Shown here: one piece after another, positions 1 through 64,000 of the stretch
How positions within the stretch are numbered: the stretch's first letter is position 1
Layout: every line of letters starts with the position of its first letter
Virus record (IMG/VR): IMGVR_UViG_3300043427_003273
Location: 1 to 64,000 of that record
DNA: 64,000 nucleotides
Source of the DNA: a virus
Reading direction: 5' to 3' (one strand)
The notes under the pieces: model-generated
What the model was told of the DNA's origin: nothing
Seen by the model: the letters and a program-made list of their open reading frames with translations, nothing else
Database searches by the model: none
Made by a program: the position numbers and the translations under genes

Positions 1-381
1 AGTGCCACAATCAATATATTGGATACCCAACTTTGCCAGACGTTCTGCTCTTTTCCGACTGTCTTTAAAATTGCTATTGCCATGATCAATAATAATATCT
101 CCTTCACCACAATATCGTAGTAACTCATTAATCGTTTCCTCTACTGTTTCAGCGGGAACTACCATCTGGAAAATTCCTGGTTGTTCTCCATTTTTATTTC
201 GTTTAACTACCCTAACAAGAGTTTCAATATCGGCAGCATATCCAGAAATATAACCCCTTTCAAATGATTCATTTGCCTTATCAAGATTTCTCCTATAACC
301 CCAAACTTCAATATCTGCTTTCATCATGCGACGGGACATTCCTTCTCCCATCCTTCCCAATCCAATTAATCCTACTTTCAT
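1..381 (-). CDS. gnd: 6-phosphogluconate dehydrogenase, N-terminal part (runs off left edge)
   Basis: The 127 visible residues are the amino-terminal part of a decarboxylating 6-phosphogluconate dehydrogenase, which makes ribulose-5-phosphate, CO2 and NADPH in the pentose phosphate pathway. The Rossmann nucleotide-binding motif GLIGLGRMG is at residues 4-12 and the substrate-binding DHGNSNFKDS segment at 99-108 matches the family DGGNS motif. The ATG is at 381-379, directly beside the stop of the next gene upstream in transcription. Cyanophages are known to carry this auxiliary metabolic gene, thought to supply NADPH and ribose for nucleotide synthesis, which fits nrdA/nrdB in the same window. 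The catalytic C-terminal half is outside the window, so intactness cannot be judged. Confidence 0.9.
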   Translation of the reverse strand, partial: MKVGLIGLGRMGEGMSRRMMKADIEVWGYRRNLDKANESFERGYISGYAADIETLVRVVKRNKNGEQPGIFQMVVPAETVEETINELLRYCGEGDIIIDHGNSNFKDSRKRAERLAKLGIQYIDCGT

Positions 382-588
382 CTATCCCTCCCAGGTTTCG
401 TAAATATTTTTAAAATATGCATCAACTTTATTTAAATCATCTAAATGAATGTCACAAGTATAGTTATGATCATCACACCACTGAAGTGCAATTTCATGAA
501 ATTTTTGTTCTGCCTTGCTTCTTTCAACTCCATATAATCTTGCAAATGAAGACATGACAAAATGCCAGCATTGATGTTTACCCTTCAT
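382..588 (-). CDS. hypothetical protein, 68 aa
   Basis: A small soluble protein of unknown function, rich in His, Cys and Trp near its N-terminus, with a mixed acidic/basic helix-forming body. It ends one base before the gnd start codon, and its own ATG overlaps the stop of the gene upstream in an ATGA arrangement (588-585). It is therefore probably translated as part of the same early-type polycistron as the glutaredoxin and gnd. No family was recognised. Confidence 0.65.
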   Translation of the reverse strand: MKGKHQCWHFVMSSFARLYGVERSKAEQKFHEIALQWCDDHNYTCDIHLDDLNKVDAYFKNIYETWEG

Positions 589-800
589 TGATTTTCTATA
601 TCTTTAAGATAATCAATCCACCATTGTGGATCTTTTTGCATTTTCCAATTTGGAACTTCTAATCCCCTCTCAAAATACCATTTCCAAATTGCCTCATCTA
701 TTATTTCAGAAACTTCAATCCGCTTCATTCTCTTCATCAACATCTCCATATGCGTTTTCCACATAGGGTCCGTGTGGTCGTTTGGCATCTTCTCTGACAT
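585..800 (-). CDS. hypothetical protein, 71 aa
   Basis: Unknown small protein, Met/Trp/Lys-rich and predicted mostly helical, with no recognised domain. It overlaps the downstream gene start by ATGA, which supports it as a real link in the operon. Its first 86 bases overlap the end of the membrane-protein gene at 715-906 in a different frame, a long overlap even for a phage. Either frame could have a different real start or end. An internal Met would shorten the overlap. Confidence 0.55.
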   Translation of the reverse strand: MSEKMPNDHTDPMWKTHMEMLMKRMKRIEVSEIIDEAIWKWYFERGLEVPNWKMQKDPQWWIDYLKDIENQ

Positions 801-906
801 AATTGACTTCGGATACGCTTGAGGATAACCATAAAGATACTTTCATAATTATGTAGATAATTGCAAGAGGCAAAAAACAAAGAGAAAGAATAAGTGCATG
901 TTTCAT
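715..906 (-). CDS. small membrane protein, 63 aa
   Basis: One strongly hydrophobic segment at residues 4-27 is followed by a charged tail ending in a run of Glu and Asp. This suggests a single-pass inner-membrane protein with a cytoplasmic acidic tail. The start is coupled to the gene upstream by ATGA (906-903). The C-terminal 86 bases overlap the following gene in another frame. Function unknown. Confidence 0.6.
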   Translation of the reverse strand: MKHALILSLCFLPLAIIYIIMKVSLWLSSSVSEVNYVREDAKRPHGPYVENAYGDVDEENEAD

Positions 907-1103
907 TCTTCAACCTCCCAACATTTCTCAAATTTATATCTTAATTCATTAATCCTCATTTCTTCCATATAAGTCAAAATATGTTGATTAATTTCCTTTT
1001 CCTCTTGTGTAAACTCTAACCTATATTTGTGCTTTACAGAAATTACTCTAGCCATATCATCGATAAAGCTAGTAGGCATATCTAAAAACTGCTCGTAGGT
1101 CAT
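903..1103 (-). CDS. hypothetical protein, 66 aa
   Basis: Small, highly charged and probably all-helical protein with one Cys near the end. It has no recognised family. Its start overlaps the end of the glutaredoxin gene and its stop overlaps the start of the membrane protein gene, so it sits in an unbroken chain of overlapping reading frames from about 2388 down to gnd. This context supports real translation although the function is unknown. Confidence 0.65.
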   Translation of the reverse strand: MTYEQFLDMPTSFIDDMARVISVKHKYRLEFTQEEKEINQHILTYMEEMRINELRYKFEKCWEVEE

Positions 1104-1351
1104 ATAAGTTTTTGTTCCTTTAGATATTGAAGGGTTTCTTTAAGGCCACCAATATGTTTATATCCAATTGCAACCTGAGGGAATGACACATTCATACCAA
1201 ATTCAGATTCAAATTGCTTTTTATTAAAATCTTTTTGATATTTATATTCCAAATAAGAAATTTTAACACTATCCAAGAGCATTCTTGCTCTTTCGCATTC
1301 TTGACAATTATCTTTGGAATACAGCACTGCTTGCATTAAATTAGGTTCCAT
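1100..1351 (-). CDS. grx: glutaredoxin-like thiol-disulfide oxidoreductase, 83 aa
   Basis: The sequence fits a short glutaredoxin: beta strand AVLYSKDNC, redox pair CQEC at residues 16-19, and a conserved cis-Pro segment (SFPQVAIG) followed by GG and the final helix. Glutaredoxins reduce ribonucleotide reductase and other disulfides. A phage-encoded one fits the nrdA/nrdB genes at 8-12 kb, whose NrdA ends in the redox-active CxxC that needs such a donor. An internal Met five codons in is an alternative start. The middle residues of CQEC differ from the usual CPYC. Confidence 0.82.
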   Translation of the reverse strand: MEPNLMQAVLYSKDNCQECERARMLLDSVKISYLEYKYQKDFNKKQFESEFGMNVSFPQVAIGYKHIGGLKETLQYLKEQKLI

Positions 1352-1353
1352 AC

Positions 1354-1488
1354 TTATTTGTGATTATATCTCTCAGGATGTTTCATACTATCTATCATAA
1401 AATAAGTTAGTGGTGCAGTGATAAATCCACTAATAACAATCATAATATATGTGTGATTTGAAAGCCAATGTGCAAATACTTTAATCAT
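1354..1488 (-). CDS. small membrane protein, 44 aa
   Basis: A short frame between the glutaredoxin and the Cys-rich gene. It encodes one hydrophobic helix (about residues 13-32) with a short basic N-terminus and a polar tail. Its ATG (1488-1486) overlaps the stop codon of the gene upstream (1483-1481), the same coupling seen along the whole cassette. Small single-pass proteins of this kind are common in cyanophage early regions. Function unknown. Confidence 0.55.
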   Translation of the reverse strand: MIKVFAHWLSNHTYIMIVISGFITAPLTYFMIDSMKHPERYNHK

Positions 1489-1711
1489 CTTTCGGAAAGT
1501 CGTTTTCTAAATCTTGTTGTCTTTTTGCCCATGTAGTTCCACCTTCTTGCCCTCTACATGGATTAACACAGGTATCATCCCCAAGATTATTGCAGACAAG
1601 ACCCGCAAGGTCTAATTCATTTCCAGGTTTTCCAGTTGCCCAAACGTGCTTCCCGTTCAACCAAACAGCACCGCATTTAGGGCAACTTTTAGTGGTAAGT
1701 TCATTTTCCAT
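1481..1711 (-). CDS. Cys-rich hypothetical protein, 76 aa
   Basis: Four or five cysteines suggest a small metal-binding fold: a CPKC pair at residues 10-13 and a later CVNPC group. The middle reads VWLNGKHVWATGKPG, and the tail is acidic. No family name was recognised. It overlaps its neighbours on both sides, so it belongs to the small-gene operon that leads to gnd. Confidence 0.6.
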   Translation of the reverse strand: MENELTTKSCPKCGAVWLNGKHVWATGKPGNELDLAGLVCNNLGDDTCVNPCRGQEGGTTWAKRQQDLENDFPKDD

Positions 1712-1919
1712 TGAATTCTTTCTCCCAATTTTTTTGAGGTAAATTTAAATCTCTTTGAAGTTTTCTTTGCATTCTTTTCATTTGAATCTTAATGAAAAAG
1801 TACCTCAATTGAAGATCGAGATAAGTAAATAACTTTAAAGTTTCATCGACTCCAGCATATGCAATTAATATTCCCAGAATAATCAATAGAAAATATAGAC
1901 CTATAAAATTGTCGGGCAT
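1701..1919 (-). CDS. small membrane protein, 72 aa
   Basis: The start is placed at the ATG at 1919-1917 because a strong ribosome binding site (GGGGAG) lies seven bases before it. The frame is open a further 11 codons upstream but without such a site. The protein has a hydrophobic segment at about residues 5-27, then a very basic stretch (KIQMKRMQRKLQR). This is typical of a single-pass protein with a positively charged cytoplasmic tail. Function unknown. Confidence 0.65.
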   Translation of the reverse strand: MPDNFIGLYFLLIILGILIAYAGVDETLKLFTYLDLQLRYFFIKIQMKRMQRKLQRDLNLPQKNWEKEFNGK

Positions 1920-1948
1920 AAAAAACTCCCCAGTTAAGTGTTCATGTA

Positions 1949-2233
1949 TCAAGTATCATCATCCAGTTCATCTTCATATGTAGATGGTTCTTCAAATAGT
2001 TCATCGAGTTTTTGCTTTTGAATTCTTTCTGAAAGTTCAGAATAATCTTCATCGGTAAATCTTACTACCATTAGCAAATCTCCTTTTTTAACTCCTTTCA
2101 TTTCTGGATGATTTTTAACTTTAGGATTCTGTTGATATCCATGAAGTTCTCTCATAATAATAACGCCATGAATAAACATTGATAGTATAATCAGTAACAA
2201 AACAAGAAAGGGCAAGTAATAACGGAAATCCAT
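1949..2233 (-). CDS. single-pass membrane protein, 94 aa
   Basis: An N-terminal hydrophobic helix (about residues 7-27) leads to a soluble tail that ends in a long acidic stretch (EDELDDDT). The layout suggests an inner-membrane anchor with a cytoplasmic acidic tail. It is the second gene after the promoter at 2418-2446, 30 bases before the next start. No named family recognised, although proteins of this size and layout recur in cyanophage early regions. Confidence 0.65.
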   Translation of the reverse strand: MDFRYYLPFLVLLLIILSMFIHGVIIMRELHGYQQNPKVKNHPEMKGVKKGDLLMVVRFTDEDYSELSERIQKQKLDELFEEPSTYEDELDDDT

Positions 2234-2238
2234 TATAC

Positions 2239-2388
2239 TTACCCAGAAATTCTATTTACGATACAAACTACGCCATGGGCATAGAAGAAAAGAAGAACAG
2301 ATCCTATACAGGCACTTATCAAAGTTGCAGTTTTATTATGCTTATCAATAGCCTTATCAATAAGTTTTTGAACTTCCGATTCGTTCAT
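2239..2388 (-). CDS. small membrane protein, 49 aa
   Basis: A frame of 49 codons with an amphipathic Lys-rich N-terminal helix (EVQKLIDKAIDKHNK) and then one hydrophobic helix of about 20 residues. Its ATG is at 2388-2386, about 30 bases downstream of a sigma-70-like promoter. It is therefore the first gene of the operon that runs to gnd. Function unknown. Confidence 0.55.
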   Translation of the reverse strand: MNESEVQKLIDKAIDKHNKTATLISACIGSVLLFFYAHGVVCIVNRISG

Positions 2389-2417
2389 TTAAACACTCAA
2401 TAAACGTCATTATAATA

Positions 2418-2446
2418 GTTATAAAATATTTGACTTCAAAAGTCAA
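2418..2446 (-). promoter_or_regulatory. sigma-70-like promoter of the small-gene/gnd operon
   Basis: On the minus strand TTGACT (2446-2441) and TATAAC (2423-2418) are separated by 17 bases, each one mismatch from consensus. A perfect 7-bp inverted repeat, TTGACTT / AAGTCAA with a 3-base centre (2430-2446), overlaps the -35 box and could be an operator. It probably drives early transcription of the genes from 2388 down to gnd. Confidence 0.55.
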
Positions 2447-2487
2447 CTTTATGTGAATTTCAACAACATGATTAAGAGATTATTAAA

Positions 2488-2572
2488 CGGAAGGGGTGGG
2501 ATTTGAACCCACGGATGCTCGCACATCGCTGGTTTTCAAGACCAGTGCCATAAACCACTCGACCACCCTTCC
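2488..2572 (-). tRNA. tRNA-Ser (anticodon TGA)
   Basis: The minus strand folds as a class II tRNA of 85 nt. The acceptor stem GGAAGGG pairs with CCCTTCC, the anticodon loop CTTGAAA gives TGA, there is a long variable arm, and the T arm contains GGGTTCAAATCCC. The 3' CCA is not encoded. It is the first of six tRNAs in the cluster at the left. Confidence 0.93.
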
Positions 2573-2577
2573 AAGAT

Positions 2578-2829
2578 TTAACGAATTTCAAAATCCAATT
2601 TACGGACTTTTCGTGCTTTTCTTGCTTCTTGAAACGCAAGATCCTGATCAGATAATATTTTTTGCTCTTTTTTTGAGGTCTTTCCACCGTTAATCATAAC
2701 AACTTGTGTTAAATCAACAGCAGAAACTTTGTCATCACGAACTTCCATTTTATTGGGACATCCGCAGACCTGTATTTTTGGTGAACCTATTATTTCTGTA
2801 TTGCAGGACTTGCATCTAACGACTAACAT
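2578..2829 (-). CDS. zinc-ribbon-like hypothetical protein, 83 aa
   Basis: The N-terminus carries CKSC (residues 6-9) and CGCP (22-25), a four-cysteine arrangement typical of a small zinc ribbon. It is followed by a basic Arg/Lys-rich C-terminal half. It is the only protein gene inside the tRNA cluster, lying between tRNA-Ser and tRNA-Val. A nucleic-acid-binding role is plausible from the zinc ribbon and basic tail but is inference. Confidence 0.65.
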   Translation of the reverse strand: MLVVRCKSCNTEIIGSPKIQVCGCPNKMEVRDDKVSAVDLTQVVMINGGKTSKKEQKILSDQDLAFQEARKARKVRKLDFEIR

Positions 2830-2870
2830 TTTACTAATATCTTAACGTTATATTCATATCTTATATATGA

Positions 2871-2942
2871 TGGGAAATGTCGGACTTGAACCAACGACTT
2901 ACTGCGTGTAAAGCAGTCACTCTACCACTGAGTTAATCTCCC
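2871..2942 (-). tRNA. tRNA-Val (anticodon TAC)
   Basis: A 72-nt cloverleaf. The acceptor GGGAGAT pairs with ATTTCCC with one G-U, the D arm contains GTGGTAGAG, the anticodon loop TTTACAC gives TAC, and the T arm contains GGTTCAAGTCC. No CCA is encoded. Confidence 0.93.
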
Positions 2943-3138
2943 GAACAGTGGTGAGTGTCCACCACTTGCACCAGACACTTGATGTGATTTTCACTGCATT
3001 AGAGGGCAGTGAATAAGAGAAAACACCAAACCTTATTTTCCCTGTTCTCAGGAAGGCACCCAAATGGAGTGGGAGTTGCCTCCAAAGTTTGTCCAGCATT
3101 TTCAATTTGAAAGAATCGAACATTTCCAATCCTTTCAA
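2943..3138. other. 196-base structured spacer between tRNA-Val and tRNA-Asn
   Basis: I see no reliable gene here. It contains a hairpin with a perfect 8-bp stem (TTCACTGC / GCAGTGAA, 2990-3013), a short palindrome GTGGTG...CACCAC near 2948-2963, and the pair GGCACCC/GGGAGTTGCC near 3055-3080. It is less AT-rich than the surroundings. It does not fold as a tRNA by eye. It could be a tRNA precursor spacer or an unknown RNA. Confidence 0.4.
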
Positions 3139-3210
3139 CTCCCCTGCTTGGACTTGAACCAAGAACCCCAGAGTTAACAGCTCCGTGCTCTGCCATTGAG
3201 CTACAAGGGA
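3139..3210 (-). tRNA. tRNA-Asn (anticodon GTT)
   Basis: A 72-nt cloverleaf. The acceptor TCCCTTG pairs with CAGGGGA with one G-U, the D arm contains AATGGCAGAGC, the anticodon loop CTGTTAA gives GTT, and the T arm contains TTGGTTCAAGTCCAA. Confidence 0.93.
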
Positions 3211-3421
3211 ATGAGGGTAGTGAGATTCTGTCATACTCACAATCGGGAAGGTTACACTGACAACGTATTTTCCCGACACTTAGATTCTTCGTGGTAGAAG
3301 TTCTATACCTTTGATTTCTCAACGATACAGCGGGCACCACCCCTAACCTAATACAATATCCCGTGAGTAACCACAAGGATTTTTCTGTCATACCCAGAAG
3401 AAACCCGTCGATTTCTTCAAG
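3211..3421. other. 211-base spacer between tRNA-Asn and tRNA-Gly
   Basis: No protein gene or tRNA is supported. Like the previous spacer it has a higher GC content than the genome around it, and it shares the short string TATTTTCCC with it. It may be part of a long tRNA precursor or encode an unrecognised small RNA. I cannot assign a structure confidently. Confidence 0.35.
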
Positions 3422-3492
3422 AGCGGGCAACGAGGATCGAACTCGTGACTGGAGCTTGGAAGGCTCAGATGTTACCGCTACACCATGCCCGC
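3422..3492 (-). tRNA. tRNA-Gly (anticodon TCC)
   Basis: A 71-nt cloverleaf with a perfect acceptor stem GCGGGCA/TGCCCGC, anticodon loop CTTCCAA giving TCC, and T arm ACGAGTTCGATCCTCGT. No CCA is encoded. Confidence 0.94.
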
Positions 3493-3646
3493 AAATAAGA
3501 AAAGCAGATGCATATTGTGAATTTAAAATTCACGGACTTCATACTTTTCTCTTTTTCAAGTAGGTTTACTGTTGCTTACCCTCAAAACCCACTACAAAAT
3601 GGATAAGCAGAAGACAATCATATCACACATTGATAAGATTGTCAAG

Positions 3647-3719
3647 TGGAGAATAGGGGACTTGAACCCCTCACCTTGGCCTTGCAAAGACCCTGCTCTA
3701 CCAAATGAGCTAATTCCCC
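3647..3719 (-). tRNA. tRNA-Ala (anticodon TGC)
   Basis: A 73-nt cloverleaf. The acceptor GGGGAAT pairs with ATTCTCC with one G-U, the D arm is TAGCTCATTTGGTAGAGC, the anticodon loop TTTGCAA gives TGC, and the T arm contains GGGGTTCAAGTCCCC. It lies three bases from tRNA-Arg. Confidence 0.94.
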
Positions 3720-3722
3720 TGG

Positions 3723-3796
3723 CGTCTCGGACAGGACTTGAACCTGTGACCAACTGCTTAGAAGGCAGATGCTCTATCCAACTGAGCTACCGAGAC
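3723..3796 (-). tRNA. tRNA-Arg (anticodon TCT)
   Basis: A 74-nt cloverleaf with a perfect acceptor stem GTCTCGG/CCGAGAC, anticodon loop CTTCTAA giving TCT, and T arm ACAGGTTCAAGTCCTGT. It reads AGA codons, which are frequent in this AT-rich genome. It is the first tRNA transcribed in the cluster. Confidence 0.95.
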
Positions 3797-3867
3797 AGGA
3801 ATGGTTTGATCGAGGTGGTGATCCCTCGTCAACCATGAGATAATAATACCAGATTCTCCTGGTACTG

Positions 3868-4461
3868 TCAAGGGTCCTCTTTGACCCAAGGTGCTCGTAA
3901 TCTCATTTCTCCACCCAGAAGGTCTTGAGCACTGCTCCCATCTGGCGGTTTCTCTGAATATATAGGCTTCTTATCTGGAGGTTCTAATCCAAGTTTTTTA
4001 ACTTCCTTATTATAATCAGATATTGCCATATCAACATCTCTTTTGACTTTATAATCAAGAAGTTCAGGAGTTTCTATAATTTTTTTGTTGATCTGGTATT
4101 TAATTTCATCAGTTACTGGGTTTTTTCTTACCCATTTTTTATTCAAAAGATCCTGACAGGCAGAAAATAGTTTCCATAAGATAATTTTATTTTCCAAAAA
4201 TTTTGGATTTTTAGTCAATTCTACGTCTACAGCATTCACAAATTCATCTATAAATTTATAGAATTGTTCTTCATCAATCTTTTCTGCAAATTTATTAATC
4301 TTTGATCTCTCAGCAAATCGATCAACTTCATAATAGAGTTGGTACAATTCAGTTTCAGTTACTTGAACTCCATATCTTTTCAACCAAAGAATAATCCCAT
4401 TTACAGCAGCAACCAAAATTGCCGAAGCAGCACTTTGTTTCCCTAAAAGATTAATTCTCAT
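3868..4461 (-). CDS. hypothetical protein, 197 aa (possible paralogue of next gene)
   Basis: The start is taken at the ATG at 4461-4459, which overlaps the stop of the gene upstream (4453-4451). An open extension of 11 codons lies further upstream. The protein has one mildly hydrophobic segment near residues 10-26, then charged helices, and ends in a Pro-rich tail. Two stretches, FIDEFVNAVDVEL and ELLDYKVKRDVDMAISDY, resemble FIDQLQLALDIEF and ELLKYRIKRVLDKALEEY in the upstream neighbour, suggesting a duplication. No known family recognised. Confidence 0.7.
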   Translation of the reverse strand: MRINLLGKQSAASAILVAAVNGIILWLKRYGVQVTETELYQLYYEVDRFAERSKINKFAEKIDEEQFYKFIDEFVNAVDVELTKNPKFLENKIILWKLFSACQDLLNKKWVRKNPVTDEIKYQINKKIIETPELLDYKVKRDVDMAISDYNKEVKKLGLEPPDKKPIYSEKPPDGSSAQDLLGGEMRLRAPWVKEDP

Positions 4462-4771
4462 TTTTCTTTTTGTATTCTTCAAGTGCTTTATCAAGCACTC
4501 TCTTTATTCTATATTTAAGCAACTCAATGTCTTTAACAATATAATCATTCAAAAATTCAATATCCAATGCTAATTGAAGTTGATCAATAAAATTGAATAC
4601 TTTTTCTTCATTTAATCCAGGCACCCAAGCAATCAAGGCAATACTAGTTCGTAAAGCAACTCCAAGTTTTGCATAATGTTGAATATCTCTTTGTTCCTTT
4701 CCAAACTTAAAGTGAATGATATTAAACTTGGCAGTATCGTCAAATATTTTTATCTTGTCCTTCCATCCCAT
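4451..4771 (-). CDS. hypothetical protein, 106 aa
   Basis: Mostly helical protein with a central hydrophobic stretch (VALRTSIALIAWVPG) and a Lys/Glu-rich C-terminus. It shares two short motifs with the 197-residue protein that follows it. It overlaps both neighbours and forms part of a four-gene block (5045 to 3868) of unknown function. Confidence 0.65.
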   Translation of the reverse strand: MGWKDKIKIFDDTAKFNIIHFKFGKEQRDIQHYAKLGVALRTSIALIAWVPGLNEEKVFNFIDQLQLALDIEFLNDYIVKDIELLKYRIKRVLDKALEEYKKKNEN

Positions 4772-5045
4772 TTAAATAGTCCTCCAACGCATTGTCCAAA
4801 GCTTGTTTTGGGTCTGTCCTGTTGATCACTGGTCTCATTTTTTTGCTATCAAAAGTTAAAGTTGGAGTTACTGACCCATCCGATTCCAATTTTAATTTTG
4901 CTCCGAACGGAGTTCCTTTTGGTTGAATATTTACTTGATTATGTGCCTCTAAAGTTATAGATCCAGTTTCATCTTCAACTTTCAATATTTTAGTTCTAGC
5001 AATTATGTCTATAACATCTTCTGGATTTTCTGGAAGATTTTCCAT
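4740..5045 (-). CDS. hypothetical protein, 101 aa
   Basis: Soluble acidic protein with a beta-rich middle (GSITLEAHNQVNIQPKG) and an acidic helical C-terminus, overlapping the following gene by 32 bases. The sequence does not match a family I know. It stands directly after cpeT in transcription order (cpeT ends at 5046). Confidence 0.65.
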   Translation of the reverse strand: MENLPENPEDVIDIIARTKILKVEDETGSITLEAHNQVNIQPKGTPFGAKLKLESDGSVTPTLTFDSKKMRPVINRTDPKQALDNALEDYLNGMEGQDKNI

Positions 5046-5516
5046 TTACTTTTCTTTTATGAAGTGGAAATACCCTTCATGATGATCTTTACCCCAAAGA
5101 AATCTATCGGTTTTTAGATCATATCCAGCATCTCTTGAAAAATAATTTTTACCATCAAATTTTAATGAAGTAGAAACATACATATTTTTTTCTGGAATTA
5201 TACATTTAAGATTTTCACCAATCCAATATTCACCATATTTTTCAAACGTGATATCACAAGATTCTATATTTGTAACTTTGTTTATTGGAGTAACAATTAT
5301 ATTTTTTCCCGATTCTTTTATTTTTAATATCGTTTCTCTATATGGATTTTCAGAACTTTCTACAGCATACCAACTTTTTGAGTAGATATTTTCATGTTCA
5401 ATTTCTATGAATTCGACATATATATGAGCCCATTGTTGGGGATGGCTATATGCTTGCGTTCTATTGTGATAAAGACCTATTATTTTTTCTTTAAAATCAT
5501 TTAGTAATTTAGACAT
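5046..5516 (-). CDS. cpeT: CpeT/CpcT-type phycobilin lyase homologue, 156 aa
   Basis: The protein matches the CpeT/CpcT family, which attaches bilin chromophores to phycobiliproteins in cyanobacteria. The N-terminal NRTQAYSHPQQWAHIYVEF segment corresponds to the family pattern around AQA..P..WAHI. A central Cys stands in ESCDITFEKYGEYWIG, and the C-terminal SRDAGYDLKTDRFLWG segment matches the RG.D..T...WG signature. The length is somewhat shorter than the roughly 200-residue host proteins. Phage homologues are known as auxiliary metabolic genes and are assumed to tune light harvesting during infection. Its ATG lies in the T-run of the terminator upstream. Confidence 0.85.
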   Translation of the reverse strand: MSKLLNDFKEKIIGLYHNRTQAYSHPQQWAHIYVEFIEIEHENIYSKSWYAVESSENPYRETILKIKESGKNIIVTPINKVTNIESCDITFEKYGEYWIGENLKCIIPEKNMYVSTSLKFDGKNYFSRDAGYDLKTDRFLWGKDHHEGYFHFIKEK

Positions 5517-5543
5517 AAAAAAAGGGGGAGATTGCTCTCCCCC
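5517..5543 (-). terminator. Rho-independent terminator after the lysozyme-like gene
   Basis: On the minus strand GGGGGAG (5543-5537) pairs with CTCCCCC (5530-5524) across a 6-base loop, followed by seven T residues. It ends the transcript of the gene at 5550-6182. The T-run reaches the cpeT start codon. Confidence 0.85.
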
Positions 5544-5549
5544 TATTTA

Positions 5550-6182
5550 TTAAACTTCTGTAAGGATCAGTTTTTTGGAATAACTATAAGCAAAATCAGT
5601 CCTTGCTCCATGATGACCCCAACGAATCCACTTACTTGCAAGACGCATATAGTGGTTAATTGACCCACCAGGAGTTTTCATATAAGGCTCAATCATCTTC
5701 CAATCACCTTCATGCAACATATAGTCAAGTTGTGCATCAAGTGAGGAAGGATTAGCACCAATACGAGCAGCGTGTCTTCCTAGTCCATAAAAACGAGGAG
5801 CATTAGTCCATTGGATAAGACCATACCCCCCTCCACAGTTAGGATAGGAAGTTCTAGCACCACCTTCACAGATATTAGGAGTGAAGGTAGATTCTTGTCG
5901 GATATTGCCCATAATAGTAGCTAGAGCGTTTTTGTCAGTAATTCCACGATCTTGAAGGAATTGTAATGTTTTAGATTCATTACTATTACATCCTATACAA
6001 ATTAGCCTTTTCACTTTAGGCTTTTCGGGAGCAACCTCTTTGGTCGCTGTCTCCTGAATTTTACTTTCTTCAGTTGGTGGACTATATTGTGAAGTAGCAA
6101 AACTCGGTGTTGGCAGTGTTGCCGCTGATGTCGCAACCGCACCAAAAAGAGATACGGCTACACTTGTAAGGTTTTTAAGCAT
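5550..6182 (-). CDS. secreted/tail-type lysozyme domain protein, 210 aa
   Basis: Residues 1-29 form a signal peptide (basic start, hydrophobic core, small residues before a Ser/Thr-rich linker). The domain from about residue 75 to the end fits the phage tail lysozyme family (Phage_lysozyme2 type). Its landmarks are NALATIMGNIRQEST with the likely catalytic Glu, then GGGYGLIQWTNAPRFYGL, and a C-terminal W..W..H motif. Such domains cut peptidoglycan. The CIGC pair near residue 62 could form a disulfide. The signal peptide suggests it acts in the periplasm at lysis or is packaged; which cannot be told from sequence. Confidence 0.8.
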   Translation of the reverse strand: MLKNLTSVAVSLFGAVATSAATLPTPSFATSQYSPPTEESKIQETATKEVAPEKPKVKRLICIGCNSNESKTLQFLQDRGITDKNALATIMGNIRQESTFTPNICEGGARTSYPNCGGGYGLIQWTNAPRFYGLGRHAARIGANPSSLDAQLDYMLHEGDWKMIEPYMKTPGGSINHYMRLASKWIRWGHHGARTDFAYSYSKKLILTEV

Positions 6183-6210
6183 TTAGTTAAATAGAACTCT
6201 ACATCCGTAT

Positions 6211-6256
6211 AGAAGGGGGGTACACCCTTTTCTCAAAGGGCACCTTCCACGGCTCT
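6211..6256 (-). other. GC-rich hairpin in the leader of the lysozyme-like gene
   Basis: CCCTTT (6225-6230) pairs with AAAGGG (6235-6240) around a TCTC loop, and outer GAAGG/CCTTC arms flank an internal bulge. It lies 30-75 bases before the start codon at 6182 and has no T-run, so it is more likely a structured 5' leader than a terminator. Confidence 0.4.
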
Positions 6257-6280
6257 AAATCAAATCAATGACTCATAATA

Positions 6281-6302
6281 AAAAACCCACCTTATGATGG
6301 GT
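6281..6302 (-). terminator. Rho-independent terminator after the 78-aa gene
   Basis: ACCCAT (6302-6297) pairs with GTGGGT (6290-6285), with one G-U, on the minus strand. It is followed by a run of T residues. Confidence 0.75.
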
Positions 6303-6333
6303 CTACACATAATAAGTGATTATTTAGTAATTG

Positions 6334-6570
6334 TCAAGTCCATGGATCCACTATGTCGATTTCCTGTTCTTCAGTCCATCCTTCATCCTTCAAACTATTC
6401 TGTATTACGGTATAGGTAATTTCTTCCGTATCAATCCAATCTTCAAACTCTTTGATTAATGCCAATGCATTGAGATTTGATTCCTTTTCTTGCCTTTCAA
6501 TCAGTGAATTAATTCTATCAATAGACCAATTACGAACCTCTAAAATAGGATCAATGATAATTTCGTTCAT
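6334..6570 (-). CDS. hypothetical protein, 78 aa
   Basis: The ATG at 6570-6568 overlaps the end of the GIY-YIG gene by 20 bases. The frame is open further upstream but that part lies wholly inside the nuclease gene, so I use the internal Met. The protein is acidic and helical (IIDPILEVRNWSIDRINSLIERQ...). It ends near a terminator, so it is the last gene of a short three-gene unit. Function unknown. Confidence 0.6.
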   Translation of the reverse strand: MNEIIIDPILEVRNWSIDRINSLIERQEKESNLNALALIKEFEDWIDTEEITYTVIQNSLKDEGWTEEQEIDIVDPWT

Positions 6571-6991
6571 AATAATCTTTTCGGAAGTACCTGTTGAGGA
6601 TGTTGCTATTGTAATACCTCGGGGTTCCGTCGTCAAGCCCTTCGGTGAGGACGTTATGGAAGAAAAGTTGTCGGGTCTCTTCAAAGTTAGTTTTGCCCTT
6701 TGTTTTATGTAATGATAAAATAATGCGCGTAAAATTCTCCTTACCATATTTTTCTACGTCCTCTTTGAGTTCTGGACAGGATCCGTAATAATTTTTCCAA
6801 TCAGATTCCGATTTAACTCTTCTAGATTTTCCTTTTGGTTTACGGAAACTCCAGAAATATTTTCTACCAATATAACTACGAGCAGTTTTATCGCAATGTA
6901 TATAATATACAAAACCAAAATAATCTTGAATATCATCTGAATCAAAAATTTTTCCATCATAATACCATGGATTAGTATAACTGCAACTCAT
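6551..6991 (-). CDS. GIY-YIG-like nuclease, 146 aa
   Basis: The pattern FGFVYYIHC followed by SYIGRKYF fits the GIY-YIG nuclease core, with the catalytic Arg in YIGRK and a candidate metal-binding Glu in NFEETRQLFF. Members of this family that stand alone in T4-like phages are often homing endonucleases (Seg type), but the Arg/Lys-rich insert without a recognisable DNA-binding C-terminus leaves the role open. It is flanked by small unknown genes, not inserted in a conserved gene. The frame is intact with a normal stop. Confidence 0.65.
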   Translation of the reverse strand: MSCSYTNPWYYDGKIFDSDDIQDYFGFVYYIHCDKTARSYIGRKYFWSFRKPKGKSRRVKSESDWKNYYGSCPELKEDVEKYGKENFTRIILSLHKTKGKTNFEETRQLFFHNVLTEGLDDGTPRYYNSNILNRYFRKDYYERNYH

Positions 6992-7127
6992 TTACATAAT
7001 CAATCGCCTTGCTCAGATATTTATGAGCAAGTTCTTTCTCTTGCCATGTTTTATGTTCGGAATCCAATTGATGCTTTAACTTATTCAATCTTGCTTTCAG
7101 TTCGTAGATATCGTTATAGTGTACCAT
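6972..7127 (-). CDS. small coiled-coil-like protein, 51 aa
   Basis: A 51-codon frame (ATG 7127-7125) encoding a highly charged single helix with heptad-like Leu spacing (LKARLNKLKHQLDSEH). It overlaps the nuclease start by 20 bases. It is the first gene after the terminator at 7164-7179. Unknown function. Confidence 0.5.
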   Translation of the reverse strand: MVHYNDIYELKARLNKLKHQLDSEHKTWQEKELAHKYLSKAIDYVNELQLY

Positions 7128-7156
7128 TTTAAGTAAATACCGTTCATAATAGTTAT

Positions 7157-7179
7157 AAAAAAAGGAGGCTAATGCCTCC
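7157..7179 (-). terminator. Rho-independent terminator after the histone-like virion gene
   Basis: GGAGGC (7179-7174) pairs with GCCTCC (7169-7164) around a 4-base loop, followed by seven T residues on the minus strand. Confidence 0.85.
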
Positions 7180-7205
7180 CCGTATTAAGAATTATTGATA
7201 TATTA

Positions 7206-8423
7206 TCACTTGTCTGGTGTATGTTGCATCATTGTATCCATCATTTTGATACCACGATTTTCCTTTTTCTTGCTTTCTGGATCGGTTTTTCCAGCAGAAG
7301 AACCCATTAATTTTCCAGCCTTTGCCGTTACCTTATGTGTAGGAAATTCTTTATAGTCTTCAATGATACTATCTCTCCACTCTTCACTCATGTTTGCCAT
7401 AATAATTAAAGCATCTTCATTTGTATTCGCATACCCTTCAGCAACCAAATACTCAAGAATATAATCAAACAAGTCATCTCTATCTTCTACTTGTTCTGCA
7501 ATAATTTCTTCGGCAAGAAACTCAAAGTTCTCTGCAATTTCACCAACTTCAAAATCAGTTAATCCTTCCATAATCTCATATGCTTCTTCATAAGTCTCGG
7601 CCAGACCTTTATCAATGATATCTTCAAGCATCAATGCTGCAATAATTGCATATTCTTCCCCAAGTCTCTTAGAAAGTCTCTGATTATGCTGAGCAGATTT
7701 CATTGAATAATTACCCTTATTCAATGGTTTTCCAGATTTTGTAGATGATGCTGGAGGTAATGCATTTTTAATTGCTTCCTTCGCAGCAGACTTTATGCTC
7801 TTACCAACAACCTCTTTGCGTCCAGAACCTTCACCTCTATATGGCTTTGGTTCTCTCTTCGTCTCTACCTTTTGTGGTTCTGCCTTTTTAGGTTCAACCT
7901 TTGCAGCTGCTTTTGAAGCAAGTTCAGATCCCTTGCGAAGACCCTTAGCAAGTGCGGATCTTCCCTTATTGAAAAGTTCTTTTCCTTTTGAAAGAATTCC
8001 TTTTACTGCCTTTTTAGCAGCAGCCTTAACTGCTGGTGCCTTTTCTCTTACCTTTGAAACTACTGCTTTACCTGCTTTTTTAGCAGCATCTTTAATTTCT
8101 GGTGCCTTTTCTTTTGCCTTAGCAACTGCTGCTTTGCCAACTCTCTTTGCAGCAGATTTTACTCTATCCATCCTTTCTGCTCTTCTCTTAGCATCAGGAT
8201 CTTCAGTATCATGTCCGTATGTTACCTTTGCTTCCTCAATATATTCAACACACTCATCAATATCAAATGATTCTTCTGAAATTACTTCTTCTACAATTTC
8301 ATCAAGTTCATTGTCACTTAATTCATCAATAATTTCATAATTCTCTTTCACATGAAGAACTTCTTCTCTAAGATCTTCATCATATACTGCAGAGTATGCT
8401 TCAGTAAGTTTTTTATAATCCAT
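7206..8423 (-). CDS. histone H1-like Lys/Ala-rich virion or internal head protein, 405 aa
   Basis: The protein has an acidic N-terminal region, a strongly basic Lys/Ala/Pro centre (about residues 75-215) that looks like eukaryotic H1 tails, and an acidic helical C-terminus. The N-terminus MDYKKLTEAYS contains LTE, a match to the T4 prohead protease consensus (L/I-x-E), so it may be packaged and cleaved. The region EYLVAEGYANTNEDALIIM resembles EYFYAEGLNENGINILI in the 785-residue protein at 15-17 kb. It has its own late promoter and terminator, so it is a single-gene late unit. DNA binding inside the head is inferred from composition only. Confidence 0.7.
   Translation of the reverse strand: MDYKKLTEAYSAVYDEDLREEVLHVKENYEIIDELSDNELDEIVEEVISEESFDIDECVEYIEEAKVTYGHDTEDPDAKRRAERMDRVKSAAKRVGKAAVAKAKEKAPEIKDAAKKAGKAVVSKVREKAPAVKAAAKKAVKGILSKGKELFNKGRSALAKGLRKGSELASKAAAKVEPKKAEPQKVETKREPKPYRGEGSGRKEVVGKSIKSAAKEAIKNALPPASSTKSGKPLNKGNYSMKSAQHNQRLSKRLGEEYAIIAALMLEDIIDKGLAETYEEAYEIMEGLTDFEVGEIAENFEFLAEEIIAEQVEDRDDLFDYILEYLVAEGYANTNEDALIIMANMSEEWRDSIIEDYKEFPTHKVTAKAGKLMGSSAGKTDPESKKKENRGIKMMDTMMQHTPDK
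8010..8141 (-). repeat. two diverged 66-bp tandem repeats in the H1-like gene
   Basis: Two adjacent units (8010-8075 and 8076-8141) encode variants of a 22-residue sequence around the core EKAP..K.AAKKAGKA. They are clearly related at DNA level but diverged, and they make up part of the basic centre of the protein. Confidence 0.7.
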
Positions 8424-8447
8424 ATCCGTATTTAAAGAATTTATAGA

Positions 8448-8455
8448 TATTTATA
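8448..8455 (-). promoter_or_regulatory. T4-type late promoter TATAAATA
   Basis: TATAAATA on the minus strand, 25 bases before the start codon of the H1-like gene at 8423. It lies immediately after the T-run of the nrdB terminator. Confidence 0.8.
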
Positions 8456-8477
8456 AAAAAAGGGGAGTTGCCTCCCC
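8455..8477 (-). terminator. Rho-independent terminator of the nrd operon
   Basis: GGGGAG (8477-8472) pairs with CTCCCC (8467-8462) around a 4-base loop, followed by seven T residues. It stops the primase-nrdA-nrdB transcript just after nrdB. Confidence 0.88.
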
Positions 8478-8482
8478 GTTTA

Positions 8483-9697
8483 TCAAAGTTTAAATCCAGC
8501 AAGAGAATCTTTTTTGAAATCTTGCTTAATTCCACCAACTACATAAGATTCAACTTCCGTTTCTTGTGGAGCAACTTGAAGTCCTTTTGAAGAAATCCAA
8601 TGCTGTGTCCAAGGAAGTGGATTATTATTTGCAGAAATGTCATAGACTGGTTTAAGTCCAATTGATTTCATACGACGGTTAGCAATCCATTCTACGTATT
8701 GCTGAAGAAGTTTATCATTAAGTCCAATCATGCTGCCGTCCTTAAATAGATAATCTGCCCATTTCTTTTCTTCATTCACAGCACGATCAAACATTGCATA
8801 GACCCATTCTTCCTCTTCTTTAGCAATTTGCTTCATCTCTAAGTCATCACCCTCTCTCCACTTATTCAGAATATTCTGAGTAATAGCAAGATGTTGATTT
8901 TCATCTCTTGCAATCAAAGAAATAATCTTTGCAGATCCTTCCATCAACTTGAGTTCACCAAATGCGAAAGAACAAGCAAATGAAACATAGAAACGAATAC
9001 CTTCAAGAATATTGACGTTTGCAATTGCCCTATAAAGTTTTCTTTTTAATTCTCTCCTATCGATTTTTCCAGCAATATGACCCTCTCTCGCAAGTTCCCA
9101 CATTGTTCCAGCATCATACTGATGTGCGTGATTGATAAAATCATCATAAGATTCCGTAACACTCTTAGCACGTTCCAGAATACGTTGATCCGTAATGATT
9201 TTATCAAATACTTCGGACGGATCTGAATAGATATTCTTGATAATATATGTGTATGAACGTGAGTGGATCATTTCCATGAAACCCCATACTTCCATACATG
9301 CTTCCAATTCAGGAAGTGAGCAATAAGGAATGAATGCCATACCAGGACCACGACCCTGAACAGAATCAAGCATAATCTGATACTTAAGATTAGAAGTATA
9401 GATGTGTTTCTGCTCGGGACGAAGGGTTTGGTAATCTCCACGATCCTTCTGGAGAGACACCTCTTCAGGTCTCCAGAAGTATCCAAGTTGTTGAGTAGTT
9501 AGTTTATCAAAGATGGGATATTTGTATGAATCATATCTCTGAATTCCAAGTGGTTGACCAAAGAACATGGGTTGTTTTTTGGTATCAACTTGTTCGGTAT
9601 TAAAAACAGTTGCTCCTCTAATTGAGGTCTCATTTTCAGAAACTTTGAAATCGTACTGCATTTCCTTTTCCTCGTTTGTTAGAATTTGATTTAACAT
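8483..9697 (-). CDS. nrdB: class I ribonucleotide reductase, beta subunit, 404 aa
   Basis: This subunit holds the di-iron centre and tyrosyl radical used by NrdA to reduce ribonucleotides. Visible ligand motifs are ELEACMEVWGFMEMIHSRSY (Glu and the ExxH pair) and DENQHLA (second ExxH). The C-terminus ends in an acidic-hydrophobic tail that docks on NrdA. I start at ATG 9697-9695; the frame is open five codons further to a TTG, which overlaps nrdA. It follows nrdA with a 3-base gap and ends at a terminator. Phage NrdAB raises dNTP supply for phage DNA synthesis. Confidence 0.97.
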   Translation of the reverse strand: MLNQILTNEEKEMQYDFKVSENETSIRGATVFNTEQVDTKKQPMFFGQPLGIQRYDSYKYPIFDKLTTQQLGYFWRPEEVSLQKDRGDYQTLRPEQKHIYTSNLKYQIMLDSVQGRGPGMAFIPYCSLPELEACMEVWGFMEMIHSRSYTYIIKNIYSDPSEVFDKIITDQRILERAKSVTESYDDFINHAHQYDAGTMWELAREGHIAGKIDRRELKRKLYRAIANVNILEGIRFYVSFACSFAFGELKLMEGSAKIISLIARDENQHLAITQNILNKWREGDDLEMKQIAKEEEEWVYAMFDRAVNEEKKWADYLFKDGSMIGLNDKLLQQYVEWIANRRMKSIGLKPVYDISANNNPLPWTQHWISSKGLQVAPQETEVESYVVGGIKQDFKKDSLAGFKL

Positions 9698-9699
9698 AA

Positions 9700-11994
9700 T
9701 TAGATTTTGCAACTTTCACAATCTTCTTCAATAGAAAGAAGTTCATCAAGTAAAGATCCCAGTGTTTCTTGCTTTTCTTCTACTTCATCAGTTTTTAAAT
9801 CATGAGTATTTTGATAATACGATGTTTTCCACCCATACTTATATGTTGTCAAGAAATCATTAACAATCACCGAAGTGGGAACTTCATTGTCATCATAATT
9901 TTCTGGGTTGTATGACCAGTTACCTGAAATTGCTTGGTCAAAATATTTTTGCATCATAGCAACAACATTAATATAACCACGATTGGAATCCATTTCCCAG
10001 AGAAGAGTGTAATTATTTTTAAGACTTCCATATTGAGGGACAATCTGCTTAAGTGGACCTTTCTTCGATTTTTTAACGGACAAGTAATCCCGTGGAGGTT
10101 CGATTCCATTGGTTGCGTTTGACACAACGGAACTGCTCTCCGATGGCATCTGTGCGGACAATGTTGAGTGCCTGAGACCGTGAGCCAAGATGGATGCTCT
10201 AAGATTTTCCCAATCATGTTGCAATGGAATAGAAGAAATTTCGTCTACGTCTGTCTTATAAGTGTCAATAGGAAGAATACCATCCGAATACTTAGTACGA
10301 CCAAAGTATTCACAATGTCCTTTTTCCTTAGCAATTTGATTGGATGCTTTCAGAAGATAGTATTGGAATGATTCAGACAGTCCATTTACAGCATCCCATG
10401 CCTCCTGAGAGTCGTATTTGAATCCAAGTTTAGCAAGGTAGTGAGCAAGACCAATGAAACCGATTCCAAGGGATCTACGTGCCTTTGTAGCAATTTCAGC
10501 AACCTTAACTGGATACTGCTGATAATCAATCAATTCCTCAAGACCACGAACCGAAAGGTCACAGAGATCTTCAAGTTCTTCATCCGACTTCACTTTACCA
10601 ACATTAATTGCAGATAGAATACAAAGTGCAATTTCACCACTCGTATCATCAATGTGCTGAATTGGATATGTTGGAAGAGTAATTTCTTGACACAAATTGC
10701 TCATCTCAATTTTATCCTTAAAGGATGAATGAGTATTGCAATGGTCAATATTCATAATGTAGATACGACCCGTTTCAGCACGTTCTTTGAGGAGGCTAAG
10801 AATAAGTTCCTGTGCTTTAATACTTTTCGACGGAATGGACGAATTGTTCTCATATTGAACGTATAAATCGTCAAATGCGTCTGTTCCGAAAGAATCATAA
10901 AGTCCAGGTACATCATGTGGGGAGAAAAGTGTGATTTCACCGTCCTGAATAAATCTTTCGTAGAAGAGTTTGCTGATTTGAATACTATAGTCAAGTTTGC
11001 GAACACGATTATCCTCCGTACCCTTATTATTCTTAAGAACCAGAATGTCTTCTATTTCTTGGTGCCAGATTGGGAAGTGGACAGTCGCTGATCCACCTCG
11101 GATGCCATTTTGAGTGCAGCATCGGACAGTTGCTTCAAACTTTTTGAGGAAAGGGACAACACCAGTGTGTTGAACTTCTCCACCTCGGATCTTACTGTTG
11201 ATGCCCCTGATTCGACCTGCGTTGATACCAATTCCTGCTCTTTGAGCAACATACCTGCCAATTGCCATATCAGAGCTGAAGATGCTGTCAAGGGTGTCAT
11301 CAACATCAACAAGAACGCAACTCGCAAATTGTCGCAGTGGGGTTCTAACACCCGCCATGATTGGTGTAGGAATGTTGATTTTGTGTTTTGAGATTGCGTC
11401 ATAGTACCTCTTAACGTATGACATACGGGTTTCCTTTGGATACTCTGCAAAGATAGTCAGAGCAATCATGATATACATGAACTGAGGAGTTTCATAAACA
11501 CCTCCACCACTTCTATCCTGAACCAAATATTTATCAACTACTTGACGAAGACCTGCATAAGTAAATAAAAAATCACGATCATGATCAATGTAGTTATTTG
11601 CTTTCTGAATTTCTTCCTTTGAATATTTGGTAAAAATATCTGCATCATATACTTCAGAACTCACACAGTTGTAGATGTGCGTTTCAAGATCGGGAAGTTC
11701 CTTCATTCTTCCGTAAATCTGCTTGCGAACAGAAAACAGAAGAAGACGAGCGGCAACATATTGATAATTTGGATGGTCCAAATCAATTAAGTCACTTGCA
11801 CTACGAATTAGAATTTCTTGAATTTCTTGTGTGGAAATTCCATCATAAAATTGAATACCAGAAGTCATTTCTACCTGACTTGCAGAAACTCCTGAGAGAC
11901 CTTTACATGCCTCATCAACCATAAGATGCATTTTATCCAGATCAAGAGATTCAATTTTTCCATTTCTCTTGATAACTTTGGTTCCGTTGCTCAT
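9700..11994 (-). CDS. nrdA: class I ribonucleotide reductase, alpha subunit, 764 aa
   Basis: The catalytic subunit. Residues 1-90 form an ATP-cone (KVIKRNGKIE...). Active-site elements seen are RQFASCVL (Cys of the disulfide pair), NLCQEITLP (radical Cys with Asn and Glu), IALCILSAINVG (second disulfide Cys) and the C-terminal CESC pair that hands on electrons from glutaredoxin or thioredoxin. The ATG at 11994-11992 overlaps the primase stop as ATGA. The presence of the ATP-cone suggests the enzyme keeps dATP control. A glutaredoxin gene at 1100-1351 may serve it. Confidence 0.97.
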   Translation of the reverse strand: MSNGTKVIKRNGKIESLDLDKMHLMVDEACKGLSGVSASQVEMTSGIQFYDGISTQEIQEILIRSASDLIDLDHPNYQYVAARLLLFSVRKQIYGRMKELPDLETHIYNCVSSEVYDADIFTKYSKEEIQKANNYIDHDRDFLFTYAGLRQVVDKYLVQDRSGGGVYETPQFMYIMIALTIFAEYPKETRMSYVKRYYDAISKHKINIPTPIMAGVRTPLRQFASCVLVDVDDTLDSIFSSDMAIGRYVAQRAGIGINAGRIRGINSKIRGGEVQHTGVVPFLKKFEATVRCCTQNGIRGGSATVHFPIWHQEIEDILVLKNNKGTEDNRVRKLDYSIQISKLFYERFIQDGEITLFSPHDVPGLYDSFGTDAFDDLYVQYENNSSIPSKSIKAQELILSLLKERAETGRIYIMNIDHCNTHSSFKDKIEMSNLCQEITLPTYPIQHIDDTSGEIALCILSAINVGKVKSDEELEDLCDLSVRGLEELIDYQQYPVKVAEIATKARRSLGIGFIGLAHYLAKLGFKYDSQEAWDAVNGLSESFQYYLLKASNQIAKEKGHCEYFGRTKYSDGILPIDTYKTDVDEISSIPLQHDWENLRASILAHGLRHSTLSAQMPSESSSVVSNATNGIEPPRDYLSVKKSKKGPLKQIVPQYGSLKNNYTLLWEMDSNRGYINVVAMMQKYFDQAISGNWSYNPENYDDNEVPTSVIVNDFLTTYKYGWKTSYYQNTHDLKTDEVEEKQETLGSLLDELLSIEEDCESCKI

Positions 11995-12959
11995 ATTTTT
12001 TTCCAATTGATAAACTTAAGTTTTGCTTCTAATCCTTGATAAGTACTACATTCTACCATATTCTGAACATTCAGTCCAGATAAAACCATATCATTAATGT
12101 CCTTTTCTTCAACTCCAGTGTCCCATATTACTACTTTGTCTCCCCTATCGATTGTTTTGGAGATTCTGTTGACGATTTCTCGATTGCGTGGTTCGTTATC
12201 ATAAATGTAAACAACACTGCTCCAACCAAACGAGCTAATATCAATATCGGCCCCACACATAGCAACAGAGTTTTTGATAAAGGTCGAGTCGAAAGGTCCT
12301 TCAGTAATGTAAATTGTTTCATCTGAATTTACTTCATCAAGTCCGTAAATTTTTGGTGCATCTTCGTCCAACATAATGGTAATATATTTTACCTGACTTG
12401 GACCGATAGCTCTCCCCTGAAATCCAATCAATTTCTTATTATAGAAAAGTGGTATTATAATTCTTTCTTCATCATAATTTGTATTATCAAAAGTTTCTTG
12501 AAGAGAATTAGTCCACTTTTTAAAATTGGGGGTGTAATAAAATTTATATGGGTTTAAATTTCTACTTTTTAGATATTCATTTGCCCTATCATTTTCAGAT
12601 GCTTTCGGAAGGTCTATAGTTTCACGAAACTCTGGTTTTTTAAATTCAAACTTGGGATCTTCTGTTTGGAAATTTTTTCCACTTACTCCCTTTTTATATT
12701 TTTCAAAAACATATTGCTTATGAATATTTGGATCAATATCCTTTAAAAAATTATTAAAGGACATATTAACCCCACAATTATGGCACTTGTAATTTGTATT
12801 ATTTTTGATTTGATAAAGATATCCCCTTGCCTTGTTTCTATTCCTCTGAGAATCTCCACAAATAGGACAACGAAAATTATAAAGATTATTTTTTACCTTT
12901 TTAAATTTTTGAAACTTAAACCCAATCAAATTGATGTATTTGACATCAATGAAATCCAT
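11991..12959 (-). CDS. 61: DNA primase (T4 gp61 type), 322 aa
   Basis: The N-terminus carries a zinc-binding site CPIC (31-34) and CHNC (59-62). The C-terminal half has a TOPRIM-like core: ITEGPFDSTF with the metal Glu near residue 219, then VYIYDNEP near 254 and a later D-containing strand. This matches the primase that makes RNA primers for lagging-strand synthesis with the gp41 helicase (21.3-22.7 kb). Here it leads the nrdA-nrdB operon, coupled by ATGA to nrdA, so primase and dNTP synthesis genes are co-transcribed. Confidence 0.92.
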   Translation of the reverse strand: MDFIDVKYINLIGFKFQKFKKVKNNLYNFRCPICGDSQRNRNKARGYLYQIKNNTNYKCHNCGVNMSFNNFLKDIDPNIHKQYVFEKYKKGVSGKNFQTEDPKFEFKKPEFRETIDLPKASENDRANEYLKSRNLNPYKFYYTPNFKKWTNSLQETFDNTNYDEERIIIPLFYNKKLIGFQGRAIGPSQVKYITIMLDEDAPKIYGLDEVNSDETIYITEGPFDSTFIKNSVAMCGADIDISSFGWSSVVYIYDNEPRNREIVNRISKTIDRGDKVVIWDTGVEEKDINDMVLSGLNVQNMVECSTYQGLEAKLKFINWKKI

Positions 12960-12982
12960 AAAAAAAGTCCATATCTCTGGAC
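12960..12982 (-). terminator. possible weak terminator
   Basis: GTCCA (12982-12978) pairs with TGGAC (12971-12967) around a 6-base loop, followed by seven T residues ending at the primase start codon. The stem is only 5 bp, so it may be weak. Confidence 0.5.
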
Positions 12983-13011
12983 ATTCTACACGACTGGACG
13001 ATCCCTGTCAA

Positions 13012-13137
13012 TCAACTCCTTTCGATACAACAGGATGAAATGATGGATGTCCACTTAACTACAGAATTAGTAAATTTTTGAAGATAATATGTTGATACTT
13101 TATTATTATCTTTTATTTTTAAATATTCTTTTTTCAT
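13012..13137 (-). CDS. possible small protein, 41 aa
   Basis: A 41-codon frame beginning MKKEYLKIKD and ending with two Cys and a basic tail, lying in the gap between primase and the coiled-coil membrane gene. A late promoter AATAAATA lies 27 bases before its ATG and a weak terminator follows. This is the only support; there is no clear ribosome binding site and no family match. The rest of the 210-base gap holds nothing I can identify. Confidence 0.3.
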   Translation of the reverse strand: MKKEYLKIKDNNKVSTYYLQKFTNSVVKWTSIISSCCIERS

Positions 13138-13163
13138 CGGAACTGACGCCCGAGATTTAATAG

Positions 13164-13171
13164 TATTTATT
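13164..13171 (-). promoter_or_regulatory. late promoter AATAAATA
   Basis: AATAAATA on the minus strand, 27 bases before the possible 41-aa gene and overlapping the end of the gene upstream. Confidence 0.5.
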
Positions 13172-13631
13172 ACTTCTTCGTCTCTATTCTGTAGTTTGGT
13201 TGATTATCTGGTGTCAAAATATCTACAACCATACCAGATTGAGAAAATACAAAACTTATAATAATTACTGCGCCAGCAATTATCCAACGAAACTTAATAA
13301 GGTCTTCTATTTTGAGTTCTAATTTTTGAATTCTTTCTACGACTGCCTTATGATCATCTTTATTCTCCACTTTCAATTCATCAAGTTGTTTGGCAAAATT
13401 TTCATCATTCTTGATTGTCTGATCAATTCTTTCATCATGCTTACTGAGAATTGTAGCAATCTTATTATTTGCTTCAGATATTTTATCCACAGCTACTTCT
13501 AATTTATCCATCATTTGTCTAGATAAATCTTCGTAAATGTTGAATTTTGCTTCTAAAACATCTAATTTTGATAAATCTGATCTTCTTAGTTGAAATGGTG
13601 ACATCTTACATACCACTATTTTGTACGTCAC
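13170..13631 (-). CDS. coiled-coil protein with C-terminal membrane helix, 153 aa
   Basis: Residues about 20-115 are a long Lys/Glu-rich helix with heptad pattern, followed by one membrane helix (FRWIIAGAVIIISFVFSQ) and a short polar tail. The layout resembles XhlA/hemolysin-type proteins that work with phage holins, so a lysis-related role is possible but unproven. The frame starts with GTG at 13631-13629, seven bases after AAAGGA and 24 bases after a late promoter, which supports it. An ATG at 13604 is the alternative start. Confidence 0.65.
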   Translation of the reverse strand: MTYKIVVCKMSPFQLRRSDLSKLDVLEAKFNIYEDLSRQMMDKLEVAVDKISEANNKIATILSKHDERIDQTIKNDENFAKQLDELKVENKDDHKAVVERIQKLELKIEDLIKFRWIIAGAVIIISFVFSQSGMVVDILTPDNQPNYRIETKK

Positions 13632-13653
13632 GCATTCATCCTTTTGTTATTAA

Positions 13654-13857
13654 TTATTTATTTTTTAAATTTTTTACCCAACTCTTATAATTGTTAGGAA
13701 CTTTACGAAAATCAATATTTCCTTTTTTTTTATTTCTGAATCCTAACAAAGGATCAAACCCAGCAGTTGGTCCTTGTGCTGGAGATGATCCAGTAAAACC
13801 TCCAGCACCAACAACCATATTTTCTTTTATTATTTGTATAATCTTTTCTAGTGTCAT
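13654..13857 (-). CDS. small protein with gp23-like motif, 67 aa
   Basis: The start at ATG 13857-13855 overlaps the stop of the gene upstream as ATGA. After a short N-terminal helix the protein reads VGAGGFTGSSPAQGPTAGFD, followed by PLLGF and a basic tail. The GPTAGFDPLL part closely resembles GPVAGFDPVL in the major capsid protein encoded at 39.8-41.3 kb. No family was recognised. It belongs to a late unit with the 126-residue protein. Confidence 0.6.
   Translation of the reverse strand: MTLEKIIQIIKENMVVGAGGFTGSSPAQGPTAGFDPLLGFRNKKKGNIDFRKVPNNYKSWVKNLKNK
13655..13662 (-). promoter_or_regulatory. late promoter AATAAATA
   Basis: AATAAATA on the minus strand, 24 bases before the GTG start of the coiled-coil membrane protein gene, overlapping the end of the 67-aa gene. 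Confidence 0.6.
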
Positions 13858-14234
13858 TGATCTGCTAGTTCCTTTAATTGTCGCATACATTCAAAATCAA
13901 TAGGAATATTATGAATGTAACATTTTGGAGTTGGTGGAAGTCTATTGAGAAATACAATGATTGTTTTCATTGCTGGCCAAAGAACCTCTTCAACTTTATA
14001 AAATAACATTGGAGTTGTAGCTTCTCCAAAAATATTATAAAGAACAATAAAATGGTTGATGAGTAGATTGCATTTCAATTCACCATCTTTTTTATATCTT
14101 TTTAAAAGACGTTTTATATATTTAAAATGATTCAAATCTTTATAAAAATCCTCTTCAGTAACTGCCTGAGGATTTTCATAATTTTTTATCGCAAACAGTA
14201 AAAAATTGCTTTCATCTAACTCATCAAATAACAT
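13854..14234 (-). CDS. hypothetical protein, 126 aa
   Basis: Soluble, mostly helical protein with several Cys near the C-terminus and the segment NHFIVLYNIFGEATTPMLFYKVEE in two parts. It follows the 179-aa structural gene after 14 bases and is coupled to the 67-aa gene. Proteins of this kind recur in cyanophages near small structural genes, but I cannot name a function. Confidence 0.65.
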   Translation of the reverse strand: MLFDELDESNFLLFAIKNYENPQAVTEEDFYKDLNHFKYIKRLLKRYKKDGELKCNLLINHFIVLYNIFGEATTPMLFYKVEEVLWPAMKTIIVFLNRLPPTPKCYIHNIPIDFECMRQLKELADQ

Positions 14235-14248
14235 ATTTTATTACACTA

Positions 14249-14788
14249 TCATGCAAGTGGATTATTATCATAAATTGGAGCATTGCCTGTCGTAATTCCA
14301 GACATAGCTACTAATGTTTCTTTCTTAACTCTTAATTGACCGTGACAATCTACATAAGTTGTTACACCAACCCACCCAGAATGTGTTAATTCATATTGTG
14401 TTTTATCTGCAGCAGCAGTTCCACCTTCGGCAACACCATATACAAAAGTGTCTGCATCAGGACCTACAGGATTTGAGGCTTGACTGTAATAAGCATCAAA
14501 AGTTGTATATTTTGGAAGTTCACTAATTGTAAAGTCTGTTCCAGCAATTGCAACTCCACTCAATCCAGCAGTAGATGCAATTGAAAGTTGCTGAGTAGAT
14601 GCAATTGAAACAATCACAGCATCTCCAATGTAGACACCATCTCTTCTTCCAAATCTAATTACATCACCAGTTTTTGCAGATCCAACTGCACCGAAATTAG
14701 TTAACCATCCAGTTACTACTAAAGTAGAATAATTACAGGTTACAAGTCCTGCAGATGTTACATTATCATTATTACCCCAGAGTGCCAT
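14249..14788 (-). CDS. virion structural protein, 179 aa
   Basis: The start MALWGNND at 14788-14786 is chosen because AGAAG lies before it and a late promoter lies 36 bases upstream; the open frame extends further but crosses that promoter. The protein is beta-rich and Gly/Ala/Thr-rich with little charge, typical of capsid decoration or fibre proteins. Proteins beginning MALWG are a common late-gene family in cyanophages. The exact position in the virion is unknown. Confidence 0.7.
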   Translation of the reverse strand: MALWGNNDNVTSAGLVTCNYSTLVVTGWLTNFGAVGSAKTGDVIRFGRRDGVYIGDAVIVSIASTQQLSIASTAGLSGVAIAGTDFTISELPKYTTFDAYYSQASNPVGPDADTFVYGVAEGGTAAADKTQYELTHSGWVGVTTYVDCHGQLRVKKETLVAMSGITTGNAPIYDNNPLA

Positions 14789-14823
14789 GTTTCTTCTTCC
14801 GTAATTTTTAGAATCTATAAAGA

Positions 14824-14831
14824 TATTTATA
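14824..14831 (-). promoter_or_regulatory. late promoter TATAAATA
   Basis: TATAAATA on the minus strand, 36 bases before the 179-aa structural gene and directly behind the T-run of the terminator at 14836-14863. Confidence 0.8.
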
Positions 14832-14863
14832 AAAAATGGGGAGTCAAATATTAATCTCCCCAT
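14832..14863 (-). terminator. Rho-independent terminator after the holin-like gene
   Basis: ATGGGGAG (14863-14856) pairs with CTCCCCAT (14843-14836) across a 12-base loop, followed by T residues. Confidence 0.8.
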
Positions 14864-14890
14864 TAAAGTATTCTTTATATTTATATTTTA

Positions 14891-15082
14891 TCAGTCGTTT
14901 GGTGTTGGGTCGTTTCCACCTTTGTCTTTGAGGAAATCTTTACCTTTCAACAATAAGAATGAAAGAATTCCATTTGCCTTTATAGCTGGAACAGCACCAA
15001 GAAATTCTGAAAGGATCAGAAGAATCGTTGCTACGGCAGCTTCATTTGCCATTACCCAAGCCCAGATTGCAGCTACTGACAT
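14891..15082 (-). CDS. small two-helix membrane protein, possible holin, 63 aa
   Basis: Two hydrophobic stretches (about residues 3-30 and 37-47) around a short turn, then a basic and polar tail (KGKDFLKDKGGNDPTPND). Size, topology and expression from its own late promoter and terminator fit a class II-like holin. A small virion or membrane protein of other function is equally possible. A ribosome site AGGAGG lies 5-8 bases before the ATG. Confidence 0.6.
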   Translation of the reverse strand: MSVAAIWAWVMANEAAVATILLILSEFLGAVPAIKANGILSFLLLKGKDFLKDKGGNDPTPND

Positions 15083-15120
15083 AATTTACCTCCTAAGATT
15101 TAAGTCATTACAACCAACTT

Positions 15121-15128
15121 TATTTATC
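15121..15128 (-). promoter_or_regulatory. late promoter GATAAATA
   Basis: GATAAATA on the minus strand, 39 bases before the start of the holin-like gene. Confidence 0.65.
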
Positions 15129-15132
15129 AAAA

Positions 15133-15257
15133 TTAATCGTTAAGAGGGATACCCGCATTTAACTGCTTTAACTTTGCTTGCAATTGGCTTTTTTGAATGG
15201 ATACAAGTTTTTTCTTAGTAGGATCTACTTTTTGAGGTTTAATTTGCGGAGGACTTA
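15133..15257 (-). other. -1 frame extension of the 785-aa virion protein
   Basis: The large gene ends at a TAA (15257-15255) just after a run of nine A (15269-15261 on the minus strand). Slipping back one base on A_AAA_AAA continues an open frame of 43 codons ending at TAA 15135-15133. The encoded tail is Lys/Gln/Leu-rich (TLSPPQIKPQKVD..., then KSQLQAKLKQLNAGIPLND) and fits the composition of the preceding protein. It could be a programmed frameshift or an indel/sequencing error in the A-run. Confidence 0.5.
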
Positions 15258-17612
15258 AAGTTTTTTTTTATCACTTTCAACTTCTTCATTTTTTGCCTTC
15301 CAAGCAGTAGCATAAGCAATAGATTTTTCCTTTTGCGTCAATCCACCTTTTTTAGCATATCCCTTTTTGATATGCTTAACCATTCTTTCAAACTTTGCAC
15401 CTGGAGGTGCTTTTTCTTCAAGATCAACTTCCTCTTTATATCCCTTTGCCTTTTCTACTCCCTTTGCAGGAACGCAATTTGGAACTTCACGACCACCTTT
15501 TTTCTTCATTCCAACTTGAGTGTATCCTTTCCAGCAGGGGTCTTCTTCAGCAAGAAACATTTCCTCCACCATAAAGTTCGATTCAAATACTAAGAAAATA
15601 GCATTTTCATCGAGTTCAACTTCTTCAAGTAATGCTTCCATCCACTCTTCAAATTCTTCCCTCTTATATGCCCTTGGACTTGATGCTGCACTTCCTCCTT
15701 TTGCCCATGCCTTATCGGTTTCTGCATTTCCAGACCATGGATCTCTTTCCGTTGTGTTTGGCTTTTTAATTGGAGTAGATGGTTTCTTTCTTTGTGGAGT
15801 ATAGGGTGAATCTCCCGACTTCCCACTTGCCATTGCAGCACGATGGGCATCCATTCTTTGCTTAGCAAGTTGCTGCCTTTCGGAAGGTTTGGGAGTAAGG
15901 AGTCCTCTTAAAGCACTTCCAATTCCTTCATTAAGATCTTCTGGAAGATAAGTATCAATTAAATACTCTTCAGAATATTCATTTACATCATAACCTTCAG
16001 AAATTAATTCATTAATCCAAAGATCATAATCTTCTCTCATTTTCTTAATAAATGTTCCTGCAGCACGACCCGCTGCCTGAGCATTTGTCTTTCCAGCAAC
16101 TTTAGCACCAAGACCTGCTCCTGCTGCTCCTGCTGCCGCAACTGCAGTTTTAGCAACTCCTTTTTTTAACTTTTGTCCTGCCTCACTTTTACCAAACTCC
16201 TGTCCAGCACGATGAACTGCCTTTGCAGCACCCACAGCAGCACCAGCAGCAGTTCCAGCAGCTCTTGCAACTCTTCTTTCATGCTCCTTCCCAACTTCCC
16301 TTGCAGTTTGCCATGACTGCTTTAAATGTCCAATAATACCCTTCTTAACTTCTTTCTTAGTTCCTTCGGAGGACTTATTGGATGCTGGTGCTTGTGATGA
16401 TTTTGCGTTTTCAATACTTTTTTCAGTTTTTGCTTTTTTCAATCCAGAAGAAACCTTTGCTTTCTCAGATTGACTCTTAAGTGCTGCAGTCATTCCAGAT
16501 GGTTTTTCGGAAGATGCAGATGCTTCTGCTTCTCTTCTTTTTTCCTTTTCACCACGAAGACGCTTAATTGCTGCAGTTTTTGCACCACCTTTTAATGATC
16601 CAACATCCTTTCCAGATTTTGTAGTTGGTTCAATACGTCCACTTCTTCTTGCTTCATCAAGATCAAGAATATAATCAACAAACTCATCTACACCAATATC
16701 TTCGATAAGAATATTGATTCCATTTTCATTCAAACCTTCAGCATAAAAATATTCTGTTGCAAAGTCAGCAACTTCTTCAATATAATTTTCACCAAGATCT
16801 ACAGATTCTACAAGTTCTGCACCAAGAACGTGTGCAATTTCTTCTGTCTTAATTTCTGGATTTACAGTTACTTTATTATTAACAGTTTTTTCCTTAATTT
16901 GCTTTTCTTTTTCCTTTATAGCATTCATTTTATCAGTAACTTCACGAATTTCTTCTCTCCATGAAGAGAATGATTCTTTTTTAGTTCCCCTTTTTGACAT
17001 TGCCTTTTTAACTGCATTGTCCTTGACTCCAGCATACTCATGACCATCTGGTTCTACAGTGCCATCCTTATCCTTATCACCTACAGTATTCTTTCCAGTT
17101 GCTGGACCATACTTCTTCTCATACTTTTCACCAGCACCATCATAAGGACTTCCGTGCTTAGTAACTGTCGTCACTATTCCTTTTTGCTGTAAACCATGTC
17201 TTTTTTTACGATCCTTTTCACTGCTTGGATCAAATTTTTTAACGTATGGTTTTTCTCCTGTTTTTCTACTTCTTGGATCAACTCTCAAATAATGCTTACC
17301 TGCTTCTGCTTCTTCCTTCACAGGTCCACCAGAAGCACCAAGACCCAATTTTTCTCTGACTGCTGCCTTCTCATTGGCAGGCATAGAAGTATGGGACATA
17401 TATTGAGAATATGCCTGATCTACACCAATTTCTTCTCTTCTTGCACGATATCTAATATCATAAACAGCCTGCCTAATTCTTTTAGCAGATTGATCTCCCA
17501 ATGCTGGTGCTCCACCTTTTGCTTCACCACCACCATCTTCTTTTTTTCCTAATTGAGGTTCCATCTCAGTGAGATAGGACTCATAAAGATCTTTTGCGAT
17601 ATGGGATAACAT
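15255..17612 (-). CDS. large Lys/Ala-rich packaged or virion protein, 785 aa
   Basis: A mosaic of acidic helical modules and basic low-complexity stretches. The N-terminus ends in YLTEMEPQ, with a T4 prohead protease-like L-x-E site. Acidic modules appear at about residues 255-320 and 530-570. The centre (about 430-525) is Ala/Gly/Lys-rich and H1-like. The C-terminus has PCWKGYTQVGMKKKGGREVP, a motif seen in cyanophage virion proteins. It has its own late promoter. It shares module style with the 405-aa protein at 7.2-8.4 kb. The stop lies at an A9 slippery run; a -1 shift would extend it by about 43 residues. Confidence 0.75.
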   Translation of the reverse strand: MLSHIAKDLYESYLTEMEPQLGKKEDGGGEAKGGAPALGDQSAKRIRQAVYDIRYRARREEIGVDQAYSQYMSHTSMPANEKAAVREKLGLGASGGPVKEEAEAGKHYLRVDPRSRKTGEKPYVKKFDPSSEKDRKKRHGLQQKGIVTTVTKHGSPYDGAGEKYEKKYGPATGKNTVGDKDKDGTVEPDGHEYAGVKDNAVKKAMSKRGTKKESFSSWREEIREVTDKMNAIKEKEKQIKEKTVNNKVTVNPEIKTEEIAHVLGAELVESVDLGENYIEEVADFATEYFYAEGLNENGINILIEDIGVDEFVDYILDLDEARRSGRIEPTTKSGKDVGSLKGGAKTAAIKRLRGEKEKRREAEASASSEKPSGMTAALKSQSEKAKVSSGLKKAKTEKSIENAKSSQAPASNKSSEGTKKEVKKGIIGHLKQSWQTAREVGKEHERRVARAAGTAAGAAVGAAKAVHRAGQEFGKSEAGQKLKKGVAKTAVAAAGAAGAGLGAKVAGKTNAQAAGRAAGTFIKKMREDYDLWINELISEGYDVNEYSEEYLIDTYLPEDLNEGIGSALRGLLTPKPSERQQLAKQRMDAHRAAMASGKSGDSPYTPQRKKPSTPIKKPNTTERDPWSGNAETDKAWAKGGSAASSPRAYKREEFEEWMEALLEEVELDENAIFLVFESNFMVEEMFLAEEDPCWKGYTQVGMKKKGGREVPNCVPAKGVEKAKGYKEEVDLEEKAPPGAKFERMVKHIKKGYAKKGGLTQKEKSIAYATAWKAKNEEVESDKKKL

Positions 17613-17640
17613 GTTATTTTTTAATTATTTTCCTTGTATT

Positions 17641-17648
17641 TATTTATA
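17641..17648 (-). promoter_or_regulatory. late promoter TATAAATA
   Basis: TATAAATA on the minus strand, 29 bases before the 785-aa gene. AAGGAAAA lies between promoter and start. Confidence 0.8.
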
Positions 17649-17659
17649 ATTTTTTGCGA

Positions 17660-18997
17660 TTAATAAATTTCTCTCCATCTTATGGATACTCCAACGTTGG
17701 CAACGTCCGTTCCAAGATTTGTTACACGAACTGAAAAAATTTCAGAATCGGTAGAATCGTAATTTTGAGATAAGAAATTTTTCTTTGAAGAAGGTCCACT
17801 TGATACATCTACAGATGTTGCCGTTGGTTTTTGAGAATTTTGACTTTCTCCTGCAGCATATCCACCCATAAAATCTTCAAAATACGTCAAACTGATTCCA
17901 GTTGCACTTTCATTAAATTCAACAACAGATTCCGTATTCTCAGAAACCCAAGTGCCAGTTGAATTGATGCCAACGGAACTTCTCAATTTTACAACTTCAT
18001 ATTTTACATTAGACCCACTACTGAATACAGAAACATCTTCAAGTTTTACAGTTGCTCTATTTGGGTATCCTTTGAATGAATTTTTAAGTCGAATCGCAAT
18101 AATGGGAATTGCAGATCCAATTCCAACGTTTCGTAAGTTTGTTGTATGGGAAAATTCTCTACCTGCCTCTGTATATCCACCTTCACTCATTACAGTGGAA
18201 CAAATTTGAATGAAAGATCCACCAATACCTATTTGTGTTCCTACATTTCTGACCTCACATCTTACTGGGAGGTTAGGATTAGACATATAAACTGTTGGGA
18301 GGTGATTTGCATTATAAAATTCATGAGCAAGAATATTATAACCATCAATAGCAAATCCACAACGAACTCTACCTACACCCAACCACTCAAAGTCGGTCAT
18401 GAATAATTGAGTTTTGGTGATGTCTAAATTAAATCTTGATGGACCATTTCCGTCTAATGTATCCTTATTCCATTGAGATTGCGGAACTCTTCTCTCTGAT
18501 GCAATACCAGACACATTAGATCTAATTACAAAACTCAAAGTTCCATCTGGTGCTTGCTCAAAGAAAATTCCATCTCTATCATCAAAATATCCAGTTCTCT
18601 TATAAACGTTTTGCTGTACTGCACCAAAGTTAATAGTGGAATAAATTACCTGTGATTTTCCAGGCATGTAGTGATGATATCTCTTTGTCTGGTGAATGCA
18701 GTAACCATTAGTACTAATACCAGAATTTAAAATTGCTGCAGCTTGGTTGACATCAAAAATAACAGTTGCTCCAGTACCAACCTTAACATCTATAAAATCT
18801 GGGTCAATAGCATAAAGGTGCTTATAATCCCCAAGAGTATAGGGTTGCGATGTTCTTAATCTACCAAAAGAATCCGCAGAAAATCCTTGACCAAGATCTT
18901 CATAGATTTCTCCATACTTATTAGCCCTCATATAAACTTCAAAGAGGGATCTTTCTTGATTCAAATAATCTTGTTGGTTTTTATTCCAAATTCCCAT
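17660..18997 (-). CDS. virion structural protein, 445 aa
   Basis: A beta-rich protein with N-terminal helix, the segment FSADSFGRLRTSQPYTLGDYKH at residues about 38-59 (in two parts each under 20) and a C-terminal receptor- or jelly-roll-like region with many Gly, Ser and Asn. The FGRLRTS motif recurs in large-phage virion proteins. It lies in a late cluster, three bases after the 105-aa gene. It is likely a head or fibre component; the precise role is unknown. Confidence 0.7.
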   Translation of the reverse strand: MGIWNKNQQDYLNQERSLFEVYMRANKYGEIYEDLGQGFSADSFGRLRTSQPYTLGDYKHLYAIDPDFIDVKVGTGATVIFDVNQAAAILNSGISTNGYCIHQTKRYHHYMPGKSQVIYSTINFGAVQQNVYKRTGYFDDRDGIFFEQAPDGTLSFVIRSNVSGIASERRVPQSQWNKDTLDGNGPSRFNLDITKTQLFMTDFEWLGVGRVRCGFAIDGYNILAHEFYNANHLPTVYMSNPNLPVRCEVRNVGTQIGIGGSFIQICSTVMSEGGYTEAGREFSHTTNLRNVGIGSAIPIIAIRLKNSFKGYPNRATVKLEDVSVFSSGSNVKYEVVKLRSSVGINSTGTWVSENTESVVEFNESATGISLTYFEDFMGGYAAGESQNSQKPTATSVDVSSGPSSKKNFLSQNYDSTDSEIFSVRVTNLGTDVANVGVSIRWREIY

Positions 18998-19000
18998 AAC

Positions 19001-19318
19001 TTATAACCACTCCAATTTCCCTGGATGATATCTCTTGGTACTTGAAATGTTTACGTCTGTTTTTTGAGTTGCTGGATAAATCTGATGGACAATTGCTCCA
19101 GGATATTCGGTCTGTAATCTTTCTGCCAAATCCAATTTAGATGGCATTCCATTTGACACCAATTCCAATCTATAGATGCTACCTTCCCAAACAAAGTCAG
19201 CAACATACTCTTCACCGACAGATCTTGTTTCAGGTTCAGAACTGTTGATATAGAGATTTCCATTAAAATCTCCAGCAATATTTACAGCTTCAGAAATAAA
19301 TTGCTGATAGGATTTCAT
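19001..19318 (-). CDS. internal head protein candidate with capsid-targeting N-terminus, 105 aa
   Basis: The N-terminus MKSYQQFISEA is close to the T4 capsid-targeting sequence MKTYQEFIAEA that directs internal proteins into the prohead and is cut by gp21 after the I-x-E. The mature part would begin at about residue 11. The body is a small beta-rich domain without known family. It overlaps the 196-aa gene by four bases. The gp21 protease is encoded at 42.6-43.3 kb, so processing inside the head is plausible. Confidence 0.7.
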   Translation of the reverse strand: MKSYQQFISEAVNIAGDFNGNLYINSSEPETRSVGEEYVADFVWEGSIYRLELVSNGMPSKLDLAERLQTEYPGAIVHQIYPATQKTDVNISSTKRYHPGKLEWL

Positions 19319-19905
19319 TTGTTATCTGCCTTCTTTGCTTTGTACTTATTTATGAAATTTCTAATATTCTTTACTCCCATCAACCCCATAACATATTCTC
19401 TATGAGAATCAGTTCCAACCAATCTTTGATCAGCAGGAACACCAGAAACGTTAGTCCACTCGATGACATCATGAATCCATGGTTTGAACATTCGATCATC
19501 TTCAGTGACACAAATTAAATAATTTGTACCTCTACGAATAATTTTTCCAATCATCCCGTTTGATGTGCTTTCAATCCAGTCGCCTTCCAAAAATATTTCT
19601 TTTGCAATATATCTTTCTCTTATTTCTTTAATGTACTCTTCAGTTTTAAGTGGATTGTTTGGCTTATGATCAGAAGCAACATCATTAGGATTACGAATTC
19701 CTCTTACTTGCTTCGGATCCTTCTTCCCTACTTGCTGACCTTGATTATAAAACTTTAAATTTCCACCGTTTGTTTTTGCTACAAATTCTCCAGATTTTTT
19801 TCCATACCACCCACCATGTCCATCACCTACCAAATCCAATCTCTTTGCATGGAATTTTGCAAGTGAAAATTTTGCTTCTGTTTGAAAGTTGGAGAATTTT
19901 TTCAT
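19315..19905 (-). CDS. probable packaged protein, 196 aa
   Basis: The N-terminus MKKFSNFQTEAKFSLAKF has the same layout as the neighbouring capsid-targeting-like peptide (basic-aromatic start, x-x-E-A at residues 9-11), although Gln replaces the usual Ile or Leu. A later half (about 110-160) looks like a small beta-barrel (GDWIESTSNGMIGKIIRRGTN...). The ends are basic. It follows the 168-aa gene without a gap. Function after packaging is unknown. Confidence 0.6.
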   Translation of the reverse strand: MKKFSNFQTEAKFSLAKFHAKRLDLVGDGHGGWYGKKSGEFVAKTNGGNLKFYNQGQQVGKKDPKQVRGIRNPNDVASDHKPNNPLKTEEYIKEIRERYIAKEIFLEGDWIESTSNGMIGKIIRRGTNYLICVTEDDRMFKPWIHDVIEWTNVSGVPADQRLVGTDSHREYVMGLMGVKNIRNFINKYKAKKADNK

Positions 19906-20412
19906 TTATATTTTTAACAATAACTTAGTGTTTATTGACAAAACAATATCTAATTCATCTCTATCTATTTTATAGAAATTACTTAGGACTCTACCATCCT
20001 TTCCATTGTATTGTCGTATCATTCCAAGATGATGATTATAACCAAAAAATCTTCCTTTTTCTAATCTTGTGATTGTAGAAACAGGATGCATATCATAAAT
20101 TAAATTTGGTGTCTTTGCAACATATATGAAAGTAAATGTATCTCCAGGTTTTGGATACCCATACTTCCTATCATCCAAAATATCAATCAATTTATACATG
20201 TTATTTTGTGGTGTCTCCAAAAAAGAATTTTTTTGAAGTTCTATCAACCTTTCCATAATATTGGAAGGTTGAGGATTATTCTCTTCAGAATCTATTTCGC
20301 CAATAAATTCATTTATGCTTTTTTCAATATCCGTAGTTCTGGTATCACCTATATCATAAGAATCATCAGATTCATCAAAAATATCAAACCAAGGTTCTTG
20401 AAAGGTTGGCAT
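19906..20412 (-). CDS. hypothetical late protein, 168 aa
   Basis: An acidic N-terminal half (FDESDDSYDIGDT) and a C-terminal beta domain with YGYPKPGDTFTFIYVAKTP, YDMHPVSTI and FFGYNHHLG. This order (PGD..F.Y.AKTP, YD..P, FGxNxH) recurs in T4-like phage proteins of unknown role. It begins 9 bases after a strong hairpin and heads the block of packaged-protein genes down to 17.7 kb. Confidence 0.65.
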   Translation of the reverse strand: MPTFQEPWFDIFDESDDSYDIGDTRTTDIEKSINEFIGEIDSEENNPQPSNIMERLIELQKNSFLETPQNNMYKLIDILDDRKYGYPKPGDTFTFIYVAKTPNLIYDMHPVSTITRLEKGRFFGYNHHLGMIRQYNGKDGRVLSNFYKIDRDELDIVLSINTKLLLKI

Positions 20413-20416
20413 AAAA

Positions 20417-20447
20417 CAAAAACCCTTTCTACTATTTAGAAAGGGTT
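20417..20447 (-). terminator. Rho-independent terminator after mazG
   Basis: AACCCTTTCT (20447-20438) pairs perfectly with AGAAAGGGTT (20430-20421) around a 7-base loop, followed by TTT. It lies between the late promoter at 20462-20469 and the start codon at 20412, so late transcripts would carry it in their leader. Confidence 0.85.
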
Positions 20448-20461
20448 AAATGTGAATATAT

Positions 20462-20469
20462 TATTTATA
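20462..20469 (-). promoter_or_regulatory. late promoter TATAAATA over the mazG stop codon
   Basis: TATAAATA on the minus strand in the context TCTATAAATAATAT, overlapping the mazG stop codon and 50 bases before the 168-aa late gene. The same 14-base string occurs over the hsp20 stop codon. Confidence 0.65.
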
Positions 20470-20980
20470 GATCACCTTCTTTGCGATTTTCGGAATAATG
20501 AACATCAAACTCACCTCCAGGATAACGTGCTTTCAGTTTTTCCACATTCATTTCCATAAGTTCATCAAAGTTAGTATCAAGTGCCATACATGCTTGAGCA
20601 ACATACCAAAGAATATCCCCAAGTTCACGTTTCAAATGAAATACATTATCTTCACTATATGGCTTTCCTTGAAAAACCATTTTTTTAACAACCTCAGTAA
20701 ATTCACCCGCCTCAGCACTCATTCCAAGTGATGCAGTAAGTAATTTGGGGACATTTGCATCACTTACTTCAAGTTCAGTAAGTCGTTTGAGAAGGGTTGC
20801 AAAGTCAGTACTTTCTGCACTTGTTACTGCATCAACAAATTCAATATATCGTTTTTGATCTACTTTATCTTGACTCATTGTAAATTTAATAGATTGATCA
20901 GATTGTACTTCTTTTGTAATTGTAATATTAGATTCTGGAATAGGACCACCTTGTTGAATTGCTGCTGTGTTCATTGGCAT
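20465..20980 (-). CDS. mazG: MazG-type nucleotide pyrophosphohydrolase, 171 aa
   Basis: The C-terminal part (about 80-165) fits the MazG fold: LGMSAEAGEFTEVVKK and later HLKRELGDILWYVAQ give the metal-binding ExxE...ExxD pattern (EAGE and ELGD). MazG enzymes hydrolyse nucleoside triphosphates. Cyanophage MazG is a known auxiliary gene; a role in altering host ppGpp or the nucleotide pool has been proposed. About 75 N-terminal residues outside the domain are unusual compared with short MazG proteins and are of unknown function. It ends at a strong terminator. Confidence 0.88.
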   Translation of the reverse strand: MPMNTAAIQQGGPIPESNITITKEVQSDQSIKFTMSQDKVDQKRYIEFVDAVTSAESTDFATLLKRLTELEVSDANVPKLLTASLGMSAEAGEFTEVVKKMVFQGKPYSEDNVFHLKRELGDILWYVAQACMALDTNFDELMEMNVEKLKARYPGGEFDVHYSENRKEGDL

Positions 20981-20983
20981 AGT

Positions 20984-21289
20984 TTATTCTCCTTTAAATT
21001 CTTTTAGATCACTTTGTTGAAGTTTTTTAATTTTATCAATCATCCATTTCTCTTGATTTTCTTTATAGGGTGTTGTGTCAATTGGAATATGAACAACCCC
21101 AATTGTAGGAAGTTGTTTTGGAACTTCAATATCAACAACTTGCCCCATAAGAAAATTATTCCTAGTGATAGTTCTATTACTAGGATCAAAAGATACCATC
21201 ATAAGAGCATCTTCGTTTTCTGCACAATCGCAAATTTTTCTTCCAGTTTTAGTTTCAATGACTGAAAAATAATCTTCAGATTTATACAT
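20984..21289 (-). CDS. hypothetical protein, 101 aa
   Basis: I start at ATG 21289-21287, one base after the helicase stop; the frame is open eight codons upstream within the helicase gene. The N-terminal half reads like a small beta domain with CDCAENEDALMMVSFDP, and the C-terminal 35 residues are a Lys-rich helix. It sits between the helicase and mazG. No family was recognised. Confidence 0.65.
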   Translation of the reverse strand: MYKSEDYFSVIETKTGRKICDCAENEDALMMVSFDPSNRTITRNNFLMGQVVDIEVPKQLPTIGVVHIPIDTTPYKENQEKWMIDKIKKLQQSDLKEFKGE

Positions 21290-21290
21290 T

Positions 21291-22676
21291 TTATTCAAAA
21301 CTAAATCCTCCAAATTTATTTTTCATTGCTGAGACTGTTTTTTCTTTGTATTCATATTCTTCATCATGTCCAGCATCATGAATTTCATTTTGAGCGGATT
21401 GCTCTACATCATAAAGCCTCATTTTAGATCTGTCAATGCCAAGCATAAATTTCTTATACCAACCTTTATCATTATCTCGATTTTTAAGTTGCTTAACTGT
21501 TATCTGCCCCAACTCTTCCAACTCATCACTACTAATAAGGGCAAACATAAGATCAGCAGTAGCAGGAAGACCAAAAGATTCAGAAGTGTCGGTAAGTTCA
21601 GGATCAGAACTACCATAACCAGAACGAGTAGTTTGCGTGGCAGACACAACAGGTACGCAGAACTCGCAGGCAAGTCCTCGTATTTCTTCAGCAATTGCTT
21701 TAACTAATGTATAAGTATTCACGTTACTTCCTGCTTTATACCGAGAAGAAGCACAAATATTAAGATAATCAATAAAAATAATATCTGGGTGAAATGATTT
21801 TTTAAGTTCCAAATCATTGAGAAGTGATCTAAAATGTCCAGAATGTGCAGATGCAGTTGGATATTCTTTGATTATAAGAGTTCCCCGAGTTTTTTTAGCA
21901 AGACTATTAACCTTGTTTTCAAAAACAGATTTTGGAAGTTCCTTTAAGTCTTGAATTGGAACATTCAAAAGATTTGCGTCAATTCTTTCAGCAATTTTCT
22001 CTTCTGCCATTTCCATTGTAATGTAGAGAACGTTCCGTCCTTGGAGCAACACGGAGCTAGCAAAATGGCACATGAATAGAGATTTGCCGACACCTGTACC
22101 AGCAAGTGCGACAGTAAGAGTCTTTGGAGATAGACCACCTTTTGTAATTTTGTCAAAATATTCAAGATCGAATGGGATTTTTTGTTCTTTTCTGTGATGA
22201 AATTCATATCGTTGCTCATAATCTTCTAAGTAATCATGTCCAATGTGGTTATCAAAACTAACTGCTAACGCATCTTGAACAATCGATGGAATTGAATCCC
22301 TATTTTTCCCCCCCTCAGATTCATAAAGAGATACAGTTTCCATGATTGCCAAGTACAAGGCACGATCTTTACACCATTTTTCAGAGGTGTCAACAAGCCA
22401 TTCAAATTCAACTGGAACATCCTCAAGTGTATTGATAAAATGAACAATTGAATTAAATTGATCTTGACTTAGATCTGTTCTTGATTCAATTTCCACAGTA
22501 GCAATTTCTTTACTGGGAAGACAATTATACTCATCAACAAAAGACTTAATTGTAGAAAAAAGAACTTTTTGAGTTTCATCTTGAAAATATTCTTCCTTTA
22601 TAAAAGGAATTACTTTTCTTAAAAATTCTTCATTAAAAAGCAAATTTCTTAAAATTAAGTATTCAATCTTTTCCAT
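21291..22676 (-). CDS. 41: replicative DNA helicase (T4 gp41, DnaB-like), 461 aa
   Basis: The protein has an N-terminal helical domain and a RecA-like C-terminal motor with Walker A AGTGVGKS (192-199), Walker B IIFIDYLN and later the arginine-finger region. It unwinds the fork and, with gp61 primase (12-13 kb), forms the primosome. Its stop is one base before the 101-aa gene, and its start overlaps the oxygenase stop, so it is part of the operon running from the DNA polymerase genes through uvsX. Length is near that of T4 gp41. Confidence 0.95.
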   Translation of the reverse strand: MEKIEYLILRNLLFNEEFLRKVIPFIKEEYFQDETQKVLFSTIKSFVDEYNCLPSKEIATVEIESRTDLSQDQFNSIVHFINTLEDVPVEFEWLVDTSEKWCKDRALYLAIMETVSLYESEGGKNRDSIPSIVQDALAVSFDNHIGHDYLEDYEQRYEFHHRKEQKIPFDLEYFDKITKGGLSPKTLTVALAGTGVGKSLFMCHFASSVLLQGRNVLYITMEMAEEKIAERIDANLLNVPIQDLKELPKSVFENKVNSLAKKTRGTLIIKEYPTASAHSGHFRSLLNDLELKKSFHPDIIFIDYLNICASSRYKAGSNVNTYTLVKAIAEEIRGLACEFCVPVVSATQTTRSGYGSSDPELTDTSESFGLPATADLMFALISSDELEELGQITVKQLKNRDNDKGWYKKFMLGIDRSKMRLYDVEQSAQNEIHDAGHDEEYEYKEKTVSAMKNKFGGFSFE

Positions 22677-23221
22677 TAATAATAGTGCAAATAAGTTGAC
22701 ATGATGTATTTTTTACCAGTTTTAACTGGTGATCCTTTATGTGGATATTGCCATGTAGGTGGAAAAATAATTAATGATCCAGGTTTAGGACTAATAATTA
22801 AATCGTGTTCTGGAAAAATAGTTTCTCCTCCAGTAAAATCATCGTTTAAATAATAAAGAAAAGCCAATAATCGAACTGAAGATTCTTGGTCCGTGACATC
22901 AACATGAAGATCGAATCTATCCCTCAAGACTGAATCATAGCACTTTATCCGAAATTCTTCAAGGCATATTTCTTCTGGAAAATATTTTGAAAACTCTGGA
23001 AATTTACTTTCATAGTACTCCAAATGATTTACTATGGTATTTGAAATAGGAGCAACCAAATGATTTAAAGTTTCACTAACGTTTAATTGAGTAAAATTTG
23101 GTGCTCCATTATTTTCTATTCTTTGCTTACCATTAGTTTTTTCAAATAATTCTATTAATTTTTTACATGTTTTCGGTGAAATTGCATCATCTATAGTTAA
23201 AATAAAATCTTTAACTTCCAT
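22676..23221 (-). CDS. 2OG-Fe(II) oxygenase (prolyl-hydroxylase type), 181 aa
   Basis: The iron and 2-oxoglutarate ligands of the family are visible: HVD near residue 103 (DLHVDVTD), the GGET strand (DDFTGGETIFPEH), the distal His in YPHKGSP near 160, and the Lys about six residues later. Such enzymes hydroxylate protein, nucleic acid or small substrates. 2OG oxygenases are common cyanophage genes with unknown targets. The ATG at 23221-23219 overlaps the end of uvsX, so it is embedded between recombinase and helicase genes. Confidence 0.85.
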   Translation of the reverse strand: MEVKDFILTIDDAISPKTCKKLIELFEKTNGKQRIENNGAPNFTQLNVSETLNHLVAPISNTIVNHLEYYESKFPEFSKYFPEEICLEEFRIKCYDSVLRDRFDLHVDVTDQESSVRLLAFLYYLNDDFTGGETIFPEHDLIISPKPGSLIIFPPTWQYPHKGSPVKTGKKYIMSTYLHYY

Positions 23222-24215
23222 AAGAAAACTCTTTTTGTGCAATCTCATCTAAAGCTTGCATTACTTCAGTAGTAAAATATTCTTCAGGATTTGCAAGAAT
23301 CTGCTTTGCATAAATTTTCTTGCCATTCATTTCATATCGGCCTGCTACATTTTTCCAGAGTCCACCAAGTTCACCAAGTTCCAAAAGACCGTAATAACGA
23401 TCAAGGCCGCGCTCATCATAATACAAACGGACTTCAACATCTTTATTCTCCTTACTTAAACGCGACTTAGCAGTCTTTGCCTTAATAATGTTTCCAATGA
23501 CTTCTGTTCCATCCTTCTCTTTTTTCTTGCTGAGATATATGATGGAAGAGGCAGCATACTTAAGACCACTACCACCACCCATCTCTTTAGTAGGAACGTA
23601 AGCACCAATGACATCGTAGGTATGATTCGTAACGATCATGGGAATGTTTGCCTGACCAAGTTTGAGGGTGAGCATACGGAAAGCACCCTTAATCAGTTGA
23701 GATTTGGTCATGTCCCGAACTTCTTTATCGTTCAGAGCATCATTAATCTCTTTGCTGGTTGAAAGCATACCCAGAGAGTCTAACACAAACATGCAAGGAC
23801 TGCGTTCCCCTTCAGGTTTCTTCATATACATATCAACTGCCTTGAGTGCCTTGCCACGGAACTCCTCAACAGTTACGACATTGACGACCACCAAACGAGT
23901 TGTGTCAACTCCACGGGAATCTAATAAAGATTTAGTAATAGCAGCTTCAGTATCAAAGTAGAGACAATAACCATTGGGGTTATTATCAAGGAAATTCTTA
24001 ACAACGGCGAGGCTGAAGAAAGTTTTTCCAGTAGAAGACTCTCCAGCAATAGCAGTAATCTTATTGCCAGAGACACCACCAAAAATGCTACCTGAAACCA
24101 GTGCGTTAAAAATATACGAACCCGTGTCAACATAATTTTCAGTTTCATCAATCTCAGAGGCAAGTTGCGTATACTCACCTCCAATTTCTTTTACAATATC
24201 TTTAAGAAAATCCAT
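23211..24215 (-). CDS. uvsX: UvsX recombinase (RecA-like), 334 aa
   Basis: Walker A GESSTGKT (58-65), the Walker B region CMFVLDSLGML, and RecA-like loops (GGGSGLKYAASSIIYL) identify the strand-exchange protein that drives recombination-dependent replication and repair. Its partner UvsY is at 38.6-39.0 kb and UvsW at 37.1-38.6 kb. The acidic/aromatic C-terminus is shorter than in T4 (about 390 aa). Confidence 0.95.
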   Translation of the reverse strand: MDFLKDIVKEIGGEYTQLASEIDETENYVDTGSYIFNALVSGSIFGGVSGNKITAIAGESSTGKTFFSLAVVKNFLDNNPNGYCLYFDTEAAITKSLLDSRGVDTTRLVVVNVVTVEEFRGKALKAVDMYMKKPEGERSPCMFVLDSLGMLSTSKEINDALNDKEVRDMTKSQLIKGAFRMLTLKLGQANIPMIVTNHTYDVIGAYVPTKEMGGGSGLKYAASSIIYLSKKKEKDGTEVIGNIIKAKTAKSRLSKENKDVEVRLYYDERGLDRYYGLLELGELGGLWKNVAGRYEMNGKKIYAKQILANPEEYFTTEVMQALDEIAQKEFSYGS

Positions 24216-24216
24216 T

Positions 24217-24345
24217 TTATTTTTCCTTTTTATTCAAAACATTAAATTTATATGACCACAGTTTAGCATATAGTTGTGGATTACTACTTTTTATTCCACT
24301 CATGATCATTTCAAGTTCATTTTCCGTTATTGGCAATTTGATCAT
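24217..24345 (-). CDS. small conserved-position protein, 42 aa
   Basis: A 42-codon frame whose ATG (24345-24343) overlaps the DNA polymerase stop as ATGA and whose stop lies just before the uvsX start. The sequence begins MIKLPITENELEMIMSGIKS and is basic at the end. It fills the gap between polymerase and uvsX, so it is probably real. Function unknown. Confidence 0.55.
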   Translation of the reverse strand: MIKLPITENELEMIMSGIKSSNPQLYAKLWSYKFNVLNKKEK

Positions 24346-26849
24346 ACAAAAAAATCCTCCAATGAAGCTGTTTTTTCATGTTCCCATCCAATAGCATTGA
24401 GAATAATTTTAAGAGGTTCAAGAAATCCTTTTTCAAATTGAAGATCATAATCTATAAATTTATTTAATCCCAATTCTTTAGGAAAATCTTGAATGAAAGA
24501 AATCACATTTTCATAAATTGGATTTGGCAATTTAAGATAACAATACTTAATCTTTTCTCCGTTTTGGATAGTAGAATATTTATTTGTCAAATTATTTTGT
24601 TTAATGTGGTGATTAAAAAGAAGTGCTCCTCTCACATGAATTGGACATCCCTTTCCAGTATTTTTTAAATAAATTGTAGAAGATGATCTCCATTTAACAA
24701 CATCAGTTACAGATTTGGGGAAAGAAATTTCTTCTGGAGAATAATTTTTAAACTCCTTTCTTGATTTTTCAATAAAATCAATAACGTCATCTTCAGTGCC
24801 ACTCATCAAAATTTTAAAAGACTCCTTTAACATTTTTCTACAAGGAGCAGGAGTTGATGATTTGATTGCTTCAATTCCTTTAATTTTAAGTTTCGGTTCT
24901 TTATATTGAACACCTTCACTATTCCAAACACTCAAAATATATCTTTTTTTAGCAGTCCAAATTCCACGTTCAGCAATACATTCACGTTTCATGATCATTT
25001 TCTGATCATAAGCATTCACATAGTTAGCCAATTCTTGGTAAGAACTTTCAATATACTTTTCAAGTTCCACTTGACAGATCTTATCAAGGAACGAAACAAC
25101 GCTTTGAGTAGTTTTCTCTCTTCCCTTGAATATAGTTTCAACCAAACTACCCATGTTAACATAAAGAGAATCGGTATCAGAAGCAATAACATAATCCACC
25201 TCATTTGTTTTAAGAACCTTATTCAGATAAGAATTCATCTTATTCATAATCCACTGAATAGAGACTTGTCCAGACAGTGTAATTGCTTCAGCATTTGCCA
25301 GTTTAAAATAACGAAAATACTGATTACCGATGGCACCATAAGCGGAGTTAAGTTGAATCTTACGTGCCATCTGAATATTATTGCATCGAGCAACTTCTTT
25401 CAGTAACTCTTTCTTTTTTGTTTTTTCATACTCTTGCTCTGCAATAAGCATCTTCTTTTTGAAGATTACACGTTCATTATAGATCTTCTCCATGAGTTCA
25501 GGAAGAAATCCACGAACATCTTTGCGATACATTGCCCCGTTTGGACAAACAGAATAATCTTTATAGTTTTCAAAATCAATCTGTTGATTTAAGATCTTTT
25601 CAACATTTGCAGTTGGATGTCTTTCTTCCAAGAGGGTTTCTGGGGAAATGTTATATTGCATGATGAGGTGAGGATAAAGACTATTAAGGTCAAAACTGAC
25701 CACCCAATCATACACCCCAGGAATCGGTTCTTTAACATAAGCACCCGCATACTTTTCATCCTTAGAAACATTTTCCTTTGGAGGAATCACAATGTTTCGT
25801 TTCTTCAAGTAATTGTAAATAATGCTGTCCCACATACGAACTTGATAAAAGACATCGACAAAGTTTACTTTTGCGTCAAATGCCATCGTTACAGCAAGTT
25901 CAATGAGTTTCATCTTGTCTTCCAAACGGTCAACAAGTTCTACGTCCTTGATGTTGTATTCTACAAACTTTTGCCACCCTTGAGTATAAAATTCTTTGAA
26001 AGTATCAAACTCAGAGTGATCGAGTTTTTTCTGACCAAGTTCTACTTCAGCAATGTAATCAAGACGGTAAGATTCCTGTGCGGAATAAGTGAACTTTTTA
26101 TAGAGAGCAAGATAGTCTAATTGAGTCAAACCACCAACGTCATAAGTAATCTGTTCCCTATTATTGACAAATACTTTATTTTCACTTACAAGACCCCAAG
26201 GTGAAAAACTTTTCATTCGTTTCTCACCAAGGACTCTTGCAAGTCGTCCACAAATATATGGAATATCGTAAAACTCAATATTCCATCCAGTGACTACTTC
26301 TGGAATATTATTTTCCCAGTAATAAAGAAATTTGACCAGAAGATCATGCTCACTATCGCATCGAATATATTTTACATTATCCTGTTTATTATTAAATGGA
26401 CCATTCCCCCAAGTAATAATTTCCTTAGTAGTATAATCCTGAATTGTAATCAAAAGAATTTCTTCGATACAATCTTTGGGATCTGGAAATCCATTCTCTG
26501 AAGCAACTTCAATATCAATGGTATAAAGTTTAATTTTACTAATATCAAACTTAATTTCATCCTCTGGATACTTGTCAGAAATGTACTGATAGATATATCT
26601 ATCATTTCCATAGATTTTAAAATTATCTACATCGGCATATTTTTTATAAAATTCTCTGCAGTCTTTTACAGATCCAGGTTTAATTTCTTGAACATACTCA
26701 CCTTCAAGAGTTTTATACTTTGTTTTTTTATTTGATTTTATAAAAAGGGTTGGAGAATACTCCTCCTTAAACATTACTTGTTTTCCATTTTCATAACCAC
26801 GAACGAGAAATTGATTCCCGATCATTTGCACATTGGTATAAAATCTCAT
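24342..26849 (-). CDS. 43: DNA polymerase (family B, T4 gp43), 835 aa
   Basis: All exonuclease and polymerase motifs are intact. Exo I DIEVASE is near residue 110, Exo II VTGWNIEFYD follows, and Exo III is YNIKDVELVD. Motif A DLNSLYPHL is near 388, motif B KIQLNSAYGAIGN near 495, and motif C SDTDSLY near 556. The C-terminal tail ASLEDFFV is a clamp-binding peptide. It is a little shorter than T4 gp43 (898 aa). The ATG overlaps the stop of an Sm-like gene as ATGA. Confidence 0.97.
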   Translation of the reverse strand: MRFYTNVQMIGNQFLVRGYENGKQVMFKEEYSPTLFIKSNKKTKYKTLEGEYVQEIKPGSVKDCREFYKKYADVDNFKIYGNDRYIYQYISDKYPEDEIKFDISKIKLYTIDIEVASENGFPDPKDCIEEILLITIQDYTTKEIITWGNGPFNNKQDNVKYIRCDSEHDLLVKFLYYWENNIPEVVTGWNIEFYDIPYICGRLARVLGEKRMKSFSPWGLVSENKVFVNNREQITYDVGGLTQLDYLALYKKFTYSAQESYRLDYIAEVELGQKKLDHSEFDTFKEFYTQGWQKFVEYNIKDVELVDRLEDKMKLIELAVTMAFDAKVNFVDVFYQVRMWDSIIYNYLKKRNIVIPPKENVSKDEKYAGAYVKEPIPGVYDWVVSFDLNSLYPHLIMQYNISPETLLEERHPTANVEKILNQQIDFENYKDYSVCPNGAMYRKDVRGFLPELMEKIYNERVIFKKKMLIAEQEYEKTKKKELLKEVARCNNIQMARKIQLNSAYGAIGNQYFRYFKLANAEAITLSGQVSIQWIMNKMNSYLNKVLKTNEVDYVIASDTDSLYVNMGSLVETIFKGREKTTQSVVSFLDKICQVELEKYIESSYQELANYVNAYDQKMIMKRECIAERGIWTAKKRYILSVWNSEGVQYKEPKLKIKGIEAIKSSTPAPCRKMLKESFKILMSGTEDDVIDFIEKSRKEFKNYSPEEISFPKSVTDVVKWRSSSTIYLKNTGKGCPIHVRGALLFNHHIKQNNLTNKYSTIQNGEKIKYCYLKLPNPIYENVISFIQDFPKELGLNKFIDYDLQFEKGFLEPLKIILNAIGWEHEKTASLEDFFV

Positions 26850-27094
26850 TTAGTAAGTTCTTCGTATTTTTCCAGTAATGTTGCTCTTGGTTTAAAAAGA
26901 GTTAAGATTTTATCGGAATGAATGTCAAAATATGATGTTCCTGGAGAAACATAATCCTTCATCCATAGAGAAATTTCCATACTTTCTTGATCCACAAAAT
27001 ATGGATTTGTTAGTCTACAATCTGGTTCTCCAAGTTCGGATGCTTTTTGTTCTATTTCAGATATTAGAAGTTGATTATTCACCAACAATATCAT
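26846..27094 (-). CDS. Sm-like small beta-barrel protein, 82 aa
   Basis: I start at ATG 27094-27092, inside the end of the upstream gene. The layout (strand, short turn, CRLTNPYFV, then hydrophobic strands ending in LTLFKPRATLLEKYEEL) matches three other genes in this window (27.1, 29.8, 36.7 kb). The shared pattern is a strand with ..G E.(I/V)I.., then NP, then a W-containing strand and an E.Y/Y... helix. An Sm-like cyanophage family with this pattern has been described structurally, to my knowledge. Here the GE turn is lost, so it is the most diverged copy. RNA binding is possible but untested. Confidence 0.55.
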   Translation of the reverse strand: MILLVNNQLLISEIEQKASELGEPDCRLTNPYFVDQESMEISLWMKDYVSPGTSYFDIHSDKILTLFKPRATLLEKYEELTK

Positions 27095-27437
27095 CGTTAT
27101 TGTCTTCGATTCCTGTTGCTGTTCCTGTTCCATTTTTCAATACCTGAGTTTCATACATTTCTTTGAGATCATCCGTAGGTTCCACTAAAGTAACGACCCA
27201 ATCTTTATAAATTTCTACAGTCGTGTCTTTAGTAAGAGCTGGCCAAGGATAAAGAGAAACACTCATTTGATTCTCTTTTGATTCTTCATCTGGATTAGTA
27301 ACACGAAATTCGCCATTGATAACCACCTGGCATGGTTTAATTAACTGATATTTAATCAGTTCTTCTCCAGAAAACATTCCCATCATTTCGGAAATTATTT
27401 GTTCTCCAGATTTGAGTAACGCAATTTTAACTGTCAT
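27075..27437 (-). CDS. Sm-like small beta-barrel protein, 120 aa
   Basis: The N-terminus IALLKSGEQIISEMMG fits strand 1 and the turn of an Sm-like fold; IKPCQVVI, then LYPWPALTKD and WVVTLVEP give further strands. A flexible Gly/Thr/acidic C-terminal tail follows. It is the first gene before the polymerase, 37 bases downstream of a strong terminator. Related copies are at 26.8, 29.8 and 36.7 kb. Role unknown; Sm-like proteins often bind RNA. Confidence 0.65.
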   Translation of the reverse strand: MTVKIALLKSGEQIISEMMGMFSGEELIKYQLIKPCQVVINGEFRVTNPDEESKENQMSVSLYPWPALTKDTTVEIYKDWVVTLVEPTDDLKEMYETQVLKNGTGTATGIEDNNDDIVGE

Positions 27438-27473
27438 GATTTTTTTCTATGTCTCCATTCTTATTTTACCAAG

Positions 27474-27515
27474 AAAAAAGAGGGGTGTCAACTGGATTTT
27501 GCCAGTCTCCCCTCT
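27474..27515 (-). terminator. strong Rho-independent terminator after hsp20
   Basis: AGAGGGG pairs with CCCCTCT with an inner ACTGG/CCAGT stem, followed by six T residues on the minus strand. A second hairpin (27522-27538) precedes it. Confidence 0.85.
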
Positions 27516-27545
27516 GCGGCGCCGACAACGTTTGTCGGGGGTAGC
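27474..27545 (-). ncRNA. possible short non-coding RNA between hsp20 and the Sm-like gene
   Basis: From a late promoter (27553-27560) the minus strand runs into two GC-rich hairpins: CCGACAA/TTGTCGG (27522-27538), then AGAGGGG/CCCCTCT (27515-27509 with 27485-27479) enclosing a second ACTGG/CCAGT stem, and a T-run ending near 27474. This gives a self-contained transcript of about 70 nt. The region stands out from its AT-rich surroundings. The alternative is simply a strong double terminator for hsp20. Confidence 0.4.
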
Positions 27546-27552
27546 CCAATAT

Positions 27553-27560
27553 TATTTATA
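27553..27560 (-). promoter_or_regulatory. late promoter TATAAATA over the hsp20 stop codon
   Basis: TATAAATA in the context TCTATAAATAATAT, identical over 14 bases to the site at the mazG stop codon. It overlaps the hsp20 stop and precedes the hairpins at 27479-27538. Confidence 0.55.
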
Positions 27561-27993
27561 GATAATCTTTTCGTTTATGAGATTCTGGGACAATTTTACC
27601 AAGAACAATACTCAATAATCCATCCTCAAATTCAACTGATCTAACTTCCGTGTCATCTGCGAGAGTCCAAGATCTGGTGAAAGATCGTTGCGCCAATCCT
27701 TTGTGTACGTAGGTGGACTCCGTTTCCTTGTCTTCTTTTTGCCCTTCCACAAAGAGCTTTCCGTCTTGCGTGTAAACATAGACTTCTTTCTTTTTAAATC
27801 CTGCGAGTGCGATTTCCAAACGTGATTCGACATTGCTTACTGTAACTAAGTTATATGGGGGATAATTTGAAGTTGTTTCATGAAGATTCCAGAATCTATC
27901 AAAAAAATAATCATCAAAACCAATACCATATCGATTAATCCTATCCATAAGAGTAGGAAAATCGGACACAGTGTATCGTGCGAGATTAGTCAT
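27556..27993 (-). CDS. hsp20: small heat-shock protein Hsp20, 145 aa
   Basis: The start is fixed by AAAGGAG eight bases before ATG 27993-27991; the frame is open 17 codons further upstream. Residues about 40-140 form an alpha-crystallin domain with the strand IALAGFKKKEVYVYTQDGKLFVEG and the G-L-L motif (DGLLSIVL). The C-terminus is short. Hsp20 holds unfolding proteins. It is a characteristic cyanophage auxiliary gene, thought to protect folding or host proteins in infection. It is a single-gene unit bounded by hairpins. Confidence 0.9.
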   Translation of the reverse strand: MTNLARYTVSDFPTLMDRINRYGIGFDDYFFDRFWNLHETTSNYPPYNLVTVSNVESRLEIALAGFKKKEVYVYTQDGKLFVEGQKEDKETESTYVHKGLAQRSFTRSWTLADDTEVRSVEFEDGLLSIVLGKIVPESHKRKDYL

Positions 27994-28052
27994 TATAGTA
28001 GCTCCTTTTAAAGCGAGTTTGTGTTTTGTGGACCCCGAAGGCATCCATTAAT

Positions 28053-28060
28053 AATTTATA
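28053..28060 (-). promoter_or_regulatory. possible late-type promoter of hsp20
   Basis: TATAAATT on the minus strand (one change from TATAAATA), 60 bases before the hsp20 ATG and just after the regA terminator. Confidence 0.35.
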
Positions 28061-28069
28061 ATAGAAACA

Positions 28070-28096
28070 AAAAAAATGGGGGTGTTGAAACCCCCA
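28070..28096 (-). terminator. Rho-independent terminator after regA
   Basis: TGGGGG (28096-28091) pairs with CCCCCA (28082-28077) around an 8-base loop, followed by a run of T residues. It ends the clamp/clamp-loader operon. Confidence 0.85.
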
Positions 28097-28101
28097 ATTA
28101 T

Positions 28102-28539
28102 TCATTCGGTTACTACCCGTTTTTTAACACCAATATTGTATTTTTGCTCAAGAATCCAATCATTCTTTTCTTTATAAGCAATAACTTTGATTTGATTCAA
28201 AGGTGCAATGTCCATTACTTTATCTTCGTTTACGACTTCAATTAATCCCCAATCGGAAAGGAGTCGAATAATTCTGTTTCTGCGTTGAACATCATTCACA
28301 GTAAGATTTGCATGTTTGCCATCAAGAGCAAACAGTTCTTTAAAGTGAGTGATGTAATATCTTCCCTGCTTGTGAAGAATGTGAGCACTTTGATATAGCT
28401 TTTTTTCCTTTCTGGATGCTACACCAATTCTCGTAAGTGTTTCCCTTACTTTCAAGAAATCGTCTGGTTCCCTAAGGGTAACTTCCACCATCATATCGGG
28501 AGACCAATTTACTTGAGGTTCAATAGTTTGCGTTGTCAT
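28102..28539 (-). CDS. regA: RegA translational repressor, 145 aa
   Basis: The sequence matches T4 RegA along its length: VEVTLREPDDFLKVRETLTRIG, KLYQSAHILHKQGRYYITHFKELFALDG, and LLSDWGLIEVV (each in pieces under 20 residues). RegA binds start regions of early mRNAs, including those of replication genes, and represses their translation. About 18 extra N-terminal residues precede the T4-like start. The gene ends the unit that includes gp45, gp44 and gp62, the same order as in T4. Confidence 0.93.
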   Translation of the reverse strand: MTTQTIEPQVNWSPDMMVEVTLREPDDFLKVRETLTRIGVASRKEKKLYQSAHILHKQGRYYITHFKELFALDGKHANLTVNDVQRRNRIIRLLSDWGLIEVVNEDKVMDIAPLNQIKVIAYKEKNDWILEQKYNIGVKKRVVTE

Positions 28540-28919
28540 TTTGTTCCACCAGTATCAAGTCGTTGTTTAATCCAATTAATTTGATCATTTCTAAGGATTT
28601 TTAGAGCCTGGGATGCCTTCTCATTACTATAACCATAGTATTGTTTAACACATTCCAAATCTTTTACACTATCCTTACGGAGCCAGGGAGAAAATCTCTT
28701 CTTTTTCCTCAAAGTATTTAGCAGAAAAGAATATTGCATATCTTTATCTAAGTCAGAATACTTATTCAATTCGTTGACAAAAAGAACGCAATCCATATGT
28801 CCAGAAAGACATCGATTAATAATGTATGGATTATATTCTTTTTTCAGAGATGGATCTTCGTCCATCAAATTCTTTTTTGAAAAATTAATTGAATTTAACC
28901 AATCTTTAAGTTCAATCAT
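28536..28919 (-). CDS. 62: clamp loader small subunit (T4 gp62), 127 aa
   Basis: The protein matches gp62, recognised by INFSKKNLM, YIINRCLSG and MQYSFLLNTLRKKKRFSPW. With gp44 it loads the gp45 clamp onto DNA. It is shorter than T4 gp62 (187 aa), as in other cyanophages. It overlaps the methylase gene by eight bases upstream and regA by ATGA downstream. In T4 gp62 follows gp44 directly; here an Sm-like gene and a DNA methylase stand between them. Confidence 0.92.
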   Translation of the reverse strand: MIELKDWLNSINFSKKNLMDEDPSLKKEYNPYIINRCLSGHMDCVLFVNELNKYSDLDKDMQYSFLLNTLRKKKRFSPWLRKDSVKDLECVKQYYGYSNEKASQALKILRNDQINWIKQRLDTGGTK

Positions 28920-29796
28920 AAAGTAATTTTTCCAATGGATTTCTTTCTTCTTTCATATAATTGGTCACAAGCAATTCAGTCTTAACATTATCATCAGTTC
29001 CCTTTTCACCTCTATGAGCCATAGAATACCTCAGTTTCCATTCTTTGCATTCATAGTTTTTATAGAGATCCAAAAGTCTATCGTTAAGATTATAAGTAAT
29101 CATAAACTTATGAGGACAATCATAAACATCTTCGGCAAATTTGATGTGATCAAATCCCTTGTGCATTTCTCTATTTTTTCCGTAGAGAAAATCTTTAATA
29201 TCATATGGTGGATCTAAGAAAACAAATACATTTTCACCATCAGAGTTCATAACTTCCGAATAATCAATGTTTGTGATTTTCCAATTTTTAATCAATTCAG
29301 AAAATTTTTTTATTTTTTTAGCACCAATCATAGAAAAATTTGAATTTGCCGCAGTTACTGAGAAAGTACTGTTTTCAGTAAGTCCAGAGTAACTACACTT
29401 ATTCATAATAAAAAAAGCAACTGCTTTTTCTAAATTGTTATAACTATCAATTTCAGTTTGATACTTATTGAATAATTCTTTGGCAAATTTATCTTTTTCT
29501 TCTTGAGTTCCTTTATCAAGCATATTTTGCTTTTCTTCTTTTACTCTTTCGGAAAGATCATTTCCTCGATCACGAAGTTGAATCCAAAAGTTGTATAGAG
29601 GAACATAAAGATCGTTAATCCAAATAGGAACACCTGGATGTGCCTGTGCAGTATAGATTGCCATAGAACCACCACCAATAAATGGTTCACGGTATTCTTT
29701 AAAAAATATAGGATACCATTGAGAGAGTGTTTTTACAGCTTTTGATTTACCACCAGGATATCTTAAAGGAGTCTTTAATGGATACTGTATCGTCAT
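28912..29796 (-). CDS. dam: DNA adenine methyltransferase (Dam/D12 class), 294 aa
   Basis: Motif I TPLRYPGGKSK and FIGGGSM bind S-adenosylmethionine, and the catalytic motif DPPYD is near residue 195, as in D12-class N6-adenine methylases such as T4 Dam. It would methylate adenine, likely in GATC-type sites by analogy; GATC sites are present in the window. I start at ATG 29796-29794; the frame extends three codons to a TTG. Its place between gp44 and gp62 inside the clamp-loader operon is unusual. It may protect phage DNA from host restriction (inference). Confidence 0.92.
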   Translation of the reverse strand: MTIQYPLKTPLRYPGGKSKAVKTLSQWYPIFFKEYREPFIGGGSMAIYTAQAHPGVPIWINDLYVPLYNFWIQLRDRGNDLSERVKEEKQNMLDKGTQEEKDKFAKELFNKYQTEIDSYNNLEKAVAFFIMNKCSYSGLTENSTFSVTAANSNFSMIGAKKIKKFSELIKNWKITNIDYSEVMNSDGENVFVFLDPPYDIKDFLYGKNREMHKGFDHIKFAEDVYDCPHKFMITYNLNDRLLDLYKNYECKEWKLRYSMAHRGEKGTDDNVKTELLVTNYMKEERNPLEKLLYD

Positions 29797-29797
29797 A

Positions 29798-30091
29798 TCA
29801 AACAATCAATTTTTTATTCGGGGTCATAAGTTTACTGCCAAACATTTGATTGTATTGTTCGACAATGCCTTCATCTGGATCTGCAGTATAGATTATAAAA
29901 TTTCGTGATACCTGAATTTCTTGCTTCTCCTTGCTCAAAAGAGGAGACCAAGGTGCAAATCCGATCTTTCCCATTTCAGATGGAAAAGCAACAATAGGAT
30001 TCTTGAATTCCAGATAAGTATCTGTTTCTTCTACAATATTTGTAATTACATCTTCGCCAGTGGAAAGACGAACCAATTTTACATTTAACAT
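29798..30091 (-). CDS. Sm-like small beta-barrel protein, 97 aa
   Basis: The cleanest Sm-like copy of the four: VKLVRLSTGEDVITNIVEE, YLEFKNPIVAF, then IGFAPWSPLL and SRNFIIYTADPDE form the strand pattern, followed by a C-terminal helix and tail (QYNQMFGSKL). It resembles the cyanophage Sm-like family for which, to my knowledge, a structure exists. It lies between gp44 and dam with nine and one base gaps. RNA-related function is plausible but untested. Confidence 0.7.
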   Translation of the reverse strand: MLNVKLVRLSTGEDVITNIVEETDTYLEFKNPIVAFPSEMGKIGFAPWSPLLSKEKQEIQVSRNFIIYTADPDEGIVEQYNQMFGSKLMTPNKKLIV

Positions 30092-30100
30092 TTTAAAACC

Positions 30101-31048
30101 TCATTTGAACTCACATTCTACCATGATTTCAGTCAATGCCGCAAGAAGATTAATTTCTTGGTCAGCAACAAAAGCAGATTGATATTGATATTTTGCAATG
30201 ATCAAAATTGCTGCTGGAACTGTATTTGGAGTTAGATATTGATAGCAGGCATCATAAATCTTACGAAGAATAATTCCAGAATCATTATCAAGATTAGAAA
30301 CCACCCATTTACGAACATCATTAAACTTCTTTTCTTTAAGATTTTTAACCAGTTCATCTACAGCAATATCAGAAAACATTGCAAGGATTCCAGTGTCAAT
30401 TTTACCACTGACAGAATACCTTTGGCATTCATTCAGAATCCTTCTCCAATCTGGGAAGTGACTATTTATGACTTGGACTAAAACTCTATCATCATATTCA
30501 ATCAAGTTTTGGTCCAAGATTGTTTTCAATCGTTCCATAAACTGGACTGCAAGTTTTGCCTTTTCCTTACCTTTGATGGAAAAATCAATAACTGCACATC
30601 GACTATGAAGTGGTTCAAGAATCTTATTCTTATAGTTGCAAGTAAAGATAAACCTACAGTTATTACTAAACTGCTCGATGTTTGCCCTCAGAAGAAGTTG
30701 AACATCGTTTCCTGTATTGTCAGCCTCATCAATAATAATAACCTTATGCTTGGCATCTGATGTCATAGAAACCGTGGAAGCAAAATTCTTTGCCTGATTT
30801 CTTACGGTATCAAGAAATCTTCCTTCATCAGATCCATTGATGTAATAATAATCAACTCCCAGTTCTTCACACAATGCCTTTGCTACTGTGGTTTTACCTA
30901 CACCAGGAGGTCCAGAGAGAAGCAAGTGAGGAATTTCACCCTTCTCCACAAATTGCTTAAATGATTCTTTTGTCTTTTCAGGAAGAATACATTCATCAAT
31001 AGTTTTGGGTCGATATTGCTCAACCCAAAGAAAATCAGTTTTGTTCAT
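30101..31048 (-). CDS. 44: clamp loader large subunit (T4 gp44), 315 aa
   Basis: AAA+ ATPase with Walker A GPPGVGKT (46-53), Walker B IIIDEADN (DEAD at 107-110) and sensor 1 FTCNYKNKIL. It begins with VEQYRPKTIDECILP, typical of gp44 and RFC-type loaders. With gp62 it opens and closes the gp45 clamp. It follows the 170-aa gene by three bases in the operon that begins at the gene 45 promoter. Confidence 0.95.
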   Translation of the reverse strand: MNKTDFLWVEQYRPKTIDECILPEKTKESFKQFVEKGEIPHLLLSGPPGVGKTTVAKALCEELGVDYYYINGSDEGRFLDTVRNQAKNFASTVSMTSDAKHKVIIIDEADNTGNDVQLLLRANIEQFSNNCRFIFTCNYKNKILEPLHSRCAVIDFSIKGKEKAKLAVQFMERLKTILDQNLIEYDDRVLVQVINSHFPDWRRILNECQRYSVSGKIDTGILAMFSDIAVDELVKNLKEKKFNDVRKWVVSNLDNDSGIILRKIYDACYQYLTPNTVPAAILIIAKYQYQSAFVADQEINLLAALTEIMVECEFK

Positions 31049-31051
31049 AAT

Positions 31052-31564
31052 TTAGATCCATTCAGGTTTACGTTCTGGCATACGAAGATAATTAGATGCA
31101 ACCCAAGGTTTGGATGCGATATACATCTTGTAAGCAGTAAAAGTGTCAATGCTTGTGTCAAGTTTATACTCATCTGGCATAGCACGGGTAAATTCGGTTA
31201 CTTCAGTGATCTTCCCCTTAGGAAATAGATAATAAGCATCTACGAGTGTCTTGTAGCAGGAATGGGTTTTACCATAACGAAGGGAATATTCATCACAGAG
31301 ATTCATTCCATGTTTGATCAACCAGTAGGCATTATGGATACTTTCCAGTGCCCATTTAGTGCATGGGTGATTGCGAAATGCTCCTTTTTCAGTTTTGTAG
31401 GGTGTGTCATCGGACTTGTACAGTTGACCATACCCATGTCCCCATTTATCGGATGCAACGATAGAGAGCATTTGACAGCATTCCAGAGGCATCTTAACAA
31501 TATGCTTGTCAGGCAAACAGATAGCAGATTCTGCTGGCCAAGGAGAAGTCACAAAAATGTTCAT
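31052..31564 (-). CDS. conserved phage protein, 170 aa
   Basis: It begins MNIFVTSPWPAESAICLPDKHIVKMPLECC. This pattern (MNIF....P...A..L.DKHVVKM.LE..Q) recurs in phages and bacteria and is sometimes annotated as a pyrimidine-dimer glycosylase relative, but I see no T4 DenV-type active site (Thr2 with Glu23). Many His, Cys and Asp residues (DKH, CC, HPC, SC) suggest metal binding. It lies between gp45-side and gp44 genes, so a DNA-metabolism role is plausible. Function not established. Confidence 0.7.
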   Translation of the reverse strand: MNIFVTSPWPAESAICLPDKHIVKMPLECCQMLSIVASDKWGHGYGQLYKSDDTPYKTEKGAFRNHPCTKWALESIHNAYWLIKHGMNLCDEYSLRYGKTHSCYKTLVDAYYLFPKGKITEVTEFTRAMPDEYKLDTSIDTFTAYKMYIASKPWVASNYLRMPERKPEWI

Positions 31565-31779
31565 AATGAAAGTTCAATGATTTTAGAGGCATCGATGACT
31601 GAAAAGAATGCTTCCAGACCAACTACGTCCCATGCTCGTATCTTAACAGCAAATGGGATCATTGCCAAGTTCCCAATCAGTCGTGCAGTGCATCCAAATT
31701 TAACATCAACATAAAGAATAAGGAAGTATCCCACTATGAGTAGAATACTTCCCAAAATTCTAAGGACCGTAGATGTCAT
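31561..31779 (-). CDS. small two-helix membrane protein, 72 aa
   Basis: Two hydrophobic segments (about residues 5-26 and 34-45) in a protein of 72 residues, coupled by overlap to gene 45 upstream and to the 170-aa gene downstream. It is an unexpected membrane protein inside the replication operon. No family was recognised. Confidence 0.6.
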   Translation of the reverse strand: MTSTVLRILGSILLIVGYFLILYVDVKFGCTARLIGNLAMIPFAVKIRAWDVVGLEAFFSVIDASKIIELSL

Positions 31780-32441
31780 TCAAAAACTGAATCTGGTTCA
31801 AGGGCAACAAAATAAATTAAAGGAATATCTTTACTTTTAAATCTTGCTAGATTTTGTTTTGAAATAATAATTTCATATGACCCTGAAAGGATCTTAATAT
31901 TTTCAACCTTAAAGTTAAAGGTAAATTGAGAACTAGTTTCACCAACAATGATAGAAAAATCATTGGAAGTATCATTTTTTTTATCTCTTACTACCAGTTT
32001 AACTACTCCAGATTCACCAATTACAGACAAATCTGGAAGTTGATAAATTTTAGCAGCTTTAACAAGTTTATCAAGTTGAACCGTAGTTACCTCAAATTTA
32101 ACATCTTCACTTTTCAAAGCAAGAGATTTATCTGGAGGTGTAACGATTACGTTTTGATCGGCAAAGAAAAACTTGGACCTTGTTTTTCCCTCTTTAATTA
32201 CCACATAACCGTCATTGTCAAAATCAAGATCTGCATTTTTATGAAGATCCAATCCGTTCAAAAATTGAGGAAGATCATAGATGCCAAAATCTTTTGGAAA
32301 CTCTTCTTCAATTTCAGCCTCTGCAAAGATGTTTTTCATAACAGAAATAGTCCGAAGATTATTTCCACTTCTAAACAAAATAGACTGATTAATATTTGAA
32401 AAGTTTTTAAGAATTGTAATTGTTTTTTCAGAAAGTTTCAT
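31776..32441 (-). CDS. 45: DNA polymerase sliding clamp (T4 gp45), 221 aa
   Basis: I start at ATG 32441-32439 (MKLSEKTITILKNFSNINQS), as in T4; the frame is open 18 more codons inside the upstream gene. Length and the two-domain clamp pattern (DIPLIYFVALEPDSVFE at the end) fit gp45. The trimeric ring tethers gp43 to DNA, and in T4 it is also the mobile activator of late transcription together with gp55 and gp33. That agrees with the many late promoters in this window. Confidence 0.93.
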   Translation of the reverse strand: MKLSEKTITILKNFSNINQSILFRSGNNLRTISVMKNIFAEAEIEEEFPKDFGIYDLPQFLNGLDLHKNADLDFDNDGYVVIKEGKTRSKFFFADQNVIVTPPDKSLALKSEDVKFEVTTVQLDKLVKAAKIYQLPDLSVIGESGVVKLVVRDKKNDTSNDFSIIVGETSSQFTFNFKVENIKILSGSYEIIISKQNLARFKSKDIPLIYFVALEPDSVFE

Positions 32442-32979
32442 ACCGATCATTAACGTTTGTGTGGAATCCTGCGAAGTTGTACATAAGAATACCATAATGG
32501 ATAATCTTTAATGCGTCAAGCTTTGAAAAACCATTCTTTTTTCCAAACCTTGCTGAATATTTAATAAGATTATCTCTACAAAAAGGAACTCCATCACCAA
32601 TTGCTTCAATAATATCGAGAACCTGAACTTTAGATTCTTCCGATGTGTAATGTTGATGATAGGTACTTTTAATATATTCTTCAGCAGCCTTTAAAGTCTT
32701 ACCTTCATTAAATTTCCAAAAGTGTTCTTCTTTATTTTTTTCTTGGAAATTATATTTATTTTCAGGAATAGCAGTATTTTCTCCCTGTAAATTTTCAGAA
32801 GGATCTTGAATAATCAATTCTGGCATATTTGGATTCAAATTTGCCCACTGTGGTGGAGTTGAATAACATTCTGCACACCCAGATTCATCTGCATTAGATT
32901 GCTCCAAAAGAGCCCTAAGTTCTTCTGGAAGTTTTATGGGACTAGAAGAGTAATCCATCATTTTAGTTTTCTCACTCAT
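32428..32979 (-). CDS. DUF3310-like protein, 183 aa
   Basis: A low-complexity, acidic N-terminal half contains one Cys pair (CAEC near residue 35). The C-terminal part reads VQVLDIIEAIGDGVPFCRDN, LIKYSARFGKKNG, and DALKIIHYGILMYNF, which fits the DUF3310 pattern seen in phage proteins sometimes called nucleotide-kinase-like. It is the first gene after the promoter at 33026-33054 and overlaps the start of gene 45. Function unknown. Confidence 0.6.
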   Translation of the reverse strand: MSEKTKMMDYSSSPIKLPEELRALLEQSNADESGCAECYSTPPQWANLNPNMPELIIQDPSENLQGENTAIPENKYNFQEKNKEEHFWKFNEGKTLKAAEEYIKSTYHQHYTSEESKVQVLDIIEAIGDGVPFCRDNLIKYSARFGKKNGFSKLDALKIIHYGILMYNFAGFHTNVNDRYETF

Positions 32980-33004
32980 TTCAAAAATTTATTTAATTAA
33001 AACA

Positions 33005-33047
33005 AGGCTTGTTTAACCCTTTATCATGATAACACATAAACAAGCCT
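33005..33047. repeat. nested inverted repeat at the gene 45 operon promoter
   Basis: Perfect 11-bp arms AGGCTTGTTTA (33005-33015) and TAAACAAGCCT (33037-33047) are separated by 21 bases. In the centre lies the perfect palindrome TTATCATGATAA (33021-33032), which contains the -10 box. It may be an operator. It could also act as a hairpin terminator of the gene 46 transcript, because the following minus-strand bases are T-rich. Confidence 0.75.
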
Positions 33048-33054
33048 GTGTCAA
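33026..33054 (-). promoter_or_regulatory. sigma-70-like promoter of the gene 45-44-62-regA operon
   Basis: TTGACA (33054-33049) and TATCAT (33031-33026) are separated by exactly 17 bases on the minus strand. The first gene starts about 45 bases downstream. The boxes overlap the inverted repeat at 33005-33047. Confidence 0.75.
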
Positions 33055-33062
33055 AAGGACCT

Positions 33063-34772
33063 TTACCTTGGAATCGAAAACCCTTTAATCTTTTCAAATT
33101 TTATTACACTTTCAAATCTATCTTCCATACCAACTTTATGGGAGATTATAAAAATATTTGAATCTTTAACAATATACCTGATAATCTTAATGAATTCTTC
33201 CGTTCCATTCCCATCAAGAGAACTATCAAATACTTCATCCATGATTAGAAGGTTCGTATTTGTAGAGTTCTTAAACTTAGCAATTTCCCTCCAAGTAAAA
33301 AGAAGCGCTAAATCAATCCTCTGCCTTTCTCCTTCACTGAAAGATCCATAAGTAAAATCCTCATGAATGGGAGATTGAATTGTTTCATTAAACTCTTCAT
33401 CAAGAGAAAAATTAATATAGAAGTCCATCATTTGCAAGTATCTATTTACTTGCTGATTGATAAATGGTAAGTATTTTTTAATTATGGTTGTTTTTACACC
33501 AGAGTCTTTTAAAAGACCATAGCAAAAATCGTAGTATGAAATTGTTTTCTTCTTTTCGGACAATTCTTCAAAGACGTTATTTAATTTTTCTTTGAATTGA
33601 GCTAACTTCTCATGTTCAATATTCTCGTTTTCCAGGTTATTGGTAATTCTTTGAATTTCCTTTTCAAGATCTCCGATTCGTTTTTGGAATCCAGAGATTC
33701 TAAGATTATTTTGAGAAATTTCATGCGTTAGGTTAGTGACTTCTTTTGAAATTTTAAGAAAATGACTTTCTCTAATTTCTTCATCACGAATTGTCTGCTC
33801 AAGTTCTTCATAACCAGATTGCAGTTCTTTTGCCTTGTTTATGGCATCACTAATTCTATTTAATCTAAAAGATTCTTCTATATTTTGTGTGCAGGTAGGG
33901 CATACCGAATTATTACGGAAAAACTCATGCTCTTCAGTAATCGTTGCTACTTTTTGGGAGAGTTTCCCTTTGATCGAAGCAAGTTTTTTTAACTTATCTT
34001 TGGAACTAGATAAATCTTCCAGTTCTTTCGTGTATGAAAATATTTCTTCTTCGTACTTATTATTATATCCAAAGCAAACGTCCACTTGACTATTGATCAA
34101 ATTTATTTCTTTTTTGTTTTCTTTTATTTTAGTTTCACCTTCGTTTTGAATCTTTTGGATAAAATCTTCTTGCATTTCTACTTTATCCTTTAAAGAATCT
34201 TTTTTCAATTCCAAAGTTTTAACATCTTCTTTAATAGATTTAATTTTTTCCTTAACTAATGAATTCATAGTAGAAAAAACTTTAATATCCAAAAGATCTT
34301 CAATAACCTCTCTTCTACTTGAAGCATTCAATTGCATAAATGGAACAAAATTACTACTGCCAATAATCACAACTTGAGTGAATGTTTTGTAGTTCATTTT
34401 AAGAACTGTTTGCTCAAGCCATTTCTGCTGATCTGTAGACGAAGATTGTTGATCTAATTGAGTTCCGTTTCTTTCTATTACAAAAATGGAAGGTTTAATT
34501 CCTCTAATAATTTTCCAAGATACAGTTCCAATTTGAAATTCAATTTCAACAACACAGTCTTTTTCATTTGTAGAATTAATCAATTGAGATTTATTAATTC
34601 CACGAAATGATTTACCAAATAAAACAAAAGTAAGGGCATCCAAAAGAGTACTTTTTCCAGCACCATTTTGTCCAATTATAAGAGTTGTTTTATCTTTTAT
34701 CAGATCAATCTCAGTAAATTGATTTCCTGTACTGAGAAAATTCTTCCATTTAATTTTTTCAAATAAAATCAT
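33063..34772 (-). CDS. 46: recombination endonuclease ATPase subunit (T4 gp46, SbcC/Rad50-like), 569 aa
   Basis: Walker A GQNGAGKST (34-42), a long coiled-coil centre, a zinc-hook CPTC near residue 292, and the ABC signature FSEGERQRI near 476 with Walker B LLIMDEVFDSS identify the Rad50-type ATPase. With gp47 it resects DNA ends for recombination and degrades host DNA. It overlaps the DUF3110 gene by 14 bases. It is the last gene before the gene 45 promoter. Confidence 0.95.
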   Translation of the reverse strand: MILFEKIKWKNFLSTGNQFTEIDLIKDKTTLIIGQNGAGKSTLLDALTFVLFGKSFRGINKSQLINSTNEKDCVVEIEFQIGTVSWKIIRGIKPSIFVIERNGTQLDQQSSSTDQQKWLEQTVLKMNYKTFTQVVIIGSSNFVPFMQLNASSRREVIEDLLDIKVFSTMNSLVKEKIKSIKEDVKTLELKKDSLKDKVEMQEDFIQKIQNEGETKIKENKKEINLINSQVDVCFGYNNKYEEEIFSYTKELEDLSSSKDKLKKLASIKGKLSQKVATITEEHEFFRNNSVCPTCTQNIEESFRLNRISDAINKAKELQSGYEELEQTIRDEEIRESHFLKISKEVTNLTHEISQNNLRISGFQKRIGDLEKEIQRITNNLENENIEHEKLAQFKEKLNNVFEELSEKKKTISYYDFCYGLLKDSGVKTTIIKKYLPFINQQVNRYLQMMDFYINFSLDEEFNETIQSPIHEDFTYGSFSEGERQRIDLALLFTWREIAKFKNSTNTNLLIMDEVFDSSLDGNGTEEFIKIIRYIVKDSNIFIISHKVGMEDRFESVIKFEKIKGFSIPR

Positions 34773-35034
34773 TATCTTCTTCTGGCGGAATTACAAAATC
34801 ATATTCAGTGAAAACGGAATATTCATATCCATGCTGTTTGCAAGCAGATATTATCGTATCATCATCAACTTCAATTACATTCATGGTAGGATATCCCCTT
34901 TGCTCTTCTAACATCATAGCAAATCTCATTGCATCATCTTCTTCTTCAAAAATGTATAGTACATGATCACCATCTTCATTAGATACAGAATAAGCTCCTG
35001 CCTCTTCTTTTCCATCAATAGTAATAATATACAT
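34759..35034 (-). CDS. DUF3110 family protein, 91 aa
   Basis: The order VLYIFEEEDDAMRFAMMLEEQ, PTMNVIEVD and ACKQHGYEYSVF matches DUF3110, a small protein family of cyanobacteria and their phages (each string under 21 residues). Its function is unknown. It is inserted between genes 47 and 46, which are adjacent in most T4-like gene orders, and overlaps gene 46. It is probably host-derived. Confidence 0.7.
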   Translation of the reverse strand: MYIITIDGKEEAGAYSVSNEDGDHVLYIFEEEDDAMRFAMMLEEQRGYPTMNVIEVDDDTIISACKQHGYEYSVFTEYDFVIPPEEDNDFI

Positions 35035-35035
35035 C

Positions 35036-36076
35036 TTAAACCATTTCGCAGGATTCCTGATAGAGATCTTTTATAATATTTTTAAGTATTGATTTGTCCA
35101 TATTAGTTTCAGATTCCTGAATATATCTATCTAAAATACAAATTGTATTTTCCGATTCGATCTCTTCAAATTCTTCTGAAATATCAAATTCAAAATTTTC
35201 TATTATTTTAACTTCAGATACATTTGAAGAATATAATTTATCTAAAAATTTTTCAAAATTAAGTTGATTGGATTTAGTTTTAACAACTACTTTAACAATT
35301 TTATTTTCATAATTTGAAAAATTAAATCCTTCAATTGGAGTATCCTCGTAATTAACGATTTCAAAAATATTATAAGGATTATCTACATGAACATGTTCAA
35401 GGGTTTCTGTATCTAAAATAGTAAATCCCCTTGTATCATTTACATCTGTCCAATAAATTTCATAAGGATTTCCCAAATAATAAATTCTTCCATCAGTAGA
35501 TCTAGTGTGATAGTGTCCCGAATAAACACGTTTAAACTTTTCAAATAGTTTGCTTTCTAAACCATGCTCCATGATGATTTGTCGATTAACTCTAAATCCT
35601 GCAAATTCAAGGTGGCCCATCACACATTTACATGTGGTCTTTTTAATATGATCTAAAGTTTTTTTCTCATTTTCTTCATTAATCCAAGGCAACAATAAAA
35701 CTTTAAGATTTTCAAGTTTAATTTCTGTCGGATCGGAATAAATTTTAACGTTTGAGTATTCTCTCAAAAGTAGATCAACTGCATTAACTTGATTTGTATT
35801 TTTATAATAAGCAGTATGATTTCCAACGATAGTATGAACTTGAATGCCCATTTCACTGAGTCGATCATAATAGTGATTTTTTGCCCAGGAAAGTGCAGAG
35901 AAATCTATTCCCTTTCGACTATCAAAAGTATCACCCATATCAACTACAGTAGTGATACTTTCTTCTTCCAATTTGGGGAAAAAAATATTATTATAAAAAT
36001 TTAAAAAATGATCATGAAATAATTTGGAATTTTTTCTTGCTCCAAAATGTTGATCAGTAATAATTGCTACTTTCAT
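35036..36076 (-). CDS. 47: recombination endonuclease nuclease subunit (T4 gp47, SbcD/Mre11-like), 346 aa
   Basis: Metallophosphoesterase motifs are in order: DQHFGAR (8-14), DMGDTFDSR, GNHTAYY, GHLEFAG and SGHYHTR. With gp46 it forms the Mre11/Rad50-type complex. It begins directly after gene 55 (ends at 36077), so sigma factor and recombination genes are co-transcribed. Confidence 0.95.
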   Translation of the reverse strand: MKVAIITDQHFGARKNSKLFHDHFLNFYNNIFFPKLEEESITTVVDMGDTFDSRKGIDFSALSWAKNHYYDRLSEMGIQVHTIVGNHTAYYKNTNQVNAVDLLLREYSNVKIYSDPTEIKLENLKVLLLPWINEENEKKTLDHIKKTTCKCVMGHLEFAGFRVNRQIIMEHGLESKLFEKFKRVYSGHYHTRSTDGRIYYLGNPYEIYWTDVNDTRGFTILDTETLEHVHVDNPYNIFEIVNYEDTPIEGFNFSNYENKIVKVVVKTKSNQLNFEKFLDKLYSSNVSEVKIIENFEFDISEEFEEIESENTICILDRYIQESETNMDKSILKNIIKDLYQESCEMV

Positions 36077-36580
36077 TCAGTTGCGAAGTTTGGAGTGAAC
36101 AGAGTCTTTGATCGAATTATAGTCGCTGTAGTTAACTCCGTCAATACTTGAGTCGTCATGAAACACTTCATCATATCCAGTGCGTTCAAGAATTTTATTT
36201 TTAATCTCTAACTGACGTTTTTCTCTTTGAATTCTTCTCAAAAATGCATAGTGAATAATCTGAGTAAAATATGCAAATGGATTTGTTGATTTTTCTGGAT
36301 TAAAATTGTGAATATATTGGACACAATTTTCAATGCCGTCAGAAATCATATCATCCTTAAAGATATAATTGACAAAATTGGGTTTAAAGGATAAATGAGT
36401 TGCGATCTTTAAAAAACACTCGCCAATATAATTTGTTATCTGTGGTTTTGGATCTCCCCTTTCCTCTGCTTCAACAATTCGTCTTTTATACTCCACTAAA
36501 GCTTCCAGAAAATCTTTATTATTTACATAATGTATAGATTTTTTTCTTTTGTTAGTCATTGAATCTACAGAAATTACCAT
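36077..36580 (-). CDS. 55: late sigma factor (T4 gp55), 167 aa
   Basis: The sequence fits gp55: YIGECFLKIATHLSFKPNF, DDMISDGIENCVQYIHNF and STNPFAYFTQIIHYAFLRRI correspond to sigma region 2. gp55 directs host RNA polymerase to TATAAATA late promoters, which are abundant in this window. The first ATG (36580) is used; a second ATG seven codons in (36559) is an alternative. It is the first gene downstream of an early-type promoter. Confidence 0.93.
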   Translation of the reverse strand: MVISVDSMTNKRKKSIHYVNNKDFLEALVEYKRRIVEAEERGDPKPQITNYIGECFLKIATHLSFKPNFVNYIFKDDMISDGIENCVQYIHNFNPEKSTNPFAYFTQIIHYAFLRRIQREKRQLEIKNKILERTGYDEVFHDDSSIDGVNYSDYNSIKDSVHSKLRN

Positions 36581-36616
36581 AAAAATATTTGATATAATAT
36601 GTAGACATTATAACAT

Positions 36617-36646
36617 TTTATAGTCAATTACACAACAACTTGACAA
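36617..36646 (-). promoter_or_regulatory. sigma-70-like promoter of gene 55
   Basis: TTGTCA (36646-36641) and TATAAA (36622-36617) are 18 bases apart on the minus strand, about 35 bases before the gene 55 start. The rest of the 129-base gap up to 36709 holds no gene that I can see. Confidence 0.55.
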
Positions 36647-36709
36647 GACCCCCAAAAAATGTCTATAATGGGTTTGTCACCTTTTGAGATAATTATATTC
36701 TATTAATAC

Positions 36710-37099
36710 TTAGTATTTTTTATATATTTTTTCCAATAAAACTTTAGCATCATTTATGTTACTGATATAACCCATCTTTCTAGTAACATTAATCTTATTA
36801 TTTTTTATATTATTAAAACTTTTAACAAAAGATTGATGTATTTTTATAATTTCAATATCATTTGTTTCAGATATTGTAATTACCTTTTCCATGTTTAAGA
36901 TGAACATGTCTTCTTTTGTTGTTTTTATCCATGGTTCAACTTTATATCCAGTCATTCCATTTCTAGATTTTACTTCGGTAAGAGTAATTGGATTTGTAAT
37001 TAATAAATTAATACTGCCATTTTCTTCACATGGCATTACTCTTGCGAATATTTCTTCCCCACTAATTAATTTTATTGAAGCATAAAAATCATCTTCCAT
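36710..37099 (-). CDS. Sm-like small beta-barrel protein, 129 aa
   Basis: The N-terminus ASIKLISGEEIFARVMPCEE fits the Sm-like strand-turn-strand, followed by LLITNPITLTEV, YKVEPWIKTT and a later strand. A C-terminal helical extension rich in Lys and Asn is specific to this copy. It ends 130 bases before gene 55 and follows uvsW by one base. Related to genes at 26.8, 27.1 and 29.8 kb. Confidence 0.65.
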   Translation of the reverse strand: MEDDFYASIKLISGEEIFARVMPCEENGSINLLITNPITLTEVKSRNGMTGYKVEPWIKTTKEDMFILNMEKVITISETNDIEIIKIHQSFVKSFNNIKNNKINVTRKMGYISNINDAKVLLEKIYKKY

Positions 37100-37100
37100 G

Positions 37101-38567
37101 CTAACTTCCTCCGATATTAATTGGTATTATTTCATAGTTAAAATCTTCTTCGACGTAAATTTTAATTCTTTCTATAAAATGATTTAATGTATAATTTTTT
37201 CTTGAATTGTATGTAGTGTCATCTGCAATATCATACAGGGTTGCTTTATCTTTATTTTTACCCTTTCTTAAAACCCTTCCAATGCTTTGAAGATTTCTTA
37301 TTCTAGATTTACTAGGTGATGCAAAGATTATATTATGGAGTCTTTTTATAGAAATTCCAGTACTAAAAACTCCATAAGAAGCAACAATTATTGCATTATC
37401 TTCTTTTTCGGTAATTTGCCGTATTGCTTCTCTTTCTTCAGCATCAACTCCACCATGAACAAAGAAGACTTTTCTATTATCTTCTTTACGACTATTTATT
37501 AAATCAAATAATATCTGCCCATGAGTTTCTACTCTAGAAAATAATACAAGAGTATTTCCTTTTAAACTCAATGCAAGATTTCTTATAAATTTATTTCTTT
37601 TATCATTTGTGATAAGAAATTGAATTTCATCTTCATAAGTATCAAATTTTTGAGGTTTATGTTTAAGAAGTAAGCAATTAATGTCCAACTGAGATGCTCT
37701 TCCCTTTTCAATCATCTCAGATGTTCCAATAGTTTTATATTGTGGACCAAATAATCCACAAACAACCCATTCATGAGTATTACTTCCAGATAAAGTTCCA
37801 GTAAATCCAAATCTATATTTTGCATTATGGCACTTTTTCATAATATCAATTAAAGATTTAGATTTAGCAGTATGAGCTTCATCTACAATCACACAGTCAT
37901 AATTTTCAAAGAAACTCTTCGGTAAAGTATATAAAGATTGCCATGTAGAAAGAGTAACGGGCATATCTGTATGCTTTTCTCTGCCAGAATAAATTAAATG
38001 GCAATTATTTTCAGCATCCCATCCATAGTCACTGAAGTCATTAAACATTTGACGAACAAGTGATGTAGTTGGAAAAACAATAAGAATCTTTTTTCCCTTT
38101 GCGACATAATATCTTATGATTGAATAAATCATAAGAGATTTGCCCGATGCAGTTGGACTTAATATGAGTTTTCTATTGTATCTCAGGCACTCATAGACAC
38201 CGTTTATTTGATAGTCATATGGATCATGACTACAAATAGATTTCATGTACTCTGTAACCCCTTCTGGGCATATCTCCTCATTTACTTCAAAGGGAAGTCC
38301 ATAATACTTGTTTTCCTTAAAAGTATAATCATAATTATACGTTTTTAGTTTAGCAACAACTTTATCCAGAAGACCAGCATACACTTCTCCAGTATGCGTA
38401 CTTAATAATCTAATTTTTCCATCCCAATGTTTATTTCTCATATGTGGCATAAACTTTGCCCCTTCTACATCAAATGTAAAATGAGGTTCAAGTTCATACA
38501 AAACATGAGGTTCACATTCTAATTTAATGTAAACCTCATTCTTTTTAGTGATTGCCACATCAGTCAT
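37101..38567 (-). CDS. uvsW: UvsW helicase, 488 aa
   Basis: Superfamily 2 helicase with Walker A SPTASGKSL near residue 134, DEAH box VIVDEAHT near 224, motif III FTGTL, and motif VI IGRVLRKGKNKD. T4 UvsW unwinds R-loops and branched DNA, ending origin replication and promoting recombination. Its place beside uvsY and near 46/47/55 fits this. The N-terminal domain about residues 1-110 matches the T4 layout. Confidence 0.95.
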   Translation of the reverse strand: MTDVAITKKNEVYIKLECEPHVLYELEPHFTFDVEGAKFMPHMRNKHWDGKIRLLSTHTGEVYAGLLDKVVAKLKTYNYDYTFKENKYYGLPFEVNEEICPEGVTEYMKSICSHDPYDYQINGVYECLRYNRKLILSPTASGKSLMIYSIIRYYVAKGKKILIVFPTTSLVRQMFNDFSDYGWDAENNCHLIYSGREKHTDMPVTLSTWQSLYTLPKSFFENYDCVIVDEAHTAKSKSLIDIMKKCHNAKYRFGFTGTLSGSNTHEWVVCGLFGPQYKTIGTSEMIEKGRASQLDINCLLLKHKPQKFDTYEDEIQFLITNDKRNKFIRNLALSLKGNTLVLFSRVETHGQILFDLINSRKEDNRKVFFVHGGVDAEEREAIRQITEKEDNAIIVASYGVFSTGISIKRLHNIIFASPSKSRIRNLQSIGRVLRKGKNKDKATLYDIADDTTYNSRKNYTLNHFIERIKIYVEEDFNYEIIPINIGGS

Positions 38568-38600
38568 AAAGTATTGCTATAACTGATATATTTAGTTTTA

Positions 38601-39038
38601 TTACCCCAACCCACTCATAAATTTTTGATACTCGATTGCATTTTTAATTTGATAAGTGCGATTGTGAATTGTCTTAATTATGTCTTCAAGATAACGAAGC
38701 ATAATATCATAGTATTCTACTTTGAGTGAAACTTGAGCAAGTGTTTCATCCGCATCCAAATATTGCCGTAGAGTATCTTTGTCACGGATTTTTTTAGGGA
38801 ATGGATTCTCCACATACTCATCAGGATCTGCTTTTCCAGAATAATACTCATGGCGGTCTTTTCTCACACTTCTTTTTTTATTTTCTGCGTTTGTTCTGAG
38901 AATTGTTACTTTATTGTATAAATCAAAATATTTTGCATGTAACACTGGAATATTTAAAGATTCCGTGTGAAGATTATCTATATCTATTTTTGAATCTTTT
39001 TCCCACATCGATTGTATAATATCTAAGTCAATTGCCAC
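38601..39038 (-). CDS. uvsY: UvsY recombination mediator, 145 aa
   Basis: Matches UvsY by size and by HEYYSGKADPDEY and the following LS.D-type helix (DADETLAQVSLKVEYYDIML), ending in a helix with IKNAIEYQKFMSG. UvsY helps load UvsX onto gp32-covered ssDNA. It follows a tail-tube-like gene by six bases, so it may also be expressed late. Confidence 0.9.
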   Translation of the reverse strand: MAIDLDIIQSMWEKDSKIDIDNLHTESLNIPVLHAKYFDLYNKVTILRTNAENKKRSVRKDRHEYYSGKADPDEYVENPFPKKIRDKDTLRQYLDADETLAQVSLKVEYYDIMLRYLEDIIKTIHNRTYQIKNAIEYQKFMSGLG

Positions 39039-39044
39039 AATAAT

Positions 39045-39617
39045 TTAACTCCATCTTTTTGGTAAATGATTTCCTTTATCATCAGTAATATTATACATCA
39101 TATACTTAAAACTTACTGTAGATGTAAAATATTCCTCACTAGTATTTGTAGCATCAAATTGAAGTTCTGATAATCTATATGGAAACATTCTTCTAAAAAT
39201 AACTTGATAGTTTACATTCAAATTGCTGTTCAATATAAACAATGTTCCATCAGAATATAGATTCATTTCACCACCACTATTCACAGAATAATTATTAGGA
39301 TCTGTTTGATAGTCATATATTTGAGCTAAAGACTCTGGAAATCCAAGACCCCTCATCCAGTTTTGTATTTCCATATAGTTTTGAAGATCTTCATCTACAA
39401 TAAAATCCAACTCAAAATCTTCAAAAACCATATTGTCTCCAGGGACTGGAATTGGATTTGTCAGATATTGGGAATGATTTGCAACTCCTAAAGTTATTCC
39501 TGGAATTACTGCCTTATTTGCTAAAAATGATGTCTTGGGGGCACGACTTAAACTAAATCTAAAGCCAGTACTTGAAAGATAATTTCTATTTTCTAGTTGC
39601 CCTCTTCTAGTTGCCAT
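39045..39617 (-). CDS. tail-tube-fold structural protein, 190 aa
   Basis: The middle FEDFELDFIVDEDLQNYMEI and WMRGLGFPESL, preceded by VIPGITLG and N..PIPVPGD, is the pattern of tail-tube or baseplate-tube proteins. It is similar in style to gp19 at 45.5-46.3 kb but distinct, so it may be a tube initiator such as gp54-like or another tube-fold protein. A late promoter lies 28 bases upstream, unlike the recombination genes that follow. Confidence 0.7.
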   Translation of the reverse strand: MATRRGQLENRNYLSSTGFRFSLSRAPKTSFLANKAVIPGITLGVANHSQYLTNPIPVPGDNMVFEDFELDFIVDEDLQNYMEIQNWMRGLGFPESLAQIYDYQTDPNNYSVNSGGEMNLYSDGTLFILNSNLNVNYQVIFRRMFPYRLSELQFDATNTSEEYFTSTVSFKYMMYNITDDKGNHLPKRWS

Positions 39618-39644
39618 TGATAATTTTTTTCTTTCTTATCAGAC

Positions 39645-39652
39645 TATTTATT
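39645..39652 (-). promoter_or_regulatory. late promoter AATAAATA
   Basis: AATAAATA on the minus strand, 28 bases before the tail-tube-like gene; it overlaps the end of the 31-aa gene. Confidence 0.65.
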
Positions 39653-39747
39653 TAAGAATAGGCATTTGCTAGTCCCCAATAAACAAATAATCCGATAGAT
39701 GCAAAAAGAATGATTGCATTAATAAGAACCCTTGTCATTATACGCAT
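39652..39747 (-). CDS. small membrane protein, 31 aa
   Basis: A 31-codon frame (or 28 from the internal ATG) encoding one hydrophobic helix (LINAIILFASIGLFVYWGLA). It lies alone between the gene 23 terminator and the tail-tube-like gene. The hydrophobic composition supports it, but nothing else does. Confidence 0.4.
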   Translation of the reverse strand: MRIMTRVLINAIILFASIGLFVYWGLANAYS

Positions 39748-39773
39748 TTATACTCATTGGTATAATTTTATGT

Positions 39774-39804
39774 ATAAAAAAAGACCCCCCAAATGGGAGG
39801 TCTT
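39774..39804 (-). terminator. Rho-independent terminator after gene 23
   Basis: AAGACCTCCC (39804-39795) pairs with GGGGGGTCTT (39790-39781), with one G-U, around ATTT, followed by seven T residues. It closes the 22-23 head transcript. Confidence 0.9.
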
Positions 39805-39827
39805 GTATGAGAACCGTGACAATTAAA

Positions 39828-41270
39828 TCACATGAGGTTCTTAACTTGTACTCTTCTGTAGTAACGATTGCTGTTCGTTCTCATACGTCCCAGACCTTGA
39901 TCAGTACCCTCTGCGAATGGGTTTGCAACCATTCCATAACGGGTCTTAAATCCGATTTTTGGCTGGAAGGTATTCTCTCCAACTGCACGTACCATCTGCA
40001 GAGGTACGTATGGGCAATAGAAGAGTCCTGCGTCATAAGGTGAAGAACCCTTATAACCAACAACATAATACTGAGTTGCAGCATTATTTGCGGAATATGG
40101 GTCAATATAAACGCGGAATTTGCCCATCAGAACACCAGCAAAGGTGTTGCCAGTGTCATCAACGTTCAGGTTTGCGTTGAGTGCTGGGGTGTAGTCAAGT
40201 ACTCCTGCCATGGTCAGTGCCGAAGCAACGTCAGCAGAGCACATGATTACATTGCCCTTTCCTCTACGAGTTCTTTGTGCAATCTGGTTCGCATCTCTTT
40301 CGATTTGGAACAGAAGACCCTTGAACTTCTCAACTGACCAACGACCGTTGGAGTCAATATCAAGGTCAAATACACCTTGAGTTGAAACATTGAGAGTTGC
40401 GCCTTGCTCAGCAACCTTATAGATGGTTCTGATTACTTCACGGTTGATTTCAGCAAGAATCTCGGTTGAGAGAATGTTTGCTAATTCCGCTTCAGCATTC
40501 AGACCATGGATTGCCTTCAGGTCTTGTGCAAGCTCAAGGCTGTATTCTGCCTTCAGTGCTCTTGACTTGGCTTCAACAAGAATCTTCTCGATTGAGAATG
40601 CCATCTCGTTGAACTGATTTCCACCAGCAGCACCAAGTGCTTCTGATTCGTCAGTACGCATACCTTGTCCAACTTTGTAATCAAGTTGGCTTGCAGTTGC
40701 GGTTGGGTTCAGCAGACCTGGATTTGCTCCAGTTCCTTGTGCTGTAGTACCCATACCAACCACTGCACCTTCACCCTGAGTTCCAGTGACATCTGCTGCC
40801 CATGCATTGTCAGAGTTGAATTGATCTCCTTGTCCAGAGAATGCGGTATCTGGCTCGTTGAACAGTGCTTCTGTTCCCGACTGATCGTTGTAACGTGATC
40901 TCATTGCAAAGATCAGTCCAGTAGGGCCGTTCATTGGCTGAACACCAGCAAGATCATAGGCAACCAGATTAGGCATTGAACGTCTAATCAGTGAGATCAG
41001 AACTGGATCAAAACCTGCAACTGGGCCTGCTGGATTGGTATCTCCAGAGAAACCTGCACCGTATCCACCAGCACCAGTGTTAGTGTTTACAGTTGGGGTT
41101 TCGGTGAGAAGACCACCGTTTTGGAAAGCTGATTGCTCTCTTAAAAATTTTTCTTGATTTTCTAACAGGACTGCGGTTACTGCTCTTCTATGTGAATCCC
41201 TGATTGGATCGCATCCTTCGTGATTCAGAAGAGGTGCCCACTTTTCCTGCAGTGCTTCTGATTGAAACAT
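39828..41270 (-). CDS. 23: major capsid protein (T4 gp23), 480 aa
   Basis: Clear gp23: the N-terminal scaffold-like propeptide ends near residue 56 with LLTETP, a gp21 cleavage site (L-L-T-E), followed by the mature shell sequence with GPVAGFDPVLISLIRRSMPN and NGPTGLIFAMRSRY. It builds the hexamers of the head. Its codons use more G and C in third position than neighbouring genes, as expected for the most abundant late protein. No late promoter lies directly in front, so it probably reads from gene 22. Confidence 0.97.
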   Translation of the reverse strand: MFQSEALQEKWAPLLNHEGCDPIRDSHRRAVTAVLLENQEKFLREQSAFQNGGLLTETPTVNTNTGAGGYGAGFSGDTNPAGPVAGFDPVLISLIRRSMPNLVAYDLAGVQPMNGPTGLIFAMRSRYNDQSGTEALFNEPDTAFSGQGDQFNSDNAWAADVTGTQGEGAVVGMGTTAQGTGANPGLLNPTATASQLDYKVGQGMRTDESEALGAAGGNQFNEMAFSIEKILVEAKSRALKAEYSLELAQDLKAIHGLNAEAELANILSTEILAEINREVIRTIYKVAEQGATLNVSTQGVFDLDIDSNGRWSVEKFKGLLFQIERDANQIAQRTRRGKGNVIMCSADVASALTMAGVLDYTPALNANLNVDDTGNTFAGVLMGKFRVYIDPYSANNAATQYYVVGYKGSSPYDAGLFYCPYVPLQMVRAVGENTFQPKIGFKTRYGMVANPFAEGTDQGLGRMRTNSNRYYRRVQVKNLM

Positions 41271-41320
41271 TGCTTTTACCTTTTACTAAAGTGCGTTTTT
41301 TTGTTTGATTAATATTAAAT

Positions 41321-42577
41321 TCAGTTTTTTGCAACTGATGAAAGAGTTCTCAGATATGCTTCCATTGTTTGTGAATGGAATTCGGGGGTAGAATCTACTC
41401 CTTCTGAGAGTGTTTCAGATGTTGCTTTTGGAGATGCCGTCTTTGAAGGGAAATATGATTCCTTCAATGTCTCCAGTTTTTCACGATATTGTGATTCACT
41501 TTCAAACTCAACACTCTCGGCAAGTGAAGCGAGCTTTTCTTTCTGAGAAAGTGCAAGACCCTCAGTTACATTGTCAAAGATTCCTCCAGCAACCGACTCT
41601 GCGAGACGCTTGTTAAGGGAAACATTCTTCTCAATTTGCTCGTTGAGTTTTGTCTCCATGTCATCAAGTTTTTCTACCATACTCTCAAGTACATCATATT
41701 TCTCTTCAGGGATTTCTACATAATGTTCTTCAAAAAGACCCTTCATTCCTTGAATAAAGGATTCTGTCATTTCTGTTCTAAGTCCTTGCTCAACTGCAAG
41801 GGCATTTTCTTCTAACCATTCCTGAGCAACATACTCAAGATATGCATCAAGTCTTTCTTCAAGAATAGACTTGATTTCGGTGACTTCTTCTACAAGTCTC
41901 TCTTCGTATTGAGATTCAAGAGATTCACGAACTTCCGAAACTTTTGAACGAAGAGCTGCTTCAAAAATAATTTTTGCTTTCTCTTGGAACTCTTCGGAGA
42001 GTTCTTCACCTTCAAGAAGAGCATTGACATCTTCTTCGATATCAAACTCTTCTTTCTTTACCTCATCCTCATCCTGATCATCTTCGTCATCTTCTTTCTT
42101 GGACTTCTTCTTAGACTCTTTTGAATCTTCTTTTTCGTCCTCTTTTGAATCCTCTTCTTCTTCCTTCTCTGCCTCAACAATTACTTCATCATATTCGTCT
42201 TCCAGATCCTCTTCTTCTTTAACTGGTTTTGCCATTTTCTTCATGGACTCACCAGCACTACGAGAAACTGTAGAACCTCCTGTAGTTGCATAAGCAGGGG
42301 CCTTTTTCATTCCTTCTGCTGCCTTTGATCCTTTATTTACTACATCCTTAACTTGCTTTAAAGGAGCAGCTGCATCTCCAAGCTTTGCAGAATCATCATC
42401 TGATCTATAATTTTCTGGTGTTGGTCCACCAAGATCTGCCCAACTTGTTGTTTGACCATCTGGAATTCCAGTAGTCAATTTATGCATTGGTTCAGCTGCT
42501 TTTGAACCAGCATTGACAGCAGTTTTGGATTGTGTAGTGCCTACTTCCATTTCCTGTAAATTTTTACCACGGGACAT
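41321..42577 (-). CDS. 22: prohead core scaffold protein (T4 gp22), 418 aa
   Basis: A long helical, highly acidic protein. About residues 115-180 form a Glu/Asp/Lys low-complexity stretch, then come coiled-coil-like helices (EERLVEEVTEIKSILEERLD and following) typical of gp22. The N-terminus includes L-Q-E-M, a possible protease site. It shapes the prohead and is degraded by gp21. It precedes gene 23 and follows gene 21, the standard order. The acidic extension makes it longer than T4 gp22 (269 aa). Confidence 0.88.
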   Translation of the reverse strand: MSRGKNLQEMEVGTTQSKTAVNAGSKAAEPMHKLTTGIPDGQTTSWADLGGPTPENYRSDDDSAKLGDAAAPLKQVKDVVNKGSKAAEGMKKAPAYATTGGSTVSRSAGESMKKMAKPVKEEEDLEDEYDEVIVEAEKEEEEDSKEDEKEDSKESKKKSKKEDDEDDQDEDEVKKEEFDIEEDVNALLEGEELSEEFQEKAKIIFEAALRSKVSEVRESLESQYEERLVEEVTEIKSILEERLDAYLEYVAQEWLEENALAVEQGLRTEMTESFIQGMKGLFEEHYVEIPEEKYDVLESMVEKLDDMETKLNEQIEKNVSLNKRLAESVAGGIFDNVTEGLALSQKEKLASLAESVEFESESQYREKLETLKESYFPSKTASPKATSETLSEGVDSTPEFHSQTMEAYLRTLSSVAKN

Positions 42578-42617
42578 TTGAACTCTCCGTTAAACTATAT
42601 TAGTAAATAACTATATT

Positions 42618-42625
42618 TATTTATA
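42618..42625 (-). promoter_or_regulatory. late promoter TATAAATA of genes 22-23
   Basis: TATAAATA on the minus strand, 41 bases before gene 22. Confidence 0.8.
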
Positions 42626-42635
42626 AATTAATTAA

Positions 42636-43280
42636 TTACAACGAATTTAAAAACTCGTTGAAAAGATTAAGTTTATGCTCTTCCAGAGCACGTTGTTCTA
42701 CAAATCTTTCGACTCTATTTTTGAGAACATGTACTTTTTGTTCTAGAATTCCATTACTCCAGACCCACTCCACTCCTTCCATAATTCCATTTACAAAAGC
42801 ATCTGGGGCTGAAGGATCTGCAACAATATCTGCTGCAGTTGCTAACATAAAATCGTCATTAACGAGTTTTACGCCATTTTTTTCTATAAGAGAACCAACT
42901 CCCCTTGAAGAAACGCCAAGTTTTACACCTTCTCCAATTAAAGAAGATGCGATTTTTCCCATTGGAGTATCGAGGATTTTTGCTTTTCCTACAAAGTTAG
43001 TTCCATCTTCTTTCAAAGATGTAATCATGTGTGAAACTCTATCCAGGTTTACTGTTGGTCCATCTGGATGTCCAAGTTCTCCCAGAGCACGACCCTTTTG
43101 AATATAATTTTCATTGTATCTTTGTACTTCTCTTTGCAGAGTTTCCATTGGATACATACGACCATTACGATTTTTTATATTTGCTTGGAGAAAAGTCCCT
43201 TCAATATGAAGAGATTTTTTCCCACCTTTGCTTTCAGTAATAAAATTTACTGATTCTATTTCTTCTGTGATTAGTTTCAT
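42636..43280 (-). CDS. 21: prohead protease (T4 gp21), 214 aa
   Basis: Serine protease of the herpesvirus-assemblin-like fold: catalytic His in GELGHPD and Ser in LGVSSRGVG. The N-terminus has NFITES, an I-T-E self-cleavage site. It matures the head by cutting gp23, gp22 and internal proteins after (L/I)-x-E, which agrees with the targeting-like N-termini at 7-8, 15-17 and 19-20 kb. It follows the 91-aa gene by four bases. Confidence 0.95.
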   Translation of the reverse strand: MKLITEEIESVNFITESKGGKKSLHIEGTFLQANIKNRNGRMYPMETLQREVQRYNENYIQKGRALGELGHPDGPTVNLDRVSHMITSLKEDGTNFVGKAKILDTPMGKIASSLIGEGVKLGVSSRGVGSLIEKNGVKLVNDDFMLATAADIVADPSAPDAFVNGIMEGVEWVWSNGILEQKVHVLKNRVERFVEQRALEEHKLNLFNEFLNSL

Positions 43281-43284
43281 GAGA

Positions 43285-43560
43285 TTAGTTAGTAAATCCT
43301 ACTTTTGCTCCCAAGACAGCAGCATTAGCTGCAAGAATGCAATGGGATGATTGTTTTTGTAAATATTCTGTAGTTCCTCTCATAAGAGTGAAAGATCCAA
43401 TTCCTGGACCACTTTGAGATTCAACAACAGTAATAAGATAATCACTAGAGGTAGAAGTGTTGACTAATCTAACGACAGTTGCTTCACTAAAACTGGTTGC
43501 TGTTCCAGTTGTAGTTGGTAAAGCTGCTTCTGAACCAAGAACTTTAACTCTGTAAGCCAT
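43285..43560 (-). CDS. hypothetical late protein, 91 aa
   Basis: Beta-rich, Ser/Thr-rich protein with few charges (KVLGSEAALPTTTGTATSFS...), typical of a small virion decoration or stabilising protein. Its place between the core protein and the protease, with late promoters in front, supports a head role. No family was recognised. Confidence 0.65.
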   Translation of the reverse strand: MAYRVKVLGSEAALPTTTGTATSFSEATVVRLVNTSTSSDYLITVVESQSGPGIGSFTLMRGTTEYLQKQSSHCILAANAAVLGAKVGFTN

Positions 43561-43573
43561 TATTATAAGACAC

Positions 43574-43593
43574 TATTTATATTAATATTTATC
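43574..43593 (-). promoter_or_regulatory. two late promoter boxes before the 91-aa gene
   Basis: TATAAATA (43581-43574) and GATAAATA (43593-43586) on the minus strand. The second leaves a leader of normal length before the ATG at 43560; the first would leave only a few bases. Confidence 0.65.
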
Positions 43594-43597
43594 AAAT

Positions 43598-43759
43598 TTA
43601 ATCTTCATCAACTTGTGGTGGATTGAAAAAAGAATTTGCTATTTGTGGTCTTAAAGAATCAATCTTTTCTGCAGTCTTTGCAAAAAGAGCATCTTTAATT
43701 GCATCACTAATATCTGATGCGGATGAATCATTTGTAATTAAATCAACAATTTGTTCCAT
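43598..43759 (-). CDS. 67: prohead core protein (gp67-like), 53 aa
   Basis: A 53-codon frame of the form MEQIVDLITNDSSASDISDA, then a helix with AKTAEKIDSLRPQIANSFF and an acidic end. Size, helix pattern and position between portal (20) and protease (21) match the small prohead core protein of T4-like phages (gp67). The late promoter CATAAATA lies 23 bases before the ATG (43759-43757). Confidence 0.7.
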   Translation of the reverse strand: MEQIVDLITNDSSASDISDAIKDALFAKTAEKIDSLRPQIANSFFNPPQVDED

Positions 43760-43781
43760 AATAGTTATTGTATACTTTTGA

Positions 43782-43789
43782 TATTTATG
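43782..43789 (-). promoter_or_regulatory. late promoter CATAAATA
   Basis: CATAAATA on the minus strand, 23 bases before the gp67-like gene, next to the end of gene 20. Confidence 0.6.
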
Positions 43790-43791
43790 TA

Positions 43792-45504
43792 TTATCTTTT
43801 ATTTGGTACGTTTTTTATTGTTGGAGACTTTGGAGGTTCTGCGGCATTTGAATTAAAATCTGGTGATTTCGTATCTAAAGGAACAGAACCAGAAGCACCA
43901 TTTATTGCATCACTTCCTGTTGGAAGTGGAAGTCCAGTTTCTGGATCAATAGGAGCATTTGGATCAGGAATAATCCCCTTTTCTATCTCTTTTTTAATTT
44001 TTTGATCTTCTTCTACTATCTCTTGATCAGTCTGACGAAGAATTTTATTTCTAATATATTCTTGAGAGAAGTATCTTCCAACATATGGCTCTGCAGTTGC
44101 TGCGAGATTTAATCTTTCAGTAAGAAGTTCTGCGTCTTTCAGCTCTGAGAAATGATTATCATACAGGAAATCGTATTGAATATGCTCTGACATTATATCC
44201 CAATCTTCGGGAGTAATGACATTCTTAAGAATTAATTGAGTCTTTAATAAATCATTGAAAAGATTTGCAAATCTTTTTCTTAAACGACCAACAAATTTGG
44301 TAAATTTAAGTTCGTCTCTCAAAATTTCAGAAGATCTTCCAAGATTAAATCCTCCTTCTCCTTCCATTCTTGATGGTGGAACGTTCAGGGATCTATAAAG
44401 TTTAGCCTGGAAATACTTAATATCTGTAATTTCACCAAGATTTTGTCCACCTGGAAGAGTTGAAATCTCTGTTCCTCTTCCACCTTCTCTTCTTGGAAGC
44501 CAAAAATCTTCAAGCATTGCCATGAATTTTTTGTCATCACGTATTTCTCCAGTAGAAGAATCATAAACCATCTTATTACGATAACGCATCATAACGTCAC
44601 GAAGATATTGCTCTGCTTTCATTTTTGGCAGATTGCCAACATCAATATAGAAAATTCTACGTTCTGGTGCTCTTGATAATCTGTAAATAACAAGAGAATC
44701 CTCAATCATACGAAGTTGATTAAGAGATTTAATTGCTTTATTGAGATATGAAAGTGTAGTTCCTTTATTCCTATCTACTAAACCAGATGTGCAATATGCT
44801 ATTGCATCTCTTGCAATTTTAATTCCTGCTTTTGCTGTGGACCCAATATTTGCTGGATTTCCTGGTCCTACTGGATAAGTAGATCTTGGACTATAAAGAA
44901 AAAATTCTTCAATTTCTGGAAAATTAAAGTTCATTGGATCTTCTTCAGAAGATTTCCCCATTGGTTGAACTTGTGTTCCGTTATTTTTTTTCTTCTTTTC
45001 TTGCCTAACATAACGGATTTTCATAGAGTCTATGTATCTTAACTCTTGAATTCCATCTTGAGGATTCTTTAAATCTATTACTTTATGATAAAAAATTCTA
45101 CCGTCTATATACCAGTTTCTGTATATTTCGTGGCATTTTTTATCAAAATCTAAAAGTGATAATATGAATTTAAATTCTTCTCTAATTTTTTTCTTAATAC
45201 CATCACTTGCATTAAGATTTGAAAGTTCTATTTGAACAGGACTGTCGTTAGAATCAGATACTATTGCTTCATTTACAATATCTTCGATGGCACTGTCAAC
45301 CTCTGGATGCAATGCCATCTCTCGATATTTTTTAATCAATTCAAATTCATTACGATAAACGCCTTCTATATCTACATAAGAACCAAAAAAACCACTAGTT
45401 AAATAATGGTCAACCCCGTCCTCGTGATTAACGGGAACGGGGGACAATGCAGATTTAGGTAATTTATCTTCGTCGTCAATAGAAAAACCGAACAATTTAG
45501 ACAT
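43792..45504 (-). CDS. 20: portal vertex protein (T4 gp20), 570 aa
   Basis: Matches gp20, recognised by MALHPEVDSAIEDIVNEAI, RIFYHKVIDLKNP, YLNKAIKSLNQLRMIEDSLV, IYRLSRAPERRIFYIDVGNL and PGGQNLGEI. It is the dodecameric portal through which DNA is packed by gp16/gp17. The C-terminal Pro/Gly-rich acidic tail is a cyanophage-style extension. It has its own late promoter. Confidence 0.97.
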   Translation of the reverse strand: MSKLFGFSIDDEDKLPKSALSPVPVNHEDGVDHYLTSGFFGSYVDIEGVYRNEFELIKKYREMALHPEVDSAIEDIVNEAIVSDSNDSPVQIELSNLNASDGIKKKIREEFKFILSLLDFDKKCHEIYRNWYIDGRIFYHKVIDLKNPQDGIQELRYIDSMKIRYVRQEKKKKNNGTQVQPMGKSSEEDPMNFNFPEIEEFFLYSPRSTYPVGPGNPANIGSTAKAGIKIARDAIAYCTSGLVDRNKGTTLSYLNKAIKSLNQLRMIEDSLVIYRLSRAPERRIFYIDVGNLPKMKAEQYLRDVMMRYRNKMVYDSSTGEIRDDKKFMAMLEDFWLPRREGGRGTEISTLPGGQNLGEITDIKYFQAKLYRSLNVPPSRMEGEGGFNLGRSSEILRDELKFTKFVGRLRKRFANLFNDLLKTQLILKNVITPEDWDIMSEHIQYDFLYDNHFSELKDAELLTERLNLAATAEPYVGRYFSQEYIRNKILRQTDQEIVEEDQKIKKEIEKGIIPDPNAPIDPETGLPLPTGSDAINGASGSVPLDTKSPDFNSNAAEPPKSPTIKNVPNKR

Positions 45505-45530
45505 TATTAAAAGTATCTTGGATTTTCTAT

Positions 45531-45538
45531 TATTTATG
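45531..45538 (-). promoter_or_regulatory. late promoter CATAAATA of gene 20
   Basis: CATAAATA on the minus strand, 27 bases before the gene 20 ATG. Confidence 0.65.
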
Positions 45539-45546
45539 TAGTTAAA

Positions 45547-46254
45547 TCAGATGACGTTATCGTTAGGAGCTTGAGATCCTGTAACTTCTCCACCTTCTTG
45601 GTCGTCAATTTCAAACCAGTTGACCTGGAATTCTACGGTGAATTCCTCAATCGTATCTCCAGTGTCATAAGAAAGATCAATCTGGGAAACATTAGTTGGG
45701 AAGATATCGTGAAGTTTGTATGCTCTCAAGATTCTGGACTGGAATGTTCCACCATTGTATGGAGGTGCTGCCTGACCAAGATCTGCATTTCCGTCAACAA
45801 CGTTTGTACCATTTCTTTGGTTGGATCTTCCAAGTTGCCATACAATCGCATCAGTCATATAAGACTGAGGATTAACAGCACCTGAAGCATTATCCAATTT
45901 GGAAATGTGGTTCATCCATTGCTCAAATGCATGTCTGAGGTTGAAGTCCTCATCGTTAATGATGGTGACTGTCCAAGTATCAAAGGTGCGGTCTCCAGCA
46001 ACTTTTAAAATACGTCCTCTAAAAGGAACATCAATTGGTGCAACGTTTGATGCTGGCAGAGCTGCTGACTTGCAAAGGAATTTGAAGTCATCTTGATCTG
46101 CATTTGTCCAATATTGTACAATATTTGTTGGGAAAGCTGGGATTGAGACCTCAAATAAATTGGGTCTCGCACCACCACCACGGAGCTTATTTTTAAAGTC
46201 CGTAATATTCTTTAGTCTTGGTCTGTTGTCGGTTGCATTAAATGCGCTTGCCAT
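45547..46254 (-). CDS. 19: tail tube protein (T4 gp19), 235 aa
   Basis: Fits gp19: an N-terminal NLFEVSIPAFP, a central WTVTIINDEDFNLRHAFEQW with MNHISKLDN, and C-terminal YDTGDTIEEFTVEFQVNWFE. It polymerises into the inner tube. A strong ribosome site GGAGG precedes the ATG (46254), and an AATAAATT box (46293-46286), one base off the late consensus, lies 32 bases upstream. It follows the sheath gene. Confidence 0.93.
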   Translation of the reverse strand: MASAFNATDNRPRLKNITDFKNKLRGGGARPNLFEVSIPAFPTNIVQYWTNADQDDFKFLCKSAALPASNVAPIDVPFRGRILKVAGDRTFDTWTVTIINDEDFNLRHAFEQWMNHISKLDNASGAVNPQSYMTDAIVWQLGRSNQRNGTNVVDGNADLGQAAPPYNGGTFQSRILRAYKLHDIFPTNVSQIDLSYDTGDTIEEFTVEFQVNWFEIDDQEGGEVTGSQAPNDNVI

Positions 46255-46295
46255 TTGTTTTTTCCTCCGTTGGGGTTATTAGTTCAATTTATTCA

Positions 46296-48953
46296 TTAAA
46301 CAGTTCCAGCAACTTCACCGAAACTTACTCCAGTTCTTGTAGCAACGAAGGTCAGTGTCACATAATTAATGGATTTAGTTGGCTTCAAGTAGATATCTGC
46401 TCTAAATTCATTGTTGTCAATGATATCTGGAGTGTTATTTGTCTCATTACATACAATCAGATAACCATAAAGTCCTCTCTTAGCTTGAATTTCGGCAAGG
46501 AAAGGATCGACAACAGCAACAAAGTTTGATCTTGTGATGTCGTCATTCAGTTCAAAGAGTTGTGCGTCTGCAAGTCTTTGCAGTGACTGTTCAATATAAA
46601 GGAACAATCTACGAACATTAATTCTATCAAATGCTGATGCATATCCAAGTGCCGTCTTATCTCCAAACAGAAGTGTTCCAAGTCCATTTTGAGTAATAAC
46701 TGGGTTCACTCTTGCAACGTAGAGTCTATCTCTTTGTGCTTTAGTTGGATTATAAGCCAGTTTGACAGCATTATTCAAAATTCCTCTTTGCTGTCCAGCA
46801 GGAGAGAACCAAGGATATGATTCGATTGATGTTCTTACCATCAATCCTGCAATGTCTCCATTACATGGAATATATCTAAATGCATTATTGAATCTATCAT
46901 AAGTGTACTTATATCCAGAGTCAAATACTGCATAAGAAGATGATGAAAGTGTGCTAAAGAACTCTACAACGTTGTCAGTAATGTCATCAGTACTGAGGAA
47001 TGAGAGTCCATCTCCAAGAACGTCTGTTCTATGTGGAGAAATGCAAGCAATGCAGTCCTTTCTATCTTCAGCAATCGCAATCAGGTTTTGTGCCTTTGCT
47101 TGCGACTCAAGCTTCTCTTCTAATCCAGGACCCATCAACAGGTAATCAATTGCAATTTCATCTGGATCTGCAAAGAGATCGTATGCGTTGAGAAGTTCGC
47201 CAAGGGTTGCTTTAAGACTTCCAGTGACGGTTGTTTCACTCAGAGTTACGGTTGAAGCATTTGCACTTGCTGTGATTGCTACAGCTTGTTCTGCTGTTGC
47301 TCCAGCGGTTGTTGCAGCAACTACAGGAGTATAGTCCTTACCACCTGAAAGTCTGAATACCTTAGTTCCATAAACAGAGAAGGTTTTTTCTCTTCCAGGT
47401 TGATTCCAGAGTCCATCTGTTAATGAAATTGGAGTTAATCCACCAGCAAATGTTCCATCTACAGATGGATAGAATCCAGATGCAACAACAGTCTCATTGT
47501 TTGAAATATCAGATGGATTATCACCGACAAAGATATATGTTGAATACTGTCCAACAAAATCCTTCCAGAAAATTCTTTGTGGAGGATTAACGGCAGAAAT
47601 TGCATCTACTGCCTTTGAGAGGAATGTATGCTTTTCAACAAGATTTCCTTTAATTCCAGTGATTGTTCCGAGGTCATCAAACAATGCGATGTGAATAGCA
47701 TCGTTTCTTCCTTTTCTGTCAGCAACCCATTGGGTTGTTGATGGCTTGGAAGCAATCGATTTCCAAAGAATATTTCCAGTTTCAAGAGTAATTACTTGCT
47801 CATTATACCAATCTTTAACTTGATTTCCTTGAGTGATATTGCATGTTGCAACACCAACTCCACTATTGTTACTAAAAACAAGTTGTGTATTTGGTTTGAA
47901 GGATGCGTGTCTTGATCTGTTTTTGTACTCAATTCCTTCTTCTACACCAGCAGCAGAAACTTTAGATGTAACTCTTACATCAACTGTACCAAGAGCTGCA
48001 TCAACTCCTGTTACGATTCCCTTAAGATATCCATCTTCGGTGAAGAATCCACCACCCGCATCATTTCTTCCTGTTCTTCTAACAGGTCTTCTTACCTGAT
48101 CGAGAGTTACAGTTACAGCATATCCAACTTGAATGTTTCCAGCTGCAGTAGTGCCGACTTCCAGAATTTGGTCAGCCTTATCATCAATGATTGCAATTGC
48201 TAATCCGTTTGACCATGTTCCTGGGTTCTTTCCTGCAAAGATATAAGGAACTACGTCTCCAGAAGTTGAATTGTAATCATCAAAATTTTTAATTTTCAGA
48301 GTATCATCTGCAGTAACGAATGGTTCAGAATCTGCAGTTACAGATCCAACTTGAATAAGAACTGGAGTATCTCCAGCAGGATTTCCAAAAATGATATCAT
48401 TAATATAGATTTCTTCAGCAGCTACATACCCACTTCCTGGGTTAACGACTGAAAGTGATGCAACAGATCCTGTGGTTCCGAGACCCACAGTAATAATTAA
48501 TCCACTACCAGCAGCAGAGTTGGTAGTATATCCATATCCAGTTGTGTTTCCGATCGCAATTTCACCTAAAGTGAATGATTGCGAAACAAGTGTTCTTGCA
48601 CTATCATCTGTACCACCAGCAATTGTAAGATCAATTGCTTCGCCAGTTGACTGTGTTCTTGTGCTTGAGTTTACAATGGTATCTCCATCGGTTCTTACAA
48701 CCTTGATGATACCACCATAAGATAAGAAAGAAGATGCAGTCATCCAATACTCATATTGGGCATCTGCACTTGAGGGTTTTCCAAATACTTGGATAAGTTC
48801 TTCTTCTGTTTCAATAGTAACAGGATCTTCTACGGGTCCTTTTACAAATGGACCAGCAATAGCACCGATGTTATCTACGATGTTGTCAACTCTTCCTACC
48901 GTTAAATCAACTTCCCTGATTAATACACCAGGAGATAATTGAGGAGTCGCCAT
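46296..48953 (-). CDS. 18: contractile tail sheath protein (T4 gp18), 885 aa
   Basis: The ends match the sheath core: N-terminal PGVLIREVDLTVGRVDN and C-terminal YIEQSLQRLADAQLF, FVAVVDPFLAEIQAKRGLYG and YLKPTKSINYVTLTF. Extra domains in the middle (about residues 100-330) include Gly/Tyr-rich strands such as VVNPGSGYVAAEEIYIND that also occur in gp14 and in the giant protein at 56-64 kb. It is longer than T4 gp18 (659 aa). A strong AGGAG site precedes the ATG, and a late promoter lies 34 bases upstream. Confidence 0.96.
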   Translation of the reverse strand: MATPQLSPGVLIREVDLTVGRVDNIVDNIGAIAGPFVKGPVEDPVTIETEEELIQVFGKPSSADAQYEYWMTASSFLSYGGIIKVVRTDGDTIVNSSTRTQSTGEAIDLTIAGGTDDSARTLVSQSFTLGEIAIGNTTGYGYTTNSAAGSGLIITVGLGTTGSVASLSVVNPGSGYVAAEEIYINDIIFGNPAGDTPVLIQVGSVTADSEPFVTADDTLKIKNFDDYNSTSGDVVPYIFAGKNPGTWSNGLAIAIIDDKADQILEVGTTAAGNIQVGYAVTVTLDQVRRPVRRTGRNDAGGGFFTEDGYLKGIVTGVDAALGTVDVRVTSKVSAAGVEEGIEYKNRSRHASFKPNTQLVFSNNSGVGVATCNITQGNQVKDWYNEQVITLETGNILWKSIASKPSTTQWVADRKGRNDAIHIALFDDLGTITGIKGNLVEKHTFLSKAVDAISAVNPPQRIFWKDFVGQYSTYIFVGDNPSDISNNETVVASGFYPSVDGTFAGGLTPISLTDGLWNQPGREKTFSVYGTKVFRLSGGKDYTPVVAATTAGATAEQAVAITASANASTVTLSETTVTGSLKATLGELLNAYDLFADPDEIAIDYLLMGPGLEEKLESQAKAQNLIAIAEDRKDCIACISPHRTDVLGDGLSFLSTDDITDNVVEFFSTLSSSSYAVFDSGYKYTYDRFNNAFRYIPCNGDIAGLMVRTSIESYPWFSPAGQQRGILNNAVKLAYNPTKAQRDRLYVARVNPVITQNGLGTLLFGDKTALGYASAFDRINVRRLFLYIEQSLQRLADAQLFELNDDITRSNFVAVVDPFLAEIQAKRGLYGYLIVCNETNNTPDIIDNNEFRADIYLKPTKSINYVTLTFVATRTGVSFGEVAGTV

Positions 48954-48986
48954 TTTTTTCTCCTAAGACTCAGTTTATCTACAAAA

Positions 48987-48994
48987 TATTTATT
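48987..48994 (-). promoter_or_regulatory. late promoter AATAAATA of gene 18
   Basis: AATAAATA on the minus strand, 34 bases before the gene 18 ATG. Confidence 0.65.
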
Positions 48995-49016
48995 AAAATT
49001 ACTTTTTTCAGAAGAA

Positions 49017-50672
49017 CTAACTTATATAATCCCACATATATGCCATATCGCCATATTCATCCACATGCCACCTATCTCCTGTATTATCTACAAAAGACCT
49101 CTCATCACTAACTCCATCAGTTATAAAACCAAATGGAGACATATCTTGTTCTATTTGGTTTTTTTGTTCTTCATATAATCTTTTTCTAATGTCTTGATCA
49201 GTTAATTCTTTAAAATAATCTTGTTGTATTAGCCAGGAATAAATTACAAGACACATTACAAGATCATCATTTCTCCCTTCCTCAGCTTCAAATGAATTAT
49301 TTTTTTGAATAAATGTTGTCAATTCTGAAATAGTATCAAAATCTGAAATAAAAAGTTTATCTTCTTCAATTAATGCCTTTAAATTTAAACAACCAACTTT
49401 TTTGGTTGCTTTAGACATTTTAACTCCCAATTGACACTTTTTCCCAGAAAAACCTTGACCTAAAACTTGTCCTGCTCTTCCTCTCATTGAAGACATAAGA
49501 ACGTTTTCGTATTCAAGGTCATAATGAAGACCCGCTGCTACTTGATCTCCAACATCGTTTACTTCACATAAAACATATGCTTTATTATAATTTATGGCAA
49601 CTTCCTTTATTGTTTGAGGAAAAACTATTGGCCTAATTTGATTATTTTTATATTTTGCTACTAATCTATGAGGAAATTGAGATATATCAATAACTGTAAA
49701 CGCGGAGTAGTCTTTTTCAACTCCTCTTGCAACGTCAACTGTTATAACATAACTATGATCTTCTTGTGGATATTCATAGACATCCAATCCGTTATGGGAT
49801 TTTGATGGAGTATCAAATACAAGTGTATTTAATTTTGCTCCAGATATTAAGGTATCAGTAGATCCAAGAAACTGACATTCAAATTCTTGTCTCCACTGAG
49901 ACTCTGAGGTATTTGCAATTGTAGTTGCTTTAAATTTCTCATCTCTTCCAGGAACATCAGTCCAATGAACTTCTGTGGGAACATAACTATTTTTCTTTTT
50001 CTGAGCATCATCCCAAAGTTTATAAAAATGATTCATTCCAAATGGAGTAGAAACAATTATAACTTTTGATGATTGTCCAGAAGTAATAGTAGGATATACT
50101 GAACTGAAAAAATTATCTGCAACAGTATTTGGAACAAATGCAAATTCGTCCAAAAAGATAATATTGAAAGTGCTTCCTCGTACTGATGATGCTGATGTCG
50201 AAGCAGCAAAAATCCTTGATTTATTTTCTAATTCTAAAGAACCTTTATTCCAAGATAAAACTCCCTGCTGTAACCATTTTGGAAGATTCTCATATCCTGT
50301 TTGCAATCTTTGAAGAAGATCTCTTGCGGTATTTGCTTTGTTTGCAAGAATTGCAATATTCACATTATCATTAAAAATTGCATAATGCAATAAGAATGCA
50401 CAAACTGTAGTGGATTTACCAGACTGACGAGGTAGTTTGCATATATTAAAACGATTGTCATGAAATCGTTTAATCATTTTCTTTTGAAAGGGATACATTT
50501 TAAAAGGTTGCAATCCCTTGTCAATAGTTACAATTTGAACATAATGTTCTGCAAAATAAAGAGGATCATCATAACATTTTATGATCTCATCAATCTGCTC
50601 TTGAGTATATTCAATTGATATATTTGCTTTTTTTAGTAACGGATTACCAAGATAATGTTCGTCATTACTCAT
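49017..50672 (-). CDS. 17: terminase large subunit (T4 gp17), 551 aa
   Basis: Packaging ATPase and nuclease. Walker A LPRQSGKST is near residue 77, Walker B IIFLDEFAF near 172, the coupling motif is VSTPFGMNHF, and the nuclease acid is in ITVDVARG near 310 with later EVNDVGDQV and ELTTFIQKNNSFEA. It drives DNA into the head through gp20 and cuts concatemers. It follows the 467-aa gene by eight bases. Confidence 0.97.
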   Translation of the reverse strand: MSNDEHYLGNPLLKKANISIEYTQEQIDEIIKCYDDPLYFAEHYVQIVTIDKGLQPFKMYPFQKKMIKRFHDNRFNICKLPRQSGKSTTVCAFLLHYAIFNDNVNIAILANKANTARDLLQRLQTGYENLPKWLQQGVLSWNKGSLELENKSRIFAASTSASSVRGSTFNIIFLDEFAFVPNTVADNFFSSVYPTITSGQSSKVIIVSTPFGMNHFYKLWDDAQKKKNSYVPTEVHWTDVPGRDEKFKATTIANTSESQWRQEFECQFLGSTDTLISGAKLNTLVFDTPSKSHNGLDVYEYPQEDHSYVITVDVARGVEKDYSAFTVIDISQFPHRLVAKYKNNQIRPIVFPQTIKEVAINYNKAYVLCEVNDVGDQVAAGLHYDLEYENVLMSSMRGRAGQVLGQGFSGKKCQLGVKMSKATKKVGCLNLKALIEEDKLFISDFDTISELTTFIQKNNSFEAEEGRNDDLVMCLVIYSWLIQQDYFKELTDQDIRKRLYEEQKNQIEQDMSPFGFITDGVSDERSFVDNTGDRWHVDEYGDMAYMWDYIS

Positions 50673-50680
50673 AGATTAAC

Positions 50681-52084
50681 TCACCATTTTACTTTATCTG
50701 CCCAATAAGCTGCCGACATTTTTCCTTTTGCAATATTTTTTGCATGTCTTGATTTAAATCTTTCACGACGATTTGCATATTCTTCAGACTCTCCTTTTTT
50801 CTTTGGAGATCCTTTTACTCCAAGTTGACCAAATCGAATAAGTTTTTCTTTTCCATTTTCACATGCTTTTACCACATGAGATTTACCTTGCTCACCAGAC
50901 CCATGTGATTGAGACTTTGGTTTGTTGCAAGGCATTTCAGACTTTTTTGCTTCATCTATTTCAACCTCTTCACCAATTGACTTGTTATTTAAGAGATAAT
51001 TTTTTGATGGACTATTAGAAATTTGAATAAATGGTTCTCCAGGATTTAATTCTGCAATCTTATATGCAACTACTCTTGCATCTGGATATATTTTTTGAAC
51101 TTCAAAGGTTACTTCTGCTCTAGATGGAAGTTTTAATTGTGGGAAGAACATTTGAACATAATAATATTTTCCTCTCCATGAAAGAGTTACTGCAACAATA
51201 TTTCCAGATTGAGCTTTTATTCTTGTTGCTTCAGATACATTCTTTTTTGACTCAACTTTTTTCAATTTTGTGTAGTAATCAGGAACCTCATCTAAATGTT
51301 GAAGTGCGGTAATTTTTGCTGAAGTTTTATTTGATGTATGCTCTCCTTCAACTTTAATTCCCATTTCAAGTTGTTTTTTAATTGATTCTAAAGAAACCCC
51401 GTGTTTTTTGGCAATTTCTTCTGGTGATTTATATGACTGGACAGGACCCTTTGGATCCTTTTCTTCACTCATGGGACATGCTTTTTTGCCATGAACTGCA
51501 CATGATTCTCCTTTTTTTGTGTGACTACATTTTTCCTTTGATTTTGTCCCATCTACATTTTTTCCAATACCAACTTCAGTTGGTTTCTTTGACTGCCCTG
51601 GGACATCAAATCCTTTTGGAAGAGGCTTACATGCTTTATCAGTGTTGCACCAATACATTCCCTTCCCACACTTCTCTTCACCAAGAATTTTTTCCACCAA
51701 AGATACTTCTTCTTTTTTTACTGATGGTAATGATACAGATGCTGCTTTTTTCTTTTGAAGTTCTACTGCCTTTGGTCCAAGTTGTTTTGCTGCATCTGGA
51801 GTTAAAGCTCCAGCTCCAGAAGATTTTTTAATTGCAAAACTTGGATTTTTTGATTCATCCAAACCTTCATCACTTTGAAGATACTCTGCTACGGTATCAA
51901 TAAAATCTGCTGCTCTTGTAATCTTTGATTGAACCCAAGCTGGAAGTTGATGATCTTTTGATTTTATAACTTTACGAAGTTTTTCAATAGATCTTTCAAT
52001 TTGATCGAATTCAACATTTGCCATGTATCCTTCGTCATCTTTTCTTTTTCCAGAAGCAATTTCTTTATGATCTTCGTTTAACAT
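50681..52084 (-). CDS. packaged or virion Lys-rich protein, 467 aa
   Basis: A mosaic protein with helical N-terminus, a Cys-rich centre (CGKGMYWCNTDKACKPLPKG; several CxH/CxC groups between residues 135 and 210), a region with the order KYYYVQMFFPQLKLPSRAEV, and a Lys-rich C-terminus ending KMSAAYWADKVKW. The cysteine motif resembles a metal-binding knot and recurs in cyanophage virion proteins. It lies between packaging genes 16 and 17 with its own late promoter. Confidence 0.65.
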   Translation of the reverse strand: MLNEDHKEIASGKRKDDEGYMANVEFDQIERSIEKLRKVIKSKDHQLPAWVQSKITRAADFIDTVAEYLQSDEGLDESKNPSFAIKKSSGAGALTPDAAKQLGPKAVELQKKKAASVSLPSVKKEEVSLVEKILGEEKCGKGMYWCNTDKACKPLPKGFDVPGQSKKPTEVGIGKNVDGTKSKEKCSHTKKGESCAVHGKKACPMSEEKDPKGPVQSYKSPEEIAKKHGVSLESIKKQLEMGIKVEGEHTSNKTSAKITALQHLDEVPDYYTKLKKVESKKNVSEATRIKAQSGNIVAVTLSWRGKYYYVQMFFPQLKLPSRAEVTFEVQKIYPDARVVAYKIAELNPGEPFIQISNSPSKNYLLNNKSIGEEVEIDEAKKSEMPCNKPKSQSHGSGEQGKSHVVKACENGKEKLIRFGQLGVKGSPKKKGESEEYANRRERFKSRHAKNIAKGKMSAAYWADKVKW

Positions 52085-52109
52085 GAGTGTTTTGAGAATC
52101 TATATAATT

Positions 52110-52559
52110 TTATTTATCATCTAGATTATTTTTTTGAGATTTAATAAATTTTGTAAGTTCTGCTGTTGAACCAATAAACAATGAATTGTTTACAGTAGAT
52201 GGTCCTTTTATTTCCTTCACTTCTTCTATTTCTTTTAATTTTTTCTGTAAATCTAAAAGTTTTTCGGTTGCATCTGCAACATTTTTGATTAATTGTCCAG
52301 TAACCTCATATGCTCTTGGCGATTCTGTTTCTTGTGCTAACTCTAATGCGCCATTAATTGCTTCTTGACCTTTTTCAATAATTGAGTATATATTGGATCT
52401 ACTATATTTGTAATCTTTTTCTATATCCTTTTTTATATCCAAAATTTCATTATCAAATCTTTGTGTTTTCTCAATATCAACTACATATGAAACTTCTGAT
52501 TTAGAAATTTCACTATTTGGCTCTAAATTAAAAATAGAATCTAATTTTTGTTCGTTCAT
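52110..52559 (-). CDS. 16: terminase small subunit (gp16-type), 149 aa
   Basis: Long helices with a central GQEAINGALELAQETESPRA segment and PSTVNNSLFIGSTAELTKFI near the end are typical of gp16, which binds phage DNA ends and stimulates gp17. I start at ATG 52559-52557, overlapping no gene; an upstream TTG three codons earlier would overlap gene 15. Separated from gene 17 by the 467-aa gene. Confidence 0.85.
   Translation of the reverse strand: MNEQKLDSIFNLEPNSEISKSEVSYVVDIEKTQRFDNEILDIKKDIEKDYKYSRSNIYSIIEKGQEAINGALELAQETESPRAYEVTGQLIKNVADATEKLLDLQKKLKEIEEVKEIKGPSTVNNSLFIGSTAELTKFIKSQKNNLDDK
52111..52118 (-). promoter_or_regulatory. late promoter GATAAATA
   Basis: GATAAATA on the minus strand, 27 bases before the 467-aa gene, inside the last codons of gene 16. 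Confidence 0.6.
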
Positions 52560-52564
52560 ACAAT

Positions 52565-53584
52565 TCAAGTTAATTTGCCATCAAACCCAAAATCATCTCC
52601 AAGTTCAATTAAGTTATTATCTGCTTCAACAACTTTTTGAACTTCTGTTCCAGAAACGTGAGGTGTAATTTTTGTTTTATAACTACCTCTAACAACAGAT
52701 ACGGTTTTCTTTTCAGAATCTATTTTGGAAACTTTCAATGATTCATTATCTATTGTTATTATGGAATTTAATTGTATATTAGACACATCATTTACAAATA
52801 ACATTGTGTCATTTAAAGTAACGTCTTTTACTAAGTAAGCAACTCCAAAATCAGAATAACTTTTTGTGGCAGTTGGGGTTACGGAATAAGTTGCGTCTCT
52901 CAATATAGCATCTGGATTATTTGATGTAGATCCAGCAACAAATCCAATTGTGGATTTTCTAATGACACTATCAGAGACATCCTTAACTGGACCAAATAAG
53001 TAAGTTTTTGCAGTAAATGTTATTGTGTATATTAAAGCCCTTCTTGTGTCATAATTGCCTTCATAATCATCTTGCATAGTTATACTTTCAATTTGAAAAG
53101 GAACATCCTTTTTTTCACCCAAAGTATCTAGTAAATCTATAGTTAATGTATATGCTGGTTGAAAATATGGTAATATTTGTTCTATTATTTGTAAAGAGTC
53201 ATCATTAATCTTTGACAAAATATTTAACTCAAACGACATATTGTAAGGAACAGGCATAAAAGCTTTACGACGACCTTGAGGATTTGCTGGATCTTTTACC
53301 GTAAAGTATTCCGTTGTTGTTATTTTCCTATCCGAATCATAAGTCAATCCATTAAACTCAAAAGACATTCTTGGTAATGTAATTTGAACTGGATTATTGA
53401 GGTCTTTTGGAGCCTCATTAAGTCTAGCTAAGAATTTTTGTCTTGGCCCATAAGCAATTGGAACTTTTACCGAAGATACAACATTTCCATTAGTATCTGT
53501 TTTTTTGAGGTATATATTATTGAATAGAGTTCCAAATCCAATAACAGTTCTTCTTAAAATTTCGTGGTAAAAGTAATCAAACAT
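52565..53584 (-). CDS. 15: tail terminator/sheath stabiliser (T4 gp15), 339 aa
   Basis: Matches gp15 at MFDYFYHEILRRTVIGFGTL, VKVPIAYGPRQKFLARLNE, LPRMSFEFNGLTYDS and IIEQILPYFQPAYTLTIDLL. It caps the tail and joins it to the neck. A C-terminal domain of about 90 residues (after KSTIGFVAGS) is absent from T4 gp15 and looks like a separate beta module. Transcribed with 14 upstream. Confidence 0.93.
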   Translation of the reverse strand: MFDYFYHEILRRTVIGFGTLFNNIYLKKTDTNGNVVSSVKVPIAYGPRQKFLARLNEAPKDLNNPVQITLPRMSFEFNGLTYDSDRKITTTEYFTVKDPANPQGRRKAFMPVPYNMSFELNILSKINDDSLQIIEQILPYFQPAYTLTIDLLDTLGEKKDVPFQIESITMQDDYEGNYDTRRALIYTITFTAKTYLFGPVKDVSDSVIRKSTIGFVAGSTSNNPDAILRDATYSVTPTATKSYSDFGVAYLVKDVTLNDTMLFVNDVSNIQLNSIITIDNESLKVSKIDSEKKTVSVVRGSYKTKITPHVSGTEVQKVVEADNNLIELGDDFGFDGKLT

Positions 53585-53595
53585 TTTTTATTTAC

Positions 53596-55035
53596 CTATG
53601 GTGTCCCAAATGGGTTAGTTTCTGAAAAATCTAGTATTTGATTTGCTTCATTTTGAATATCAAAATTGTCTGCATACTTATCTTCTTTATTTTCTTTATC
53701 CTGAGAATCCCCGAGATTATCAGTATTTATAATTCTCACTGGATAACTTGCCCCAGAAGTTTGCCCAACTAAGACATCTCCATCAACAAATTTACCACTA
53801 AGATTACCAACTTCAAGAATGTACGAAAGAATATTCCATCTTTTTACTCTGGCAGTTGTGCTACTTATTGTTCCAACCACCACTTCATTGAATAGATAAG
53901 TTCCTATTCCAGCATTGACTGGATTTCCAAAAACAATTTGAGGTACAGAAACATAATTTTTTCCAGCATCTGTAATATAAATTGCTGATATAGATCCTGT
54001 TGGAGTTAATCTTACCGTTGCTGCAGCTGAAATTGTAGTTCCTCCTCCAACAAAAGTAACAGATGGTCTGATAACATAACCAGATCCAGCATTTGTAAGT
54101 GTGATTACTCCAACTATGCCATTAGCAAGATATGCTTTTGCAGTCGCTCCTTGTCCACCACCTTCCAAAATAGCCACAGATGGAACTTGAGTATATCCAT
54201 ATCCAGTATCGATCAAATCAATTTTAGAAACTTTTGAAAGATTTGGATTTGGTTCACAGAAGTCTGGAAGGTTTTTTTGTAATGTTGCTGTTCCAATAGC
54301 ATTTCTTCCTCCTGCAATAAATGTAGGATATCCAGATCCTGCTGGTGCTGAAGAAATGGCAACAATTGGGTTTTCCGTATAACTACGACCCATGTTAGTA
54401 ACTTCTATATACCTGACACCAGAATTTACAATACCAGTAATAGCAGTTGCAGTTATTCCCACTCCCACCATCTGTAGTGTTTGTATATAACCTTCGTCTA
54501 TTAAATTGTCATCAACATATTCATATCCTGTATCGACAACTTCTCCTGCCTCATATCTGTAAAGTTCACACTTTAATTCATAAGTATAATTTCCTTTTAA
54601 TGGATAAAATGGTTGCTCATGCTCAACAAATTTTATTTCAAATAACCTATCTCCCAAAGGAAACCAAATTAAATCTCCTTCCTTTGGCCTATCTGGAAGT
54701 TTTATATCTGGAAGTTTTTCTATTAATGGAGTGATGTAAGTTTCAAATCTTTCTCTTGATATTGTCAAAGAAAGATCATCCATATCTTGGAGACCAAATT
54801 TTGACAAGATTGTTCCTTGTCCACCATACCCCTCATAATCATTAACATAAGCTTCTAGAGGATAGGCATTTCCAAATTCCGAATTTACAACCTCTTTCAT
54901 GATTGTATTTTCTTTTTTGAAAATTCTAGGTATATAATAAACCTCAACACCATACATTCTTAGTTGCTCATTAACTAAGTCTTGTATTAATCCTTGCTCG
55001 GATTTTGTGCCGTTAAGAAAAAATGGGTTTAACAT
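53596..55035 (-). CDS. 14: neck protein (T4 gp14), 479 aa
   Basis: The N-terminal 150 residues match gp14 (LNPFFLNGTKSEQGLIQDLV, YGVEVYYIPR, LEAYVNDYEGYGGQG, DDLSLTISRERFE). A central insert (about 200-345) consists of Gly/Tyr-rich repeats of the type GSGY..RPSV..VGGG, twice or more, also found in gp18 and the giant protein. The C-terminus is acidic. It is about twice as long as T4 gp14 (256 aa), largely because of the insert. With gp13 it closes the filled head. Confidence 0.9.
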   Translation of the reverse strand: MLNPFFLNGTKSEQGLIQDLVNEQLRMYGVEVYYIPRIFKKENTIMKEVVNSEFGNAYPLEAYVNDYEGYGGQGTILSKFGLQDMDDLSLTISRERFETYITPLIEKLPDIKLPDRPKEGDLIWFPLGDRLFEIKFVEHEQPFYPLKGNYTYELKCELYRYEAGEVVDTGYEYVDDNLIDEGYIQTLQMVGVGITATAITGIVNSGVRYIEVTNMGRSYTENPIVAISSAPAGSGYPTFIAGGRNAIGTATLQKNLPDFCEPNPNLSKVSKIDLIDTGYGYTQVPSVAILEGGGQGATAKAYLANGIVGVITLTNAGSGYVIRPSVTFVGGGTTISAAATVRLTPTGSISAIYITDAGKNYVSVPQIVFGNPVNAGIGTYLFNEVVVGTISSTTARVKRWNILSYILEVGNLSGKFVDGDVLVGQTSGASYPVRIINTDNLGDSQDKENKEDKYADNFDIQNEANQILDFSETNPFGTP

Positions 55036-55036
55036 A

Positions 55037-55855
55037 TTATCCTATCATATCTAATGGTGGAAGTTCGTATGTGGAGGACATTTTTTCCATTAAAGCATCA
55101 ATTTCTCTTTGAGCATCTTCATACAACTGTCTTCCATTAAACTCCAATCCACCTGGAAGTTTAACTCCTTGAAATTTCATTAAGTTTTGTCCCCATTGTC
55201 TTTTTATCAAAGAAGTTGTGTATTGCTTTAAAAAATTATCATTCCAAACTTTTGTATACTCTGAAGGATCCATTAATCTATCGCAATCTATTATTAAATA
55301 ATTATCTGGTTTTAATGATTTCCAATCGACATCCAAATATAATCTTCCTTGTCTTTTATTAAATCGTATTTGTTTTTCTGTTGTCAAAAGCCAATTAATA
55401 TCTTCAAGATATGTTTTTGTCATTGCGTATGTCAAAAGATCCAATGACCCCCAATGATAAACATCATTTAAAAACAATTGATATCTAATACTGAACAAAC
55501 CTGCCGATAATGTATTATCACCTTCAAATTTAAATATTTTTCTTACTCCTAAGACATGGGGAGGCAATTGTATATAATTAGCATTTTCATAATAGTTATA
55601 ATTTCCAACACTAATTGTACTTATTCCTGGTCCAGTTGGAGGTTTTGAAGTTCCTCTATCAATATCTGCTTGCGATAATTTGTACTTCAAAAAAGTAGAA
55701 TAAGAACCATCATAACATCTTTCATTAAAAAGTTGTAATGCATCATCTACCAAGTCTTCAATTTGTTCTTCTGCTACGTTAATTTCAAGAACTGGCGCTC
55801 CAAGTTTTCTTAAGCAATAATCAATAAATTCTTGTCTTGTTGAAGGTTGTGCCAT
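55037..55855 (-). CDS. 13: neck protein (T4 gp13), 272 aa
   Basis: Fits gp13: TRQEFIDYCLRKLGAPVLEI, NVAEEQIEDLVDDALQLFNE, and later YHWGSLDLLTYAMTKTYLED and WKSLKPDNYLIIDCDRLMDP. Together with gp14 it forms the neck. One base separates it from gene 14, and a late promoter lies 22 bases before the ATG. Confidence 0.93.
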   Translation of the reverse strand: MAQPSTRQEFIDYCLRKLGAPVLEINVAEEQIEDLVDDALQLFNERCYDGSYSTFLKYKLSQADIDRGTSKPPTGPGISTISVGNYNYYENANYIQLPPHVLGVRKIFKFEGDNTLSAGLFSIRYQLFLNDVYHWGSLDLLTYAMTKTYLEDINWLLTTEKQIRFNKRQGRLYLDVDWKSLKPDNYLIIDCDRLMDPSEYTKVWNDNFLKQYTTSLIKRQWGQNLMKFQGVKLPGGLEFNGRQLYEDAQREIDALMEKMSSTYELPPLDMIG

Positions 55856-55876
55856 GTCTTTGAATTGGATTAAAAA

Positions 55877-55884
55877 TATTTATT
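55877..55884 (-). promoter_or_regulatory. late promoter AATAAATA of genes 13-14-15-16
   Basis: AATAAATA on the minus strand, 22 bases before the gene 13 ATG, overlapping the end of the coiled-coil gene. Confidence 0.65.
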
Positions 55885-56119
55885 TTGATAATAAAGATTT
55901 TAATAAGTCTTTTATTTCGTTTAAATTATCTTTCATTTCAGTTACATCACTTTCTAATTTTTTAATTCTATTGATTTCATTATATTTTCTTTTATAATTT
56001 TCAATATAAGTTCTATATTCAGATTCGTTCACATTTATAATTCCAGTATTTTGACTATCCCTAACCAAATTTGGGTTTCCTTGAACTTCAATAAATTCAT
56101 GAGAATCATTATTTTTCAT
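55880..56119 (-). CDS. small coiled-coil protein, 79 aa
   Basis: I start at ATG 56119-56117; the frame continues 10 codons upstream to a non-ATG start overlapping the giant gene. The second half is a regular coiled coil (NEINRIKKLESDVTEMKDNL). Its position between the giant virion gene and gene 13 suggests a tail or neck component or assembly helper. Function unknown. Confidence 0.6.
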   Translation of the reverse strand: MKNNDSHEFIEVQGNPNLVRDSQNTGIINVNESEYRTYIENYKRKYNEINRIKKLESDVTEMKDNLNEIKDLLKSLLSK

Positions 56120-56123
56120 ATCA

Positions 56124-59100
56124 TTAAATTGATGGTTTAAGTGTTGCAATTCCTCTCAAATCTTTTATTAAAGGTGGTTGAGCTTGATTCTTGGAGGCCA
56201 AAATAATTTTTATAGCAAATCCAGTGAATTCTGAAAGATTATCTACAGTATATTCATAATCACTGTATTCAAGTCCAACAGAAAATGTATCCTCAGAATC
56301 GGCAGATCCATCATTCTTCGATGCATCTATTACTCTTTTTATTCCAGAAGAATCTACTTCATAATTTGAGAATCCTGGGAATGGTTCAAAATTTGGATTT
56401 CCAAATGGCGCATCTTTCCTGAAAAGTTTATATAAAACTCTAATATCATTATCTTGATTTCTAGATGCTTTTAAGAATACTTTGAGAGAATTTGCAGGAA
56501 GTTTTAAAGTTATTGGCTTTGTAATATAAACTGCTTCATGGAGGTCATCACCACCTCTAATATATTCAACATCACCGAATGTAGAATCTTTTCCAACTCC
56601 CGCAGGTGCATTAATGAGATTTGAGGTTAGTATTACACTAGTTGTAACATCATCAATTACTGGAGATACTCTACTATCTTCTGTTGTTAAAGTAATTTCC
56701 ATAGAAAGACTTCTATTTCCAGGAACATCACTAATATTTCTTTCTTCATTTACAGTAGAAGCAACTAATCTAGGAGTTGGGAAAGATATTGGTTGATCAA
56801 GTGAAATATCAACATATCCTTGATCTTCAAATGAAGATTCATTTCCATCAATACTTGTTGCACTAAATGTACGAACCTTTGCACTTATATTTGTTCTTGC
56901 AAGTTTAATAGTGGCAAAATTTGGTGTCAAAATTTCATATTGAACATTTGTAGAAACAATTGGACCAGAATCTCCAAGTATAGATGTGCTATTAAAAATA
57001 ACATCATTTCCAATATTTGAACCTATTGTTGTATTTGGATCTACATTATTGTCAGTATCACCTGGTGGAATTTTAATATAGAATGAATTTAAAGATATTG
57101 GATGAGTGTTCGTATCAATTGATGCTAAATTATGTACTTTATTAATTCTTCTTAAAGAGACTCCATTAAATTCATACCTGTAAACTGGAACGCCAACATT
57201 ATACGACTGGGATTCTGTTCCATCAACTTTTCTTATCACAGTTTGAGAACCTCCTCCCAAAGAAGTTCCTGTATAAGTTGTATATCCAACTATTTCATTT
57301 CCAATAATTACATAACCAGGATTTATATTAGTAACTGGAGTGCCTTCAAAGGTTTCAAATCCACTAGTATTCCCAATATTGATTAAAGTAGTCTCAGTAG
57401 ATGATACGGATTCTGCCAATAAACTATTTGGCTCATCTTCTTCTGGTCTAATGTTGCTAATTCTTACATAATTTTGAGTTGAATGCATTCCATGATTTAC
57501 AACATTGAGTAGTAAATGCTGACCATCGTAGATTGGGTTTTGATCTACAATTTCAACGATTGATTCTGATTCCGTTACATAAGTACCGATCCCACTTTGT
57601 GGTATATAGTAAATAGGCAATGAGTTAAACAAGGTTCCACTTAAAGAACCAGGACTTTTAACAATATTATCTAATATTAAAGTGTTTCTAATTGAAATTG
57701 AATTTACAGTAAATTCCCCACCAAATCCAACATCAGTTCCTATTGATGGAATAGTCAATTGATCTCCAGATTGATATCCATATCCACCACTAGTTATATT
57801 TGCATAAGAAATAACACCATTATTTACAGTAATATCGGCAAAAGCACCTTTTCCAGATCCAGTTACAGATATCAAAGATACATTGTTAAATGTATATGTT
57901 CCAGATGTTGGAGTATATCCTATTCCTGGATTTGAAACAGTAATTCCAATGCCAGATGCTATACTTCCCCCAATTCCAATTAATTTTGAAGTAGATTGTC
58001 CTTGTTGATATATTGTAACTCCTGGTAAGACATCTGGTTTGAAATTTTCAGTACCTTGAACTTTTACTACTGCCCTTTTTGATAAGCATGTTATTTGATT
58101 TTCACCCAAAACAGTAACTTTATTATTTTTCAAAGAAAGTTTAGGATTGTAATATCTAACAACGCCGCTATTAACAAAATCTGCCCTATAAAGTTTATAC
58201 TTTAAATCTTCTAATTGAGATGGAGTCCAAGTCGTTCCATTTTGAGATTTAAACAAACTCCCCAGAGTTGGCTGAGATCCTATTTTTATATTGGTTAAAA
58301 TGTCATTTTCACCAAGTCTTGAAATAAACACTCTATAATTGGAACTATTCGACTGCAAAACTACAGAATATTCATTGCTCACTTCACTTGCAATAGGAGC
58401 TCCTCTAACTTCTTGAGCCTGTGGACCAGAAAGATATACTGGAGATGCAAATCTAAATCTTGTTGGTAAAGTCCCATCAATTGATGTATTAATTTCTGAA
58501 GGATCCAGAGTAACTTCTGAGAAAGGTAAAACGGTATTTGTAGGAGTTCCATTTTCCATTGTACGAATCTGTAAAGTTACTGGAATAGACTCGTCAATAG
58601 TTTCAAAATAAACATCAACACCCGTTAAGAATATTCCAGTTTCGTCTTTAACATAAAACGACTGTGCCAATGGATCTCTAACTTCCCATCTAGTTGTCAA
58701 TCTATCTTCTCTTCCCTGAATTCTTGTATTAGTAATTGCAGTTGTATTCGTTGTTGTATTTGTTATAGTTGTTGTGTTGACATTTCTAGATGGTCTAATA
58801 ATTATATTTCTTGTTGTTAAAATATTTCTTTGCGTCACATTCGTAGTAGAAGAAGAAGTAAAATCTTCTTCCGCAGAACTTTCATTTGTAACGTTCTGAT
58901 CTCCAGACGAAAGTTCGGAAAGTGATGGAGTATCAATGATTGTAAATGTATTTTCTCCATTAATCCACTGTGGATTTCCAGTAACCTTTGAATCTGGAAT
59001 ATACAATGATCCGATTAATCTTCCAGTATTATCAGAAACTAATCTTGAATTTGTAATTCTTGCAACTGCTCCAGAAGTTTTCCCAATGATTCTCATATTA

Positions 59101-62100
59101 ATAGCAATTTCACCATAAAAATCAACTTCGGATGATAATTGCAAAGATCTTGTATCAACATTAATATAATCAGATGCTTCAGTATAATTTTCTGGTGGAG
59201 CACTTTGTCTATATGGAATTAATTTAAATGTTTCTGTTGGATTTGCAAAGGGACCAGTTTTATGGTTTGGATTACATGCTCTAAATCTAATCTTTTTAGA
59301 TGTGAAGTGAGGATCACTTTCTATTGTTTCTCCAATTTGGAATTTTCCAGAAATCATTTCTATTTCAAGAAGTTTTGGAATAATATACTTATTAACATCA
59401 ATTCCTTCAAAGAATGAATAAAATCTTGTTCTTGGTCGCAATCCTTTAACATCAAATTCAATATTTCTACTTCTTAAAAATCTAGTTGGCTCGGTGAAGT
59501 TTGAAATATTTTCTTCAACAGTTGTTTCTTCTCTAATTTCTGGTGGTATAGTAGTTCTTACAGTGTTACTTTCAGAAACTACCGATGTAGTTATGGATTC
59601 AGTAACTCTCGTAATGTCTGGAGATCCTGGAGCATAGTTGAGGAAAATAGCTTGATTTGGTGTTCTTTGACGAATTTGAGTTATATAAGAATCCGCAACA
59701 TCCCTGGGAAGAATTCTAGAGAGCCAATTTATGTCAGCTTCTGTAATTCCCCACTTATAAGCTCTAAATTGTACAGCTTGCCTACCATTAACATTTACGA
59801 CAGTTGTGGAAAGACCTCTTGTGTTATATCTGAAAGATTCTACCCAATTAGCGTTTCTCCAATTGCGATTTCCTCTGGCCCATCCAGCTCTTCTCCAAAA
59901 ACTCCCATTAGAAGTAATCCATCTTCTTCTCCAAATACCTCTTTGTGTAACAACTTCGTTTCTAAAAACAACCTGATTTCTAATTACATTACGAGTAACT
60001 GATACATTGATATCTGGTTCTTGGGGTAAATTTGTAGTTCTTGTGTTAAAACTTTGATTTACAATTTCTCTTTCTTCAATCCAAGTATCACTTGGGGGGT
60101 TAAGTTGTATAGAACCAGACCAATACTTGACCAAAAATGGAGTTACACTTTCAGTTCTAGTAGCATAAGGTTGATTGAAATATTCAAGATCTTGATAATT
60201 TAATGTTATTAAATCTCCAGTTTTTCTTATCCCGTCAGATCCAAGATCTGACACATAATCATGATCCTTTGTTGGATCAAATGTTTCTCCAACTCCAGAA
60301 ATAACCTCAGATCCCAACTGCATATCGAGTGAAGTTGTATAATGAGTTGGTCTTAAAACATTTAATTGATCATCGATAGATACTTTATAATCTGGATCTT
60401 CTTCATTATGTAAATTTGTATTTTTGAATGTATCCACAAAAAATCCGCACTTAAACCGCTCCAATCCAGTATCTGCATCTTTTATACTTAAATTTTCGGT
60501 TTTAGTTTCTAATGTTGTTAATATAGTAAATTCTTCTAATCTTTTAATTCTATCTTCAAGAAGAGAAATATCTTGCATGGTATATTTTCTGTGCCTCTCA
60601 ACACTCACTTCAATGTTTTGAACATTAAAAACATATGGAGGAAGATTTACTTTAGCAATTTCTAATGAATTGTCTGGAACATCTGGCTCAATAGGACGTA
60701 TTCCAGGTGTGCCTTGAATAATTGAAAAAGTTCCGTCAGAATTCAGTACAACTTTATCAATTCTTCCAACGTAGTATTTGTAGCAAACTTGAATATTTTC
60801 TCCTGGAGCTAAAATATATTTTGAATATTGTCCATCTGCAGACAACTCTCTAGATGAAAATTCAAATGGTGATTTATGAGATGAAAGATTATATTTAGAT
60901 ACTCTTGGTCTTAAATCCAAATAATCACTAACTCTATTATCATTATAAATTGGTATATCATGCTTAAAGTTATTTTCGGAATAACTATTAGCAGTAAAAA
61001 TTTCTCCAGTGTCTGATGAATCTACGGAATAATGTTGGAAAACAACCTTTAATGATTTTTTAGGCTCCTCAACATTTTTCTTTCTAATCAATTTTCCATA
61101 ATTATAATATGATGATGTTTGTCCATTATCAAGATCAAAATTTTGAGTAATATTTCTATCTCCCAAAGATATTGAATTGATATTAGTTCTTAATGAAGAT
61201 TCTTTTGCTATTAAAACCTCACCATTTTCAAATGTTTTAGAATTTAAATAAACAAATTCCAAAACATTCGTGTCAACTTTACTGACCAATAAGGCAGCAG
61301 CTCCACTTGTTTCTCCTATGAGATTTTCTCCAACAATATAGCTCTGTGCATTAGATCCAGTAATTTGAAGACTTGGTAAAGTAGCATCATTTTCGTTACT
61401 AGATTCAAATACACCTATTACTCTAACAACATCTGGAATATTCAAACATATTTCTTTATCTTGTATTCTAGTTCCATAAATTAAACTATATGTTAAACCA
61501 TCATTAAATGTTGTTTGACCTATTCCAGCATATGGATATTTTGATCTCTTAATGTTTAAAACTTCTGCTTTATTGAATTTTTTAATTTTTGAATTTAATG
61601 TAGTATTAGTGATAGTGGCAATAACATCAGCAGATCCAATTGTCTGAGATAGATCAACAAATGTTGCTGTTTTACCAGAAGAATCTATGCTAAATTTATC
61701 AAATCTAATTGATTCTTTATTTCCATTTGAATATGTTATAACATACCTATCTTCATCAAATTCAGCAAAGAAAAGATCTTCTTCCGATGGACTAATAGTA
61801 ATTGAAAGTTGATTTCCACTTACTGGAACATTTTTAAATAATCTTCTTTGAGTTATTAAATTGTTTTCAATGTTTATTGACGAAATATTAATGTTACTTA
61901 ATTTTGTTAGTAAAGATTCACTATCTGGAGAACCATAAATTGATGCAGAAACTTTTTGAATATTAGTAACTTGATCATCTGAATTGGTAGTATTAACACC
62001 ACCAGAAATATAATTTGTTACAGTGGCTATTCCAGTTACAGTAAATGATTTTCCTTCTGGATCAATTGTTAAAACTTTATTGTAAGTTGGAATTTGAGTT

Positions 62101-64000
62101 CCATCTAAACCTTCTGGAGCTCTAGTATAATTCCAAAGAATTATATCATTTTCCTTTAGATTTTCAGTTATTCTTCCGAATGATATTGAAGATATTGTTG
62201 ATATTCCATTGTATGCCGCACTTACAGTAAAAAGAGTTCCAGATGGAGCTAAAGATGCTTTTTTATCTAGTATTAAATCTGCATTAAAAGTTGAAATTCC
62301 AGAATTTGAGTAAACAGATTTTACATCATTAAGATCATATTCTATTACATTTTTAATTACTCTTCCTTGTTCTATTCCATTAATTATAACTCTTTCGTTT
62401 TTTAAGAATTTTCCATTAACTTCATATAATCTTATTGTTGAAATTCCAACCAATCCAGAATCCAATTTTGTCCAAACTGCAGATGTTGGTCCAGAATAAT
62501 AGTTTTCTGCAGTTACTCCAGATAGAGTAAAAACATTTTGATTTATGATAGTATCAACAGTAAAATTGCCATTGTAATTTGAATTACTTGAATTTTCAAT
62601 ATAAATGTCTTCCCCTCCAACTAATCCATGATTAGTTGCATTAATTCTTGCAATTTCAGTACTTTCCGTAAAATTTCCAAATCCAGAAGGATTGTCAAAT
62701 AAATCCGATGGCTGATCTCCACCAATCCCTTCATTAATGTCAATTACAATTCCTTGTCCAGCATCTGCTAAAGCTGTAGTTCCCAATCCAACTACTGGAA
62801 TAACTACATTACTTACCGATAAAACCGTAAATTTTCCTGCAGTTTGATAGTCTAGCTGTTCTTCACCAGTTCCATTAATATAAATTTTTTCTCCAGGACT
62901 CAAATTATGATTTGTTGGGGTAGTTATTGTTGCTATTCCAATTGGAGAGAAAAAGGCACTTTCTATTCCAACTGTATTAAATGTTGCCGAAGTTATATCT
63001 ACTAATGGTGAAAAATCTAAAGCATGTGCAGTTGCTCCAGATTTTGCGCCTTGAAAATGTGAGGGTTTAAATACTGGTATAGATTTTTCAAAATTTAGAA
63101 CCGTGTATGTTTGAATATCAAACAATCTAAGATGCATTCTACTTAAATTATCTTTATATTCACTCTCTGGAACATAATCATAAACTCTTGCAACTCCAAT
63201 TGTAGTTCCAGAAGCAACTGACCTATTTAAACCAAGTCTATCTGTCATTAAACTTATAACTGCATCTGTTCCCAATCCTACAGATGGAGATCCAAAAGTA
63301 TTATTGAGAACAAATAATGTGCCAGCATTATAAGAAATTACTTCTTTTTTGCAAGTATCTGAAGTTCTTGGTTTTGGAGCATCTAAAAGTCTTGCTGATA
63401 TGGTTTCTACAGTGTATCCACCAATGTATGCTTTTCCTGGTCCAATTTGATAAACTATTTTGTCTTCGGATGGAGTATTTCCAGATACAGTTGTTTGATT
63501 GCTAAAATAAACACCGTTATTCAAAATGCCATCATTAAGACTATCCCTCACATAAACAGTAAATGGCTTTACAAAAAAGTCACCACTTACATCAGCAATA
63601 ACTTTAGCGGATTCAGTCTTTGCCGCAAGAACTGGCTTTATTTCAGAAATATTTGTTCTGGGAAATTGAGGAATTCCATCAACTACTCTCATTATTTCCA
63701 CAAATCCATCAATTTCAATATCATCCAATTCTTTTTTTGCAAGAATTAATTCCAATTTAAGTCGGTCTGCCCCAGGTGCTGTATAATTGGTAAAACTTCT
63801 TGCATTGTCAAATAAAGAATCATCTTCATCTGATGTAACTATTCTTTCTATAATATCAAACCCAATTTTATATGAAGGATTTGTATTATATTGCTCAAGG
63901 ACTAAAGATTGTCCCAATATGTTTGCAAATATGCCCCTAACAAAACATACTCCATCAGAAATAGATACTGAAGATGCCTTTGAATTGCAATTTATTGAAA
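56124..64000 (-). CDS. giant virion protein with DUF4815-like region (5' end beyond right edge), more than 2,620 aa visible
   Basis: One unbroken frame fills 56124 to the window edge and continues upstream: no stop and no convincing start before 64000. Near the visible N-terminus NPSYKIGFDIIERIVTSDED, then NYTAPGADRLKLELILAK, matches the DUF4815-type domain of cyanophage tail-associated proteins. Further along are many beta-rich repeats, a Trp/Arg-rich patch (59838-59945), a Thr/Asn-rich low-complexity stretch near 58.75 kb, the DPLAQSFYV motif, and Gly/Tyr repeats at 57.7-57.96 kb. It is probably a baseplate or tail-fibre-associated virion protein (VrlC-like); the exact role is inferred from size and position before gene 13. 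Confidence 0.8.
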   Translation of the reverse strand, partial: SINCNSKASSVSISDGVCFVRGIFANILGQSLVLEQYNTNPSYKIGFDIIERIVTSDEDDSLFDNARSFTNYTAPGADRLKLELILAKKELDDIEIDGFVEIMRVVDGIPQFPRTNISEIKPVLAAKTESAKVIADVSGDFFVKPFTVYVRDSLNDGILNNGVYFSNQTTVSGNTPSEDKIVYQIGPGKAYIGGYTVETISARLLDAPKPRTSDTCKKEVISYNAGTLFVLNNTFGSPSVGLGTDAVISLMTDRLGLNRSVASGTTIGVARVYDYVPESEYKDNLSRMHLRLFDIQTYTVLNFEKSIPVFKPSHFQGAKSGATAHALDFSPLVDITSATFNTVGIESAFFSPIGIATITTPTNHNLSPGEKIYINGTGEEQLDYQTAGKFTVLSVSNVVIPVVGLGTTALADAGQGIVIDINEGIGGDQPSDLFDNPSGFGNFTESTEIARINATNHGLVGGEDIYIENSSNSNYNGNFTVDTIINQNVFTLSGVTAENYYSGPTSAVWTKLDSGLVGISTIRLYEVNGKFLKNERVIINGIEQGRVIKNVIEYDLNDVKSVYSNSGISTFNADLILDKKASLAPSGTLFTVSAAYNGISTISSISFGRITENLKENDIILWNYTRAPEGLDGTQIPTYNKVLTIDPEGKSFTVTGIATVTNYISGGVNTTNSDDQVTNIQKVSASIYGSPDSESLLTKLSNINISSINIENNLITQRRLFKNVPVSGNQLSITISPSEEDLFFAEFDEDRYVITYSNGNKESIRFDKFSIDSSGKTATFVDLSQTIGSADVIATITNTTLNSKIKKFNKAEVLNIKRSKYPYAGIGQTTFNDGLTYSLIYGTRIQDKEICLNIPDVVRVIGVFESSNENDATLPSLQITGSNAQSYIVGENLIGETSGAAALLVSKVDTNVLEFVYLNSKTFENGEVLIAKESSLRTNINSISLGDRNITQNFDLDNGQTSSYYNYGKLIRKKNVEEPKKSLKVVFQHYSVDSSDTGEIFTANSYSENNFKHDIPIYNDNRVSDYLDLRPRVSKYNLSSHKSPFEFSSRELSADGQYSKYILAPGENIQVCYKYYVGRIDKVVLNSDGTFSIIQGTPGIRPIEPDVPDNSLEIAKVNLPPYVFNVQNIEVSVERHRKYTMQDISLLEDRIKRLEEFTILTTLETKTENLSIKDADTGLERFKCGFFVDTFKNTNLHNEEDPDYKVSIDDQLNVLRPTHYTTSLDMQLGSEVISGVGETFDPTKDHDYVSDLGSDGIRKTGDLITLNYQDLEYFNQPYATRTESVTPFLVKYWSGSIQLNPPSDTWIEEREIVNQSFNTRTTNLPQEPDINVSVTRNVIRNQVVFRNEVVTQRGIWRRRWITSNGSFWRRAGWARGNRNWRNANWVESFRYNTRGLSTTVVNVNGRQAVQFRAYKWGITEADINWLSRILPRDVADSYITQIRQRTPNQAIFLNYAPGSPDITRVTESITTSVVSESNTVRTTIPPEIREETTVEENISNFTEPTRFLRSRNIEFDVKGLRPRTRFYSFFEGIDVNKYIIPKLLEIEMISGKFQIGETIESDPHFTSKKIRFRACNPNHKTGPFANPTETFKLIPYRQSAPPENYTEASDYINVDTRSLQLSSEVDFYGEIAINMRIIGKTSGAVARITNSRLVSDNTGRLIGSLYIPDSKVTGNPQWINGENTFTIIDTPSLSELSSGDQNVTNESSAEEDFTSSSTTNVTQRNILTTRNIIIRPSRNVNTTTITNTTTNTTAITNTRIQGREDRLTTRWEVRDPLAQSFYVKDETGIFLTGVDVYFETIDESIPVTLQIRTMENGTPTNTVLPFSEVTLDPSEINTSIDGTLPTRFRFASPVYLSGPQAQEVRGAPIASEVSNEYSVVLQSNSSNYRVFISRLGENDILTNIKIGSQPTLGSLFKSQNGTTWTPSQLEDLKYKLYRADFVNSGVVRYYNPKLSLKNNKVTVLGENQITCLSKRAVVKVQGTENFKPDVLPGVTIYQQGQSTSKLIGIGGSIASGIGITVSNPGIGYTPTSGTYTFNNVSLISVTGSGKGAFADITVNNGVISYANITSGGYGYQSGDQLTIPSIGTDVGFGGEFTVNSISIRNTLILDNIVKSPGSLSGTLFNSLPIYYIPQSGIGTYVTESESIVEIVDQNPIYDGQHLLLNVVNHGMHSTQNYVRISNIRPEEDEPNSLLAESVSSTETTLINIGNTSGFETFEGTPVTNINPGYVIIGNEIVGYTTYTGTSLGGGSQTVIRKVDGTESQSYNVGVPVYRYEFNGVSLRRINKVHNLASIDTNTHPISLNSFYIKIPPGDTDNNVDPNTTIGSNIGNDVIFNSTSILGDSGPIVSTNVQYEILTPNFATIKLARTNISAKVRTFSATSIDGNESSFEDQGYVDISLDQPISFPTPRLVASTVNEERNISDVPGNRSLSMEITLTTEDSRVSPVIDDVTTSVILTSNLINAPAGVGKDSTFGDVEYIRGGDDLHEAVYITKPITLKLPANSLKVFLKASRNQDNDIRVLYKLFRKDAPFGNPNFEPFPGFSNYEVDSSGIKRVIDASKNDGSADSEDTFSVGLEYSDYEYTVDNLSEFTGFAIKIILASKNQAQPPLIKDLRGIATLKPSI

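Follow-up and report, generated by a model that had tools for sequence, protein, structure and literature searches.

The question raised by this locus is whether two small, adjoining genes of a cyanophage encode proteins that are led into the phage head by a peptide of the kind that targets the internal proteins of phage T4 and, if so, what this peptide carries. The window (the whole stretch of 64,000 nucleotides analyzed here) is part of an IMG/VR virus record of 100,901 bases, which represents a T4-like cyanophage. Its minus strand encodes the gp21 protease, gp22, gp23, the portal, sheath and terminase proteins, a late sigma factor and UvsY, and its nearest relatives are Kyanoviridae. The gene for a 105-aa protein (19001-19318, minus strand) and the gene for a 196-aa protein (19315-19905, minus strand) overlap by 4 bp, an arrangement with the same 4-base overlap throughout the window clade, whereas their counterparts in phage S-SCSM1 and in a 246-kb viral record (G008) lie about 40 kb apart. 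The two proteins start with MKSYQQFISEA and MKKFSNFQTEA, respectively, to be compared with MKTYQEFIAEA at the N-termini of T4 ipII and ipIII (read from NC_000866).

The larger protein is best understood from its ends. In tblastn searches of phage records, its first ~66 and last ~104 residues matched the two ends of a protein of about 400 aa annotated as cytidyltransferase or NMNAT, with a gap between; among the phage records listed, every hit was interrupted by the NMNAT insert. Against the NMNAT of S-SCSM1 (ORF91) the identity is 55% at each end, and ORF91 residues 67-305 have no counterpart in the 196-aa protein. The missing part contains the CTP_transf_like domain (PF01467, residues 99-239 of the relative at locus L120), and no PF01467 domain was found in the 196-aa protein or anywhere else in the 100,901-base record. 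What is retained is, first, an N-terminal beta domain with a GHGGWY...GEFVAKT motif (residues 25-52; 19750-19833, minus strand) that is common to the enzyme-bearing relatives; second, a linker (19642-19719, minus strand) at the place where these relatives, in the alignment with S-SCSM1 ORF91 and L120, have an NMNAT catalytic domain of ~190 residues; and third, a C-terminal SH3/KOW/Tudor-like barrel (residues 103-150; 19456-19599, minus strand) modeled at a pLDDT of ~90, whose weak Foldseek hits include the SH3-like barrels of the MscS middle domain, S4e and the PHF1 Tudor domain (E 3e-3 and above). In other words, what the gene encodes is an NMNAT virion protein that has lost the catalytic domain, a carrier without its cargo, and not, as a sequence-only reading of this locus had it, a protein whose domains belong to no recognized family. 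The Kyanoviridae NMNAT/cytidyltransferases (phrog_395; e.g., S-SCSM1 ORF91 and S-SZBM1_140) share with it the tag, the C-terminal SH3/KOW-like domain and, in related phages, the neighborhood, and the S-SCSM1 enzyme also shares the GHGGW domain. They differ from it in having a PF01467-type catalytic domain, which is missing in full from the window protein.

To evaluate the tag, we used a rule built from the functional positions in T4, where residues 4 and 7 matter for targeting and residues 8 and 10 for processing (PMC9026906): an aromatic residue at positions 4 and 7, I/L/M/V at position 8 and glutamate at position 10. Internal 11-mers of the S-SCSM1 proteome satisfy this rule at a frequency of 1.1e-4, so that 0.026 cases would be expected at the N-termini of its 242 ORFs, and two were observed. 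These two are ORF30 and ORF91, the relatives of the 105-aa and the 196-aa window proteins; the near-identity of MKSYQQFISEA to the T4 peptide, which the sequence-only reading had pointed out, hence exceeds chance. Over the T4 genome the rule returned only ipII, ipIII and 61.1. It is a strict rule, since T4 IPI keeps F4 and F7 and has T8, with its sole L/I-x-E site at residue 19. Within the window the strict rule is satisfied by the 105-aa protein only; the 196-aa protein has F4, F7 and E10, with Q8, and passes only if position 8 is left out. A scan of the rest of the record, performed in stretches, found no further tagged protein. The same reading had also assigned weaker L-x-E sites to two other window proteins, of 405 and 785 aa, and had combined all four into one possible set of packed proteins. 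However, [LI]xE occurs in the first 22 residues of 22% of the S-SCSM1 ORFs and 26% of the window ORFs; the LTE sites of the 405-aa and 785-aa proteins are thus at background frequency and carry no information, and we rejected them as targeting signals, together with the set of four.

Conservation within the two families is also informative. Among 59 distinct N-termini of the NMNAT/196-aa family, columns 4, 7 and 10 are the least variable within positions 3-19, followed by column 11, while columns 3, 5, 6, 9 and 12-19 vary. Position 8 is L/I/M/V in the other clades of this family vs. Q in the window clade. In the 105-aa family, the tag reads MK[ST][FY]xxF[IL]SE[SA] in 54 of 54 distinct sequences, with F7, S9 and E10 invariant; here, the residues behind the tag are conserved as well, and conservation alone does not set the tag apart from what follows. 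For the 105-aa protein we predict a capsid-targeting-like peptide, MKSYQQFISE (residues 1-10; 19289-19318, minus strand), with a gp21 cut after E10. The corresponding peptide of the 196-aa protein, MKKFSNFQTE (residues 1-10; 19876-19905, minus strand), has Q8 instead of L/I, which should impair the gp21 cut and makes processing doubtful; if the T4 rules hold, targeting with poor processing is to be predicted. The proposal of T4-type capsid-targeting N-termini is supported for both proteins, in the NMNAT/196-aa family by columns 4, 7 and 10 and by the enzyme-bearing relatives in virions (below), with Q8 leaving some doubt for the 196-aa protein.

The head genes that such a signal presupposes are encoded in the window. 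The gp21 prohead protease, presumably the processing enzyme, had been recognized from the letters alone and is confirmed at 42636-43280 (minus strand; phrog_207, E 2e-85), and the gp22 scaffold, presumably the docking partner in the prohead core, lies at 41321-42577 (minus strand; phrog_237, E 1e-103). Near the N-terminus of gp23, residues 55-57 are LTE (41100-41108, minus strand), a predicted gp21 site that corresponds in position to the one at residue 65 in T4, and hence the window gp21 plausibly has the usual L/I-x-E specificity. We consider it probable that the two proteins are best explained by a capsid-targeting sequence (CTS) that docks both to the scaffold core of the prohead, followed by a gp21 cut and retention in the head, with the 196-aa protein being an emptied NMNAT carrier. 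More specifically, we infer that gp21, after docking, would cut behind glutamate 10 and that what remains would be retained in the head, perhaps to reach the host by injection with the DNA. The layout of the 196-aa family would be CTS, GHGGW domain, NMNAT and SH3/KOW-like C-domain; in the window lineage NMNAT would have been lost once, with the tag, the N-domain and the C-domain kept under selection, and the 105-aa protein would be a second tagged protein.

The 105-aa protein is a member of the phrog_1742 family, which has no assigned function and with which it shares full-length homology and the tag. Its relatives number 353 in viral contigs and 139 in phage records, all of the latter from cyanophages, and the dN/dS of the gene (0.00-0.11) points to strong purifying selection. 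The model of this protein shows a small beta-beta-alpha-beta domain, the folded core of which is placed at residues 33-82 (19073-19222, minus strand). Two strands, one helix and a third strand are modeled confidently over residues 36-82 (AlphaFold2 pLDDT ~90 over residues 41-80). This core is not without a family either. It aligns with a domain of DUF6321-type virion proteins, namely S-SCSM1 ORF29 and a 467-aa window protein (hhalign, E 1e-5, probability 82%), and a Foldseek search of viral models returned, after an obvious homologue, DUF6321 proteins and S-SCSM1 ORF29. The DUF6321-type proteins (S-SCSM1 ORF29 and the product of 50681-52084 in the window) differ from the 105-aa protein in being large, multidomain and devoid of an N-terminal tag. 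Separately, the products of 50681-52084, 15255-17612 and 7206-8423 (minus strand) are large modular virion-type proteins that share short modules (FxxW/LxE repeats, DUF5661) with S-SCSM1 ORF29, ORF89 and ORF92.

Alternatively, the tag might bind the core without any delivery, the two proteins being prohead assembly components (like T4 gp67/gp68) that gp21 degrades. Several features of the 105-aa protein are in line with this scenario. Two published virion proteomes do not list its relatives S-SCSM1 ORF30 and S-SZBM1_191; the core domain, as described above, is also found in structural proteins; it contains a second conserved [LI]xE at residues 64-66; and its gene adjoins head/virion structural genes, with a 445-aa head/virion structural protein encoded directly downstream (17660-18997, minus strand; phrog_1645, head and packaging, E 3e-106), the S-SZBM1 counterpart of which (S-SZBM1_190) was detected in virions. 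Absence from a mass spectrometry list is no proof of absence from the virion; the S-SCSM1 list does include proteins of 61-93 aa. Since the tag is perfect but the relatives are not in the virion lists, it is a weak candidate for an internal protein of high abundance, the 105-aa protein fitting equally well as a low-copy head protein or as a prohead-core component removed at maturation. For the pair as a whole, however, we judge the assembly scenario unlikely, given that NMNAT relatives of the 196-aa protein have been found in mature virions by several studies and that a folded enzyme domain would be an odd part of a scaffold. Directly upstream of the 196-aa gene, a 168-aa protein (19906-20412, minus strand) has a match over residues 27-129 to phrog_429, 'DNA end protector' (E 8e-11), and may thus be a gp2-like head protein.

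Returning to the CTS-carrier model, the virion data come from enzyme-bearing relatives. Mass spectrometry reportedly detected NMNAT or a homologue in S-SCSM1 and S-CBWM1 virions (PMC9602691), and NMNAT-type proteins were reported in virions of S-SZBM1, with 2 peptides (PMC9146016, Table 1), and of S-CREM2, with 3 peptides (PMC10665884, Table 3). In S-SZBM1 the abundance was far below that of the portal (emPAI 0.26 vs. 2.83; PMC9146016). The tag itself is joined to these enzymes in various ways, and such natural variants serve as controls: in S-B68 (MKNFNSFLTEA) it is fused straight onto NMNAT, as is a one-residue-shorter version in S-SZBM1 (MRFRQFIIEA), and in S-RIM2 and P-SSM4 it is followed by an N-domain of a different kind. 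In MED4-213 and S-H9-1, NMNAT starts at the catalytic domain and has no tag, and NMNAT and C-domain are separate genes. It could be argued that the resemblance to the T4 peptide is coincidental or stems from a different role of an amphipathic helix at the N-terminus, with the proteins being cytoplasmic and the virion NMNAT a contaminant. Indeed, the authors of PMC9602691 and PMC10665884 left co-purification open, and the model of the 196-aa protein predicts a helix at residues 4-22. However, neither the column pattern at 4, 7 and 10 and the tag frequency, nor the lack of a tag where NMNAT stands alone, nor the repeated detection in independent virion preparations would be anticipated under this scenario, which we regard as improbable. 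In the two phages without a tag, the genes for NMNAT and the SH3/KOW-like C-domain adjoin each other (loci L179 in MED4-213 and L180 in S-H9-1), and the C-domain gene of S-H9-1 is labeled 'ribonucleotide reductase alpha subunit', probably a misannotation.

The carrier without the enzyme is not peculiar to the window. A scan of viral contigs recovered 80 loci of the NMNAT/196-aa family, about 30 of which match the 196-aa query nearly end to end in one stretch, with open frames of 192-205 aa. These cargo-less loci have no NMNAT motif and their frames are open, incomplete ones excepted; most of the other loci encode 381-432 aa with the NMNAT motif intact or altered. When the shared domains were placed in an unrooted tree, the 21 cargo-less sequences grouped into a single clade (support 98/87), which adjoins the enzyme-bearing sequences L118, L130, L120 and L123, and whose members are 57-96% identical to the window protein. 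The dN/dS of the 196-aa gene (0.05-0.23) indicates a working gene under strong purifying selection. The simpler reading of the unrooted tree is that the NMNAT domain was lost once in the window lineage; loss is the simpler direction because the enzyme-bearing forms also include other N-terminal arrangements (S-SZBM1, S-B68, S-RIM2, P-SSM4). One could view the gene instead as a decaying NMNAT remnant, in keeping with the missing catalytic domain and a tag that has drifted to Q at position 8; open frames across the clade, the low dN/dS and the single origin make this very improbable. Selection on the flanking domains, as the emptied carrier shows, does not depend on the enzyme. Compensation for the loss by a separate NMNAT gene was also considered and rejected, as no such gene was found in 18 records that encode the cargo-less form (among them ones of 246, 149, 121 and 107 kb) or in the record of the window; the NAMPT partner known from phage NAD-salvage pairs (PF04095) was likewise not found in 8 records.

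A subgroup of the enzyme-bearing loci (L133, L135, L139, L142, L149, L154, L160 and L166) has an altered nucleotide-binding motif (GKFNPPTKxH and similar vs. GRFNPPTxGH). The one member tested, L133, falls under the Pfam cut-off, and the NMNAT activity of this subgroup may therefore have changed.

As for function in the host, the suggestion that these are candidate anti-host effectors did not gain ground: neither protein has a match in Pfam or PADLOC, the 105-aa family has no PDB sequence match below E 1, its relatives are those absent from the two virion proteomes, and nothing in Pfam, PADLOC or PDB supported a counter-defence function for either protein. The match of the 105-aa profile to a pertussis-like toxin subunit in PDB (E 1.1) is due to chance. 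Similarly, an injected inhibitor of the host RNA polymerase, to which the best PDB fold match of the 105-aa protein (T7 Gp2, 4lk0_M; Foldseek probability 0.99, TM 0.71 of target) and the presence of YkzG among the fold matches might point, was set aside as very improbable, since the Gp2 match, at an E-value of 0.29, spans 50 residues of a small fold that is very common, cyanophage structural-protein domains match more strongly, and the relatives were not seen in virions.

Among the closest known parallels to the CTS-carrier model are T4 IPI/IPII/IPIII, with the same MKxYxxFIxEA-type peptide (aromatic residues at 4 and 7, an aliphatic one at 8, and E10) and with gp21 present in the window genome as well. 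The predicted mature 196-aa protein is basic like the T4 internal proteins (pI 9.6 and net charge +10, vs. 9.65 for IPIII and 9.0-9.65 for the T4 set) and about the size of IPIII. The differences are that the mature domains are unrelated, that the 196-aa protein has Q8, that packaging and cleavage are predictions here, and that the 105-aa protein is acidic in its predicted mature form (pI 4.85, net charge -5), with relatives not detected in virions. Over the tag region, tblastn aligned the 105-aa protein with two IPIII proteins, though not significantly (E 5 and 9). Related phages carry tags on further proteins, e.g., S-SZBM1_192 (MKTFKQYITEA with a DUF6321-like tail), a lysine-rich protein of record G011 (MKTFNQFISEA), and two proteins of phage C48C1 at locus L181 (MLSFKQFVSEV, pI 11.9, and MITFKKYLEEK). 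Neither the basic tagged protein of C48C1 nor S-SZBM1_192 has a match in the record of the window. In the 246-kb record, the tagged ORFs include both families and a few short ORFs that may have arisen by chance. Judged from these sequences, the system appears to be the Kyanoviridae equivalent of the internal proteins of T-even phages, with a constant tag and a changing cargo, and it is likely that a T4-type capsid-targeting signal carries NMNAT, the emptied NMNAT carrier and other cargo in this family.

These results bear on a question that has been left open. NMNAT-like enzymes have been reported in cyanophage virions, and two papers did not decide between cargo and contaminant; a T4-type tag on these enzymes, missing when the enzyme has a gene to itself, would provide a loading mechanism and makes the question testable. 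We found no publication in the literature searched in which a T4-type tag is joined to a cyanophage cargo. More tentatively, and with somewhat less than even confidence, we hypothesize that Kyanoviridae use this tag to bring a variable set of proteins into the head, chiefly NMNAT, which may be active from the first minutes of infection, and that the domains of the emptied lineage themselves serve some function in the head or the host. If true, NAD supplied by an enzyme that is injected could be relevant to host defences that deplete NAD, and the tag could serve as a tool to load proteins into cyanophage heads.

Finally, a few minor observations concern tag-like sequences elsewhere. T4 gp61.1 (54 aa; NC_000866, 18966-19130, minus strand; locus L171), which passes the tag rule, starts with MKTFKEFIKED, and S-SZBM1_194 contains an internal ITYREFIAEGN that is close to the T4 tag. 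The MLSFKQFVSEV protein of C48C1 (2079-2450 at L181) is a very basic protein of 123 aa encoded beside an NMNAT gene, and represents a candidate internal head protein.
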